Shown here: in pieces, positions 1 through 64,000 of the stretch
Position numbering within the stretch: position 1 is the stretch's first letter
Layout: every line of letters starts with the position of its first letter
NCBI RefSeq assembly: GCF_029227915.1
Contig: NC_079878.1
Span: 5,332,001-5,396,000, forward strand
Source of the DNA: Hydractinia symbiolongicarpus
Lineage: Eukaryota > Cnidaria > Hydrozoa > Anthoathecata > Hydractiniidae
Direction: 5' to 3'
Length of the DNA stretch: 64,000 bases
Translations under genes and position numbers: made by a program
The notes under the pieces: generated by a model
What the model was told of the DNA's origin: nothing
Seen by the model: the letters and a program-made list of their open reading frames with translations, nothing else
Database searches by the model: none

Positions 1-72
1 GTAACCAATACAATAGTATTAGAGACTGGTGAAGCCTTCAAGTTACCTCATCAAGGTAAGAATCATTTAACA
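1..72 (+). repeat. Partial 3' LTR of a copia element (left duplicate)
   Basis: Bases 1-72 are identical to 12134-12205, the last 72 bases of the 3' LTR of the complete copia element further right. The following bases (aaatt, 73-77) are the same target-site duplication. The window therefore opens inside the 3' LTR of a second copy of that element, whose body lies off the left edge. Confidence 0.9.
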
Positions 73-195
73 AAATTAAGGCAAAAAAATAACTTAAAAT
101 AAAAAATTATATACCAAATCTGTAATAATTATTCAAAAGTTTCTGTATTCAAGTATAAGTTACTTAAGTTGTAAAATTGAAGAATGCTCACTGAC

Positions 196-299
196 CAGTA
201 TATTTTATCCTGCCACCATGGAGGTTTGCCACCATCCCAGTCTTTTTTCCAATCCTCTACAGTCCATTCTTGTGCAAAATATTCATCCTCTTTAGTCAT
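196..299 (-). CDS. TPMT-like methyltransferase, exon 1 (left copy)
   Basis: Minus-strand first coding exon, ATG at 297-299, ending at 196 before a gtcagt donor. It encodes about 34 residues starting MTKEDEYFAQEW and including a W-x6-G-x-PPWW stretch, like the N-terminal region of thiopurine S-methyltransferases. The identification rests on exon 2, which is visible only in the right-hand copy (5357-5446) and joins in phase to this exon's twin. The remaining exons of this copy would lie left of the window. Adjacent CCDC97 lies upstream on the same strand. Confidence 0.6.
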
Positions 300-1013
300 T
301 TTTTAAACTAAAAATATAGTATAAGTACTATTAAAAATAGTCTGAATGCACAGAACTCTTTAATAAAGTAGTCCTTCTAGTCTGTATACCAATCTTATAT
401 ATTGTACATTATATTTCAGGTAATTTTTTCTTCAAAATTACATACCCACCAAATATCGTTTCAGACTAATTTAATGGTCCAAAAAATCCACCTGACTAGA
501 TCAGCAAACAATTATAAAGATATATTTTGATGACATCATCAATGACAACTTTATGCAATCAACATACAAAATAAATTTAAGTTAAGCTTTAAACACTGAT
601 CAAAAACATAAATAATCATGTTCTTTTTAGAAATGGTTAGAAGATACTGGGATTTAATAGTTTTTTAAAGTCATCAACTTATTGGCTTTGAAGCAGGTTG
701 ACCGAGTTTTTGAAGATTATTTTCATTTTGGTCCAAGGTGTTACCCTTACAGATGTTGTCACAGTGTTTCTAATGCAGTTGTCTTTTCCTTTGGCAATTT
801 ATATTTGTTTTGTGAATGTATGCTCCAATACAACATGCAAACTATATTTTAATTTCAAGTTTAAAAGAAGGTTGGTTCACGCCTTAACACATTGCAGACT
901 AACAGCTGATTTATAGCTTAATCACACTTGAAGGTTCCCTCAAACAAGTTTGAGAAAAAATCACAGTGATTCTTGCAGTTATAATAAAGAAAAATTGGAT
1001 GTGATTTATCTTG

Positions 1014-2755
1014 TTAGTCACAATCTGCAGGTTCCTCTTCATCAAAATAACTATCTTCGAAATCTTGGTCCCTGATATTGTCATAATTTTCGTTATTATC
1101 AATTTCTGAGTAATCAAAGTCATCTTTTCCATCAAGAAATCTGTTCTGCATTAGTTCAGAAAATTCTCTATGAAGTCTTTCTTTTTCTTCGTTTGTAATT
1201 GGTACTTTATCATCCAAATCTATAAACAAAATATTTGATACATTAGACCCAACAATTTTGGTAAATAAAATTTAGGCAACAAATATATTTGAAGGCTTTA
1301 ACAAAACCTGCCTAAATTGCTGCATATTGATTTCAACTTTGCCAACATTACGAATACCATATATATACAACAGATTGCAATCAATTTTAATATTCCTTAG
1401 TAAAAAATAATTTGAGTTTGTATGTATAGCTACTGTTATTCCCTGTTCTTTTCATGTGCATGCAATATGTTATTGGATATGCTCTAAAAGAATCGCAGCA
1501 TGCTGAAAAATGTTGTAGCAACACTGCAAAAATAAACTGAATTTTTTTTTGTTGCACATTTCTGCAACATAATTATGTTGTAAAAAGCTATCATTTGAAC
1601 TTTTTATTTACAACATTATTGTTTTGGATCAATCATAGTAATTCCAAAAGTAATTGTCACATCATCTCACACATGAAAAGTTTACAAGAACAAGATGATA
1701 GAAAAACTTCTTCAATGGGGATTTGATATTTAGTTATATATATAAATAAAATAAATTGTCAGATGGGAAAGTTACAAGGAAATTGTGCTGCTATGAAAAT
1801 CTGAAGTCCATTGCACAAAACTAACCTCAAAGGTTATTGGTTTAAGTCAAACTATGTATACTTGCATTAACGTAAATATTGTAGCACATTGATGGTTACA
1901 TGAAAGCAATAAAGTAACCTTATCCACAGTTTTTCAGTGTTAATAAATTAAAATAGGCATTAAACTTTCCTAAATTAAGAGTTGCCCCCCCCCCCCCTTC
2001 CTTCACAAGTTACCTACCAACAAAAGTATTTATATATATATACAGCTAAGAAAAATATAAACGAGCAAAAAGATGAGCATACATTTTTCAAATTCTTTAT
2101 CCTTTTCTGTTTTACTACTACTATTATTATCATCTTCATCATCTTCTTCTTCCTCCTTATTTTGTGCCTCAACTTCTAGCTCGCATCGAAAGTTATTGAT
2201 ATCACGATCTATTGTTCCAAACAAAAATTGAGAAAAGGTTTTTGTCTGCAAGGATTCATCCTTTTCTTTCATTCTTTCTTCATCTGTTTTGTGTTGATCT
2301 ATGTACTGACGGTAAAGAAGAGGATCTCTACTCTCAAGCTCATTGTCTGCAAAGTAATCAGTATTTTTTAGAACATTTTGAAGATAATTATAGCGTCGAT
2401 TTCTAATAATGCGATCCCTAGTTACAGGATTGAGAGATGCTTTAACTTTTTCAGTGTAAAAATTTAACTCGTAATTGTTGGGATCATTAAAACAAATTAA
2501 ATCTTCTGCTAACAAGAGGTGGCCAAACTTATAAATAAAGATTGTTTTATTTTTATAATACAAGTCCTTTAAAATTTGAACTTTTTCGTCCACTGTTAGG
2601 TCTCTTTCTCCCAGTTGTTGGCTTTTTACCACTACATCAGTATTAGCTATGCGCAAAAACATGGAATTTTCTTGAAAATGCTGTTGTGTTTGTCGTTTTT
2701 CTACTTTGTCCTGTTGTTCAGGTATTTTATTTGCACATGCTACAGATTCCGCCAT
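1014..2755 (-). CDS. CCDC97: CCDC97-like protein (left copy)
   Basis: Two-exon minus-strand gene. Exon 1 is 2755-2083 (ATG at 2753-2755, gtatgc donor). Exon 2 is 1219-1014 (tttgtttatag acceptor, TAG stop). The product is 292 residues; human CCDC97 is about 340. The conserved DUF2052 features are clear: an N-terminal half with [17 protein letters not shown] and an RNRRYNYLQ block, a Glu/Asp-rich linker, and a C-terminal block with [16 protein letters not shown] and YFDEEEP. The family is nuclear and has been linked to SF3b/U2 snRNP in human interaction data (known for the family, not shown here). The start is the first ATG of an open exon and the protein aligns from there. A second, near-identical copy lies at 13147-14890. 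Confidence 0.9.
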
Positions 2756-5034
2756 GCTTTGCCTACCATTTTATATTGATTTAACAGAACAGTGTTCGGT
2801 AATTTTACTTTTCCAAGAGAATTGAGAAATTACCAAGAAACGGCATAATTTGGTAATTGGTTGCGCTACTATGGTAGCTATACAATTTTATTTTTCTTAT
2901 AGAAAATCTAATTTTCTTATTTTTCTTATTTTTCTATAGTATCCGTTATGAATATAAAATATTGGTGTTTATTAAATGCCAATGTTGTAATTTACGATAT
3001 TATTAAAAGCGCTGGTTAACATTAATTTCGGCTGGGGAAAATGTTTGATCTTTTTTAATTAATGTTGTCAAAATTTTGTGACTGATACTTTAGAAGGATT
3101 AAACTTTGTGAATTTTGCTCACATGTGCAAATTTTTAGTGCTGCACAAAATCGTACATTCGAGTTAATTCTAGCAAAAAGTATTTAAAAAATGCCAATGT
3201 CTATTCCTCTTTAGAAAATGTTGAAGGAAATAAAATTTATTTTTCTTAACTTTATTGTACTAAATTTTCGCGGAGAATCTGAATAGTAGCCGCTCGCCAA
3301 AATTTGTCCTCGCGAAATTTTTAAATAATTGTCTAATCTAAATCTCAACGCTCTCTTACTTACTTTGTCACCTCTCGTTTTCCCATTAAAAAGGGTACAA
3401 ATTTTAAGATATAATCTATTCTATCTTTTTAATAAACTTCGTAATCGATTACAAAAAAAGTATCTACTTTTGTAAATTCATTTTTTGGAGATCTTTCCAC
3501 AATAGATTTGGCTGTTTCTCACAAAAATTAACCTAGCTAGAGCTAATTTTGCCAGTTTCTAAAAATAGTCAACACGAAATTAAGTCCTTGCGAAATATTA
3601 GAAAATGGCTTATCCGCGAAAATAGGCGGATAAGCTTAACCGCGAAAATTTATTACCAAGTATCAAATGACTTTATTTTTTCTTCTGATATATAACAGAA
3701 TCTTTAATCTATGATATTTAGTTTTACATTAACTAAATTTACACTTTCAACTAATCTGGATATTAAGGTAAAATTATTGCAGTTAACAACCTTGCAGTTC
3801 TAGACTTCACGCGAAATATAACGTAGACGTGTCATCCCCAAAAAGTTAAAAATACACACTAAATACGTGATTATCTTGTCGCGAAAATTTGTTCACTCTA
3901 TTTAAGGTAATACGTAATTTCGTGCCCGAAGGGAAGTTAACCCAAAAAAATATTTTATGATATTTCGTAGAACAAAAGGCAACAGCTGCAAAAATTTTTG
4001 TTTCATACTTCTAACTGTTCAGAAAGTTGTCCCTTTGAAGAGAAAAATGCAAGTTTCAGTGTGAACAAACACAAATTCTAGTTTTTTTCCAAATCTTCGA
4101 TGATTTTTCTAAGTGCTTATTTCAATTTCTGTTTTTGTCGAGCAAGCGCTAGAAGTGGACCACTAAACATTATGAAATATTCTTTACCTTTCACAAGAAA
4201 TTAATGTTAGCAAATTATAAAACATGGCTGCGAATGTATTAGGTTCTCCTTTTGAATTCTTAAATAAAAATGGAAAGAGGAGGATGAGGATTGTGACTCA
4301 AACGGATCAAGTCTTTTTTTTGATAGCTGGAATGAAGAATCCCAGCATAATCGGATCGAATAGTCTATTTCTCTTGCGAGAAGTGTGATAGGATGCCGTT
4401 GGAATGCCAGTGTGAATGCTGCAGATCACCGAGTTAAAGTGACATCATAATATCACCACCACCCTCTTTACCAGGAATTTTTGAGTTTTAATATGAAAGA
4501 AGATGGCACATGTCATAAAAGGGGAACATTGCTTAGGAACGAGGGTGATATCACTAATTTATTTATCGTAAGTTATCTTCCTATTCTAGGTAAAATAGTG
4601 TATCACGGAGAAATTTTTTTTAGATACGTCGTCCTTTTAAAACACGCGCTTTGAAGAGCTTTGGTTAGTATGCATGACAGGGCAGAAAATCTCTTTACCA
4701 AACAATGATAATGTATCCAATTTGTAGGTTCTTAATACTTATACATTTCAGATTTTGTAACATAGCTAGTATCCCTAAACACTTGTTTCTTTTCTTGTAG
4801 AACATATCGGTATTCTGTTTATCGTCCATTCACTTAGTGGGTGTTCGTTCAGGGAGAACAATACGGCACGCTATACCATCTTCAGTTGTGTTACGAATTA
4901 GATGAGAGTCCCCCTCTCCTGATAATTGTTACGTTGGCTTTAAGGAGGCTTTTTAAGGAGGCGAAGTAGAGCTTTCGTGAGCTTTTGATCGTGTACAATA
5001 AATAAATATAAAACCTAATCGGGGAAAATTAAAT
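2756..5034. other. Non-coding flank upstream of CCDC97 (left copy)
   Basis: No convincing exon on either strand. The sequence is AT-rich with scattered cgcgaaaattt-type words and a perfect 10-bp-stem hairpin at 3608-3635. The CCDC97 promoter should lie near 2756-2900, but I see no definite element. The same sequence recurs at 14891-17145. Confidence 0.6.
3608..3635. repeat. Perfect 10-bp stem inverted repeat
   Basis: gcttatccgc and its exact reverse complement are separated by an 8-base loop (gaaaatag). The hairpin is duplicated at 15743-15770. No T-run or gene end nearby suggests a function. Confidence 0.7.
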
Positions 5035-6778
5035 TTCCATTGGAGCTACAGAAATCTCTTAAATTTGTTTCCAACCAGACAATGATCTTGTTTGGGGAAA
5101 GCATCAACTTGAGAGTCCTACCGACTCAACTATTAATCTTAAATATATACTGCAAATTTTAGTCACATTTTAAAGATGTAAATACATATATCTATATTAG
5201 TTTATATTAACACAAAAACATTCGTTTAGCGTGTATTAATGTAACGTTGAATGTCTCTTTGGGCTTTACAATCATTTGTAGCAAATAAGACAAATTTAAT
5301 TCAGTATTTAAGAAGTTTTGTACCATAACAAGTTACAAAAACAGTTTGTATTTTACCATTTCATATCTACCATATTACCACAGCATGGTACAAAAATCTT
5401 GCTTGGTTTGCCATGAGTTAATTTGTCGATATGCTTCTCCAGAGGCCTGCAAAAAAAATTGACCATTATGTTTTAATAACTTTAGTATAAAACAACTATG
5501 GTTGAGCGACAGTTTTTCTTTATCAGATTTCATTGTATACTCAAAATATCTCAAAATGCTCATCTTAAATCAAAAACGTAAGAGGTCTTGTAACAGTTGC
5601 GCTACTGTAACAACACTGACCTTGTTACTAATCAGGGGCCCTAGCATTGTAAGAATTACTAAGATTGTCAATGGTCATCTTTCTAATTATAGTAGAACTT
5701 TTTTTTCACTGATTTGCCCATTGACTTAAAAGGCTGCCTCTATTCAAGGAAGTTTAAACCATCTTGCTTTAATTAAGATCATAAAGTGGATTGTACTTAT
5801 GGCAATGACAAAAGAAATACATATATTGTTTGAATCCCAATTTAGTATTCTCAGACCGAAATCAACTATATTTTGCTAAAGTTTACATGTCAAAATTTGT
5901 ATGAAAAGGGTACATGATCATGGTAAAAAATGAAATGATTTTCAGACATTGGTACATATTTTAGTTAAATATTATATGATGGATGAGGTGGAATCGAATA
6001 TTAAAAATTATTCAGCTGAGCTTGTGATATTTAGCAAAGCGAGTGAAATATCTGAATAATTTTAATACTTGATTTTACCGAATCCAATATATGTTTTATC
6101 ATCCTCCCTAAAAAAGAAAAAAAGATTACTGTTTGTGAAATACAGTCTTTCAAAATTAAAAAACAAAGCTTAACAATGAAATATTCAACATTTAAAACAA
6201 CATTTTTTTCCTGCTGTTTTCTTTGAGATTCCATAGAATTAATTGCATTCTGAATTTGAATTGATTTTTATCAAATAAATTAATTAATTGCATCGTCAAA
6301 GATGGACAAAATTGTGATACAGGAAATATGTATGATGGGCGATCATCCACCATAACATTTTCCTGTTCTGCTAATTTTTCTAGAAAATTAGGTCAAGCAG
6401 GTCCTATGGTCATTGATCTGTGCTGCCACCTGAGAGTACCTGGGATCGAGCCCAGCCAGAAACAACCCTAACCCTAACATAACCTGGGCTCAATTCCTTG
6501 GTGGTGATTAAATATGGGCAAGAAAATGTTACTGCAGCCCCAATTTAACCCAAGCCCAAGCCACAGTGCACTATATCCCCAATGAAAATTGGGGAGATGG
6601 TGCACTGTGTGGGATGTTGCAGAGAGTTGTCTGGCAGAGTGCTGACCCTAATTGGATCTGTTTAGCTTAAAACAACATTAAATACTCTAGGACTCCCCAT
6701 CGGAGCCATGGCCCCTCCTAGAAATAATCGACATGGTATGTCCCTCAATATTTGTGAGGCTAGCCATGAAATATGTAC

Positions 6779-6827
<49 letters not shown>

Positions 6828-7176
6828 CCTATCTATTGTTTTTCTTCAGATACATAAATAGATAAAGAAGTGTCAAATATTCGATACTGACTATCTAAAA
6901 ATATTCAACAGAACAATTTGGTTACAGGTGGATAATATACTCACTTACACGGTCTATAGATTGAATTGGAAGAAAGTCATTAATATACCTGCCCAATTCA
7001 TTAATATACCTGCCCAGTTAACCAAGACTGGTATAATGAAAATGATGATAATGATAATTGTATGTGTGATAAAGAGGATGTGTTATAAATTATTGGAAGA
7101 ATGATTTTGTTATCTGGGAAAATTTCACCACTTTTCTTCATAGTAACAAAAAATAAAATAAAGATCTAGAAAAATT
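5035..7176. other. Left flank of the copia insertion (TPMT intron 1 region)
   Basis: Single-copy in this window apart from a SINE at 6398-6838. It holds TPMT-like exon 2 (5357-5446, minus). The rest is AT-rich with no supported exon. The aaatt immediately before 7177 is the 5' target-site duplication of the copia element. Confidence 0.6.
6398..6838 (+). mobile_element. tRNA-derived SINE, diverged copy with CTAT tail
   Basis: Homologous to the copies at 28782-29127 and 47631-48240. Shared blocks include gatggtgcactgtgtggg, the gttgtctggcagag stretch, attaaatactctaggactcc and the ccatggcccctcct block just before the tail. The head differs but keeps a B-box-like word (ggatcgagccc, 6442-6452). 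It ends in about 15 CTAT units at 6779-6838. It lies in intron 1 of the TPMT-like gene, antisense to it. Confidence 0.75.
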
Positions 7177-7290
7177 TGTTGATATTGCGATTTGTGTTAA
7201 TTCTGTTGTTTTCTTTCAGTAACCAATACAATAGTATTAGAGACTGGTGAAGCCTTCAAGTTACCTCATCAAGGTAAGAATCATTTAACA
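7177..7290 (+). repeat. 5' LTR of copia element
   Basis: 114 bp, tgttgatattgcg... to ...catttaaca, matching 12092-12205 at 113 of 114 positions. It contains a splice-acceptor-like ttttctttcag ending at 7219 and a donor-like caaggtaag 54 bases later. Confidence 0.95.
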
Positions 7291-7291
7291 A

Positions 7292-7302
7292 TGGTAGCAG
7301 AG
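7292..7302 (+). promoter_or_regulatory. Primer-binding site, initiator tRNA-Met type
   Basis: tggtagcagag lies one base after the 5' LTR. It is complementary to the 3' end (…CUCUGCUACCA) of animal initiator tRNA-Met, the usual copia primer. Confidence 0.85.
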
Positions 7303-7489
7303 TTAAAAGGTACAGATCAACTGGCCTGGTATTTATGATCATTGTGCGAGTGACATTTGAGTTGAAAGAAAGCAATTGAGGGCACACACCCGGATGTGTT
7401 CCTTGAGGTAAGAGAGATAACTTTCCCTTTTGTTGGCTATTTGTTGACACGTGTGTGTGCAAACCAATTGGTGAAGTGGTTTGTGAACA

Positions 7490-7921
7490 ATGGCAACAAC
7501 AACATTGAAGGCTCCACCAGCGTTTAAAGAGGATGATGACTATAGCAGTTGGAAGAACGATTTGGAGATCTGGCAGATGTTTACAGAACTACCAAAGAAA
7601 AAGCAAGGTCCAGCTGTATACCTGTCACTGACTGGTCGGGCACGGGAGGCAGTACGCGACCTGACACCTGCAGAAGTGGGATCAGATGATGGTTTGGACA
7701 AGATTATATCTAAGCTAGATTCAATATATTTGAAAGATGAAAGCACAAGAGCATTTATTGCTTTTAAAGAGTTTTATGACTATAAGAGGAATAGTGGAGA
7801 CAAATTTCCTGATTTTATTGTGCAGTTTGAGAAGCTTTACAATAAGATATCCAAATATGATATGGCATTGCCTGAAGCTGTCAGGGCATATTTTCTTCTC
7901 ACAGCTGCGAATAATGTCTGA
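7490..7921 (+). CDS. Copia Gag, N-terminal part
   Basis: 143 residues from ATG at 7490 to a stop at 7919-7921. It resembles the copia Gag capsid region: an N-terminal F..DDDYSSWKNDLEIW motif, then LTGRAREAVRDL and LDSIYLKDE blocks, and the Y..FP.F..QFEKLYNKI segment (about residues 40-130). The reading frame then changes by one base near 7905-7921 and Gag similarity continues in the next frame. The break is either an inactivating indel, a sequencing error or a frameshift site; no classic slippery heptamer is evident. Gag forms the virus-like particle in the cytoplasm. Confidence 0.85.
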   Translation: MATTTLKAPPAFKEDDDYSSWKNDLEIWQMFTELPKKKQGPAVYLSLTGRAREAVRDLTPAEVGSDDGLDKIISKLDSIYLKDESTRAFIAFKEFYDYKRNSGDKFPDFIVQFEKLYNKISKYDMALPEAVRAYFLLTAANNV

Positions 7922-9797
7922 AGAAAATGAAAAACTGGCTCGTACAACTTGTGCAGAACTCAAGTATAAGAATATGAAGGACACAATCATGAAGATATTT
8001 GGAGAACTGAACACAGCAGAAGACGCTGCACATTTGGGAGCTCTTCCTGTGAAACAAGAATGCTTATATGGAAATCTTCATGCTGATACCAAGGACAGCT
8101 TGTCAATGAATACACGTTCAAGAATGAATCCTGTTGATAAGGATGGGAAACTCATGAGGTGCCATGAATGTGATTCAACAAGACATTTTGCTAATAAATG
8201 TCCTCATAGAAATCAAGAGCAAAGAGGTTTCAGATCACGGAACAATAGACCTACAGAAAAGAAACAAGATGTAAATGAGATCCATATCACCCTTTTTGCA
8301 GCCTCTCCAGACCAAAGGCAATATTGTCTTGTTGGAGAATCCTTTGGTAGAGGTGTCTTGGATTCTGGCTGTACAAAGACAGTGGCTGGGGAGAAATGGA
8401 TGGATGAATATCTTGGGACTCTCTCTGAATCAGATAAAAATGCTGTAGTTTCAAATAGTACTGATTCTATATATAGATTTGGTGATGGAAAGGAAGTGAA
8501 AGCTACAAGAAATCTAATAATACCAGTTATTCTAGGTGGCAACAAGTATAAATTGTCTGTTGACATAGTAGAGATTGAAATACCACTACTGATTAGTCGT
8601 AGTACCATGAAGTCTCTCAGTATGAAGTTAGATTTTACCAGTGACTTGGCCCTTATTGGGAAGGAAAGAATTAACTTAATATGTACCACAACAGGACACT
8701 ATTGTCTTCCACTAACACATTGTGATCTTGATGCTCAAAAAGGAACAAAAATCATTCTACATGGAGAAAATTTGAAAAATATTAGTAAGACAGAGAAAAT
8801 GAAGAAAGCTATGAAACTGCATCGCCAATTCGCTCATGCTGGCAAAGATAAGCTACTCAAACTTGTAAAGGATAGTAATTTGTATGACAAGGAATTTTTG
8901 TCATGCATCGAAGAATGTTGCAATGATTGTGAAATATGTCACAAATATAAAAGGCCATACAGTAGACCAGTTGTGGGTATACCTCTGGCAAACACTTTTA
9001 ATCAAGTAATATGTATGGATTTAAAGGTTTATGAACATAATAAACAACACATCTTACATATCATTGATGCTGCAACTCGTTACTCTGCTGGATGTCTTAT
9101 CAAATCGAAACATAAAGATGTCATTGTCAGTAGAGTGTTTAGATTTTGGATTGCATACTTCGGATCACCAAGTACAATCTTGACTGACAATGGTGGTGAA
9201 TTCTCGAATGAGGTTTTACAAGAAATGAATGAAAAGCTCAATATTGAGACAAAAACAACAGCAGGCGAATCTCCTTTCAGCAATGGTATTGTGGAAAGAC
9301 ATAATAAAATTCTGGCAGAGACCATGTTCAAGACAATTGAAGATACGAAGTGTGAACCAGACGTAGCACTAGCATGGGCCCTCAGCGCAAAGAATTCTTT
9401 ACAGAATCATGGTGGCTACAGCCCAAACCAATTGGTATTTGGCCATAATGTGAACACACCCACTATTCTGACAGATCATTTACCAGCATTGGAGCCAACT
9501 ACGTCAAGTGAAATAGTGAGAAAAAATCTATCTGCTCTGCATAAGGCAAGGGAGAATTTCATTAAAGCAGAATCCAGTGAGAGAATTAAAAGAGCGCTGA
9601 GACATAATGTTAGAACATATTCTGATGAGACGTATTTGAATGGAGAAAAAGTCTTCTACAAGCGCAAAAACACCAAGGGTTGGAAAGGTCCAGGTGTGGT
9701 TTTGGGACAAGATGGTCAAATGGTGCTTGTCAGACATGGTGGTAACTTTTACCGAGTGCATCCCTGTCAGTTGATGAAACATAGCCAAAAATTGTAA
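7905..9797 (+). CDS. Copia Gag C-terminus, protease and integrase
   Basis: The open frame spans 7737-9797, but homology starts near 7905 where it takes over from the first Gag frame. In order: Gag C-terminal helix region, a CCHC zinc knuckle (CHECDSTRHFANKC, 8161-8202), an aspartic protease with the active-site triad DSG (VLDSGCTKTVAG, about 8357), and the integrase HHCC zinc domain (HRQFAH ... CNDCEIC). The integrase D,D-35-E core follows (ICMDLK near 9010, LTDNGGEF near 9180, ESPFSNGIVERHN near 9270). A GKEY-free C-terminal tail ends at TAA 9795-9797. The integrase joins cDNA to host DNA in the nucleus. The RT region continues one base out of frame. Confidence 0.9.
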   Translation: MRIMSEENEKLARTTCAELKYKNMKDTIMKIFGELNTAEDAAHLGALPVKQECLYGNLHADTKDSLSMNTRSRMNPVDKDGKLMRCHECDSTRHFANKCPHRNQEQRGFRSRNNRPTEKKQDVNEIHITLFAASPDQRQYCLVGESFGRGVLDSGCTKTVAGEKWMDEYLGTLSESDKNAVVSNSTDSIYRFGDGKEVKATRNLIIPVILGGNKYKLSVDIVEIEIPLLISRSTMKSLSMKLDFTSDLALIGKERINLICTTTGHYCLPLTHCDLDAQKGTKIILHGENLKNISKTEKMKKAMKLHRQFAHAGKDKLLKLVKDSNLYDKEFLSCIEECCNDCEICHKYKRPYSRPVVGIPLANTFNQVICMDLKVYEHNKQHILHIIDAATRYSAGCLIKSKHKDVIVSRVFRFWIAYFGSPSTILTDNGGEFSNEVLQEMNEKLNIETKTTAGESPFSNGIVERHNKILAETMFKTIEDTKCEPDVALAWALSAKNSLQNHGGYSPNQLVFGHNVNTPTILTDHLPALEPTTSSEIVRKNLSALHKARENFIKAESSERIKRALRHNVRTYSDETYLNGEKVFYKRKNTKGWKGPGVVLGQDGQMVLVRHGGNFYRVHPCQLMKHSQKL

Positions 9798-9798
9798 A

Positions 9799-11955
<2,157 letters not shown>

Positions 11956-12091
11956 TTGATTGTAGTGATTACCGTTGTGTTTTTTTTTTGATGATTTTAA
12001 TTTGTTTGTCATGTTGACTATGACAAACAGTTGCAGCATGCAATTTGATATTCTACTTGTGTTGGCTTTAAAATTGTGTTACTGGTGGCAA

Positions 12092-12205
12092 TGTTGATAT
12101 TGCGATTTGGGTTAATTCTGTTGTTTTCTTTCAGTAACCAATACAATAGTATTAGAGACTGGTGAAGCCTTCAAGTTACCTCATCAAGGTAAGAATCATT
12201 TAACA
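12092..12205 (+). repeat. 3' LTR of copia element
   Basis: 114 bp, TG...CA, one mismatch to the 5' LTR, followed by the aaatt target duplication (12206-12210). The polypurine tract before it is weak (ggtggcaa). Confidence 0.95.
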
Positions 12206-13146
12206 AAATTAAGGCAAAAAAATAACTTAAAATAAAAAATTATATACCAAATCTGTAATAATTATTCAAAAGTTTCTGTATTCAAGTATAAGTTACTTAA
12301 GTTGTAAAATTGAAGAATGCTCACTGACCAGTATATTTTATCCTGCCACCATGGAGGTTTGCCACCATCCCAGTCTTTTTTCCAATCCTCTACAGTCCAT
12401 TCTTGTGCAAAATATTCATCCTCTTTAGTCATTTTTTAAACTAAAAATATAGTATAAGTACTATTAAAAATAGTCTGAATGCACAGAACTCTTTAATAAA
12501 GTAGTCCTTCTAGTCTGTATACCAATCTTATATATTGTACATTATATTTCAGGTAATTTTTTCTTCAAAATTACATACCCACCAAATATCGTTTCAGACT
12601 AATTTAATGGTCCAAAAAATCCACCTGACTAGATCAGCAAACAATTATAAAGATATATTTTGATGACATCATCAATGACAACTTTATGCAATCAACATAC
12701 AAAATAAATTTAAGTTAAGCTTTAAACACTGATCAAAAACATAAATAATCATGTTCTTTTTAGAAATGGTTAGAAGATACTGGGATTTAATAGTTTTTTA
12801 AAGTCATCAACTTATTGGCTTTGAAGCAGGTTGACCGAGTTTTTGAAGATTATTTTCATTTTGGTCCAAGGTGTTACCCTTACAGATGTTGTCACAGTGT
12901 TTCTAATGCAGTTGTCTTTTCCTTTGGCAATTTATATTTGTTTTGTGAATGTATGCTCCAATACAACATGCAAACTATATTTTAATTTCAAGTTTAAAAG
13001 AAGGTTGGTTCACGCCTTAACACATTGCAGACTAACAGCTGATTTATAGCTTAATCACACTTGAAGGTTCCCTCAAACAAGTTTGAGAAAAAATCACAGT
13101 GATTCTTGCAGTTATAATAAAGAAAAATTGGATGTGATTTATCTTG

Positions 13147-14890
13147 TTAGTCACAATCTGCAGGTTCCTCTTCATCAAAATAACTATCTTCGAAATCTTG
13201 GTCCCTGATATTGTCATAATTTTCGTTATTATCAATTTCTGAGTAATCAAAGTCATCTTTTCCATCAAGAAATCTGTTCTGCATTAGTTCAGAAAATTCT
13301 CTATGAAGTCTTTCTTTTTCTTCGTTTGTAATTGGTACTTTATCATCCAAATCTATAAACAAAATATTTGATACATTAGACCCAACAATTTTGGTAAATA
13401 AAATTTAGGCAACAAATATATTTGAAGGCTTTAACAAAACCTGCCTAAATTGCTGCATATTGATTTCAACTTTGCCAACATTACGAATGCCATATATATA
13501 CAACAGATTGCAATCAATTTTAATATTCCTTAGTAAAAAATAATTTGAGTTTGTATGTATAGCTACTGTTATTCCCTGTTCTTTTCATGTGCATGCAATA
13601 TGTTATTGGATATGCTCTAAAAGAATCGCAGCATGCTGAAAAATGTTGTAGCAACACTGCAAAAATAAACTGAATTTTTTTTTGTTGCACATTTCTGCAA
13701 CATAATTATGTTGTAAAAAGCTATCATTTGAACTTTTTATTTACAACATTATTGTTTTGGATCAATCATAGTAATTCCAAAAGTAATTGTCACATCATCT
13801 CACACATGAAAAGTTTACAAGAACAAGATGATAGAAAAACTTCTTCAATGGGGATTTGATATTTAGTTATATATATAAATAAAATAAATTGTCAGATGGG
13901 AAAGTTACAAGGAAATTGTGCTGCTATGAAAATCTGAAGTCCATTGCACAAAACTAACCTCAAAGGTTATTGGTTTAAGTCAAACTATGTATACTTGCAT
14001 TAACGTAAATATTGTAGCACATTGATGGTTACATGAAAGCAATAAAGTAACCTTATCCACAGTTTTTCAGTGTTAATAAATTAAAATAGGCATTAAACTT
14101 TCCTAAATTAAGAGTTGCCCCCCCCCCCCCCCTTCCTTCACAAGTTACCTACCAACAAAAGTATTTATATATATATACAGCTAAGAAAAATATAAACGAG
14201 CAAAAAGATGAGCATACATTTTTCAAATTCTTTATCCTTTTCTGTTTTACTACTACTATTATTATCATCTTCATCATCTTCTTCTTCCTCCTTATTTTGT
14301 GCCTCAACTTCTAGCTCGCATCGAAAGTTATTGATATCACGATCTATTGTTCCAAACAAAAATTGAGAAAAGGTTTTTGTCTGCAAGGATTCATCCTTTT
14401 CTTTCATTCTTTCTTCATCTGTTTTGTGTTGATCTATGTACTGACGGTAAAGAAGAGGATCTCTACTCTCAAGCTCATTGTCTGCAAAGTAATCAGTATT
14501 TTTTAGAACATTTTGAAGATAATTATAGCGTCGATTTCTAATAATGCGATCCCTAGTTACAGGATTGAGAGATGCTTTAACTTTTTCAGTGTAAAAATTT
14601 AACTCGTAATTGTTGGGATCATTAAAACAAATTAAATCTTCTGCTAACAAGAGGTGGCCAAACTTATAAATAAAGATTGTTTTATTTTTATAATACAAGT
14701 CCTTTAAAATTTGAACTTTTTCGTCCACTGTTAGGTCTCTTTCTCCCAGTTGTTGGCTTTTTACCACTACATCAGTATTAGCTATGCGCAAAAACATGGA
14801 ATTTTCTTGAAAATGCTGTTGTGTTTGTCGTTTTTCTACTTTGTCCTGTTGTTCAGGTATTTTATTTGCACATGCTACAGATTCCGCCAT
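13147..14890 (-). CDS. CCDC97: CCDC97-like protein (right copy)
   Basis: Second copy of the two-exon CCDC97 gene: exon 1 is 14890-14218, exon 2 is 13352-13147. The encoded 292-residue protein is identical to that of the left copy; differences are confined to the intron (SNP 13489, C-run). It keeps all DUF2052 features, including the C-terminal [11 protein letters not shown] block. Either the genome has two functional paralogues in tandem or the assembly has duplicated one locus. Its upstream flank is the intact natural one only in this copy, which continues into unique sequence at 17146. Confidence 0.9.
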
Positions 14891-17145
14891 GCTTTGCCTA
14901 CCATTTTATATTGATTTAACAGAACAGTGTTCGGTAATTTTACTTTTCCAAGAGAATTGAGAAATTACCAAGAAACGGCATAATTTGGTAATTGGTTGCG
15001 CTACTATGGTAGCTATACAATTTTATTTTTCTTATAGAAAATCTAATTTTCTTATTTTTCTTATTTTTCTATAGTATCCGTTATGAATATAAAATATTGG
15101 TGTTTATTAAATGCCAATGTTGTAATTTACGATATTATTAAAAGCGCTGGTTAACATTAATTTCGGCTGGGGAAAATGTTTGATCTTTTTTAATTAATGT
15201 TGTCAAAATTTTGTGACTGATACTTTAGAAGGATTAAACTTTGTGAATTTTGCTCACATGTGCAAATTTTTAGTGCTGCACAAAATCGTACATTCGAGTT
15301 AATTCTAGCAAAAAGTATTTAAAAAATGCCAATGTCTATTCCTCTTTAGAAAATGTTGAAGGAAATAAAATTTATTTTTCTTAACTTTATTGTACTAAAT
15401 TTTCGCGGAGAATCTGAATAGTAGCCGCTCGCCAAAATTTGTCCTCGCGAAATTTTTAAATAATTGTCTAATCTAAATCTCAACGCTCTCTTACTTACTT
15501 TGTCACCTCTCGTTTTCCCATTAAAAAGGGTACAAATTTTAAGATATAATCTATTCTATCTTTTTAATAAACTTCGTAATCGATTACAAAAAAAGTATCT
15601 ACTTTTGTAAATTCATTTTTTGGAGATCTTTCCACAATAGATTTGGCTGTTTCTCACAAAAATTAACCTAGCTAGAGCTAATTTTGCCAGTTTCTAAAAA
15701 TAGTCAACACGAAATTAAGTCCTTGCGAAATATTAGAAAATGGCTTATCCGCGAAAATAGGCGGATAAGCTTAACCGCGAAAATTTATTACCAAGTATCA
15801 AATGACTTTATTTTTTCTTCTGATATATAACAGAATCTTTAATCTATGATATTTAGTTTTACATTAACTAAATTTACACTTTCAACTAATCTGGATATTA
15901 AGGTAAAATTATTGCAGTTAACAACCTTGCAGTTCTAGACTTCACGCGAAATATAACGTAGACGTGTCATCCCCAAAAAGTTAAAAAAGTCGCGAAAATT
16001 TGTTCACTCTATTTAAGGTAATACGTAATTTCGTGCCCGAAGGGAAGTTAACCCAAAAAAATATTTTATGATATTTCGTAGAACAAAAGGCAACAGCTGC
16101 AAAAATTTTTGTTTCATACTTCTAACTGTTCAGAAAGTTGTCCCTTTGAAGAGAAAAATGCAAGTTTCAGTGTGAACAAACACAAATTCTAGTTTTTTTC
16201 CAAATCTTCGATGATTTTTCTAAGTGCTTATTTCAATTTCTGTTTTTGTCGAGCAAGCGCTAGAAGTGGACCACTAAACATTATGAAATATTCTTTACCT
16301 TTCACAAGAAATTAATGTTAGCAAATTATAAAACATGGCTGCGAATGTATTAGGTTCTCCTTTTGAATTCTTAAATAAAAATGGAAAGAGGAGGATGAGG
16401 ATTGTGACTCAAACGGATCAAGTCTTTTTTTTGATAGCTGGAATGAAGAATCCCAGCATAATCGGATCGAATAGTCTATTTCTCTTGCGAGAAGTGTGAT
16501 AGGATGCCGTTGGAATGCCAGTGTGAATGCTGCAGATCACCGAGTTAAAGTGACATCATAATATCACCACCACCCTCTTTACCAGGAATTTTTGAGTTTT
16601 AATATGAAAGAAGATGGCACATGTCATAAAAGGGGAACATTGCTTAGGAACGAGGGTGATATCACTAATTTATTTATCGTAAGTTATCTTCCTATTCTAG
16701 GTAAAATAGTGTATCACGGAGAAATTTTTTTTAGATACGTCGTCCTTTTAAAACACGCGCTTTGAAGAGCTTTGGTTAGTATGCATGACAGGGCAGAAAA
16801 TCTCTTTACCAAACAATGATAATGTATCCAATTTGTAGGTTCTTAATACTTATACATTTCAGATTTTGTAACATAGCTAGTATCCCTAAACACTTGTTTC
16901 TTTTCTTGTAGAACATATCGGTATTCTGTTTATCGTCCATTCACTTAGTGGGTGTTCGTTCAGGGAGAACAATACGGCACGCTATACCATCTTCAGTTGT
17001 GTTACGAATTAGATGAGAGTCCCCCTCTCCTGATAATTGTTACGTTGGCTTTAAGGAGGCTTTTTAAGGAGGCGAAGTAGAGCTTTCGTGAGCTTTTGAT
17101 CGTGTACAATAAATAAATATAAAACCTAATCGGGGAAAATTAAAT
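14891..17145. other. Non-coding flank upstream of CCDC97 (right copy)
   Basis: Same content as 2756-5034 minus 24 bases near 15987. No supported exon. The hairpin is repeated at 15743-15770. Confidence 0.6.
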
Positions 17146-17219
17146 AATAGTGAGGGTCAGTGAACTCACCCCAATTGCTGAATGATGCTATCATGGAAAA
17201 CATAATCGATGGGGGAGAC

Positions 17220-17357
17220 CATCTGTTGCAATCTCGTCCCTAGAGCTTTTTTTCGCTTTTTGATATGTAGCTGCATAAAACTACTTCTACTACTACTTCT
17301 TCTGCGCTAGCCACATATCAGAAAGCGAAAACGAAGCCTTGGGGACGAGATAGCATC
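17220..17357. repeat. Foldback (inverted-repeat) element, family A
   Basis: Two imperfect arms of about 45 bp: left 17220-17275 with ctcgtccctagag and cgctttttgatatgtag; right 17308-17357 with ccacatatcagaaagcg and ccttggggacgag. They flank a short ctactact-rich loop. Related arms occur at 24082-24210, 61968-62053 and, as one arm only, 22749-22800. Confidence 0.75.
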
Positions 17358-17637
17358 TGTTTCGGTGTTTCTGTCGTAATGCTTTTTGTTAATATATCAA
17401 GTTCTAAATTATGATAAATCGATCAAGTTTTTGTGCTTTTTTTTAACTTACACAAAACAAGGTTTTAATACAACCAACGTGTTAATTTCTATAGACAAAA
17501 CAATGCATATCAATGAACAAATGAAAATGCAAAAAACCAACATTAGTTTACAGAAGTGTCATTTTATGTGACTTTGCGAACTTCTTTCTTTAATTTTTTA
17601 GCACTTGCCTTGCCTAAGTTAACAGAATCAAAACAAG

Positions 17638-19133
17638 TTACAGAATCAAATTTTCATCGACGCAAAACAGATCTCGACCTTCAAGATCAAAATTTTCTAA
17701 ACTATAATCGTCCTGTGGGGACGGACTCAATCTCGCCCAAAATTCATCGTGTTTGTATTCTTCAAGCCAATCTTCAGATAAAATTTTCTGACTGAGTATT
17801 GTCACTACTTGGTTTTCTCTGTTATCAGACTCATTTTGAATGGTGTGAACGCCTGCAAGGCAAGTGGGTAACAGTTCTGTTCGTTTGAAGATGGAGTTAT
17901 TAGACGAACAGTCAAGCAGGCTATTATTTTTTCCCGTTTTCCTTTCTTCTTCCGTTTCTAAAAGACCGTCTTTTAATTTACCTTTATCAGTAATAGACGA
18001 AGATACGAGCGTTGTGGTAAACCCGCTAATAGTTTTTTGCTCCTGGTTTTGCGAAATCTCCCCTTTGTTTTGTAAGGCTTCCTGATGTTTGTACTCCTTA
18101 GAAAATGGTGAAGATCTCTTTTCACTGTTGTTTTCACACATTTTAAAGTTTTTATCAAATTCTTTGTCAGTTTCTAACCATTCGTCTAATTGATCGTTGT
18201 TACCATCAATAAAATCACACAAGACAGACATGTCAACACAGTTCTGCGTCAAATTAGTGACATTGATTGAATCGACGATCACTTTGTTTTTGTCATCTCT
18301 ATTCATTTCTTTAGTTGTTTCTTGAGATAAAACTGTTGGAAGTTGTGTCAAAGGTTCTTTACGCACGCGTTTACGAATGGGAGAATATGAATTTTTCTCT
18401 TGTAGAAACTGAAATCTATCAACATTGTGAGTACTGGCAGATTGGCTCTTCTCGCTTGCATTTTTATTTAACTGAACAACCATATTTTCCTAAACCAGAA
18501 GAATAATGCAGTATTTTGTGCGAAAATAACACCTTAAATAAACTGAATTACCTGTTTTCGCCTGCGAGATTTCAGCAAACTTTTTAGCCGCTTAGTTGTC
18601 TTGTATTCGAATTCCTCAAAGTCTTCTGCCTTAAAGGTTAATAAAAATCCATAAATTACGTTTTTTAAAATCTGTTAGAATTTACGCAAATGCTTTCCTT
18701 ACATCCACAATATTTAAGCTATCTTGTTTGAATTTATTGTTTTTTGACACTTTTATAACATCCTGCACACTCCGTATAATTTGTTCCGCAATTCGATTGA
18801 CGTTCGAAGCATAAGGATTCGATTTCTAAAAAAACGTTGTCGAAAATACAAAATAAACCTGTGTATATGGACTTTTCGTTTGTATCTGTATGATATAGTG
18901 ATATATTTTTCAGGTAAAATAAAAGTTTTGCAAATAAACGTATACTCATTTTTTGTTCTGTGCTTTTAAAATTACATTCGTTCACCTAGGTTTTGCGGAT
19001 GGGTTTGTTGCAAAAAAGAATTATTAGCAGAAATAAGTTCATTTAATTTTAAAACAAAGACAAGTACCTTTTTCAGCTTTGCCCTTGTACAGACACCATT
19101 TGTGTCATTTCCACTTAGGTTTAATTTGTCCAT
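17638..19133 (-). CDS. Unknown four-exon gene, 372-residue polar protein
   Basis: Minus-strand exons 19133-19068, 18825-18703, 18629-18552 and 18489-17638 join in phase (66+123+78+852 nt) through GT-AG sites, giving 372 residues. The start is MDKLNLSGNDTNGVC. Residues 23-89 are Lys/Arg-rich and likely helical, ending in LLKSRRRKQ, a possible nuclear signal. The rest is low in hydrophobics and rich in Ser, Glu and Asn, probably disordered. The C-terminus is acidic/aromatic (EDWLEEYKHDEFWARL and FDLEGRDLFCVDENLIL), the sort of motif used for protein docking. I do not recognise the family. Basic-then-acidic composition suggests a nuclear adaptor (inference). An ATG slightly upstream in the same exon is possible. 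Confidence 0.6.
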
Positions 19134-20408
19134 TTTAATCAACTGCACTTTTTTCCTTTTTTTTTTCTCCAAGTACGTTCGATTTCATCAACCGGTTGCT
19201 GTTCCCGGGAGAAGATGTACATTTCATTTAAAGAACCTTTCGGTTTAAATCGCATGCGCAAACTTGTCAAAACAAAGATGGCGCGAATGCAGCGGTGTTA
19301 TGGTCCAATATTTCGCAGATATTTTTAATTTGAGGATCCAGGTTAACATGCTTTAGCTAAATGTTCTGATTATTTCAACGAAAATAACTAACATATTTGA
19401 ATTAAGCACCAAAATGTCTGGAAACATGAAAGTGAAAATGTTCACTGCAGTTAAATATTACACCTGTTCTAGATATTTTTTTCAGATAAATCCGAATATG
19501 CCACTCCTCAAAAGTTTTTTATTTTCTTTCTCAAGATTTAATAATGTTAAACCGGATCCGAGAATGCACAAGTTTAACCTTGATGTTTCTGTTTGCTTCC
19601 TTGTTTAAAAAGTTATATAAATATATATATACATATACATATATATATGGTACTCTTAGATTCTCTATTATTTGGTCTTTCCTGTTTACAAACGTGAGTG
19701 GTAATGGTGCCAACAAGAAAAGGTAAATTAAAGTTTCAAATTTTAAGAAAAAGTACTAAAATTAACGTATTCTTTAATTTTCACCCTGAAAAATACTCTT
19801 CAAAGATTATGTGTAATTTTTTGAACAAAAAGGCAAATTTTAGAATGGAAACAGAAGTTTTCTTTTTCTCCTGTCTATTCTGTTTTCTTCAGGCGTTCCT
19901 CTTCTGTTCCTGCAAATATTATAGTCAATTAAGTTTGCTAGCCAGCTAGTAAAAAAAGGTTTATGTGCAAGTGTTTTTTTCTTCAAATATATTGTAGCTT
20001 GTTAGCTAACTTTATATCAAAGTTTATTGGCTGTACTGACTAATCTGGTTTGTTATTCTACTGATAGCGGCAGAATATAACAAAAGATTATTCTGCTAGC
20101 AATAATATTTTTTGCCCAAATCCTTTATTACAACGCATCATTCACAGGAATTACTTGATGGATTAGCTAGCAATTATGCTTCTTAAAGATCAGAAAGTGT
20201 AAACTAGGTCTGTTTCAACTTGCTAGCTAGCCTCTATTTCGTGGTCAAACTAAATTCTGGCATTCTGGCCAAGTCTTGATTGATTGTAAGATATAACATG
20301 GTGTATTAGTATTTAACCGACTACACAACAACTTTTTTTCATAAGAACCAGCAACCACTTTCACATCAAATTTTGTTACTTGCCAGGAGATCTCAACAAG
20401 CAATCCAA

Positions 20409-20450
20409 CTTACACCATAGAGATATAATATTATATCTCTATGCTTACAC
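20409..20450. repeat. 28-bp perfect palindrome flanked by 7-bp direct repeats
   Basis: Bases 20416-20443 are a perfect 28-bp palindrome (half-site catagagatataat). It is bounded immediately on both sides by cttacac (20409-20415 and 20444-20450). The layout is that of a minute insertion with a target-site duplication. Confidence 0.85.
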
Positions 20451-23400
20451 TTCTGGATCCGTACTTAGCCATCTACCTTCGGTAGAAAACAGATCCATAT
20501 TACTTTAATTATATGTAAGAAGACAACAAACATTACGAACTGTACCAACCCATAATTTCCACGAATCCAAACCACAGCATTTCTTTGTTAACATTGCAAA
20601 CGTCTGATTTTTTGCCTAGGGAAAGTAGAGAGATTCCCAACCACAATATAGAACTTCCTGAACATCAACACCATTATCCTCTTTCGGAAAGGAAACATCA
20701 TGCAATTTTTTAAGGGGCTTGAAGATTTACGATATTCGATCGGATGTCAAAAATATCATCAATCAGACTTACAAGAAAAACAGTCGTTGAGCGTTGAAGA
20801 GTGGAACACATTTAATGCGACCACTTTGAACGACTCAGGAAAGGCGCGACTAATTATGATATGTGGAGAGTTTGACGGCGCAATAGTTAAAAAAATAAGT
20901 CCACAGCTTTAAACTCAGATCGGCATGGTACAATAGTAAACCTCTACTTTCTGAATCACATAAGGTCGACCATGCAAATCATTAGCAATGCTGAGTCGAA
21001 CTTTTCACAGGCCTGAGCGGTTTCTCTAAAGCTTGAAATTTTGAATTTTCGATCAAGTATTTATGGTATTCAAGCGATCACTTTGTAATTAAGCAACCAA
21101 AGGCAAAAGAACGACATAGTTACCCAAAGATCCCAGGTCCTTTGCCTAGGATAAATATGGAAATGGTTGTTTACTAATGTTGCAACTGGCAGAATTTTGT
21201 GAATTTTCAAGCAAACACCCTCTCTCCCCATAAGTTCTCTGCATATATTGTCAAAAGGTGTGCGCTTTTGGTTTTCATCTTGGTTAAATAAGCATTAGTT
21301 TTTGCGGAAGTTTTCAGGCCGTTTTCCGCTTAAACTCGGCAATTTCATTGATTGATTACAAAAACATTGTTTTTCTTTATTCATGCGACAAATTTGATAA
21401 GAAAACATGATGGCGGATAAAGGTTACTTGGAAAAACAAGTTAGGATGCAGTTAGAATTGCTACATTACTTTTTGAATCTTTAACAGCAGCAAACCCAAC
21501 CCCTTGGTCAGAACGTTAGCTACCCTTGTGGCTCGGTTAATAGTCTTTCACAAGTTTTATATGACAATCGTAATGCGACAACAGTTTCTCGACTTAGCTT
21601 GTCACAGGGCATGGCAAAGAAGGTTTTAATATAAGTGGACCAACCCACGGTGACGTAATAACACCAATAAAAAAGTTGGAAAATGATAACGTGGATCGAG
21701 AACACAAAAGTTTTTAATTAAACATTTTTTGTGCAACATTTTTCAGACCTATTCCTTTTTAATCTCGTTTTTTCAAATAAAGTTTGTACTGGATTGGTCA
21801 ACGCTTTCCGCCTGTAGATTTGCAAAGAGGTCAGGGGATTGTAAACAACAAGCATCACGATGAAAGTCGTCTATATGCAAAGTGGTAAAAATAAGAGGCT
21901 TTTTCGAAAGATCACTTATTATGAAACATTTTTTTGCTTATCTGTATTGCAAAATCGTAGATTTTTAAATAGGGCCAGAACTATATGATTCACATATTTG
22001 TAAAATAATATAGCGTCGAACAATGGTCTAAAGTTTACTACCTGGATAATAACAGCCTAACTTAGCTAGGCAAAAGGTTGAATAACATTAATCTATTTCC
22101 AATTCCTCCAGTGTGTGTGGGGAGTTTAACATCTTGAATGTTTATCACTCACAGTAGAGGTGGTTTGGGGATCGTTAGATGAGTTGCAGCGTGACGTAAT
22201 GTTTTGATTTTGCTTCGAGAACAATGGCGAACCTGGCGCACACATATGCACAGGCAAAAATATAAACAACAGACCAAAATAATCGAAAATATATTAAGTA
22301 TGTAATGTCTGCCTGTTAGGATGCGCGCGCATACATTACTTTGTAACTTTAGCACTCATTTACTTCACGCTTTTGTCATTTTTGAAGTTAAATGGAGCAT
22401 TTCAATACTTTTAGTTCATTAAAATGCTTTAAGCTTAAGACACTCAACATGATTTTTCTTTGCCCGATCAGGGGAGTAGGATTTCCAACGACGCCTGCTA
22501 AACTATCATATTCAAGAAATGATAAAGCTTTAACACCGGTACACTTATCGACTTGTGGGTCACTCCTAATAGAAGTTATCGAAAAACAAATCGAAATAAT
22601 TGAAAAAAAATCTGCAATGCTCATTCTGCTGCTTTCCATCTTCATTTATTTTTTTAAATACCGTAAAACCATCTTTTTTTATTAATATGCTTTTTTCGAA
22701 ACAATCATTTGTCTTTTTTGAAAGTTAAATAACAAACAAAGAAATACTTCTTTTACTTTGACCATATATCAGAAAGTAAAAATTAAGCCCTGGGAATTTT
22801 ATTGATGCTGTGATAACATCATGGTCGTAACTTAAAAACTAGATTGAAGGCAACCACCGTGGACATTGTTTTCTTGAGAGAGAGTGCCCCTTCTTCTTTT
22901 CTCGACTAGCTTGCATGTTGCGGGTAGAAATCAAATTTCGAACCGGATAGGTGACCTAGGACAGAGTTTATCCGGTATGCCAAATGGAATACTTCCGTTT
23001 CGATACAAAATTGTGAAGCGATTTCGCTTAAACGGCGTCGTGTGAACAAAGGAATTGAGGATCGCGACGTTATATGATAAACAACGCTCGAGTTTCCACT
23101 TAACGTAAACGCCCTTATGGTTTACCTGTGTACATGTTACATTCCGGAGTATTTTCTCTCCAGAATGATAAGTATGCAGCCGTGTAATCATAATGTATGT
23201 ACTTATCAGACGGTTTGAAACATTTCTCACTGATATTGGTGTTTTGTTCTGTATTATTGAATGCACAAACATATTCTCACTAATGACACGTTAGTAATAA
23301 ATATTTCTTTAGCAAAAGTGCATTTTGTTGTACCTACAATTACTTACCATTTTAATTTGTTTACAAACGAGATAAATAAAAGACATTGTTTATTCAACAA

Positions 23401-24081
23401 TTATCGTTTTCCCCCTTATCGTTCTGACACAAGATTTGGTGGTCAAATCGAAACACGTGATTTTGTAAGCATCCACTTTCATACATGGGTGAATATTTAT
23501 CATAGCACATCCGTATTTCATTCTCAACAGGGAGTGTTTCACCCCGATCAGACCTCTGATCATGACGGGTGAGTATAATGCGTGTGAGTTATATTGTAGA
23601 AGAACTACTTTGTTCATCACTGTGCCATGGTACCGCCCGTGCGTCTCGCTACTTGCGGTACCATTTTTCGTGGCAGACAGACAGACGTAAACAAGTATTA
23701 TAATGTAGAGAAATATCAACTCATATTTAATCTGCAAAGCAGTTTCCAAGACACTACCATGTAAACATTTATTTTCATCTATGCGCGCAAAAAATTCACC
23801 ATTTAAGAAATGCAACGTTTCTTTAGAATATTGTCTACAACGTCATCTTCTACGTGTATATGAACCGCTTACTATCTCCTTACTTACTATCTCTTACTAT
23901 CTCCACCAAAAAGTGACAAAATATTGGTTAAGTACTGCATATGAACCTCCTTGATATGAAATTTGATTTTTGGTGCTTTAACTTTAATTTCTTGTCTTTT
24001 CTTACTTATATTTTCAGAACATATGCCTGTAAAACTTATAAAGTTAATAAAAAAGAGTAAAAACCAGTCGCATGTATACAA

Positions 24082-24210
24082 AACTTCATCCTCTTCCCCA
24101 GGGTTTTTTGTCTTTTTAATATAAGAGAAGACGACCAAAAATATTATATTATGTTTTTCAACGTCATCTTCCATATCAAAAAGTCAAAAAACCCTGGGGA
24201 TGAGGGTGTA
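24082..24210. repeat. Foldback element, family A
   Basis: Arms tcatcctcttccccaggg... (24087 onward) and ...accctggggatgaggg (to 24208) are inverted copies across about 45 bp each, with a ttttttgtctttttaatat / atatcaaaaagtcaaaaaa core. Related to 17220-17357 and 61968-62053. Confidence 0.8.
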
Positions 24211-24566
24211 CAGAACTAGTTAATGTATCAGAGTTGTTGTACGCATATTTCCCATATAGTATTTACTTTCATAAAAATATATTCAAAAAAAAACGCCACA
24301 CTTCTTTTCTAGCTGTCTGTATTTTAATAAAGTTGTAGATAAAGTTTTTCACAAAATAAGCCGTCCAGGAGAAAAAAGTTGCAAGAACAAAGGATAAGTA
24401 TTAACTATCTACAACTTCTTCCTTAAAAAAATCTCAAGTAAAAAAGTTGTTAAAAAGGTCACTTGTATACTTCAACTACAAATTTAAGTACAAACTACGC
24501 GAACGTTTTTGTCCACGCGAAAGTTTTAACATTCAAACTATACATTTGGTCCAAGCCAATAATGTC

Positions 24567-26084
24567 TTATTTTTTTGTCTGCGTCATGTTTTTTATACTA
24601 ATTTCCATTTCGATTATTTTATAGTCTACTTCTTCACTTTCACTCGTTGCCATACCTTTGGTTTCTGGTAGAAGAAACAAAAAGCCCCCTCCAAGTAAAC
24701 CAAATGCTCCCATGACAGCAAATGGAACAGCTTCGTGAAGCACTTTTAATCCTCTCGCAATCCAAGGTGATGAAGCAGCTCCTATTCTACTTGCTACTTG
24801 CAAAAATCCCATCCCCTTTGCTCGAATATTTGTGGGATAAATCTCTGCCGACCAAATATAGATGCCGCCAAAACTGGAAGAGATAAAAAACTTGCCAATT
24901 AGACTTAAAATTATTCGAGCAATATGTCCTCCTCCATCGCTAGGTATGAACGCAACGCTTATACAAGTTATGCTAGGAATAAGCAGAGAATAAATAACAG
25001 TATTTTTTCGTCCAAACTTTTCACAGCAATAAGCACAGAACAACGCGGCGGGAAACTCGATGGCACTGAGCATCACATAATTAGTATAGAGAGAACCACC
25101 CAAACCGTCTGCAGCCAACGATAAACTAAAGTATATCATCGCATTCACAAGCCAGGCAAAACCTTGCACAAGAGTTTGAATTGCCATCTTTCGATGTTTA
25201 AATAGATCAAGAGGGCTGGTGTGATGTGAGATATCATTACCACTTTTTCCTTCGACCTGTACACCTTCAGGAATTTTTTTCTTGTTCCATCTAGCAATAC
25301 GACGTAAACACTCAGCCACTTGTTCATCTTTACCGTTTAATCTTTGCCATCGAACGGATTCAGGTACAAATTTGTAGAACAACAAGACAAATATGTAGGG
25401 AGCAGTACATGCTATGAAGAGATACTTCCACTGTCGAATATAGTAAGCTTGCAGACCAAGTACACATAAAGCAAGCGTAAAAAACAACCACATGATATTT
25501 CCTGCAATTGGACGGTACTTGTTGCCAACAAATTCGTTAAGCAAAACAAACTCTTGCACGGTAGTGCCTGGCGTGAAAAAACCCACTATGAATCTTGCGA
25601 CTATAAATAAGTAAATATTGGGTGAGAACGATGTGATGAAGCCAGCAATAATAATAACAGAAACTGATGGGAAGATGATACTCTTTCTTCCAGTTTTATC
25701 TGCAAGATATCCTAAGACTATTGCTCCTATTCCCCAACTTAAAAAGAAAATTGAAAAAGTTAAATGTATTTGCCATTCTTTACCACAATTAATATCAAAC
25801 TCTGTCACAATGGAATAATCTTTTGGTTTTGTATATTCCCATGAACTTCGTTGCATGTCGCATCGTGAGGTGTTTTTGCTAGGTAATGTACCGTTGTATG
25901 GACACTCTGTACCATTAACACATTGCCAATCAGGATTTAATGCTGCAAAGTACATAATTAATATCTGATACGTCTGTGGGACTACCATCACACAAAACAT
26001 TGCATTTAACAACCATTGGAACAAACCAAACTCACCCACATGGGTAAGCATTTTGTCAATGGTGACATGATTATTTATTGCCAT
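24567..26084 (-). CDS. SLC22-family organic ion transporter
   Basis: Single-exon coding region of 505 residues. ATG (26082-26084) was chosen because the frame upstream runs into a cttttctag acceptor, so a 5'-UTR intron is likely. Major facilitator architecture with about 12 membrane segments. SLC22 hallmarks are a large extracellular loop after TM1 with several Cys and N-glycosylation sites (NGT, NGT, NTS) ending in TEFDINC; motif A GYLADKTGRKSIIF after TM2; PESVRWQ in the central loop; AEIYPTNIRAKGMG before TM11; and LPETKG after TM12. Plasma-membrane uptake or exchange of organic cations, anions or carnitine; substrate not predictable. It is divergent from EXOSC10, 2.2 kb away. Confidence 0.93.
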   Translation of the reverse strand: MAINNHVTIDKMLTHVGEFGLFQWLLNAMFCVMVVPQTYQILIMYFAALNPDWQCVNGTECPYNGTLPSKNTSRCDMQRSSWEYTKPKDYSIVTEFDINCGKEWQIHLTFSIFFLSWGIGAIVLGYLADKTGRKSIIFPSVSVIIIAGFITSFSPNIYLFIVARFIVGFFTPGTTVQEFVLLNEFVGNKYRPIAGNIMWLFFTLALCVLGLQAYYIRQWKYLFIACTAPYIFVLLFYKFVPESVRWQRLNGKDEQVAECLRRIARWNKKKIPEGVQVEGKSGNDISHHTSPLDLFKHRKMAIQTLVQGFAWLVNAMIYFSLSLAADGLGGSLYTNYVMLSAIEFPAALFCAYCCEKFGRKNTVIYSLLIPSITCISVAFIPSDGGGHIARIILSLIGKFFISSSFGGIYIWSAEIYPTNIRAKGMGFLQVASRIGAASSPWIARGLKVLHEAVPFAVMGAFGLLGGGFLFLLPETKGMATSESEEVDYKIIEMEISIKNMTQTKK

Positions 26085-27638
26085 TTTATCTATTTTGCTG
26101 CTAGAAAAGAAAAACAAATTCAATAATGCGAATCCTATCATCTGGTATCGTTAATCATTAAAGTTAAAATGACTTTACAATGTTTTTTTTACTTAAAAAC
26201 AAAGTTTTCGTAAAAATTAATTCTTTATTTTTACCTCTATTTTAAATGTCACAACTAAATTTCAATGGCTTTGCTAATATTGGAGTCCCTAATTACGAAA
26301 ATAGCTTTCACCTACAACATGCGTTCTTCGTCAAATTCGTTGAGTAAATGTCAGGTACAATATTTGCTGGCAAAAAATACGGCTTAAATTGAAAAAAACT
26401 GTTAAAACAATATTTGAGGAATTTGACCTTTCGAAACAAATCTTAATAAAAAGAAACAAGATTGTAATTTTCGATTTTGAGAGGTTTAAACCGGAACATA
26501 TTAACATGCTTAATGTTTCTGAAAGGCATGTTACAACTAAAGCAAGTTTCGGTTCAACGGTTGCACTTAGTCTACAGGCAATGTTTTTTTTATTTTGTTT
26601 TTATTTTGTTTTCTTATTAAGTTTGAGTTTGTTTACCTCCCCGGTAAAGCGCGTCACCTATGTTAATAATCCTTGTCAAAGTGCGTCATACACACATGTT
26701 AGTGTTTTACCGACGAGGATATCCTTATCTACATCTTCATTGTCAAAGTTAACTAAGCAAAAAAATACCTCACCTTCACACTACAATGAACAATTAAACA
26801 TCAACCATTTATTAATTAGTACTCCACAAGTAGCTTCGAAAGGCCATCAAACTTTGCTTCTATGTTCTAATCGTGTTATTATGTTGAAGTTTAATTTAAA
26901 GTACTCACAATTCAGAATGCAAGTAAACTAATATTTGTTTTGATTGGAAACGTTATATTTAGTCTACATTATACAGGATAGGCTTTAATAATACTAATAT
27001 AAAAATGTATTTGGTATGGTGTGAATAAAATCGTTGACATGTAACGTTTTCTGGCGTTCACATCGTTAAAATCATAAAACCTACGACGGGGAAGGGTATC
27101 TAGACGGTCATGAGTAGTACTGATGGTCTAAAGTGTCGCACTCCTACCAAGGTATTTTTTAAAAATTATTATGTAAGGAAGTGGAGAAATAAATGCTGTT
27201 TCTCATTGAAGTTTTTTTTTTATTTTGATTTATGCGAAAATCGATCGGGCGGACATGTAGTACTGATAACTAAATGCTTCACATCGCAAGAGAAGGTATG
27301 GCGTTTAAAAAAACTATTGCAGCAAATTAAAAAAAAATGACAAAAAATTACAAGCTAGCCTAACAAATATCAACACAGTTATGTTTAATGTTGATATGGA
27401 CAAATGTTAGCAACACAATCGCAGCAAGCATTTGATACACCGATGTACTCACTATCCATAGCCTGGGCGAGGCCTCCGTTTTAAAATAACCACAGTGTGA
27501 AATATCACTCTAGTCATTTTTCACAACCCAATTTCCAAGTATTGAGTCAAACAATTGGTGAAAAATTAGGATGGCAACAGAGCCAAACATAATCTTTGGT
27601 TATTTTAATTTTAATTCACCCAGCCCTTTGTTTTTGCA

Positions 27639-28073
27639 TTTGGCACAAACTGTGGTAGTGCACTTGTGCTATTTTTAATTACTGCGTTGTCCGCATACTC
27701 CTGTGAGTTTGCCTAATTGATTACGTAGCAGGCGTTAGACTGCTTCAGCACCGTTGTTTTAGCTTACGCACTGTTTTGGAATATCTTTTAGTTCCGCATA
27801 GAAAATATTCGGTGGGTCAATAGGCAGACCCGTTAAATAATGGCCAACCGCTAACACCAGGTCCCGTAGCTTTGATTCTATCATGGATCAATTTCACAAC
27901 CCGATCAGGAAGCGGTATAAGAAACAAAGCCTGGTCTGTCGATGTCCTTGTTTCTTAGGTCATCTCTTTTTCAACATACGATACTTATTTCACCGGAGAG
28001 TGAAATCGATCGAAAATCGATCGATTTTTCGATCAATCGATCGAAAATAAAAACTACCACAGTTTGTGCCAAA
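27639..28073. repeat. Possible MITE bounded by 20-bp perfect inverted repeats
   Basis: tttggcacaaactgtggtag at 27639-27658 is the exact reverse complement of 28054-28073. The pair encloses about 395 bp. No clear target duplication was found. Confidence 0.5.
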
Positions 28074-28095
28074 ATCGATCGAAATCGAAATCGAA
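28000..28095. promoter_or_regulatory. tcgatcga-rich cluster upstream of EXOSC10
   Basis: Six or more atcgat / tcgatcga words, several self-complementary, lie within 100 bp and 215-310 bp before the EXOSC10 ATG. They may be a promoter element or a small foldback; the sequence does not decide. Confidence 0.3.
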
Positions 28096-28309
28096 TAACA
28101 TGCTCGTCTTAACATCCGATATAAAAATGAGACAACTGGTCCTGGGATCGAGGTTGCTGGGGAAAACGAGGTTGCATAACTTCAAAGAGAATGAATCTGG
28201 GTTCGGGGACAAATCTTTTTTCAGCAATGTTTTGACCCTCCCGCCTGCGGTAAAGCCAATCTAAAATTTTTGGTCATCAGCCGAAAGTACTACAGAAAAA
28301 AAGGAAAGC

Positions 28310-31300
28310 ATGGATGCGACGAAAACAAATTCTACCACTGCAGAAGAAGGAAACTTTCCTGCGTTGGGACATTCTTCTTTGCAAGATTTTTCAAAGGTAA
28401 AACATTCATGTCCATCTTAAGCATAAACAATTTTTGTTAATGTGATAGCTAGCTTTTTGATGTGCTAAAATGCGAATGCTCTTTGGCTAGCTGTACTAGT
28501 AGTAGTCAATATTGCATGCGCTCCTGTCCTAAATCATTATATGTCTGGCCATGTAAATGTAAAATGTTCTGCACCTAACTATTCATAATCTCGAGCCATA
28601 AGTCTCTGCCTATATGTTTTTTGTGAAAGTTTATGTGCAAGGCTTTCACATGGAAATACAATGCTTGATACTCTGTTCCCGTTTAAAATAAACCATTATA
28701 GCTAATAAACACTGCAATATGAGTTATGCTTGGTTATATAATTTTTATTAATAGACATGTTGACATAACTGTGTTTATGATAGATAGATAGATGTGCATA
28801 TTTTACATGGCTAGGCTCACAAATATCGAGGGATATACCCTGTCTATTATTTCCAGGAGGGGCCATGGCGTAGATGGAGAGTCCTAGAGTATTTAATGCT
28901 CATTTTGAGCTACGCAGACCCAATTAGAGCCCACGCTCTACCAGACAACTCCCGGCAACATCCAACGGCCCACACAGTGTGCCATCTTCCCAATTTCCCT
29001 CACATGGCTTGGGTTAACCCGGGGCTATGGTAACATTCACTCGCCCATGTTGAATCACCGTCAAGAGGAATCGAACCCCGGTCTCTCGCACAGAGTACGA
29101 GAGCTATAACCACTAATCTACGGCGCCATGGCTTTGATGGGTAGTCCTGCAGTATTCTTTGAGCTACACAAACTTAATTAGAGGGTCAACGCACTGCCAG
29201 ACAACTCCCTGCAACATCCAACGCCCACACAGTGTGCCATATTCCCAATTTTCCTCACATGGCTTGGGTTAACCCAGAGCTATGGTAACATTTAGTTGCC
29301 TATATTGAATCGCCGCCAAGGGGAATCAAACCCCAGTCTCCCGTACAAAGTACAAGAGTGATAACCAGTAAACTATGGTGCCAAAGAAAATCCCCTGTGG
29401 TTTCCTGTTGTTTTGTAGTGGGTTGTAGCCCTTGTTTAGAAGGATAATCGCAAAACTCTTAGGAAAGGGTGGAATATGATTTTTTTAAAATGTATTTTAG
29501 GTGTTTGGTGGGGATGGGGTTTTAACCATGATGTTTGGCAAATTATTCTTTGCCAAAAGCAAGCAGCATAAAGACTTCGCACTGTGACATATAGTTAATT
29601 TCAGTTGTCATACATTTTATTTTATTGTATTTAGACTGTTTTACAAAAGGTAGTGTATGCTACACAACGTGCTAATGCTTTGGCAGGTCTATCAGAGGAT
29701 TTTGATTACTGGAATAGTTTCCCAGACTTTCGAGAATATTCCACGGAGCAAGGAGCACGTGTAGTGAACAAGTAAGTAAAAGTTAAAATAACCTTTTTGG
29801 ACCATTTGTCTACTTCTCTTTGTACGTTATTGTGAAGCAAATTGTTTAGGGAAATCTTTCCTAGGACGATAATTAACAAAATGCAATTTTAGTTTGTTGT
29901 TGCAATGCAACATTTCACAATGATTTTATATTTTTATTTAACAATATGAAGATAATAGTTTTGAGGAAATGAAATACTTGTTACGGAATTAAGGTGATCA
30001 TATGACCTATTAGAAAAACTCATCTTCAGAATTGTTTTAAGAAAATAATGCCTTTGTGCACAAATAAATTAAAATTGATACTATTTGAGAGTCCAAAAGG
30101 TTATGTGCCAAAAAAGTGTGTTTTCAGAGCAGAAATGCTTTTGTGGTAATTTTCATTTTAACGCACTCAGTGCTCTTTTTACTCAAAAATCTACATTCAA
30201 TTTAAATATCAAAGAAATGAAAAATGGAAGCATTTGGATTTTGTTCCTAGATGCTCACTAAATAAATTTCAAGTTTTTATAACTGAACAAAGTATAAAAT
30301 GGAGGCGGTGGTGGGAGTGACCAGAAAATTTTTCAGTTTTCAAAATCACAAAAACAAAAGTGATAAGTCAGGTCAAAATAATATGTCTATTTTTGTGATG
30401 TGACACTCATATGCTATTATGTATAAATTATAGTATTGGTGAATTGTTCCGCCATCATGCAGTTCAATGTGCTTGGTCATCAGGAACAACTTCAGTTAAA
30501 GATGTTGAGGAGCGTTTTGAAAGACTTGTTGATGCAAATGATATAATGTTAGAAAATGTGGTGAGTGGTTATAATTAGTAACTCAAAAAATTGACTTATA
30601 GTCATTAAAGTATTAAAAATTGTTTTTTTCTTCAAAACATTTTTTATAAGAAATAAATTTCTTATAAAAAATGTTTACAAAACTTACATTTGGCTAAAAT
30701 TTAGGAACACTTGAAGAACATAAAATTTTTAGGCTCACAAATTTTACAAATATTTCATCCGAAACCACATATAGGAATTATATTTTGTCGCTGGGTCTCT
30801 GAGAAGCTAAAATACCTTTAAGAAAGCTCAAGTCAACAGTTTTTTTTTGTTTTTTGTTTTATGAACATAATTCTAAAAATAAAAATTTCAGTCTTGAAAT
30901 TTAGAACCTTAAAATATAGGAATATTTCTACCAAAAAAAGAATCTTTAAAATGACTGCTGTTATAAAACAGTTGATTACTACAGTGGAAAAGGTAATCTA
31001 ATCTATTATATAATTAATATAACTAATTTTTGCATATATTTATTCTGATAAAAATTTTAGTAATCTGTCAAATTATTGCATTGTATTGTTTTGAACTGAA
31101 TAAGATTTTATAATGATCTAAGCACATCATTTTTGTAAAGTGGCATGTTTGCGGCACTCTAGTCGCTGGTGGAATACACCATACTTCACTACTTCTGTTA
31201 ACATCCAGGCCTATGAAGTCTGTTAAAAACCATTTCCAGTACTTCAGATATTTTAAAGGTTTGATAAGTTGCATTACCAAGTACATTGCATTGCAGAGTC

Positions 31301-34300
31301 TATGAAGGAGGATGTTATTTTTCAAAAAGATAAATAATAATATATAAATATATATAAATACTCAGATAAAATATTTTCAAATATACGTTGTTATATGTTT
31401 TAAAAAATAAGTTGTACTTTCTACTACTTATTTCATTATTCAAAGGGATCCCTTCTTGATGAGGCTTCTGGTCTAAAGAAAAATGACAAACCCATATTAC
31501 CTCCTTCCATGAAACAGAGCACTCCTATTGTGTCAAGTTGGAATAAAAGACAGGTAAATTGACAAATACAATATTTTAAATATGGAATGTAATAAATCGA
31601 TTTTGTTTCAAGTTGCCATCCCATCTGTCATTTTTAGGGCGAATCTGGTGGAAATAGACAATCTACCTACAAACTTCTAATGGCAAAAAATATAGAGAGA
31701 CCACAGTTAAAATGGTTAGATAAGATTGATAACTCCAATACACCCTTCATGCCATACTTGAAAAGTAAACCAAATGCAGTAAAAGAACTGGAATGTAAGT
31801 TGTTAACCATTCTTTTTATAAGAATAATATAAATAAGTGTTATAGAAACAAGTATTTATTCATATGTAATGGTGGTTATGTGCTTAATTTAATAGTGGTG
31901 TTAATGAATTAGAGAACTTAAATATCATCATCATCATCATTATTCCCGGCTTAACGTCCGTTTTCAATGCTAGCATGGGTTGGATGGTGTATATTAATGA
32001 CCTTCTTCCAATCTGATCTAGACTGTGTTAGATGTAAACTCAACTTCCTCTGTATCAAGTCTGTCCTTATAACCTCCTGCCAAGTCTTTCTCGGTCTGCC
32101 TCTGGGCTTTACCCCAGGAACTATAAAGTCTCTGCACTTTCTTACCCAATTATCCCCCTCCATTCTTTCCAAGTGCCCCAGCCAATTCAATCTTCTTATC
32201 TGGATAACATCTATTCTACGGATACTTAGCCTGCTTCTTAGCTCATCTGAATTCTTTCTGTCTCTCAGACTGGTGTTACACATCCACCTAACCATTCTCG
32301 TATCATTCCTTTCTAAACGGTCAAGATCTTCCTGCTTCACTGCCCATGTCTCACTACCCTACAACATAACACTTCTTACACAGGCCTCATGCAACCTACC
32401 TCTTAGCTCAATTGACAAGACTCTGCTAGTCAACAAAGGAAGTAACTCTCTGAACTTTTTCCAAGCAGAACCTATCCTGCAAGTAACACTTCTTCCAACA
32501 CCCCCTTCACTGCCCAACATATCACCTAGGTAACAGAAGTTCTCAACTATCTCTAACGAGCCACTGTTGTACATCATTGAAGCTGGAAATACTTCATTCT
32601 CTCTAATCTCACCTTTGCAACGCTTGCATGCAAACTGAATGTCAGCTCTTAACCTTCCACCAATACTACTGCACTTCTTATGTACCCATTGCTTGCAAGT
32701 TTGACAAAAAATTGAGTTACTAACCAAATATATAAAGTTAAAAATAATTAGAAATATATAATATAGCAGATGTTTACCTATTCTGTTAATCTGATCGTAG
32801 CTTGTCTTATCACTTTGTTTAACTCATGTTAGGTGCAGTGTCAAGCGCTTTTATTAGTTTTTCACTTTTCTATAAGCATGATTTTTTTTGTATATAGATG
32901 ATGCAATGGAAACAGATGATGTAGTTGCTGACTTTATACACCAGCAAAGGATAGGGGGGGAGAAATATGATAATATAAAGTAAGTGATAAAATAATGGTC
33001 ACTGTGGCTCTGGGAATTCCACAAAATTCTGGAAAAAAGAAGCTTACTATGAAGAATCCTTGGAATTTTGAGAAAAAACCTGGGTAATTGAATTAGAAAA
33101 AATGTCTAGCTAAAAGAGGAATAGATTATTATGCAACAAGGGGTTAATGCACCAGTAATACCTGTTTAAAAGTCATAGAGATGTTTGAATCCTAAGTTTG
33201 AATATAGTACCAACATTATTTTGAAGTTTGTCGTTTTACAGCACATCAGAAATATCTCATGAAAAAAAGGTTTAAATCTTAAAGTTTTCACCAAGTTTGT
33301 TTCTAATGTTGTGCAAATATAATAACTTAAAATTGTGTGGAATTCCCTTTTTTAACATTCGATTTCACATCATATTTTAGAAATTTTGGCAATTCTTATT
33401 CTTATGACAAACAATCTATATATAAAAAATTGTTTCTCAAAGGTGTTTTTATTTGGGAGCTTTGAAGAGATTATCATTCAAGCAAATACAGTAAAGTTGT
33501 GGCAGTATTTCTTTGCCCAATCTAGAGTTCATAATATTCTGGACTTCATAATAAAATTCACAATATTTAATATTTATTGTGATTTGTTGATTTGTTTGTT
33601 TGTTTGTTAGTCATCCATATGTATACGAGATTTCACACTTCGAACTGAATGATTGGCAGTTAGAAGAAACGCCTCCACAGGTAAAATCACAGCATGATGT
33701 TAAAAGGATTGACAGCAGCTGTTCAAATGGGAAGACTATTATATACGTAAAAATAAATCAGTTTATTGTGGGCTCGGGTTGAAAGCAACATGTAGAAGAA
33801 GTTGCCGAAACTTGTTTTATATTATCATTTATCACACAATCATTCTTTTAAAGAATTGTATTTAGATTGTGTATAACATTATTTAGGTACTTTACAACAA
33901 TTCAGAGCTAAACCTCAGTCTTAAACAACTCAGTTGCTTATAAAAAGTGTGTTTCACATAAAATTTTTTCTTGCATTCCTTGCATCCAAAATAATTTTGG
34001 TTTTTGTTGTAGGTATATTCGCAAATACAAGAAATGTCTCTCTCCTATGTTGATTCACAAGTGCTGTTAGATGATATGATGAATAAACTGAAGCAGGCCA
34101 AAGAAATTGCCATTGATTTAGAGGTAGGAGCAAAAAATGTGTTACTAAGAATATTTCATTAAAAGAAATTCAAATGACCATTTATGTTTGTGTTTTAGCA
34201 TCACTCCTACCGTTCATTCCAAGGTTTTGTATGTTTGATGCAACTTTCAACGCGTACAGAAGACTTCATTGTGGATACATTAAAGCTTCGAGACGAGTTA

Positions 34301-37300
34301 CATGTACTTAATGAGGTCTTCACTGATCCGGCCATTGTTAAAGTAAGAATAACCAGTTTTTATAATCAGAGATAGTAGTCAGAGAGAGTACTTCAACAGA
34401 CTTTATATGTATAGTTTTTTATATGGAGGTTGTAGTTTTTCTATGTTAAAAGAAAAATTAATTTACCTTGCCTTCCGAAAGGCTTTACAGTATGTTTGGA
34501 ATCATGTGGTGGCTTTCACAAAAACTTTGCACAGTGAATATAAAAAAACAGTTTGACATACCAATGACATTTTTTTACAATAACATTTTTAAATAAAAAT
34601 TACTCTGTTTATTGAGATATCATTAATTGGAACATATGGAAAATACCTACCTGATAGTATTTTTTGTCCAAATCAGCCCAAAACTGCTTTGTTTTCAGAA
34701 CAACTGTCAGATGAGCACTCACTAGTGCTTATTTTTGCACAAGTTTGAAGGAAATAAAATGTTTCAAACCTTAGAAAAATTTGTTCATTATTAAAATACT
34801 GTATATTGAATGTGCAAGATATTTATCTGTTTTGTTTTTGTTTATTTGAGAAGGTAACCAGCCTAGTTTGATGAATCGCAACATTCAATCCCTTACTGTT
34901 ACTGAGTAAACTAAACTACAGCTTCTCTTATTTGTTTCCTTCGCATAATTTTTTTTTGTGCAGGTACTTCATGGTGCAGACATGGATATTGGTTGGTTGC
35001 AACGTGATTTTGGTGTTTACATTGTAAATATGTTTGATACTGGACAAGCAGCTCGAACATTACATGAAGAACGATTTTCACTGGCTCACCTACTGCATAA
35101 GTACTGTGATGTAACTGCACAAAAGCAATTCCAGTTGGCTGATTGGAGGATAAGGTATACTTGATGTATTTACTTTAAGTATAAATTATTTGTTCGTTTT
35201 ATTTACTTTTCTCAACAATTACTAACTATAATATCTAAGAGAATTGAGAAAGATAGACTAGACAAAGCACGTCTATACGACAAAATCGTTTCAGTTTTAT
35301 ATTCTTTTTAATTAAAACGCTTTTCCACCAAGGATTGATTTAAAGCTCATCATTCTAAAGTTATTTTTTTAGTACTGGTTAAACAAGAAACCAACATTCT
35401 GTCCAGGTCGTTTAAGTAATCATAAAGTGCTCAAAAACTAAAAACTATATGTGTGAATGTGTGTGATAAGGGTGCAGCTTGTACATCTTTTCATCAAATT
35501 TCTTTAATACAAGTGCAATATTTCACACCATGTTTTTTTAATTACGGTAAAAGAAATTAAACTGACAACATACTCTAAAAAATGGCTGATTTTTTATAAC
35601 TGTATTTACTACAAGAGCTTGCAGTACTATGAATTTGTTAGAAATAGATAACAATGTTTATTAAAATAATTTGACGGTTAAAAAAAGGTCATAATATACA
35701 GACTTATAGTGTAATAGCTTGACTGCGAAACAAAATATGATGCATAGTGAAAGTTAAAAATGTATTTTTAGCTATTTTTTGTTCAGTAAAGAAGGCTTCA
35801 TAAGTTGAACTTTTACAATGGTTGTATATTACAGAATGGAACTTGTAAAATTGAATAAAATCACGCTAGCTTAGCCTATAAACATGTGAAAATGTTTTTC
35901 CATTAACAATTATCACTAACACCTTTTTCTTTTCTAAAAGCTTTGTATTTTGCTTTTTATATGTTTTTCATGTAAAAATATTGTCATATTTTCTAGCTAT
36001 GTTTAAATATTAAAGCCATTTTAAGATATTGGCTACAAACGTAGATTTTGAGGGAGCATGCTTAAGTTCAGCCCTAACTGGCTATCTATCTAGGTTTTTT
36101 ACTGAAGATGCAATAAAGTTTTTTGGAAAAGGATACTACTTGTATACAGATATGCAAGATGGTTTACCTGTACTAAGTGCTCAGCTCAGTGTTATGATTA
36201 ATTTTTGAACTTTAAAATGGGTTAAAACAGGTTGTAAATCTGTGTTTTTATAATAATGTGTGTGCGTGCTCGAGTTAAGACATACTGCATACCTGTACTA
36301 GAGCGCTCAATCTGAATGTGTGGCACACAGGCTGGGTAACACAGTTAACCTGGCGTTTCAACACCGAGGCTCCCACCTAATTTTTTACTATTATCGTAAA
36401 TCTTCTGTGTTTGAGTATTAAATTACCTTAGTGTCTATGGTATTCCTATGCTGTATAAAGCAATGTCTGGTTACCTTTTCTGAGTAGAGGTGTAGATAAC
36501 CTATATCATGCATCTTATTTCTACCGTGTAATATTGTAATCACGATAGCCAACAACCTGGAAATAAAAACCACTTATGCAAGAAAGTATATAAAAAAACA
36601 TTACTGAAAGTTGTTGTGCCCCTTTTGGTACCTCCACAACAGACTTTGTAATGCAACTCGTAAATTTGCTACATAATACCATTTTTCATCCTCTCTTCGA
36701 GTTTCATCCATTAGTACAATAGTTTTTTGTTAACGTTAAATATTTCATTTGTGCAGTGGGAGGGTATAAGTTGGTTTTCATATACCCTGATCAACAAATA
36801 TCGCAATGCAAACAAATTGGTCGAAAAACCATCCAATGAAGTAATAATTAGACATATTTATGAATAAGAAAATGCGACTAAAATATGAATTTGTCAATGA
36901 AGGTAGCTAGTACATCGGTGCCTATTTGCACGTAATAGTTTTTATTTTTTTTATAAGATAAGAGTTGTGACTAGACTTAAATATTCCTAGCGATGCAACG
37001 ATAATGTTTTTGTTTACAGACCGCTGCCAGATGAGATGATCAGATATGCACGTGAGGATACCCACTATCTGCTTTATATTTATGATGTGTTACGAAATAA
37101 GCTGATCTCACATGGCAACGAAATGAAGAACCTGCTGAGAAGCGTTTATTCGAAAAGTTCTGCTATTTGTTCTACGGTTTGTGATATTTTGCGTTTACTA
37201 CCTCTTTCCGGTATTTTATAGGTTTCTTCATTAATTTTTGTTATTTCATGGTTAAATGGATAAATTACCGGATGTGCTTAAATTCTTCACACAATTACAA

Positions 37301-40300
37301 CTCTAGGGGTACCATTTTTGCAGGGATAATTATCATTAAAGTCCTAATTTATAGGCTGTACTTTCACACCCTAGGTTTATAACGAGAGATGAAGAATGAC
37401 CTGAAAATTTAAATCATGAAGGCTTATTTTGTAATTGTCAATTTCAAAATGCGACATAATTTGTCAGGAATTTAATATTCATCCATTTTATGTGATATAC
37501 AATTAACGAAAAGTGCATCAAAGAAAAGATGTATTGTTAACAGCTATAAAGCAGCATGTTTTCCCACAACATGTTTTTTCAGCAACTGTATAGTTCATCT
37601 GTAACCTAAGAGAGACGATGTGGCCACGAGTGTTCAAACTAACCGAAACACAATTGAAACAAAGTATTTTACAGAAAAATAGTAACTATAGTTTTTAAAA
37701 CGAATTTGTTTCTTTTTTAGATTTATCACAAGCCCATGTTCTTTCCTGATTCTCATTTTGCCGTGTACCAGAAATATAGAGGAAGATTGAACCCGAAACA
37801 GGTTTGAATATAGAGCTTTTTTTGTAACGAAGGAGTGTTTGTGTAGAGTTTTAAAAACATATTTCGTATAACTATGTCGAATGTTGTGTAACCGGCTTAA
37901 TTCTGCTAGGTTTATTGTGACATTGTGCTGTACATAGAAAACATAGTAGTTTTTATGTGATTTCCTCTTACGTGTGTTTTAGCTTGAGTGCTTAAGACTT
38001 GTTTATGGCTGGCGTGACAAAACTGCTCGCGAAGAAGATGAGAGTTATGGGTAATTTTTCTTTGCTACTATGTAATTTCAAATTTTTGATTGGTTCATTT
38101 CTAATTTAGATTTATCTCCAGCTTTAAATATTATTTTCTTTTTCAGTTACACTTTGCCGAATCACATGATGTTTCAAATTGCAGAAAATTTACCAAAGTA
38201 TTTCTTGTTTTGTTTCCTTTTACATCTCTATGTGCGTAACCCTTCGTTTGTTTCACGTTTTCTCAGAAGTCATTCCAAAATCTTGTCATTTTTTTTCGAA
38301 GGGCACCACTTCATATCTCCCTTTTTTATACATGCATAATCATTAGTCATTTTTTTTTGTTTTATCAGAGTTTACTTTAATTTTGAATATCCTGAAGTTA
38401 TTTTAAAACCTGTTTTTTCTTTAAGGGAACCACCTGGAGTAATAGCATGCTGCAATCCTGTCCCTCCATTAGTGAAGCAAAGAGTAATGGATATACACCA
38501 ACTGGTTTTACAGGCTAGAGAATTTGATCCAGTTAAGGTATCAATACTCCCTCAATTCCCGCTGCCACTTATTTGTGATAAAAAAATATTAAAAGTTGTT
38601 TTGTCATATATTTGCGGCCATTAGCAGTCTAAAATTCGATGTATAATGTCTCTAACCTCAATAATTGACTTTTGTTTGGATATGTAGACACGGCCAGTTA
38701 TGACCGAAACAACGGAACATAGGGAGCAGGTGTGTGCTTTATTTCTTCATCTTAATTGAATCTTACTTTCGATTTAATATTAACTCGAGGTTTATTTTAT
38801 AGACTGACGCTACAGACGTTCTTCAAACAAAATGTGAGTAACACCTGTTTGTTATACGTTGTAAGAAGGTCTCTTTGAAACTTTTTGTATGAAAGTTACT
38901 TAACATCCTGATCATCTTTGTCTCATAACATAATGTTGAATGTTTTAATGCCTCTAAGGAGGGCTTGGCAAAGATTTCTCCACGCCTTTGTTAAACAGCA
39001 GTTAGGCTTAAGATTATCTGAGCTAGGCATGACGTAGTACGGCGTATAAATAGGCTGTTGGAACCAAAACACTGAATGCTAAAGTATCTCAACTGTATAT
39101 TCTTTATGTTCTCTAACAGCTGGTTGTTGATTTGATCTCTGTTGTTCTTGTCTAGTTGATTCTTCTGTGTTTCACACCAAAACCGGTTTTGAAATATACA
39201 ATATCACTGGACCTCCTGTCACCATAAAGAAGCCATCGTTAACTGCATTTGAAGAAATGGTAAAGGTACCTTTCTTTTGTTTTTATAAACCCAAGATCAT
39301 ATAGTTGGAGTATGATCATGTAAAAACGCTCAGCATAACAGATTAAACTAACAAATGCATTATTTAATTCCTTTTCATGTATTTAGTTATATATATCATA
39401 TATTTTTCATTTAATTAGTTTGCCTTTACCTTTAATTTTTAAAGCTTACATTTTATTTGAGAAGAGAGGAGAATCACATTCAACGTACATCTTCGTCTTA
39501 CGTATGTTTTAAACGTGCAATAAATAAATGAATAAATACAAAATGTTTCAAACCATTTTTAGGAGCATTTAGAAATCACCGAAGGGAAAAGAAAAGCAAA
39601 AGAAATAATATCAGTGCTTAGAAGTCCGTTTGAAATGGTAAGGGTAAAAGAAAGTATAATGTAAGCTTGCTTTAAGATTTCAAGATTCTGTTTTCTTATG
39701 TTACTTGTTTTTTTAGTATTTACCCAACACAGGCAAGGAAGCTGTCAATCCCAACGTTGTAAGTATTTACAGAATGTATTTTTCACGCCATGACGAGGTC
39801 TGTTCTTTCGCTTACATGCGCCATGTTGCTAGAAGCAAAAGTACAGACGATTCACACGATACATAAATCTGCACTTGTGCTTTCTAGATTAATCAAACAT
39901 GGCAGACGGCTAGCAAGGAAAAATTAGTTGAGCAGAACGAGGAATTAATTCTTGTAAAAGGTATAAAGGTTTGATATGTGATAACATTAAATGACAAGCT
40001 TCAGAAAATAATTCATTATGGAGTGTTCTGAAATAAAACAGAACAGTTCTTTTAATTATAATGCACGCCTGCGTTTGATTTCTGTGTCCAGATGACGTGG
40101 TTATGATCACGTGGTAAAGATCACGTGGTTCCAGATGACGTGGTTCAAATGACGTGGTTCGGATCACATGGCTCAAATCACGTGGAAAAGATATGTTTAA
40201 GCAAAATGCAGTTATTAGTAACAACCTTTATTGACTCATCCTAATAAGAAATACAGCTTTAATTCGCGGAAAACTTGAAAATCGTGTAGTTTTAAGAAAG

Positions 40301-41625
40301 TAAGGTTCTATATAAACGTTCTTTGTTTTGTTTCTCAGAAATTCCAAAAAAAGAAAAAAGGAAGTCGAATGAGATGATTACATCCGAAGAACAAACTTTG
40401 AGAGAAATGGTAAATTATCATTCCTTGCTTTTCTGTTCGTCTTGTTATTTTAAAAGCACTATTATTTGCGCATAATGGTTTTGTTTGCACGCGGATCGAA
40501 ACGAATTTTACATAAAACCAAACCTACCCGATATGCAAATGATTCTGTATGGCTTTGCTCTCATGCTACAAGCGCATCGTGTAGACGGAAATAGCAAAAC
40601 AAAATTGCAGCCTTAATATTTTCACCTTATTATAATTCGGACTAATTTCTCTTAATATTTCTATCCGCTACGTGTGAGCATGGTTTTGGACAGCACGTAT
40701 CATGCATCTTTTGAAAGCATGCATGCAAAGTTGCGTTAAACAGGAGGCATTCTTCCTTGATACTAATTCTGACTTTATAAAGTAAAACATTTTTAATTTC
40801 ATAAAAATCCAGGCGATGGTTTTATGCAGGTGTCTTAATTAAGTTGTATGATCTAATTCTTTTTTTTTAGCTGCCAAAGAAGAAAAAACATAAACAGAAT
40901 TCAGATATTACATCGACGCAAAAACCGGTTGAGAAAGTAACATACGACAAAACAGTAAAGAGGTCATCAGACTATGTGCCTTTTAATTATTCGAAAAGCG
41001 ATTTAAAGAAATTTACGTGTATGTATTAATATTGAGTATTCAGTATTGTTAAGTCAAGTTCGTAAATCAATCGAGACATTTTTTCTATATGCAGAGCGAC
41101 TTGAGTTTTTTTTTATACCATTTGAGATGAAGAGTGTATGAAACAAATCTTCTTAAAGCCAAATTTCCATTTTTAAAGAAAAATATAATCGACTTTGCTT
41201 GTTTCAAACAGGCACAGTTTCCGTATTTTTATAGAAAATGGTAGCCTTAACTGCGCTTGCTTTCAAAATTCTGGAAGGTGTTTTAATTTAAGAGTAAAAA
41301 GAGTTCGAGATTATGCTCTGAAATACAGCATACTTAAATTATTACTTCAAATACTAGCGGTTTGCATTTTTTTCTTTGAACATTTGAATTATTAGATGGG
41401 GAGTGTGTTGTGAACGAAATGTTATTTTTTTTAAAGCTGGCAAAACCTTAACGCCGATGGAAGTAATCGAAGTAACGGAAGAACCAAAATTTGTAGGTTC
41501 TAATACTTTTTAAGATCTGGTAAACGTTTACTGCTGTACTAATGTCTTGGTAATTTTTTCAGGGGAAAGTTGTTCGTACGAAAGTTCACTCGAAATCTGG
41601 TGCACGTTCCATGACGTACAAATAA
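28310..41625 (+). CDS. EXOSC10: EXOSC10 / Rrp6, nuclear exosome 3'-5' exonuclease
   Basis: Twenty-five exons join in frame to 797 residues (human about 885). Exons: 28310-28396, 29635-29771, 30434-30560, 31446-31553, 31638-31794, 32898-32979, 33611-33680, 34013-34123, 34199-34342, 34964-35154, 37020-37176, 37721-37801, 37983-38050, 38147-38197, 38426-38537, 38688-38729, 38803-38833, 39156-39265, 39563-39637, 39717-39758, 39888-39960, 40339-40409, 40871-41018, 41437-41492, 41563-41625. Domains: PMC2NT (about 30-118), DEDDy exonuclease with D291/E293 (AIDLEHHSYRSF), D349 ([11 protein letters not shown]) and Y414/D418 (YAREDTHYL), then HRDC (about 460-560), and a Lys-rich tail for nuclear targeting. 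It trims and degrades rRNA, snoRNA and aberrant RNAs with the exosome. All introns are GT-AG. Exon 18's end is ambiguous by 6 nt. A stop-overlapping AATAAA lies at 41621. Confidence 0.95.
28782..29127 (-). mobile_element. tRNA-derived SINE, complete copy
   Basis: Read on the minus strand it starts TGGCGCCGTAGATTAGTGG (A-box-like), has a perfect B box GGTTCGATTCC (about 29070), then a roughly 250-bp body, and ends in a short CTAT tail (28782-28794). Pol III-type promoter parts in the head define it as tRNA-derived. It lies in EXOSC10 intron 1, antisense, abutting an older copy. Confidence 0.85.
29128..29383 (-). mobile_element. Older tRNA-derived SINE abutting a younger copy
   Basis: Same family as 28782-29127 but more diverged: head near 29383 (TGGCACCATAG...), B box ggtttgattcc, the cacacagtgtgccat and cttgggttaaccc blocks, and no CTAT tail. 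The younger SINE's head abuts its 3' end, as if it had inserted into the older copy's tail. Confidence 0.8.
31924..32720 (-). mobile_element. LINE 3' fragment (non-LTR retrotransposon) in EXOSC10 intron 5
   Basis: Minus-strand, 5'-truncated. It encodes the region after the reverse transcriptase fingers: a [12 protein letters not shown]...CKRC cysteine cluster, [14 protein letters not shown], and after an in-frame TAG (32359-32361) [20 protein letters not shown] and [17 protein letters not shown]. It ends in an (ATG)n tail (31924-31940), typical of RTE/CR1-like elements. Antisense to EXOSC10 between exons 5 and 6. A sister copy is at 50599-51105. Confidence 0.85.
40088..40187. repeat. Degenerate ~14-bp minisatellite with CACGTG cores
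   Basis: About seven units of the type (c)a(g)atcacgtggtt / gatgacgtggtt lie head to tail in EXOSC10 intron 21. Three contain CACGTG and three GACGTG. These are E-box/CRE-like words, but the array may equally be a simple tandem repeat. Confidence 0.6.
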
Positions 41626-44600
41626 AAATAAGTGAGTATATCCTGAAAATAACATGAAGAAATTTTTGCAGATCTTATCTTTTGCGATTAACTACATTTA
41701 ATTGCGAATAGCGAAGTTTCAGTAATATTAGTAGAGACAAAATCGGAATCTTTCCCAACATTGTAGAGAACGTCTTTCCTGGTTATTAAGTATACATGTA
41801 AAACCCTTTTGTTTTAGTATATGATGGACAATTACGATTGCAGAATCGCGTACTATGTTTTTATATTTTTAATACATTATACCTAATCCAGAATCGCGTT
41901 TTTGATGTTCATGTATGATCGATCTGCTTAGAAATATTCGTTTTAAATTCCCCTCATACAGTCAAACATGTAAATTTAAAATTCTATAAAAAATATCGTG
42001 GCTGAGTAGCTGGCACTCTGAAAAAGTTTAATGCTTATCTTTAAAATATAAACCATCTACCCAGCTCGATGGTACCCCATTATTATTTACAAACGCAATC
42101 AGGAGGGACAACTCTATAAAATGGTTTTCTTCTTGCCAGGACTTCAGTAAATAAAAGAATAAATTTTTATAAGGTACGTCTTCAATAAAAAGAGAAGGAT
42201 ATAGTTGACTGTAAGGCTGTGTTAGCTATCAACGTCTTAAAAACAGGACTGAAGTTGCAAAAAGCTTTTGTTTTAAAAAAAAGACTATACTCCCTACGAA
42301 ACTCTTCACTATGGTCTGCGACATCAGCGTTGATTATGTAGCATCGTAATTTGTATGAGATCGTTGAATGTATTTGTAAAATGCGAGGAGGGGTCATTGA
42401 AAACGTTCGGTTTAATATACACAAAAAATACTAGCCAGTAGACCCAGCATTTTTTTACCACCAGGAAATCGGAATAGTTAAGGTGGGAAAATTACACCGG
42501 CTTCAAACGAATTACCTTCGGTCAGAATGCTGGCTGCGCTTCTTGATTGGTTACTTCTATTGTTCTTTACTCGGAATATACTGTTCACTTACCCGAACAA
42601 GTATAATTAATTCTCGTACTAAGAATAAGATATCGAGTTTTGGCCTGAGGAATTGTTTTATGTTAATTCGTGAATTTAATATTTAGGGATTTGCTCTGTC
42701 ACAGTCGTTTATGGCTAAGCTTTCGAGAGAAACTGAATTGTGATATCCTCGAAGAAAGCTCAGTTAACCAGGCTAGAAATAACGGTAATACATGTGCGGT
42801 TTACCTAATTGAGTGGTCGGAATCCAGGCTAGCAAACTTTAATACCCATGCATTTTATTTGAACATTAGAAAATAATTTTACATTTCAAACACCGGCGTA
42901 TAACTCTAAGAAACTAATTTCATGGTAAATCCAAACAAATAATTATTAGTCACTTAATATTAAAAAGATGTAGCTTCCTTGCTATTTGTCATATAATTTT
43001 GTCGTCTACGAAGCAGTTTTAACATTTGGACCACATTTGGCCCAAAACAGCGTTTACGTGATAAAAAATCAAGCGCAAGCAGATATTATGTACTCCGTGA
43101 TATTCCGAACTCCCAATTTTTTGTTAAACAATCCAGTTCTTTCGGTTGGGGACAAAATGTTTTTCGTAATCTGTAACCATAACCTCGTGGTATAAAAATA
43201 TTTACAAAATATAAGATTACAAGAAACGAATAAAAAAAAAAGATTTTCTAGACAAAGAAATTACTCACGAATTCAAAATTTAATGCAGGCAGGCGAAATT
43301 AGCTTGAAAACAAGGAAAACTTAAACAGGGCGTCTGCCAACGTGTTTTTTAGAATTCCAATTTGTTTCACTATTCTTTCACGTTTCCCAATTTTTTTTTA
43401 TATAATTTTTGCAATATTTCAACATTCCGATGCACGCAAGAAAAATATGTAGATACAACAGCAGTGTTACGGAAAAGTATAAACACAACATCCTGTTAAA
43501 TGGTAAAGTTTCATAATCAGACAGAAATTTTTCGAAAAATATTTATCTTTCAAGGTTATTATCGTGGGTAATCAAGAATTTCAATGTTATTTAGTCCGAT
43601 TTCAAGGTTTTACATTTCCGGCAGATACCCTGAGAAAGATTTTTTTTTGTTAAGCATTAATTTTAGGCTTTTTTCAAAATCTTAAATTATATTCGCTGAG
43701 GCTTGGATCTATATTTCTCTAGAAAAAAAGATTGAATTTTTCGTTTCCACCTTTCTTTAATAAGAGATAAAATTTCATTTCTGCTCTCAAATTTTTCTTT
43801 TGGTCAAATTTTTCACTACGCGCAAGCTTGACAAATCAAATCGTCACAAAACCAATATTCCTCTAACAGGAAACTCCTTTTTTCTCTCAAACGTTTTTAG
43901 CAGACACCTAGCACGCATTTTGGCCTGTTTTCAGTTGTTTTGATTTTGTTCGAAGCGAAAATCACGACTTTAAAATAGCGAGCAGATATATAGTTGAACA
44001 ATTGTCTAACGTCCATTCAAAATCTACTGGTTGGGACTTGCCTTATTGCAAGTTTTTTAATTGTCATTAACGATTGAATAACTTTAATCATAAAAATATC
44101 GATCTCGGTCAATTTAAAAAAAGAAGCGTACCAAGATGCTACTTCTTATACTTTTTATGGTGTCAAGTTTCTTTAGCATCTGAACAAAACTCAAAGCTTT
44201 GTGGGTGCTGCTATTATCCAGCATGCTTTATTTCCGGGTTCGCCTGGCGCAATCTTTTCGAAATCGATACGTGGTAATCTATATCAATTCTTCAATATGA
44301 TCCATCTATATCAACTCCTCAAACTATTTCGACCAACCCGTCGACGAGCTATAGACAAACTACCACGTTATATTTTTTTCTTCGTTATCATCTTGATAAT
44401 TTAAACCCTTGTGTTTCGTCTGGTCCACTTGAAAGGAAAATACGTATTATTAGAATTGTTAAAATAAAATCTTCGAAAACATTTCCAAATTTCAGGCTTA
44501 ATTCACATCGGAGACGAATGCCGACTTGTAAACAAAGATTTTAAAGTTAAAAGCGTCCAAACGATAAATCAGTCCAACATTTAAACTCACAAAAATGTAT

Positions 44601-44657
44601 GAACTATTTCTGAGTCAATGCGAAAGTAAAAGTAAGAGAAAAAAATAATATGAAAAT
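41626..44657. other. Intergenic region between convergent EXOSC10 and SZRD1
   Basis: Holds the 3' untranslated regions of both genes. No exon-like open frame with a recognisable motif, and no repeat I can name. Confidence 0.5.
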
Positions 44658-49154
<4,497 letters not shown>

Positions 49155-51877
49155 CTTGTTTTGACGGAGCGCGAGGAAGAAAGTGCTGATGATGTAAAAA
49201 GAATATTTAGTAACTTGTACTTACGAAAGGAGTTTTGATACCATTCTATTATTTTTAGTTTAAGTACGTTTGACCATGACCCGATAAATATGGTGGAAGA
49301 AATTCAAAACAAATGATAAATGTTATTTTATTCGGCGAGGTTTACTGCTCTTACCAGTAAACATACAGGTGAATTTTTTATAATAATATTATGGGTGGAT
49401 ATTGACCACTTAAACAAATTTATTAGCTTTGTGTAGAACATGCTCATCACATTTGGCAATATTCCAAAAGCGTTTAGCTAGCAATTTTATGCTAATTCTT
49501 CTGTTGTAATATGAAGCCTAGCATACGAACGTACCAAATGTTTTAATGTACCGAACCAACTAACAACATTTTAAATGTTTTTATTAACAAATTATTAAAA
49601 AAGAAAGCAAATGACACTTCTCTCTCAGAACATTGAGACTATAACAAAGACAACAAACCCTGCAGTTTTGCCAATAACAAAGTTAAATTTAACTGAATTT
49701 AGTTCGAAATTAAGCGCCGTATTTTAACTGAAAATTAATATTATATGCAAGTGAAAAAAAAATTTTTTAAGTAAAAAAATTGCAAGGCACCTATATAAAT
49801 CAAGGAAATTGAGAAAAATGAATTTTGTTTACCATGTGATAATTAGTTATTATTATATTATTAGACAGATTTTTTGTCAGGTCACAGAGAATTCATTTAT
49901 TGTTCTAACTCATCTGCATTTTAAATAATTTTTATTTATTTCTTGGCTTGCACTAATGACTTATACTCTGAAACAGTCATTATGTTGAAAGAATAAAGTG
50001 TTCAATTTTGGAACTTATCATTAAAATTCAGCGTTCAATTTTTTTTAAAAAAGCATAGAAAACAAAAAGTGAGGACAGAAAAGAAAAGATAACACAAAGG
50101 ACTGTTACATGATTGTGAATTAAACTCCCCCCTCCCCCCTCTGGTAGAGACGATTGACTTCTTTGATAGGTTTTCTATCAAACCCGCGAATATTTATCTC
50201 TTTAAATTCGCTTTTTTTTTTTGTTTCAAACTTTTAACCTATGATTGTTTCTGCATTTACCTTATTTTTAACTGCCAAATGTCAAAACAACTAACAAATA
50301 GTTTCAAACAACAACGATGTAAGGCATGCAGAGTTCTATATACGTACGTCGCCATCAAAAGATGTAAACGAAGTGGAAATATGTTCTTTCTTCCACTCAC
50401 TTCACACTTGGCTGTAGCTTATTTGTTGCTGTATTGAGTCTTATGTTGCTCATAGGGTTACCTTAAGGGAATTAATGTTCTCGCCAGTTTTCTATCGATT
50501 CTGCGAAAATTAGTTCCCACAAAAATTATTGGGGAACTTGCTATTCTAAAAATTCCTGAAAATTATTTCTTACAACAGTTTAGAACTTCTGTTACGTAGC
50601 AGAGTCTTGTCAATTGAGCTAAGAGGTAGGTTGCATGAGGCCTGTGTAAGAAGTGTTATGTTGTAGGGTAGTGAGACATGGGCAGTGAAGCAGGAAGATC
50701 TTGACCGTTTAGAAAGGAATGATACGAGAATGGTTAGGTGGATGTGTAACACCCGTCTGAGAGACAGAAAGAATTCAGATGAGCTAAGAAGCAGGCTAAG
50801 TATCCGTAGAATAGATGTTATCCAGATAAGAAGATTGAATTGGCTGGAGCACTTGGAAAGAATGGAGGGGGATAATTGGGTAAGAAAGTGTAGAGACTTT
50901 ATAGTTCCTGGGGTAAAGCCCAGAGGCAGACCGAGAAAGACTTGGCAGGAGGTTATAAGGACAGACTTGATACAGAGGAAGTTGAGTTTAGATCTAACAC
51001 AGTCTAGATCAGATTGGAAGAGGGTCATTAATGTACCCCGTCCAACCCATGCTAGCATGGAAAACGAACGTTAAGCCAAGAATGATGATGATGATGATGA
51101 TGATAGAAATACGTTGGAAATCCTTAACGCCTGCGCTAATACATCTAAAATGAAACTGATATAATTTTTGATGCATTTTGCATGAAGGCTTAACGCAGAA
51201 ATATAATCCTCCAATTTTGGCGACTCACAGTTGAGCTGCATTAAACTTTGGTACTAAACAACATGGCGTTAAGATTAACATTAAAAAATTTAGTATATTT
51301 TGACTTTTCCAGGTATCTCACGTGCACTTTTAATTTTGCAAATCCAGTCAAAAGTTATGCATTAGTATTTTTTTCTGTACTTAGAAACAAGATGTGCTTT
51401 CTTCATTTTAGTTCCGAAACTTTTTTTTGACCCTTCTTTATTGATCGTGTGTTCCACAATCAGGAAGTTCATGTATACCTTATCTGTTTATAGCTGTGTT
51501 GTTTTTTAAGCCTTTTAATTTCGTACCTTAATTGTAATAAGGTACCAATATTTAATGGATTTTGGTTAAATACACCAAATTAAGTAACCAGAAAATATTC
51601 TTCAATATGTACCATTGGTGAAAATAAATACTCGCGAACAAAAAATCACAAGAAGTAAATGATTTTTTTTCAAGGGTGACAAAAAAAATTTATAACACGA
51701 AGAAAAAAGTCGGATAAAGTCATATAAGAAAATCATCACGGTTATCAAATTTATTTAATAACTTTTTTATGTCATTCAAGAAAGTTAACCCGCAGAAACT
51801 ATTACCAGCAAAATGTTTTTTTTTGACTCCCGAAATAAAGTACCCGCAAAATTTGACTTTATTACATAGAAAAAGTT
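49155..51877. other. Intergenic region between divergent SZRD1 and ACOT7
   Basis: Contains both promoters and a LINE fragment (50599-51105). Otherwise AT-rich with no supported exon. Confidence 0.5.
50599..51105 (+). mobile_element. LINE 3' fragment, sister of 31924-32720
   Basis: Starts abruptly at agcagagtcttgtcaattg, covers the end of the reverse transcriptase reading frame ([37 protein letters not shown]) and ends in a (GAT)n tail (51082-51105). The same TAG (50664-50666) interrupts the frame at the same codon as in the other copy. Nucleotide identity to that copy is very high. Confidence 0.85.
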
Positions 51878-54800
51878 ATGGCTAACATAGAAGTTAGTCG
51901 TGTTATGTTGTCAGATGATTCGAATTTGGCTGGTAACGTACACGGAGGAACTATATTGAAATTAATCGAAGAAGCTGGTGTCATCGTTGCTACACGTCAC
52001 TGTAACAAAGAATTCCAACTAAAGAAAAGTATGTAGTTATTTTATATGAATCTTTAGGTAGGTTTAATACTGTTATTTTTATGCACGAAGTCTTTTAACC
52101 ATCCTTTAATCAACGTTTCTATGAATCCGTTTAACCATTTTTTGCTTCTGCTCTGATTTTGGAAAAGGTCTTCAATAAAATTTAATGAACGAAGTTATGT
52201 AAGTTGCGAGACCACGTGATTTAAAGCGAGAGTCCACTTCGATTGCAAAGCACGGCGTACTTAGCACTGCGCTGTCGTCGTTCAAGCGGCACAATGTCCA
52301 CCGGAAACAGAAATACGCGCACAGACTCAAAATGGTGGCGACTCTAGGAAATTCATTAGTGGAAATCATCAAATTACGTCATTCTACGTTTAAGCAAATA
52401 CAGCGCTCTTTAAAGTTCAATATTATTTTGACTTTCAAAACGATCAGCGCGTCTAAGAGTGCTCTTAAATAATAGTCAGCACTTTAATGCCTGCGCCTTG
52501 AACCGACGTGCTTAAAGATTGAAGTGGACTTTTGTCTTTAACGTGACTTGCTTGTCCACGTGCTTCACGTGACTTGCCTGTCCACATGCTTTATATACCT
52601 TGCCGTACATTTCTACGTGCTTTAATGTTGCACATTTCTTCGTGCTTTGCGTGTTTATATCTTCTCAACATCTTCTTCCTAATGTTTATTTTTGCAAAAT
52701 GTATCGAGTCGCACCAAGTCTATTCCCGAGTTTTTTTCTACGCGAAATCCTCTTTTGTAATATTTAAGAATGTTTGAAGGCGAATATAGTGTTTCTCGAA
52801 ACAAGAAGCAGTGAATATTTAGTAGCGCCTTAGAATTATGAAAGTGTTAACGTAATTTCTTAGATCCGGAATGTTATGCTGCACTTGCTCGCGTAGAAAG
52901 AACTGATTTTATGGAACCAATGTTTGTTGGAGAAATAGCACAGATCCATGCTGAAATGAGTTACACTTCTATGCATTCTCTAGAAGTTCAGTGTTTTGTT
53001 TTTGCCGAAAATGTTTTGAAAGGAGAACGGAGACTTACGAACAGGCATGGAGAATTTTATTGTTTATTTTGTTATTTAATATTTGTACGGTGACACATTG
53101 GTGCAACCGCCAGGGAACCTTTTCTTAGTTAAATAAAATGAGTTAATATGTCAAAGCAACAACAACCTTACGCGCGTGGACCTGCCCCATCGTCTTACTT
53201 TCGCCGATACAAGTAGCCACCACCCTCATAAACTCATCCTTACGTAGCGACTGATGAACATAGTCATCTCAAACATAAATTTTCGAGTGAATAAAAACAA
53301 TCTCCTCATCCTAAGGTGTTTTTGCCTCGCGAAAACAAGAGATCAAATGACACCTGCTGTGCACTAAAATTCAATCCCATAAAAAAACATGGAGTAATAT
53401 CAGGGAAAATATCGCGCCCCAATTGACTGATAACGAACCGCCCTCAGGCGGTCAATTAACATACGTTTCTTCTTTAAAAGTTGAAAAAGAAAGTTTATTG
53501 GAACAACAAAGCGAATATAAACTGTGCGGTTTTGTTTTATATTTTAGTTACAATATGTTTTGTATTGGGATGGCAATATTTTAATTAATAAGTCTAAGTT
53601 ATTTTATGCCAGAAAAGAAAGGCCAGTATGGGAGAAGCAAGAATTCAACTTGACGAAATTATTTGTTTAAATTTTTTTCCAGAGCGACCTTATGGTATGT
53701 GCCACTAACTATTTCTTCACCACACAGTCCAGTCAGTGTGCCCCCTCTGACTTATAAAACACCGGAGGATGAAGAGGCTGGTCGTGTTCGGTATGAAACG
53801 CAAAAACATCTGAGGTCTCAACAAAAAAATGTGAGTAGGAAATAAAACCTTTCTAATATTTCCATGAAGGCGGTGCCTTGAGTTGACTAATTTTCGCGGA
53901 GACTTATTATCGCTAGATAAAAATAAACTATATTTCTATTTTGGCCTATTTAGCTGACATTTTACTGTATGAAGACGAATGGAACCAATTAACAGATTAA
54001 CCTTAAGCGCGAAGTATTGTGCACTCAATTTTTTTTTGAGAACATCGAAAATCAAGGTTTGCGAATATTAATCAACTTCGATTAAAAAAAAATTTACAAA
54101 GGCGGCAATACTTTTTGACATCAGAAAAACAAGGCTTACCGTTTCCCTTTAGTATTAATTCAATTTTTATTTCGCAGACGCATGACGAGTACTCAGCGCC
54201 CGGTCAAGTTAATGTTTTAACGCCAGCTGGGCGCAGCTTATCAACACAACATAGCGTCAGTTATTCACAGTCTTCGTTAATTGTTATGCTTCATCCTTCT
54301 GATTGCAATAAAGCAGGTTTTGCTTCGGGTGGTGTGACCATGAAAATGATGGACAATGTAGCGGGAATAGTTGCGTTTCGACATTGCCGCTCAAATGTTG
54401 TCACCGCTTCTGTCGGTATGTTTTTTTATTCTGCTTTATTCAAAGGTCATTATATACCTCAATATATATATAATTTTCACACACCCAGGTTTAGCGCGCA
54501 TTTCATGATCGCGCACTTGTTATGATAAAAAGGTAAATAAAGCTTTTTATCGCATGTCTTTAAAATTAAGAGTTCACAGAATTTCAACTTAAGTCGTTTT
54601 TTTATAAACAACGGCTTGTTTTTGCATAGTTGATTGGGGCTTAAAAACATCATAAATCATGTATTTACAACCAATCAAATACAGTGATTTTTGCGCAACG
54701 TCTCGAAAATTTGATGCACATGAGAATTTCTTTAATTAAGGTAGCTCCTTGGAGGGTGGCTCTTATGAGAAGTTTACTTTTATAAGCATTTAAAAAATAT

Positions 54801-56097
54801 AAATACTTTTTATCTTATTTTAAGCCACTACTTATTGGCGTTAAATTTTATTGTTTATATCTATGAGAGTGCGATTGTAAAAACATGAAAAATGAGTCAT
54901 ACAACGACGTGGAATATGACGGTGTTGGCTTAGTGATTGACGTATAGAAAAAGGGACAAAGTAGTAAAATATGCATTTTATATGTCATCCATAATATCAG
55001 CTAGACGTAAAAGGTTTTCGTTCACTTGTATGATGTATATAAACGATTTAATCAGAGTGAAATCATAGATGAGTTTTGTTTTAGAGGCGGTAGATTTCCA
55101 TCATCCAGTCAAACTTGGTCTAGTAATGACGATAACGGGTCGTCCTGTCTTCAACAGTAATCGTTCTTTAGACATCGAAGTATTTGTGGATTGTGAGAAT
55201 ATAGTTGAAGGTAATGGAACACATCATTTAAATTCCGTTTCATCATTTTATTACTACCTCAACATTAAAGCCTAGTAAAATTATTTTGGGAAGAAGGACC
55301 CAATTTTGAAGATCGTATTTACCAGCAGCTTCGAACGCTATTTTTATTTAAGTCAGAAAGATAGACTTCTTACTTGTAAAAGTTTCCAACAAACTTAGAA
55401 CTTAGGATTTTAGGTTATTTAGTTCAAACGGAAATCTTACACCATAATAGCTTTTGATTACGTAGGCATGCCCTTCCCAGACCCCTGCGGGTAGTTCGGT
55501 AAGCTGTTCCGCTATGTGGACATTCATGACACGGCGATTATTGCAATTCTTCGTTTGCTCATTTGACTTTTGTATCCACCAGAGTAAAGCTTTCGAAGTC
55601 GATCAGCAGCAAATCTTTAGTCAGGCGTTGTTGTAAATTTCCGTGGTTCACTTCAAAATATTCTCTGAGTTTCTCCGATTTTTCATGCTTTCATAGGTTT
55701 TTTTTTTGCGTAGGCATAAACTTTTACAGAAAATCGTGGTAAAAATATTTCGTGAAGAAGGACTAATAGTCAAGGATTGCAACCACAAGCAGTTGAGAAA
55801 GGTGCTTCTATCTAAGTCAGATTATCTCTATGGTCAAACCTACCGCAGATTATGCTTGATTTTGCGCAAGAAAAACAAATGCTATAATGAAGTGTTTCTG
55901 TTTTGTTTTTAGGGCGCAGTTTTCGTGCTTGCTCAGCTATCTTTACCTTCGTATCTCTTGATGCAAATTGTAAACCACAGCCTGTACCGGAACTGAAAGT
56001 CGATACAGATGCAGAGAAGTTGAGGTTCGAATTGGGAAGGAAAAGATATATTGCTAAGAAAGGATATAGGAAACGCAAAATTGCAGGCGACGAATAG
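51878..56097 (+). CDS. ACOT7: ACOT7-like acyl-CoA thioesterase
   Basis: Six exons, 51878-52028, 52864-53044, 53683-53830, 54178-54415, 55085-55210 and 55913-56097, give 342 residues. Two HotDog domains follow the ACOT7 pattern. Domain 1 has SNLAGNVHGGTILKLIEEAG (catalytic-type Asn20), VERTDFMEPM and SYTSMHSLEV. Domain 2 has VSYSQSSLI, FASGGVTMKMMDNVAG (catalytic-type Asp219) and FVSLDAN. It hydrolyses long-chain acyl-CoA to free fatty acid and CoA, probably in the cytosol: there is no N-terminal targeting peptide and translation starts right at domain 1. Intron 2 appears to use a GC donor (aacag|gcatgg, 53045) with a normal AG acceptor. Intron 1 carries a MITE. A transposon with a HECT gene begins 290 bp downstream. 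Confidence 0.95.
52225..52537. mobile_element. TTAA-flanked MITE in ACOT7 intron 1
   Basis: 313 bp bounded by TTAA (52221-52224 and 52538-52541). Ends are inverted: left agcgagagtccacttcgat, right (reverse complement) agacaaaagtccacttcaat. TTAA targets are used by piggyBac and Kolobok elements; no coding capacity. Confidence 0.7.
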
Positions 56098-56387
56098 GTT
56101 CTAACAAAACATCCACCTTAGATATTTGACAGCGTGTGTACAAACATTATAAAGAAAAATATCATATTTGACATGACTGAAATTTGATTACTAAAAGGAT
56201 TTGCTAAATTTTACATTTGTTTTTGGCAAATGACAAAAAGTACTAGTTTTTGCATTTACCTTACCTATAAAAAAATCGGTAAAAATTTGACTCACTAATT
56301 TTTTTTACCGACTTTTTTTACCAACCGACTATTGTTATCGACTTCACATTTTTTTGACTAAGTTTTTTCGCCGAAATATATTTTTAT

Positions 56388-56428
56388 TACGATGGCCCTG
56401 AAGGTTCATTGTGCGCACTCACAAATTT
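56388..56428 (+). repeat. Left terminal inverted repeat of the HECT transposon
   Basis: 41 bp, one mismatch (position 32, T versus G) to the right end read in reverse. Preceded by target duplication ttttat. Confidence 0.95.
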
Positions 56429-56859
56429 GTGCACACGCACATTTTTTACTCAACGCACACCATTCTAATATATTTTTGTATGCATGCATGACTTTAAAAT
56501 ATACGCACGCGAAATTTTCCACGCGCGCCTCGAATTTGAACTTCCACGCACCTGAATAGACCCGCATTCAATAACCCGGAAAAAGTCACTGGGTCTGGAT
56601 TTTATACATTTTCTCGACTACGAAAACAGAGCAGCCACTTTCACTTTCATGCATGATACTGAACAACATTGTCGAGGTAAAGTGTGAAGCTTTTATGTTA
56701 TCTTTTTGCTGGCTATTCATCACTCTTTTTCCATCTAAATCCTTATCAAATCAGAGGTTTATGCTTTAATGTGCTCGAACTTTGATATAAGGATGGTGGC
56801 TTTAATTTTATGCTTGTCAGCCAGGGTGTATTTATTGACATTTTTTTCTCTTTATAGAA

Positions 56860-59484
56860 ATGGAATCACTGTTGAAAAGAATAGTCAGGGAAGAAGTAGA
56901 GCGAGCTCTCTCCTCAAATCCTTCCAGTAGTACTTTTGCACCACCAAGTACAACCACTGTCAACAGTCATGTTACCGCAAGCTGCACCACCATCACCACC
57001 AACCCTTCTATCGGCAGTAACCCTAATGCTAAACGCAGCAGAGAAACTAATGGAGACACTCAACTATCCTCCCATCCTAAAAAGGAGAAGACTGAAGTAC
57101 GCCTTAATAAATTGCTGAATCAAATACAAAAGAAAACGCCGAACAAACAAAATACACCTAAGTCTTCAAAGTCAATGAAAGTGCAAGTGAGATACCAAAG
57201 AAAAGGCATATGTGGCAATTTTGTTACCGTTAAGCAGTCTGAGGGTGGTGGACATAGATTTGCGACATTTGAGGCGGCAGACGATCCATCTTTTGAGGAG
57301 CTTAAAGACATCTCTTTAAAATATTTCTTCCCAGATAATGGGAAGAATTTCTTTAATGAGAATACGTTTCAGTTGGTTATCCGACTATGTGACTCGTCCG
57401 GACAGGAATTGAATAAAGATGAATCAATCAAAAAATATTTAATGGAACGTGGTCTGACAGCATCCAGGATCTACTTCCTATTGGTAACAGAACCAATGTT
57501 TGATTCATCTGATTCCAGTTCTGATGATGATTCAAACGCATTATCCAATCAGCGGAAGATATGTGTTGTTTGCGGTAAAACATACTTGTATTTTTGTCTT
57601 GCTTGCAAGCAAGACAAGGAGTTTGCTGACTCCCTCAATTCAGATATAACCAACCGTGATGTAGAATGTATCGAAGAGACGAGTTTTGAAGATCGACCGA
57701 ATCAGGATGCATTACGCCAACTTCGAATAAATGCTATGGCTGGTTCACTTAGCTCAATCAGGTCACTTGAGGAAGATTTAAAAGCGTTATCTCAAGCATT
57801 TTTGGCGAAGAATGCAAACAATGTAGTGACCTTTAATGTTAGACGGAGATATTTATTCAGTGACACTCTTACAAAAATGAAAATTTTTTTTTCTGATAAT
57901 CCTTTACGAAAGATGAAAGTAGAATTTACTAGTGCATCAGCTTTGGAGGCAGGTGTAGATACTGGTGGACCAGGAAGAGAATTAGTGACATTGTTTTATG
58001 AAAACGTGAGTGGCCAGCTTCTATACGGAAGACCGAAAAGTGAAGTTTTTTCGCATGACCTTCTTAGAGTGGACAGCGGTGACTATTACGCATTTGGGCA
58101 ATTTGTAGCTGTTGCACTTCTTCATGGATATGATGCCCCAAAGCAATTATGTAAAGGAGTGAGTGGCTACATAGCAGGTACAACCATTCATTCCCTATTT
58201 TTGAATTTATTATGTGCTAATTAAATGATTTTTTGGATGTTCATTTTTATGACGTACACATGTCTCAAAATGCCCGAAACTCCCCTCCACGATGGAGAAT
58301 TTTTACCAATCTTTGCACACGCCTTCATGAATAAAAGAAGCAAAATGCTTTAAAAAATATCAAAGGAAAAGTTAACCTATCAAAAACAAGATTGAAACAA
58401 CGAAATTGAGCTATAGAATCAAAAAATTGTGACAAAGCATTGTTGCCATAATAACATTCAGTCAACAGGAAAAATTTCATCAGAAAAAAAAATCAAATTG
58501 ACGGGAAGTTTCGGGTGTTTTAATGCAAAATAAAAAAGTAAATCTATGACTTATTGGTTTTATGTTATTATATAGGCAATTTATGTGTTCATTATTTAGT
58601 ATACTTCATATTAATATAGATTTTCAAAGTTTGGAGAAATATTGAAAATTCTGATGTGAGTCGATACGGCACTTAGAAGATCGATTCACAAAATTTTGTC
58701 CACTAGGTTTATTCTTATTTTTACTTTTGTAGGCGTTCAACATTGTTACTGTGAAGTTGAAGATATCCCTGATGTAGATGTACGCGAGAGATTATTAGTG
58801 ATTCGTAACTGTACTGAATCAGAGACATTTCGCCAACACCTGAATGATTTTATAGAGCGATTCGATTTTGGATACACAAAAGTGAATCCTGCTATTAGTG
58901 AAAAAGAAGAGTTGTTGAAAACCATTTCACATCACTGGATTATTTCCTCGAAGTTGGAAGAGTTACAAAAATTTCTGAATGGGCTTTCGTGTGAGGGGGT
59001 ACTCGACATCCTTCGCAAGCATCCTGAGGAAACTATGAAGAAGTTCATGTATGCAAGTGTTTCATCTGAAGATGTGAAGTCAATTTTCAACGCGGTTTAC
59101 ACCGGAAAAATCGAAATCGAAGAGGACATTATTTATAACCTTAAAAACTTTGTGGATGAAGTAGGGTTTGGAAGAGTGAAAGAAAAGAGTGCTGTCAATG
59201 TTCTTGCCCTCGAAGAATCTCCTTTGAATTCAAATCCAAATATGTCGTCGAAAGTCATCACATTGGAGGACTTCCTATTCTTTCTAACAGGGTCAAAATT
59301 TTTGCCTAATAGGAAGGTTGATGTCAGTTTTAATCATCACAGTTTTGGAAACGAAAGAGTAAGAGTGAGCACATGCGAATTGTGGATTCGATTTCCTGTT
59401 ACAAAACGGTACATGGATGGAGAAGTCTTCACTCAAAATATCCTTGATGACATTTTAGATTCACCAGGCTTTGGTAATGTTTAG
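56860..59484 (+). CDS. HECT-domain E3 ubiquitin ligase, transposon-borne
   Basis: Exons 56860-58177 and 58733-59484 join in phase (GCA G|GC, cag|gtacaa donor, tttgtag acceptor) to 689 residues. The ATG follows a ctttatag acceptor-like word. N-terminus: short helix MESLLKRIVREEVERAL, Ser/Thr-rich linker, a basic segment, a roughly 100-residue folded region around GHRFATFEAADDPSFEELKD, an acidic DSSDSSSDDD tract and a CVVC...CLAC zinc pair (about residues 229-245). HECT N-lobe: VEFTSASALEAGVDTGGPGR. C-lobe: VSTCELWIRFP with catalytic-type Cys654, 35 residues from the end, then SPGFGN. Resembles G2E3-like HECT proteins of fish and cnidarians. It would transfer ubiquitin from E2 to substrates; substrates are unknown. 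It lies wholly inside the transposon and looks intact. Confidence 0.85.
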
Positions 59485-59540
59485 TTGTGACATATTTCGA
59501 CTATTTTATGATCATTTTTACATCCATACCAATATTTCTG

Positions 59541-60722
59541 TTAAATTCTAGAAGCTTGTTTCAGCTTGATTCTAGACCTCAGATAAAGGTGTCCATTTCT
59601 GTTGTATTCTTTTGAAGCATTGATGCGTGTGTTACATATGGTACTGTCATGAACTTTATAGAAAATGAGAATTTTTAGCATGCACACTTTTTTACCAGAA
59701 AAAGAACTTGGCGCCAGTATATGTTTGTTCCATCTCTCCGCGAATTCCTTCAAATCTTTCCTTATCAAATGAATGAAAGAGTATCTGACACACTCAGTTA
59801 TAACTGGATTACCTGAGTCAAGTAATCCAAAATCTACTAACTCCTTAAAAAAATTTCGCCACCATATAATCCTGTCGTATCGGAATTGCGACCATAAGGA
59901 TTCAATGCGTTGATTTGCCGTTGATGCCCCGATTAAATAGCTGGCCAACCCTTGAAATTCATCATCATGAGCAGAGCGCAGTGCAATTTGTATAGCTTCT
60001 ACGATACTATTCTCCGTCCCGTCGTCGGAGCGAATACGTAGGGGAACTGCATTCATCTCTGTTTCACAGCTTGAATGTAATAATGTGCGATTACTTCTGG
60101 TTGCTTATTGGTTACACCTACTTCTAACCAAATAATTCTCCGCGAAAACCCGTCGATACAACCATGTACACTGAATCCGAATGGTTTGAGCTTGTCATAT
60201 CCATCGATGTGCCATAGGTGATCAGGTCCAGGGACTGTATAGACCCTTCTCCTCAGCCGCCTTTTCCTCCGCGTGGACACACCTTCGGGATCTAATTCTC
60301 GCATGATTTCCATGATAGTAGCTCGCTTAGCAGGAATCCCCAAATTCTTTATTACATTCCAAACCTTTCTGTACCCTATAAAAAGAATATAATAAATTAA
60401 TCACCAACATAGATTGTTTAGAAACATACATGATTATATGTACTTAAAGTGGCATACCCATTGAGTTTCCACTGCCGAGTAGTTCCATTGAAACCAATTT
60501 TTTAATTTCTTCTCTGTCTTCGATCTTAGCCGGATGTCGTCTATACAGTCCCAACTTGGAAAGCGTTCTCTTCAAGGTAGACAAACTCACAAACACATCA
60601 TGCTGTGCTGCTAAGAATCCCAGGATTTCTAGATTACTAAAGCCTTGTCCAAAGTAAGAAGTTATTAAAGCATCTCTATCAAAACATTTTGAACTTAAAC
60701 AAGGCAGATACGATGTCGCCAT
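59541..60722 (-). pseudogene. DDE integrase-like transposase, one frameshift
   Basis: Minus strand. Exon 1 is 60722-60458 (ATG at 60720-60722; a TTG further up is not needed). It contains an HTH-like region (FSNLEILGFLAAQHDVFVSL) and joins by a GT-AG intron (ATG G|GG) to exon 2 from 60375. The core triad is visible: D in HLWHIDGYDKLKPFG, D in RIRSDDGTENS, E in STANQRIESLWSQ, followed by a conserved WWRNFFKEL block. Between the first and second core Asp the frame changes by one base near 60053-60056, so the protein as read is interrupted. This may be decay, a sequencing error or a frameshift site. Such integrase-core proteins are widespread in fish and cnidarian genomes. The C-terminus may include a further exon. 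Confidence 0.8.
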
Positions 60723-60946
60723 GTTGTTTCCTGCCCCGCAAACAAAGCAATGAAAATTTAACAAAATCAGGACCAGATGGAAAATATCGATTAAATTTGT
60801 GCCAAAATGCTCTCGCGGGCGTGAATGAATTTTTCCTTGCGCGTATTAATACAATGGTGCGTGCATCAAAGCTGTGCGTGCAAGACTATAACTTGAGCGC
60901 GCGTAAATTAAAGCACTTATGTTCCCTGGAATGGTGCGCGTTGAGG

Positions 60947-60987
60947 AAATTTGTGCGTGCGCACAATGAACCTTCAGGGCCATCGTA
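60947..60987 (-). repeat. Right terminal inverted repeat of the HECT transposon
   Basis: Reverse complement of 56388-56428 except one base. Followed by ttttat (60988-60993). Confidence 0.95.
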
Positions 60988-61967
60988 TTTTATAGTGCAG
61001 TGGGAACAAAAACGTTTCAAAAAATGTGAGGATACAGTGAGTGGATATATTCACTTAGTTAGTTGGAATTGATATAAAAAGCAGAATATCAAATTCCTTT
61101 GCAAAATTTAGTCTGCAAGAAATTTGTTAAATTTTGTGCAAGTCAATAATATTTTTACTGACTTTTTTGCCGACTTTTTTTTAACGATTTATCATCGGTT
61201 ATTTTTCCAGCAGTTTTTAATTTACATACATCTGTGAAAGTGTTTTTTCTGTCTTAAAAGTCGTGAAAAAAAGATAGGTGTTTCGAATCCTGTCCTTTGT
61301 TCCATTTTCTTTTTTTTTTAATCCGAAACCAATCTCTCTGCTAGTAAGTTCGTATTTAATTCATAAATGTTACCGCAAGTTATATGTATTTATTTGTAAA
61401 TTTTATTTGAATCTACAGGTTTTAAATATTTTTATCCCCTTTGAGTGTTTTTACTTCCGTTTTTATGCTATACAGTTTTTGTTAAAAAAATATTTTATAA
61501 AAATTTAAAAACGTTTAGAATAAAATGCAATTATATAAGGGCAAAGCAAAAAATGACTCAGCTATTTTTTCCATAACATAGGCGTGAAAGAGCCCTAGGA
61601 CAGGGTTGAGGAGAGGTAAATGAGTACAATTACACGAGATTAGACATATTTCTCGCAGCGTCGTTGGTAAAATCTACTGGGTTGTTCATACGTACGAACA
61701 TGCAGCACATCTATGACGCGCGATTTAAAACTCAATGATGGCGGTGGGCTGTTAACGAAATATTCGCTCCTTTAAACCTGATTACACTGCCCACAATCAT
61801 CTTTTTTAGACGTTCACAAACAAGTCTATATACCTTTCTAAACAACACTTACAAAATTTTCATGACTGTGTGGGGTAGAAAAAGTTTTGTACTTACCAGT
61901 AAACATCAAAAATAAGATCCTTGACTGACAACCAAGAATATTTTACGTACTGAAGTAGTAGCAGCAC

Positions 61968-62053
61968 CCTCGTCCTCAGGGTTTTTTGCCTTCTTGATAT
62001 GAGAGATGACGTTTCTCATATCAAAAAGACAAAAAAAACTGGGGACGAGGGTG
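61968..62053. repeat. Foldback element, family A
   Basis: Two arms of about 38 bp. The left contains ccctcgtcctcagggttttt and gatatgagagatgacg; the right contains atatcaaaaagacaaaa and ctggggacgaggg. Same family as 24082-24210. Confidence 0.8.
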
Positions 62054-62078
62054 AGAGTAACAGTATTTTATGACATCC

Positions 62079-62223
62079 ACAACTCACACTGTGCGCCATC
62101 TTCCAAATTTCCCTCAAATGGCTTGGGTTATCCTGGACAATGGTAACATTCACTCGCCCATATTGCTTCGCCACCAAAGGGAAGTAAGTGTGAGAGTTAT
62201 AACCACTAAACACTGCAGCGCCA
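62079..62223 (-). mobile_element. SINE fragment
   Basis: Minus-strand head and upper body of the same tRNA-derived SINE: cacactgtgcgccatcttcc, ggcttgggtta, ggtaacattcactcgcccat and ttataaccactaa...gcgcca. The 3' half and tail are missing, and box B is partly lost. Confidence 0.75.
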
Positions 62224-62362
62224 CAAGGAAGGAGTACCTGTCATGGCTAACAACAAAATGTTTTTTTTATATTTGATCCCTTTTCCAGGGTGACCACTAA
62301 TAAAATGAGAACAAAAATAAGAATATTAAGAAGAATTAAGGAGACCAATTGACATTTTTTAA

Positions 62363-63591
62363 AGGAGTGGTCCCACGAAATTTTCGATTTTTTTTTATTT
62401 GTTCTTTGGATTCTATTCAATTAGTATAAAGTTTTTATTCTTTTTTCGAAAAATTGTTTATTGATCTTTTAATCAATGCGCAAAGATTGTCTTTTTATTA
62501 AGAACCTTTTGCTGTTACGTCATAATTGGCGATGTAAGTTTCGAGAGAAAGGGAGAGATGGAGAAAGAAAAGCTTGGTAGTCAGATCACATATATGAACA
62601 CAAACACAGCGAAGAAAAATATGATATTATTAAAGAAGAAAACAATTTTGGAGAAGATGAGAACGGTGATAATGAGATGGAAACTTTTGATGAGCTTTTT
62701 ACAGGCACAGGGCTGCAACTTTTTTGTAATTCGAGACCACTAAATAAGATGATAATAAAACATTGTAACTGAGAGAGAAACGATATTTTTAGTAAAACAT
62801 TGGGAAAGTTTTCGTGATGGGAGAAACGAATGGTGCAAGTGCGATAACTGCAAGACTGAAACTAGGGAGATTGATTGTTTTTGTTGCACGGAAGTGGATG
62901 CATTACAGACAAACAATTCCAAGGTATATGTGCTTAAACACATTTTTTTTAAAAATGATTAAGCTACATAAAAGTATTGTTAAAATATGAAATAATAATG
63001 ATATGTATCGTACAAATATCCGCTGTTTTTTAGGAATAAAATATATAACTGAGAATGAGCATTTCAAACAACTTTGTCTCGTTTTAATACACGAGACAAG
63101 AGAAAAATTTCTGCAAGACACGCCTACAAACAAATCTTTTCGGTTTGCTGCTTACAAGCAATTCATTTGGTTCGTTTTCTAACGACTTGGAAAAGGCAAT
63201 CGCCGAGTTATACCGTCGCGTGTTGTGTGGTAAATAAGATAAGTTTTCCCTGAAGAGGGTGGTGTCTATGTCCCTTACTCGGAAGAATAAACACAAAAAT
63301 ATATAATATGTAATTATAATTATAGAAAATAAAATAAAATAAATATTTCTAATTATGAAATTACGATCTTGGATTCTCTACAATATCATTCTATTTGCTG
63401 ATTTGTCTTAACACACAAAAAATCATTCGCCAACTATGACGTCACGGCTATTTAAACGGGATAGTAAAAAAGGGCCGAATAAGAGAAAAAAAAATTTTTT
63501 TTTTAAAAAAAGTTTTTTATAATAATAAATAAAACATTTCCGATAAAATAGGATGAAATTATTTTTTTTGATTTTTTGTGGGGCCACTCTT
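62363..63591. mobile_element. Inner TTAA-flanked element with P2X7-like fragment
   Basis: Bounded by TTAA (62359-62362 and 63592-63595). Ends aggagtggtcccac and (reverse complement) aagagtggccccac match at 12 of 14 positions, then T-rich runs on both sides. Kolobok or piggyBac type by target site. It contains a decayed coding fragment (62793-63233). Confidence 0.65.
62793..63233 (+). pseudogene. P2X7 C-terminal-like cysteine-rich domain, decayed
   Basis: Segment 62793-62923 encodes HWESFRDGRNEWCKCDNCKT followed by ETREIDCFCCTEVDAL. Segment 63034-63233 encodes ITENEHFKQLC, then RFAAYKQFIWFVF, an in-frame TAA (63180-63182), then RLGKGNRRVIPSRVV. This order (C-x-C-x2-C...CC-E, ITEHxxF..C, YRQF, LGKxxRRVIPSC) is that of the intracellular zinc domain of P2X7 and of many cnidarian and fish proteins that carry it alone. 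Splice phase between the segments does not match simply, and the last Cys is Arg. An acidic stretch near 62615-62700 may be its N-terminal part. Lying inside an inverted-repeat element suggests capture by a transposon. Confidence 0.6.
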
Positions 63592-64000
63592 TTAAGGATA
63601 TTTTGTTGCGAACGAGAATAAAAAAAATAAAAAATAAGAATAATTAAGAAGAAAACTAATTTTATTTCTCTATCTTTAATGTTACATATTATGTTCTATG
63701 ATAAGAAAATTATACATATACAAATATACATATAAATTATGCCCTGAAAGATAGAAAATATAGGATTTCAGGTAACAGAGAAATATGTCTTATTTCACTG
63801 GTGATGAACAATCCATAAACACATTTCAAAAAAAGTTACGATCAGAAAAATTAAGAAATAAGGAGAAATTAAGGAGAATAAGTACTTTTAAGGAGATTTT
63901 TTTTTCTAAGGTTATTTAAGGAGGAGTGGTCACCCTGTTTTCCACAAAATATGACGAGCTTTGAACGATTACGTTTATGATGTATGGTAACAAATTTAAT

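Follow-up and report, generated by a model that had tools for sequence, protein, structure and literature searches.

Does a ubiquitin ligase gene that lies between the ends of a DNA transposon belong to the transposon, or was it caught there by accident? The question is raised by an element at positions 56388-60987 of the window, by which we mean the whole 64,000-nucleotide stretch of Hydractinia symbiolongicarpus DNA analysed here. The first-pass annotation had described a DNA transposon carrying its own HECT ubiquitin ligase, bordered by 41-bp inverted ends with one mismatch and by a ttttat duplication. The borders are real: comparison of the inverted arms at 56388-56428 (plus strand, starting with TACGATGG) and 60947-60987 (minus strand) gave 41 nt of 98% complementarity with a single mismatch, and the target site duplication TTTTAT can be read directly on both sides, at 56382-56387 on the left and 60988-60993 on the right (no strand).

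Eight copies with the same ends, which we call family A, are present in the genome. A 31-bp end pattern, searched with up to three mismatches in the 480.9-Mb assembly, gave eight forward and eight reverse matches, all 16 of them exact and paired, and its reversed control gave none in the same 480.9 Mb; in repeats, such pattern counts are possible lower bounds. All eight copies share the TA..TA termini TACGATGG..CCATCGTA, and all eight are flanked by a matching 6-bp duplication whose hexamer is its own in each copy (TTTTAT, GAAAAT, GTATTC, CCTCGG, GATAAC, GTTTTT, GAAACT and AATCAA), which confirms the element as a transposon. The copies are 98-100% alike over their aligned parts and range from 863 to 6569 bp, and besides small gaps the shorter ones are internal deletions of the 6569-bp form. 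One of them, L012, also contains a rearranged stretch. The window copy is itself a deleted form: relative to the 6569-bp copy, it lacks 1067 bp at 59702/59703 and a further 899 bp at 58230/58231, inside the HECT intron. The deletion points differ for every deleted copy. We considered that deleted copies had moved without a HECT gene and dropped this idea, because a deletion point of its own in each copy fits loss at or after insertion equally well.

The HECT gene lies on the plus strand and comprises two exons, its splicing being deduced from the sequence and not from transcripts. Exon 1 (56860-58177), which aligns to the relatives P0005 and P0006, encodes an N-terminal domain, an acidic tract, the pairs Cys235/238 and Cys246/249, and the start of the HECT N-lobe with the motif VDTGGPGRE. 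It is followed by a GT..AG intron in phase 1 (58178-58732), which contains the 899-bp loss, and by exon 2 (58733-59484), for which translation and alignment give the remaining N-lobe and the C-lobe, including the codon of Cys654 at 59374-59376. The predicted product has 689 residues, and the intact E3 with a catalytic-type Cys654, a zinc pair and an acidic tract that had been proposed at first is recovered completely in this translation. All four cysteines of the two pairs are invariant in a three-sequence alignment, and the catalytic cysteine, part of a T-C dipeptide at 653-654, is kept in all seven aligned proteins, the window protein included. P0005 and P0006 stop at or shortly past the position of the window intron.

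The transposase of the window copy lies on the minus strand, convergent to the HECT gene. Copy comparison places exon 1 at 60456-60722, and the first part of exon 2, with the first catalytic D, matches the Pfam integrase core rva_4 at 60059-60373. The second D and the E of the DDE triad follow at 59703-60059, in a piece that also matches rva_4 and that is frame-shifted against the preceding one; copy comparison shows that the C-terminal part is gone at 59702/59703. The two pieces match rva_4 at 8.5e-16 and 1.3e-15 and the catalytic spacing is D-58-D-40-E, in agreement with the integrase-type DDE transposase that had been read here. The open transposase matches rva_4 at 2e-36 and rve at 0.0016, the latter below the cut-off, and shows no integrase zinc family (HHCC) in Pfam up to an E-value of 1.

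With its frame break near 60059 and the missing C-terminal part, the window copy is not the intact two-gene unit for which it had been taken: its HECT gene is whole, but its transposase is broken and shortened. In family A as a whole, the transposase is open throughout in four of the eight copies (L010, L011, L013 and L014); elsewhere, L009 has one stop, L012 a frame break, and L015 lacks exon 2. The HECT gene is whole in two (the window copy and L009), partial in five and absent in L015. Further copies with HECT sequence between the same ends therefore exist, as had been expected, but none of the eight has both genes whole, because whole HECT genes and fully open transposases fall in different copies.

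Is the encoded protein a HECT ligase? Neither the single exons nor the joined window protein match the Pfam HECT family PF00632, and in a search of PDB sequences the window protein alone finds only E6AP, at 0.47. Its relatives, 30-37% identical to it, do match Pfam HECT, P0003 over the cut-off at 7e-9 and P0004 and P0002 weakly and below it, and the proteins of two further transposon families described below exceed the cut-off as well (4e-6 in family C and 4.5e-14 in family E). An alignment-based search for relatives (A1) returned three proteins, two of them new. Moreover, a profile of five proteins including that of the window matched 36 distinct PDB sequences at E-values up to 0.1, all of them HECT ligases, among them E6AP (1e-6), Itch (9e-7) and AREL1 (2e-5). 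Judged by its relatives, the profile and the catalytic cysteine, the window gene very probably encodes a diverged HECT-type ubiquitin ligase. With cellular ligases such as E6AP, Itch and AREL1 the transposon proteins have in common the VDxGG motif of the N-lobe and the T-C catalytic site, whereas they are very diverged, carry other N-terminal domains and are encoded within a transposon.

The pairing of the two genes extends far beyond family A. Among the matches listed by our searches, which score the best candidates only, relatives of the window HECT merge into 52 loci; in 39 of these, a transposase convergent to the HECT gene lies no more than 8 kb away, where chance pairing would be about 0.004 per locus. 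Family A accounts for seven of these 39. Of the remaining 13 loci, one has the transposase on the same strand and 12 have none in the lists used, although L024, one of the 12, does have one; there the two genes are convergent and one element end was found. A count based on Pfam HECT matches (141 matches merged into 93 loci) was set against transposase lists without short exon-1 matches, second pieces and repeats. On this basis, a transposase lies within 3 kb of 40 of the 93 listed loci, where about 0.6 would be expected under uniform placement, and widening the distance from 3 kb to 20 kb adds no further pairs. These pairs are 20 convergent, 20 on the same strand and none divergent; judged by place and score, all but one of the 20 same-strand loci belong to families E (10) and F (9). 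In the lists used, the other 53 loci have no such transposase nearby. Spacing and orientation of the two genes are constant within families, and the counted loci are not independent, because the amplified copies of a family count many times.

In the reverse direction, a HECT relative lies within 8 kb of 41 of 66 listed long open transposase frames (at least 380 aa without a stop, which excludes the broken window copy), when one or a few HECT matches are retained for each locus. Two of the 25 unpaired frames were fetched. Beside one of them (L053) we found the N-terminal part of a HECT gene (28-29% identity, E-value about 1e-20) and, by eye, a HECT-like second frame, and beside the other (L054) a family E HECT gene shortened by deletion. 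Since both carry HECT-gene sequence, 41 is a lower bound. Viral contigs scanned with the HECT and transposase queries gave no match.

Both ends were seen for elements of six families, A to F. In family B, with ends TACGATGGCCCACAAGG, both ends and a matching 6-bp duplication are present in six of the seven copies fetched, L036 among them, whereas L031 has a single end. The family B proteins are 41% (HECT) and 58% (transposase) identical to those of family A, and the HECT intron of family B has the same place and phase. In none of the seven aligned family B copies are both frames clean. Family C is represented by one copy of 4152 bp with ends TACGGAAGCC, starting with TACGG, the duplication TCAAAC and a HECT frame of 754 aa, and family D by one copy of about 9.8 kb with agreement at 24 of 24 end bases, the duplication GAAATT and one stop in the HECT piece that was read. 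In family E (ends TATGGAGTC, starting with TATGG), five copies have both ends; four duplications are of 6 bp (cacatc, gtttct, aacaag and tttttg) and one reads as 7 bp. Here one frame of 641 aa encodes the CUE and HECT domains, a frame of 503 aa in the same orientation encodes the transposase, and an open transposase adjoins eight of nine open HECT frames. The single family F copy of 6080 bp (ends TATGGAACG, starting with TATGG, duplication GTAGAC) contains, inside its ends, a transposase frame and another gene, which encodes a SAM domain, followed by a HECT match of 50 positions. The N-terminal parts of the HECT proteins differ among families: CUE is over the cut-off, SAM at the cut-off, and the zinc motifs are below it. 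Four short relatives of 2.0-2.2 kb (L018, L020, L022 and L023) gave no HECT match at 1e-4; they have multiplied without a HECT gene of their own, and the gene is therefore dispensable in cis there. In several short relatives, the transposase match is broken at the same residue (145/146). A longer relative, L016, has another element nested inside it and no HECT match at 1e-4.

How strongly the HECT gene is constrained depends on the depth of comparison. It had been proposed to look for HECT dN/dS below 1 across copies; constraint shows between families A and B but not clearly among close copies. In the seven family B copies, which are about 98% alike, pooled pN/pS is 0.78 for HECT and 0.56 for the transposase, and dN/dS of HECT is 0.78-0.83, so that at this depth HECT looks nearly neutral, with no clear constraint. 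Between families A and B, differences at codon positions 1, 2 and 3 are 0.456, 0.355 and 0.658 for HECT and 0.353, 0.229 and 0.603 for the transposase, with 0.71 at four-fold sites in both genes. Since synonymous sites are saturated and yet 43% of the HECT residues are kept, HECT was under constraint during the divergence of the families; by these codon comparisons, its constraint is somewhat weaker than that of the transposase. Furthermore, both genes rank five families alike, with A, B and D close, C further and E furthest. For HECT, the direct comparison of families A and E alone reaches an E-value of only 0.025, and that of C and E 1.4e-12.

Many related elements in one genome carry such a ligase, and the pairing therefore looks like a standing feature and not an accident, as the first-pass annotation had suspected and as diverged families with their own ends, duplications and both genes bear out. 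That one element by accident came to hold a host HECT gene between its ends, without the two becoming lasting partners, would fit the partial or complete loss of HECT in six of the eight family A copies. It is very improbable in view of families with different ends that pair both genes, the 39 convergent loci among 52, the 40 of 93 Pfam HECT loci with a transposase within 3 kb against 0.6 expected, and the constraint on HECT between families. Even less credible is that the HECT genes are host genes near which transposases happened to insert. The 53 of 93 Pfam HECT loci without a transposase nearby presumably include host HECT genes, but where both ends are seen, HECT lies inside them and between matching hexamers, at many sites, and within each family the two genes keep one spacing and orientation. 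Very probably, then, the element is an IS3EU/GingerRoot-type transposon that normally carries two genes in standing partnership, one for an integrase-type DDE transposase and one for a HECT-type ubiquitin ligase.

What the ligase does for such a transposon is a matter of more tentative proposals. Integrase-type transposases recognise the element ends and join them to staggered target cuts, here with a stagger of 6 bp. From known families, the transposase would bind the ends and insert the element with this 6-bp stagger, while the HECT protein would be loaded with ubiquitin at Cys654 by a host E2 and would transfer it, in trans, to proteins that its N-terminal domain and its zinc pair select. 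The ligase might ubiquitylate its own transposase or the stable complex left after insertion, thereby limiting copy number or clearing the site for repair, as ClpX acts on MuA. The pairing and the parallel divergence of both genes agree with this, but pairing fits a target within the element and a target in the host alike, and we consider self-regulation rather unlikely. We favour over such transposase control, with less than even confidence, that the ligase acts on host factors which limit transposition; its most likely service would be to remove or modify silencing or repair factors. An attack on host silencing or restriction proteins, to which we give the same guarded preference, is consistent with the varying N-terminal parts of the HECT proteins (CUE, SAM and zinc motifs) and, as far as the main text of PMC12730594 describes them, with the TET/JBP and alpha-kinase genes of fungal IS3EU elements, which place modifying enzymes elsewhere in the superfamily.

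Extending this host-directed reading, it is quite possible, though somewhat less likely than not, that the elements form an animal IS3EU-type clade defined by a transposase and HECT pair co-inherited through several families, in which the ligase would be a trans-acting mobility factor with exchangeable N-terminal parts (zinc, CUE, SAM) that pick the host proteins to be ubiquitylated; mobile HECT loci would then be nearly as many as all others (40 of the 93 listed). A superfamily described by its transposase (PMC10045372, PMC12730594) often travels with a ubiquitin ligase in this animal. This is a concrete, testable example of mobile DNA equipped with an enzyme from the protein-disposal machinery of the host, and it suggests where HECT gene expansions that genome annotations leave unexplained may come from. 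Moreover, because several near-identical copies of family E keep open frames for HECT and transposase alike, what the transposon must remove in the host cell is open to direct experiment.

Ulp1/SUMO proteases are cargo of some eukaryotic transposons. As here, the accessory gene of these transposons encodes an enzyme of a ubiquitin-family pathway, a protease rather than a ligase. Our literature search found nothing pertinent on HECT with transposons and no paper with both IS3EU and HECT; Repbase and most subscription papers lay outside it, so a prior record may exist. The available text of a survey of animal HECT ligases (PMC2837046) has no word starting with "transpos", and the main text of the Hydractinia genome paper (PMC11067881) contains neither HECT nor IS3EU. 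The words HECT and ubiquitin likewise have no occurrence in the main texts of PMC10045372 and PMC12730594. With its TA..TA ends, 6-bp duplications and rva_4 core, the element fits the IS3EU/GingerRoot superfamily: according to the main text of PMC10045372, TA..TA termini are universal among complete IS3EU families and 6-bp duplications are usual, and the window element shares both with them, as well as an integrase-like DDE core and, in the Pfam scan, the lack of an integrase zinc domain. A further close parallel is offered by the fungal IS3EU elements of PMC12730594, whose main text places the TET/JBP gene between transposase and alpha-kinase genes in opposite orientation to each other and argues that TET/JBP aids escape from methylation silencing. 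Whereas their enzymes are TET/JBP and an alpha-kinase and not HECT, they resemble the Hydractinia elements in their 6-bp duplications, their TAYGG..CCRTA ends and an enzyme gene that lies opposite the transposase.

Both genes remain open at several sites of family E, one of the diverged transposon families of this genome. A 641-aa CUE-HECT frame occurs together with an open transposase frame in the copies L038 (G000:C2:11956000-11963500) and L047 as well as at six further sites. These copies, with the ends TATGGAGTC, are near-identical to each other, and family E looks recently active. The short relatives in which no HECT was found at 1e-4 (L016, L018, L020, L022 and L023) have the ends TACGATGGCCCCTATGG and are flanked by matching hexamers. 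In several of them the transposase match breaks at one common residue, as though these had been amplified in trans, and L016 contains one HECT-less element nested inside another.

In the family F copy L052 (G000:C10:11306500-11314500), both proteins start with a SAM-like domain, which scored 1e-4 for SAM_1 in the product of the HECT-side gene and 0.0035, below the cut-off, in the transposase. These domains may perhaps mediate contact between the two proteins.

Part of the HECT intron in the window copy is repeat sequence, since positions 58231-58328, to the right of the deletion point, match many other genomic places at ~80-84%. At the deleted family A copy L012, the public gene model P0001 (LOC130625598) fuses non-element sequence to HECT exon 2, and the annotation thus mixes element and non-element sequence.

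The protein relatives of the transposon HECTs (P0005, P0006 and P0008-P0018) share 33-52% identity with the query. P0005 is likely to derive from another species, because at 52% it is nearer than any Hydractinia paralogue outside family A among the long matches listed, which reach 44% at most.
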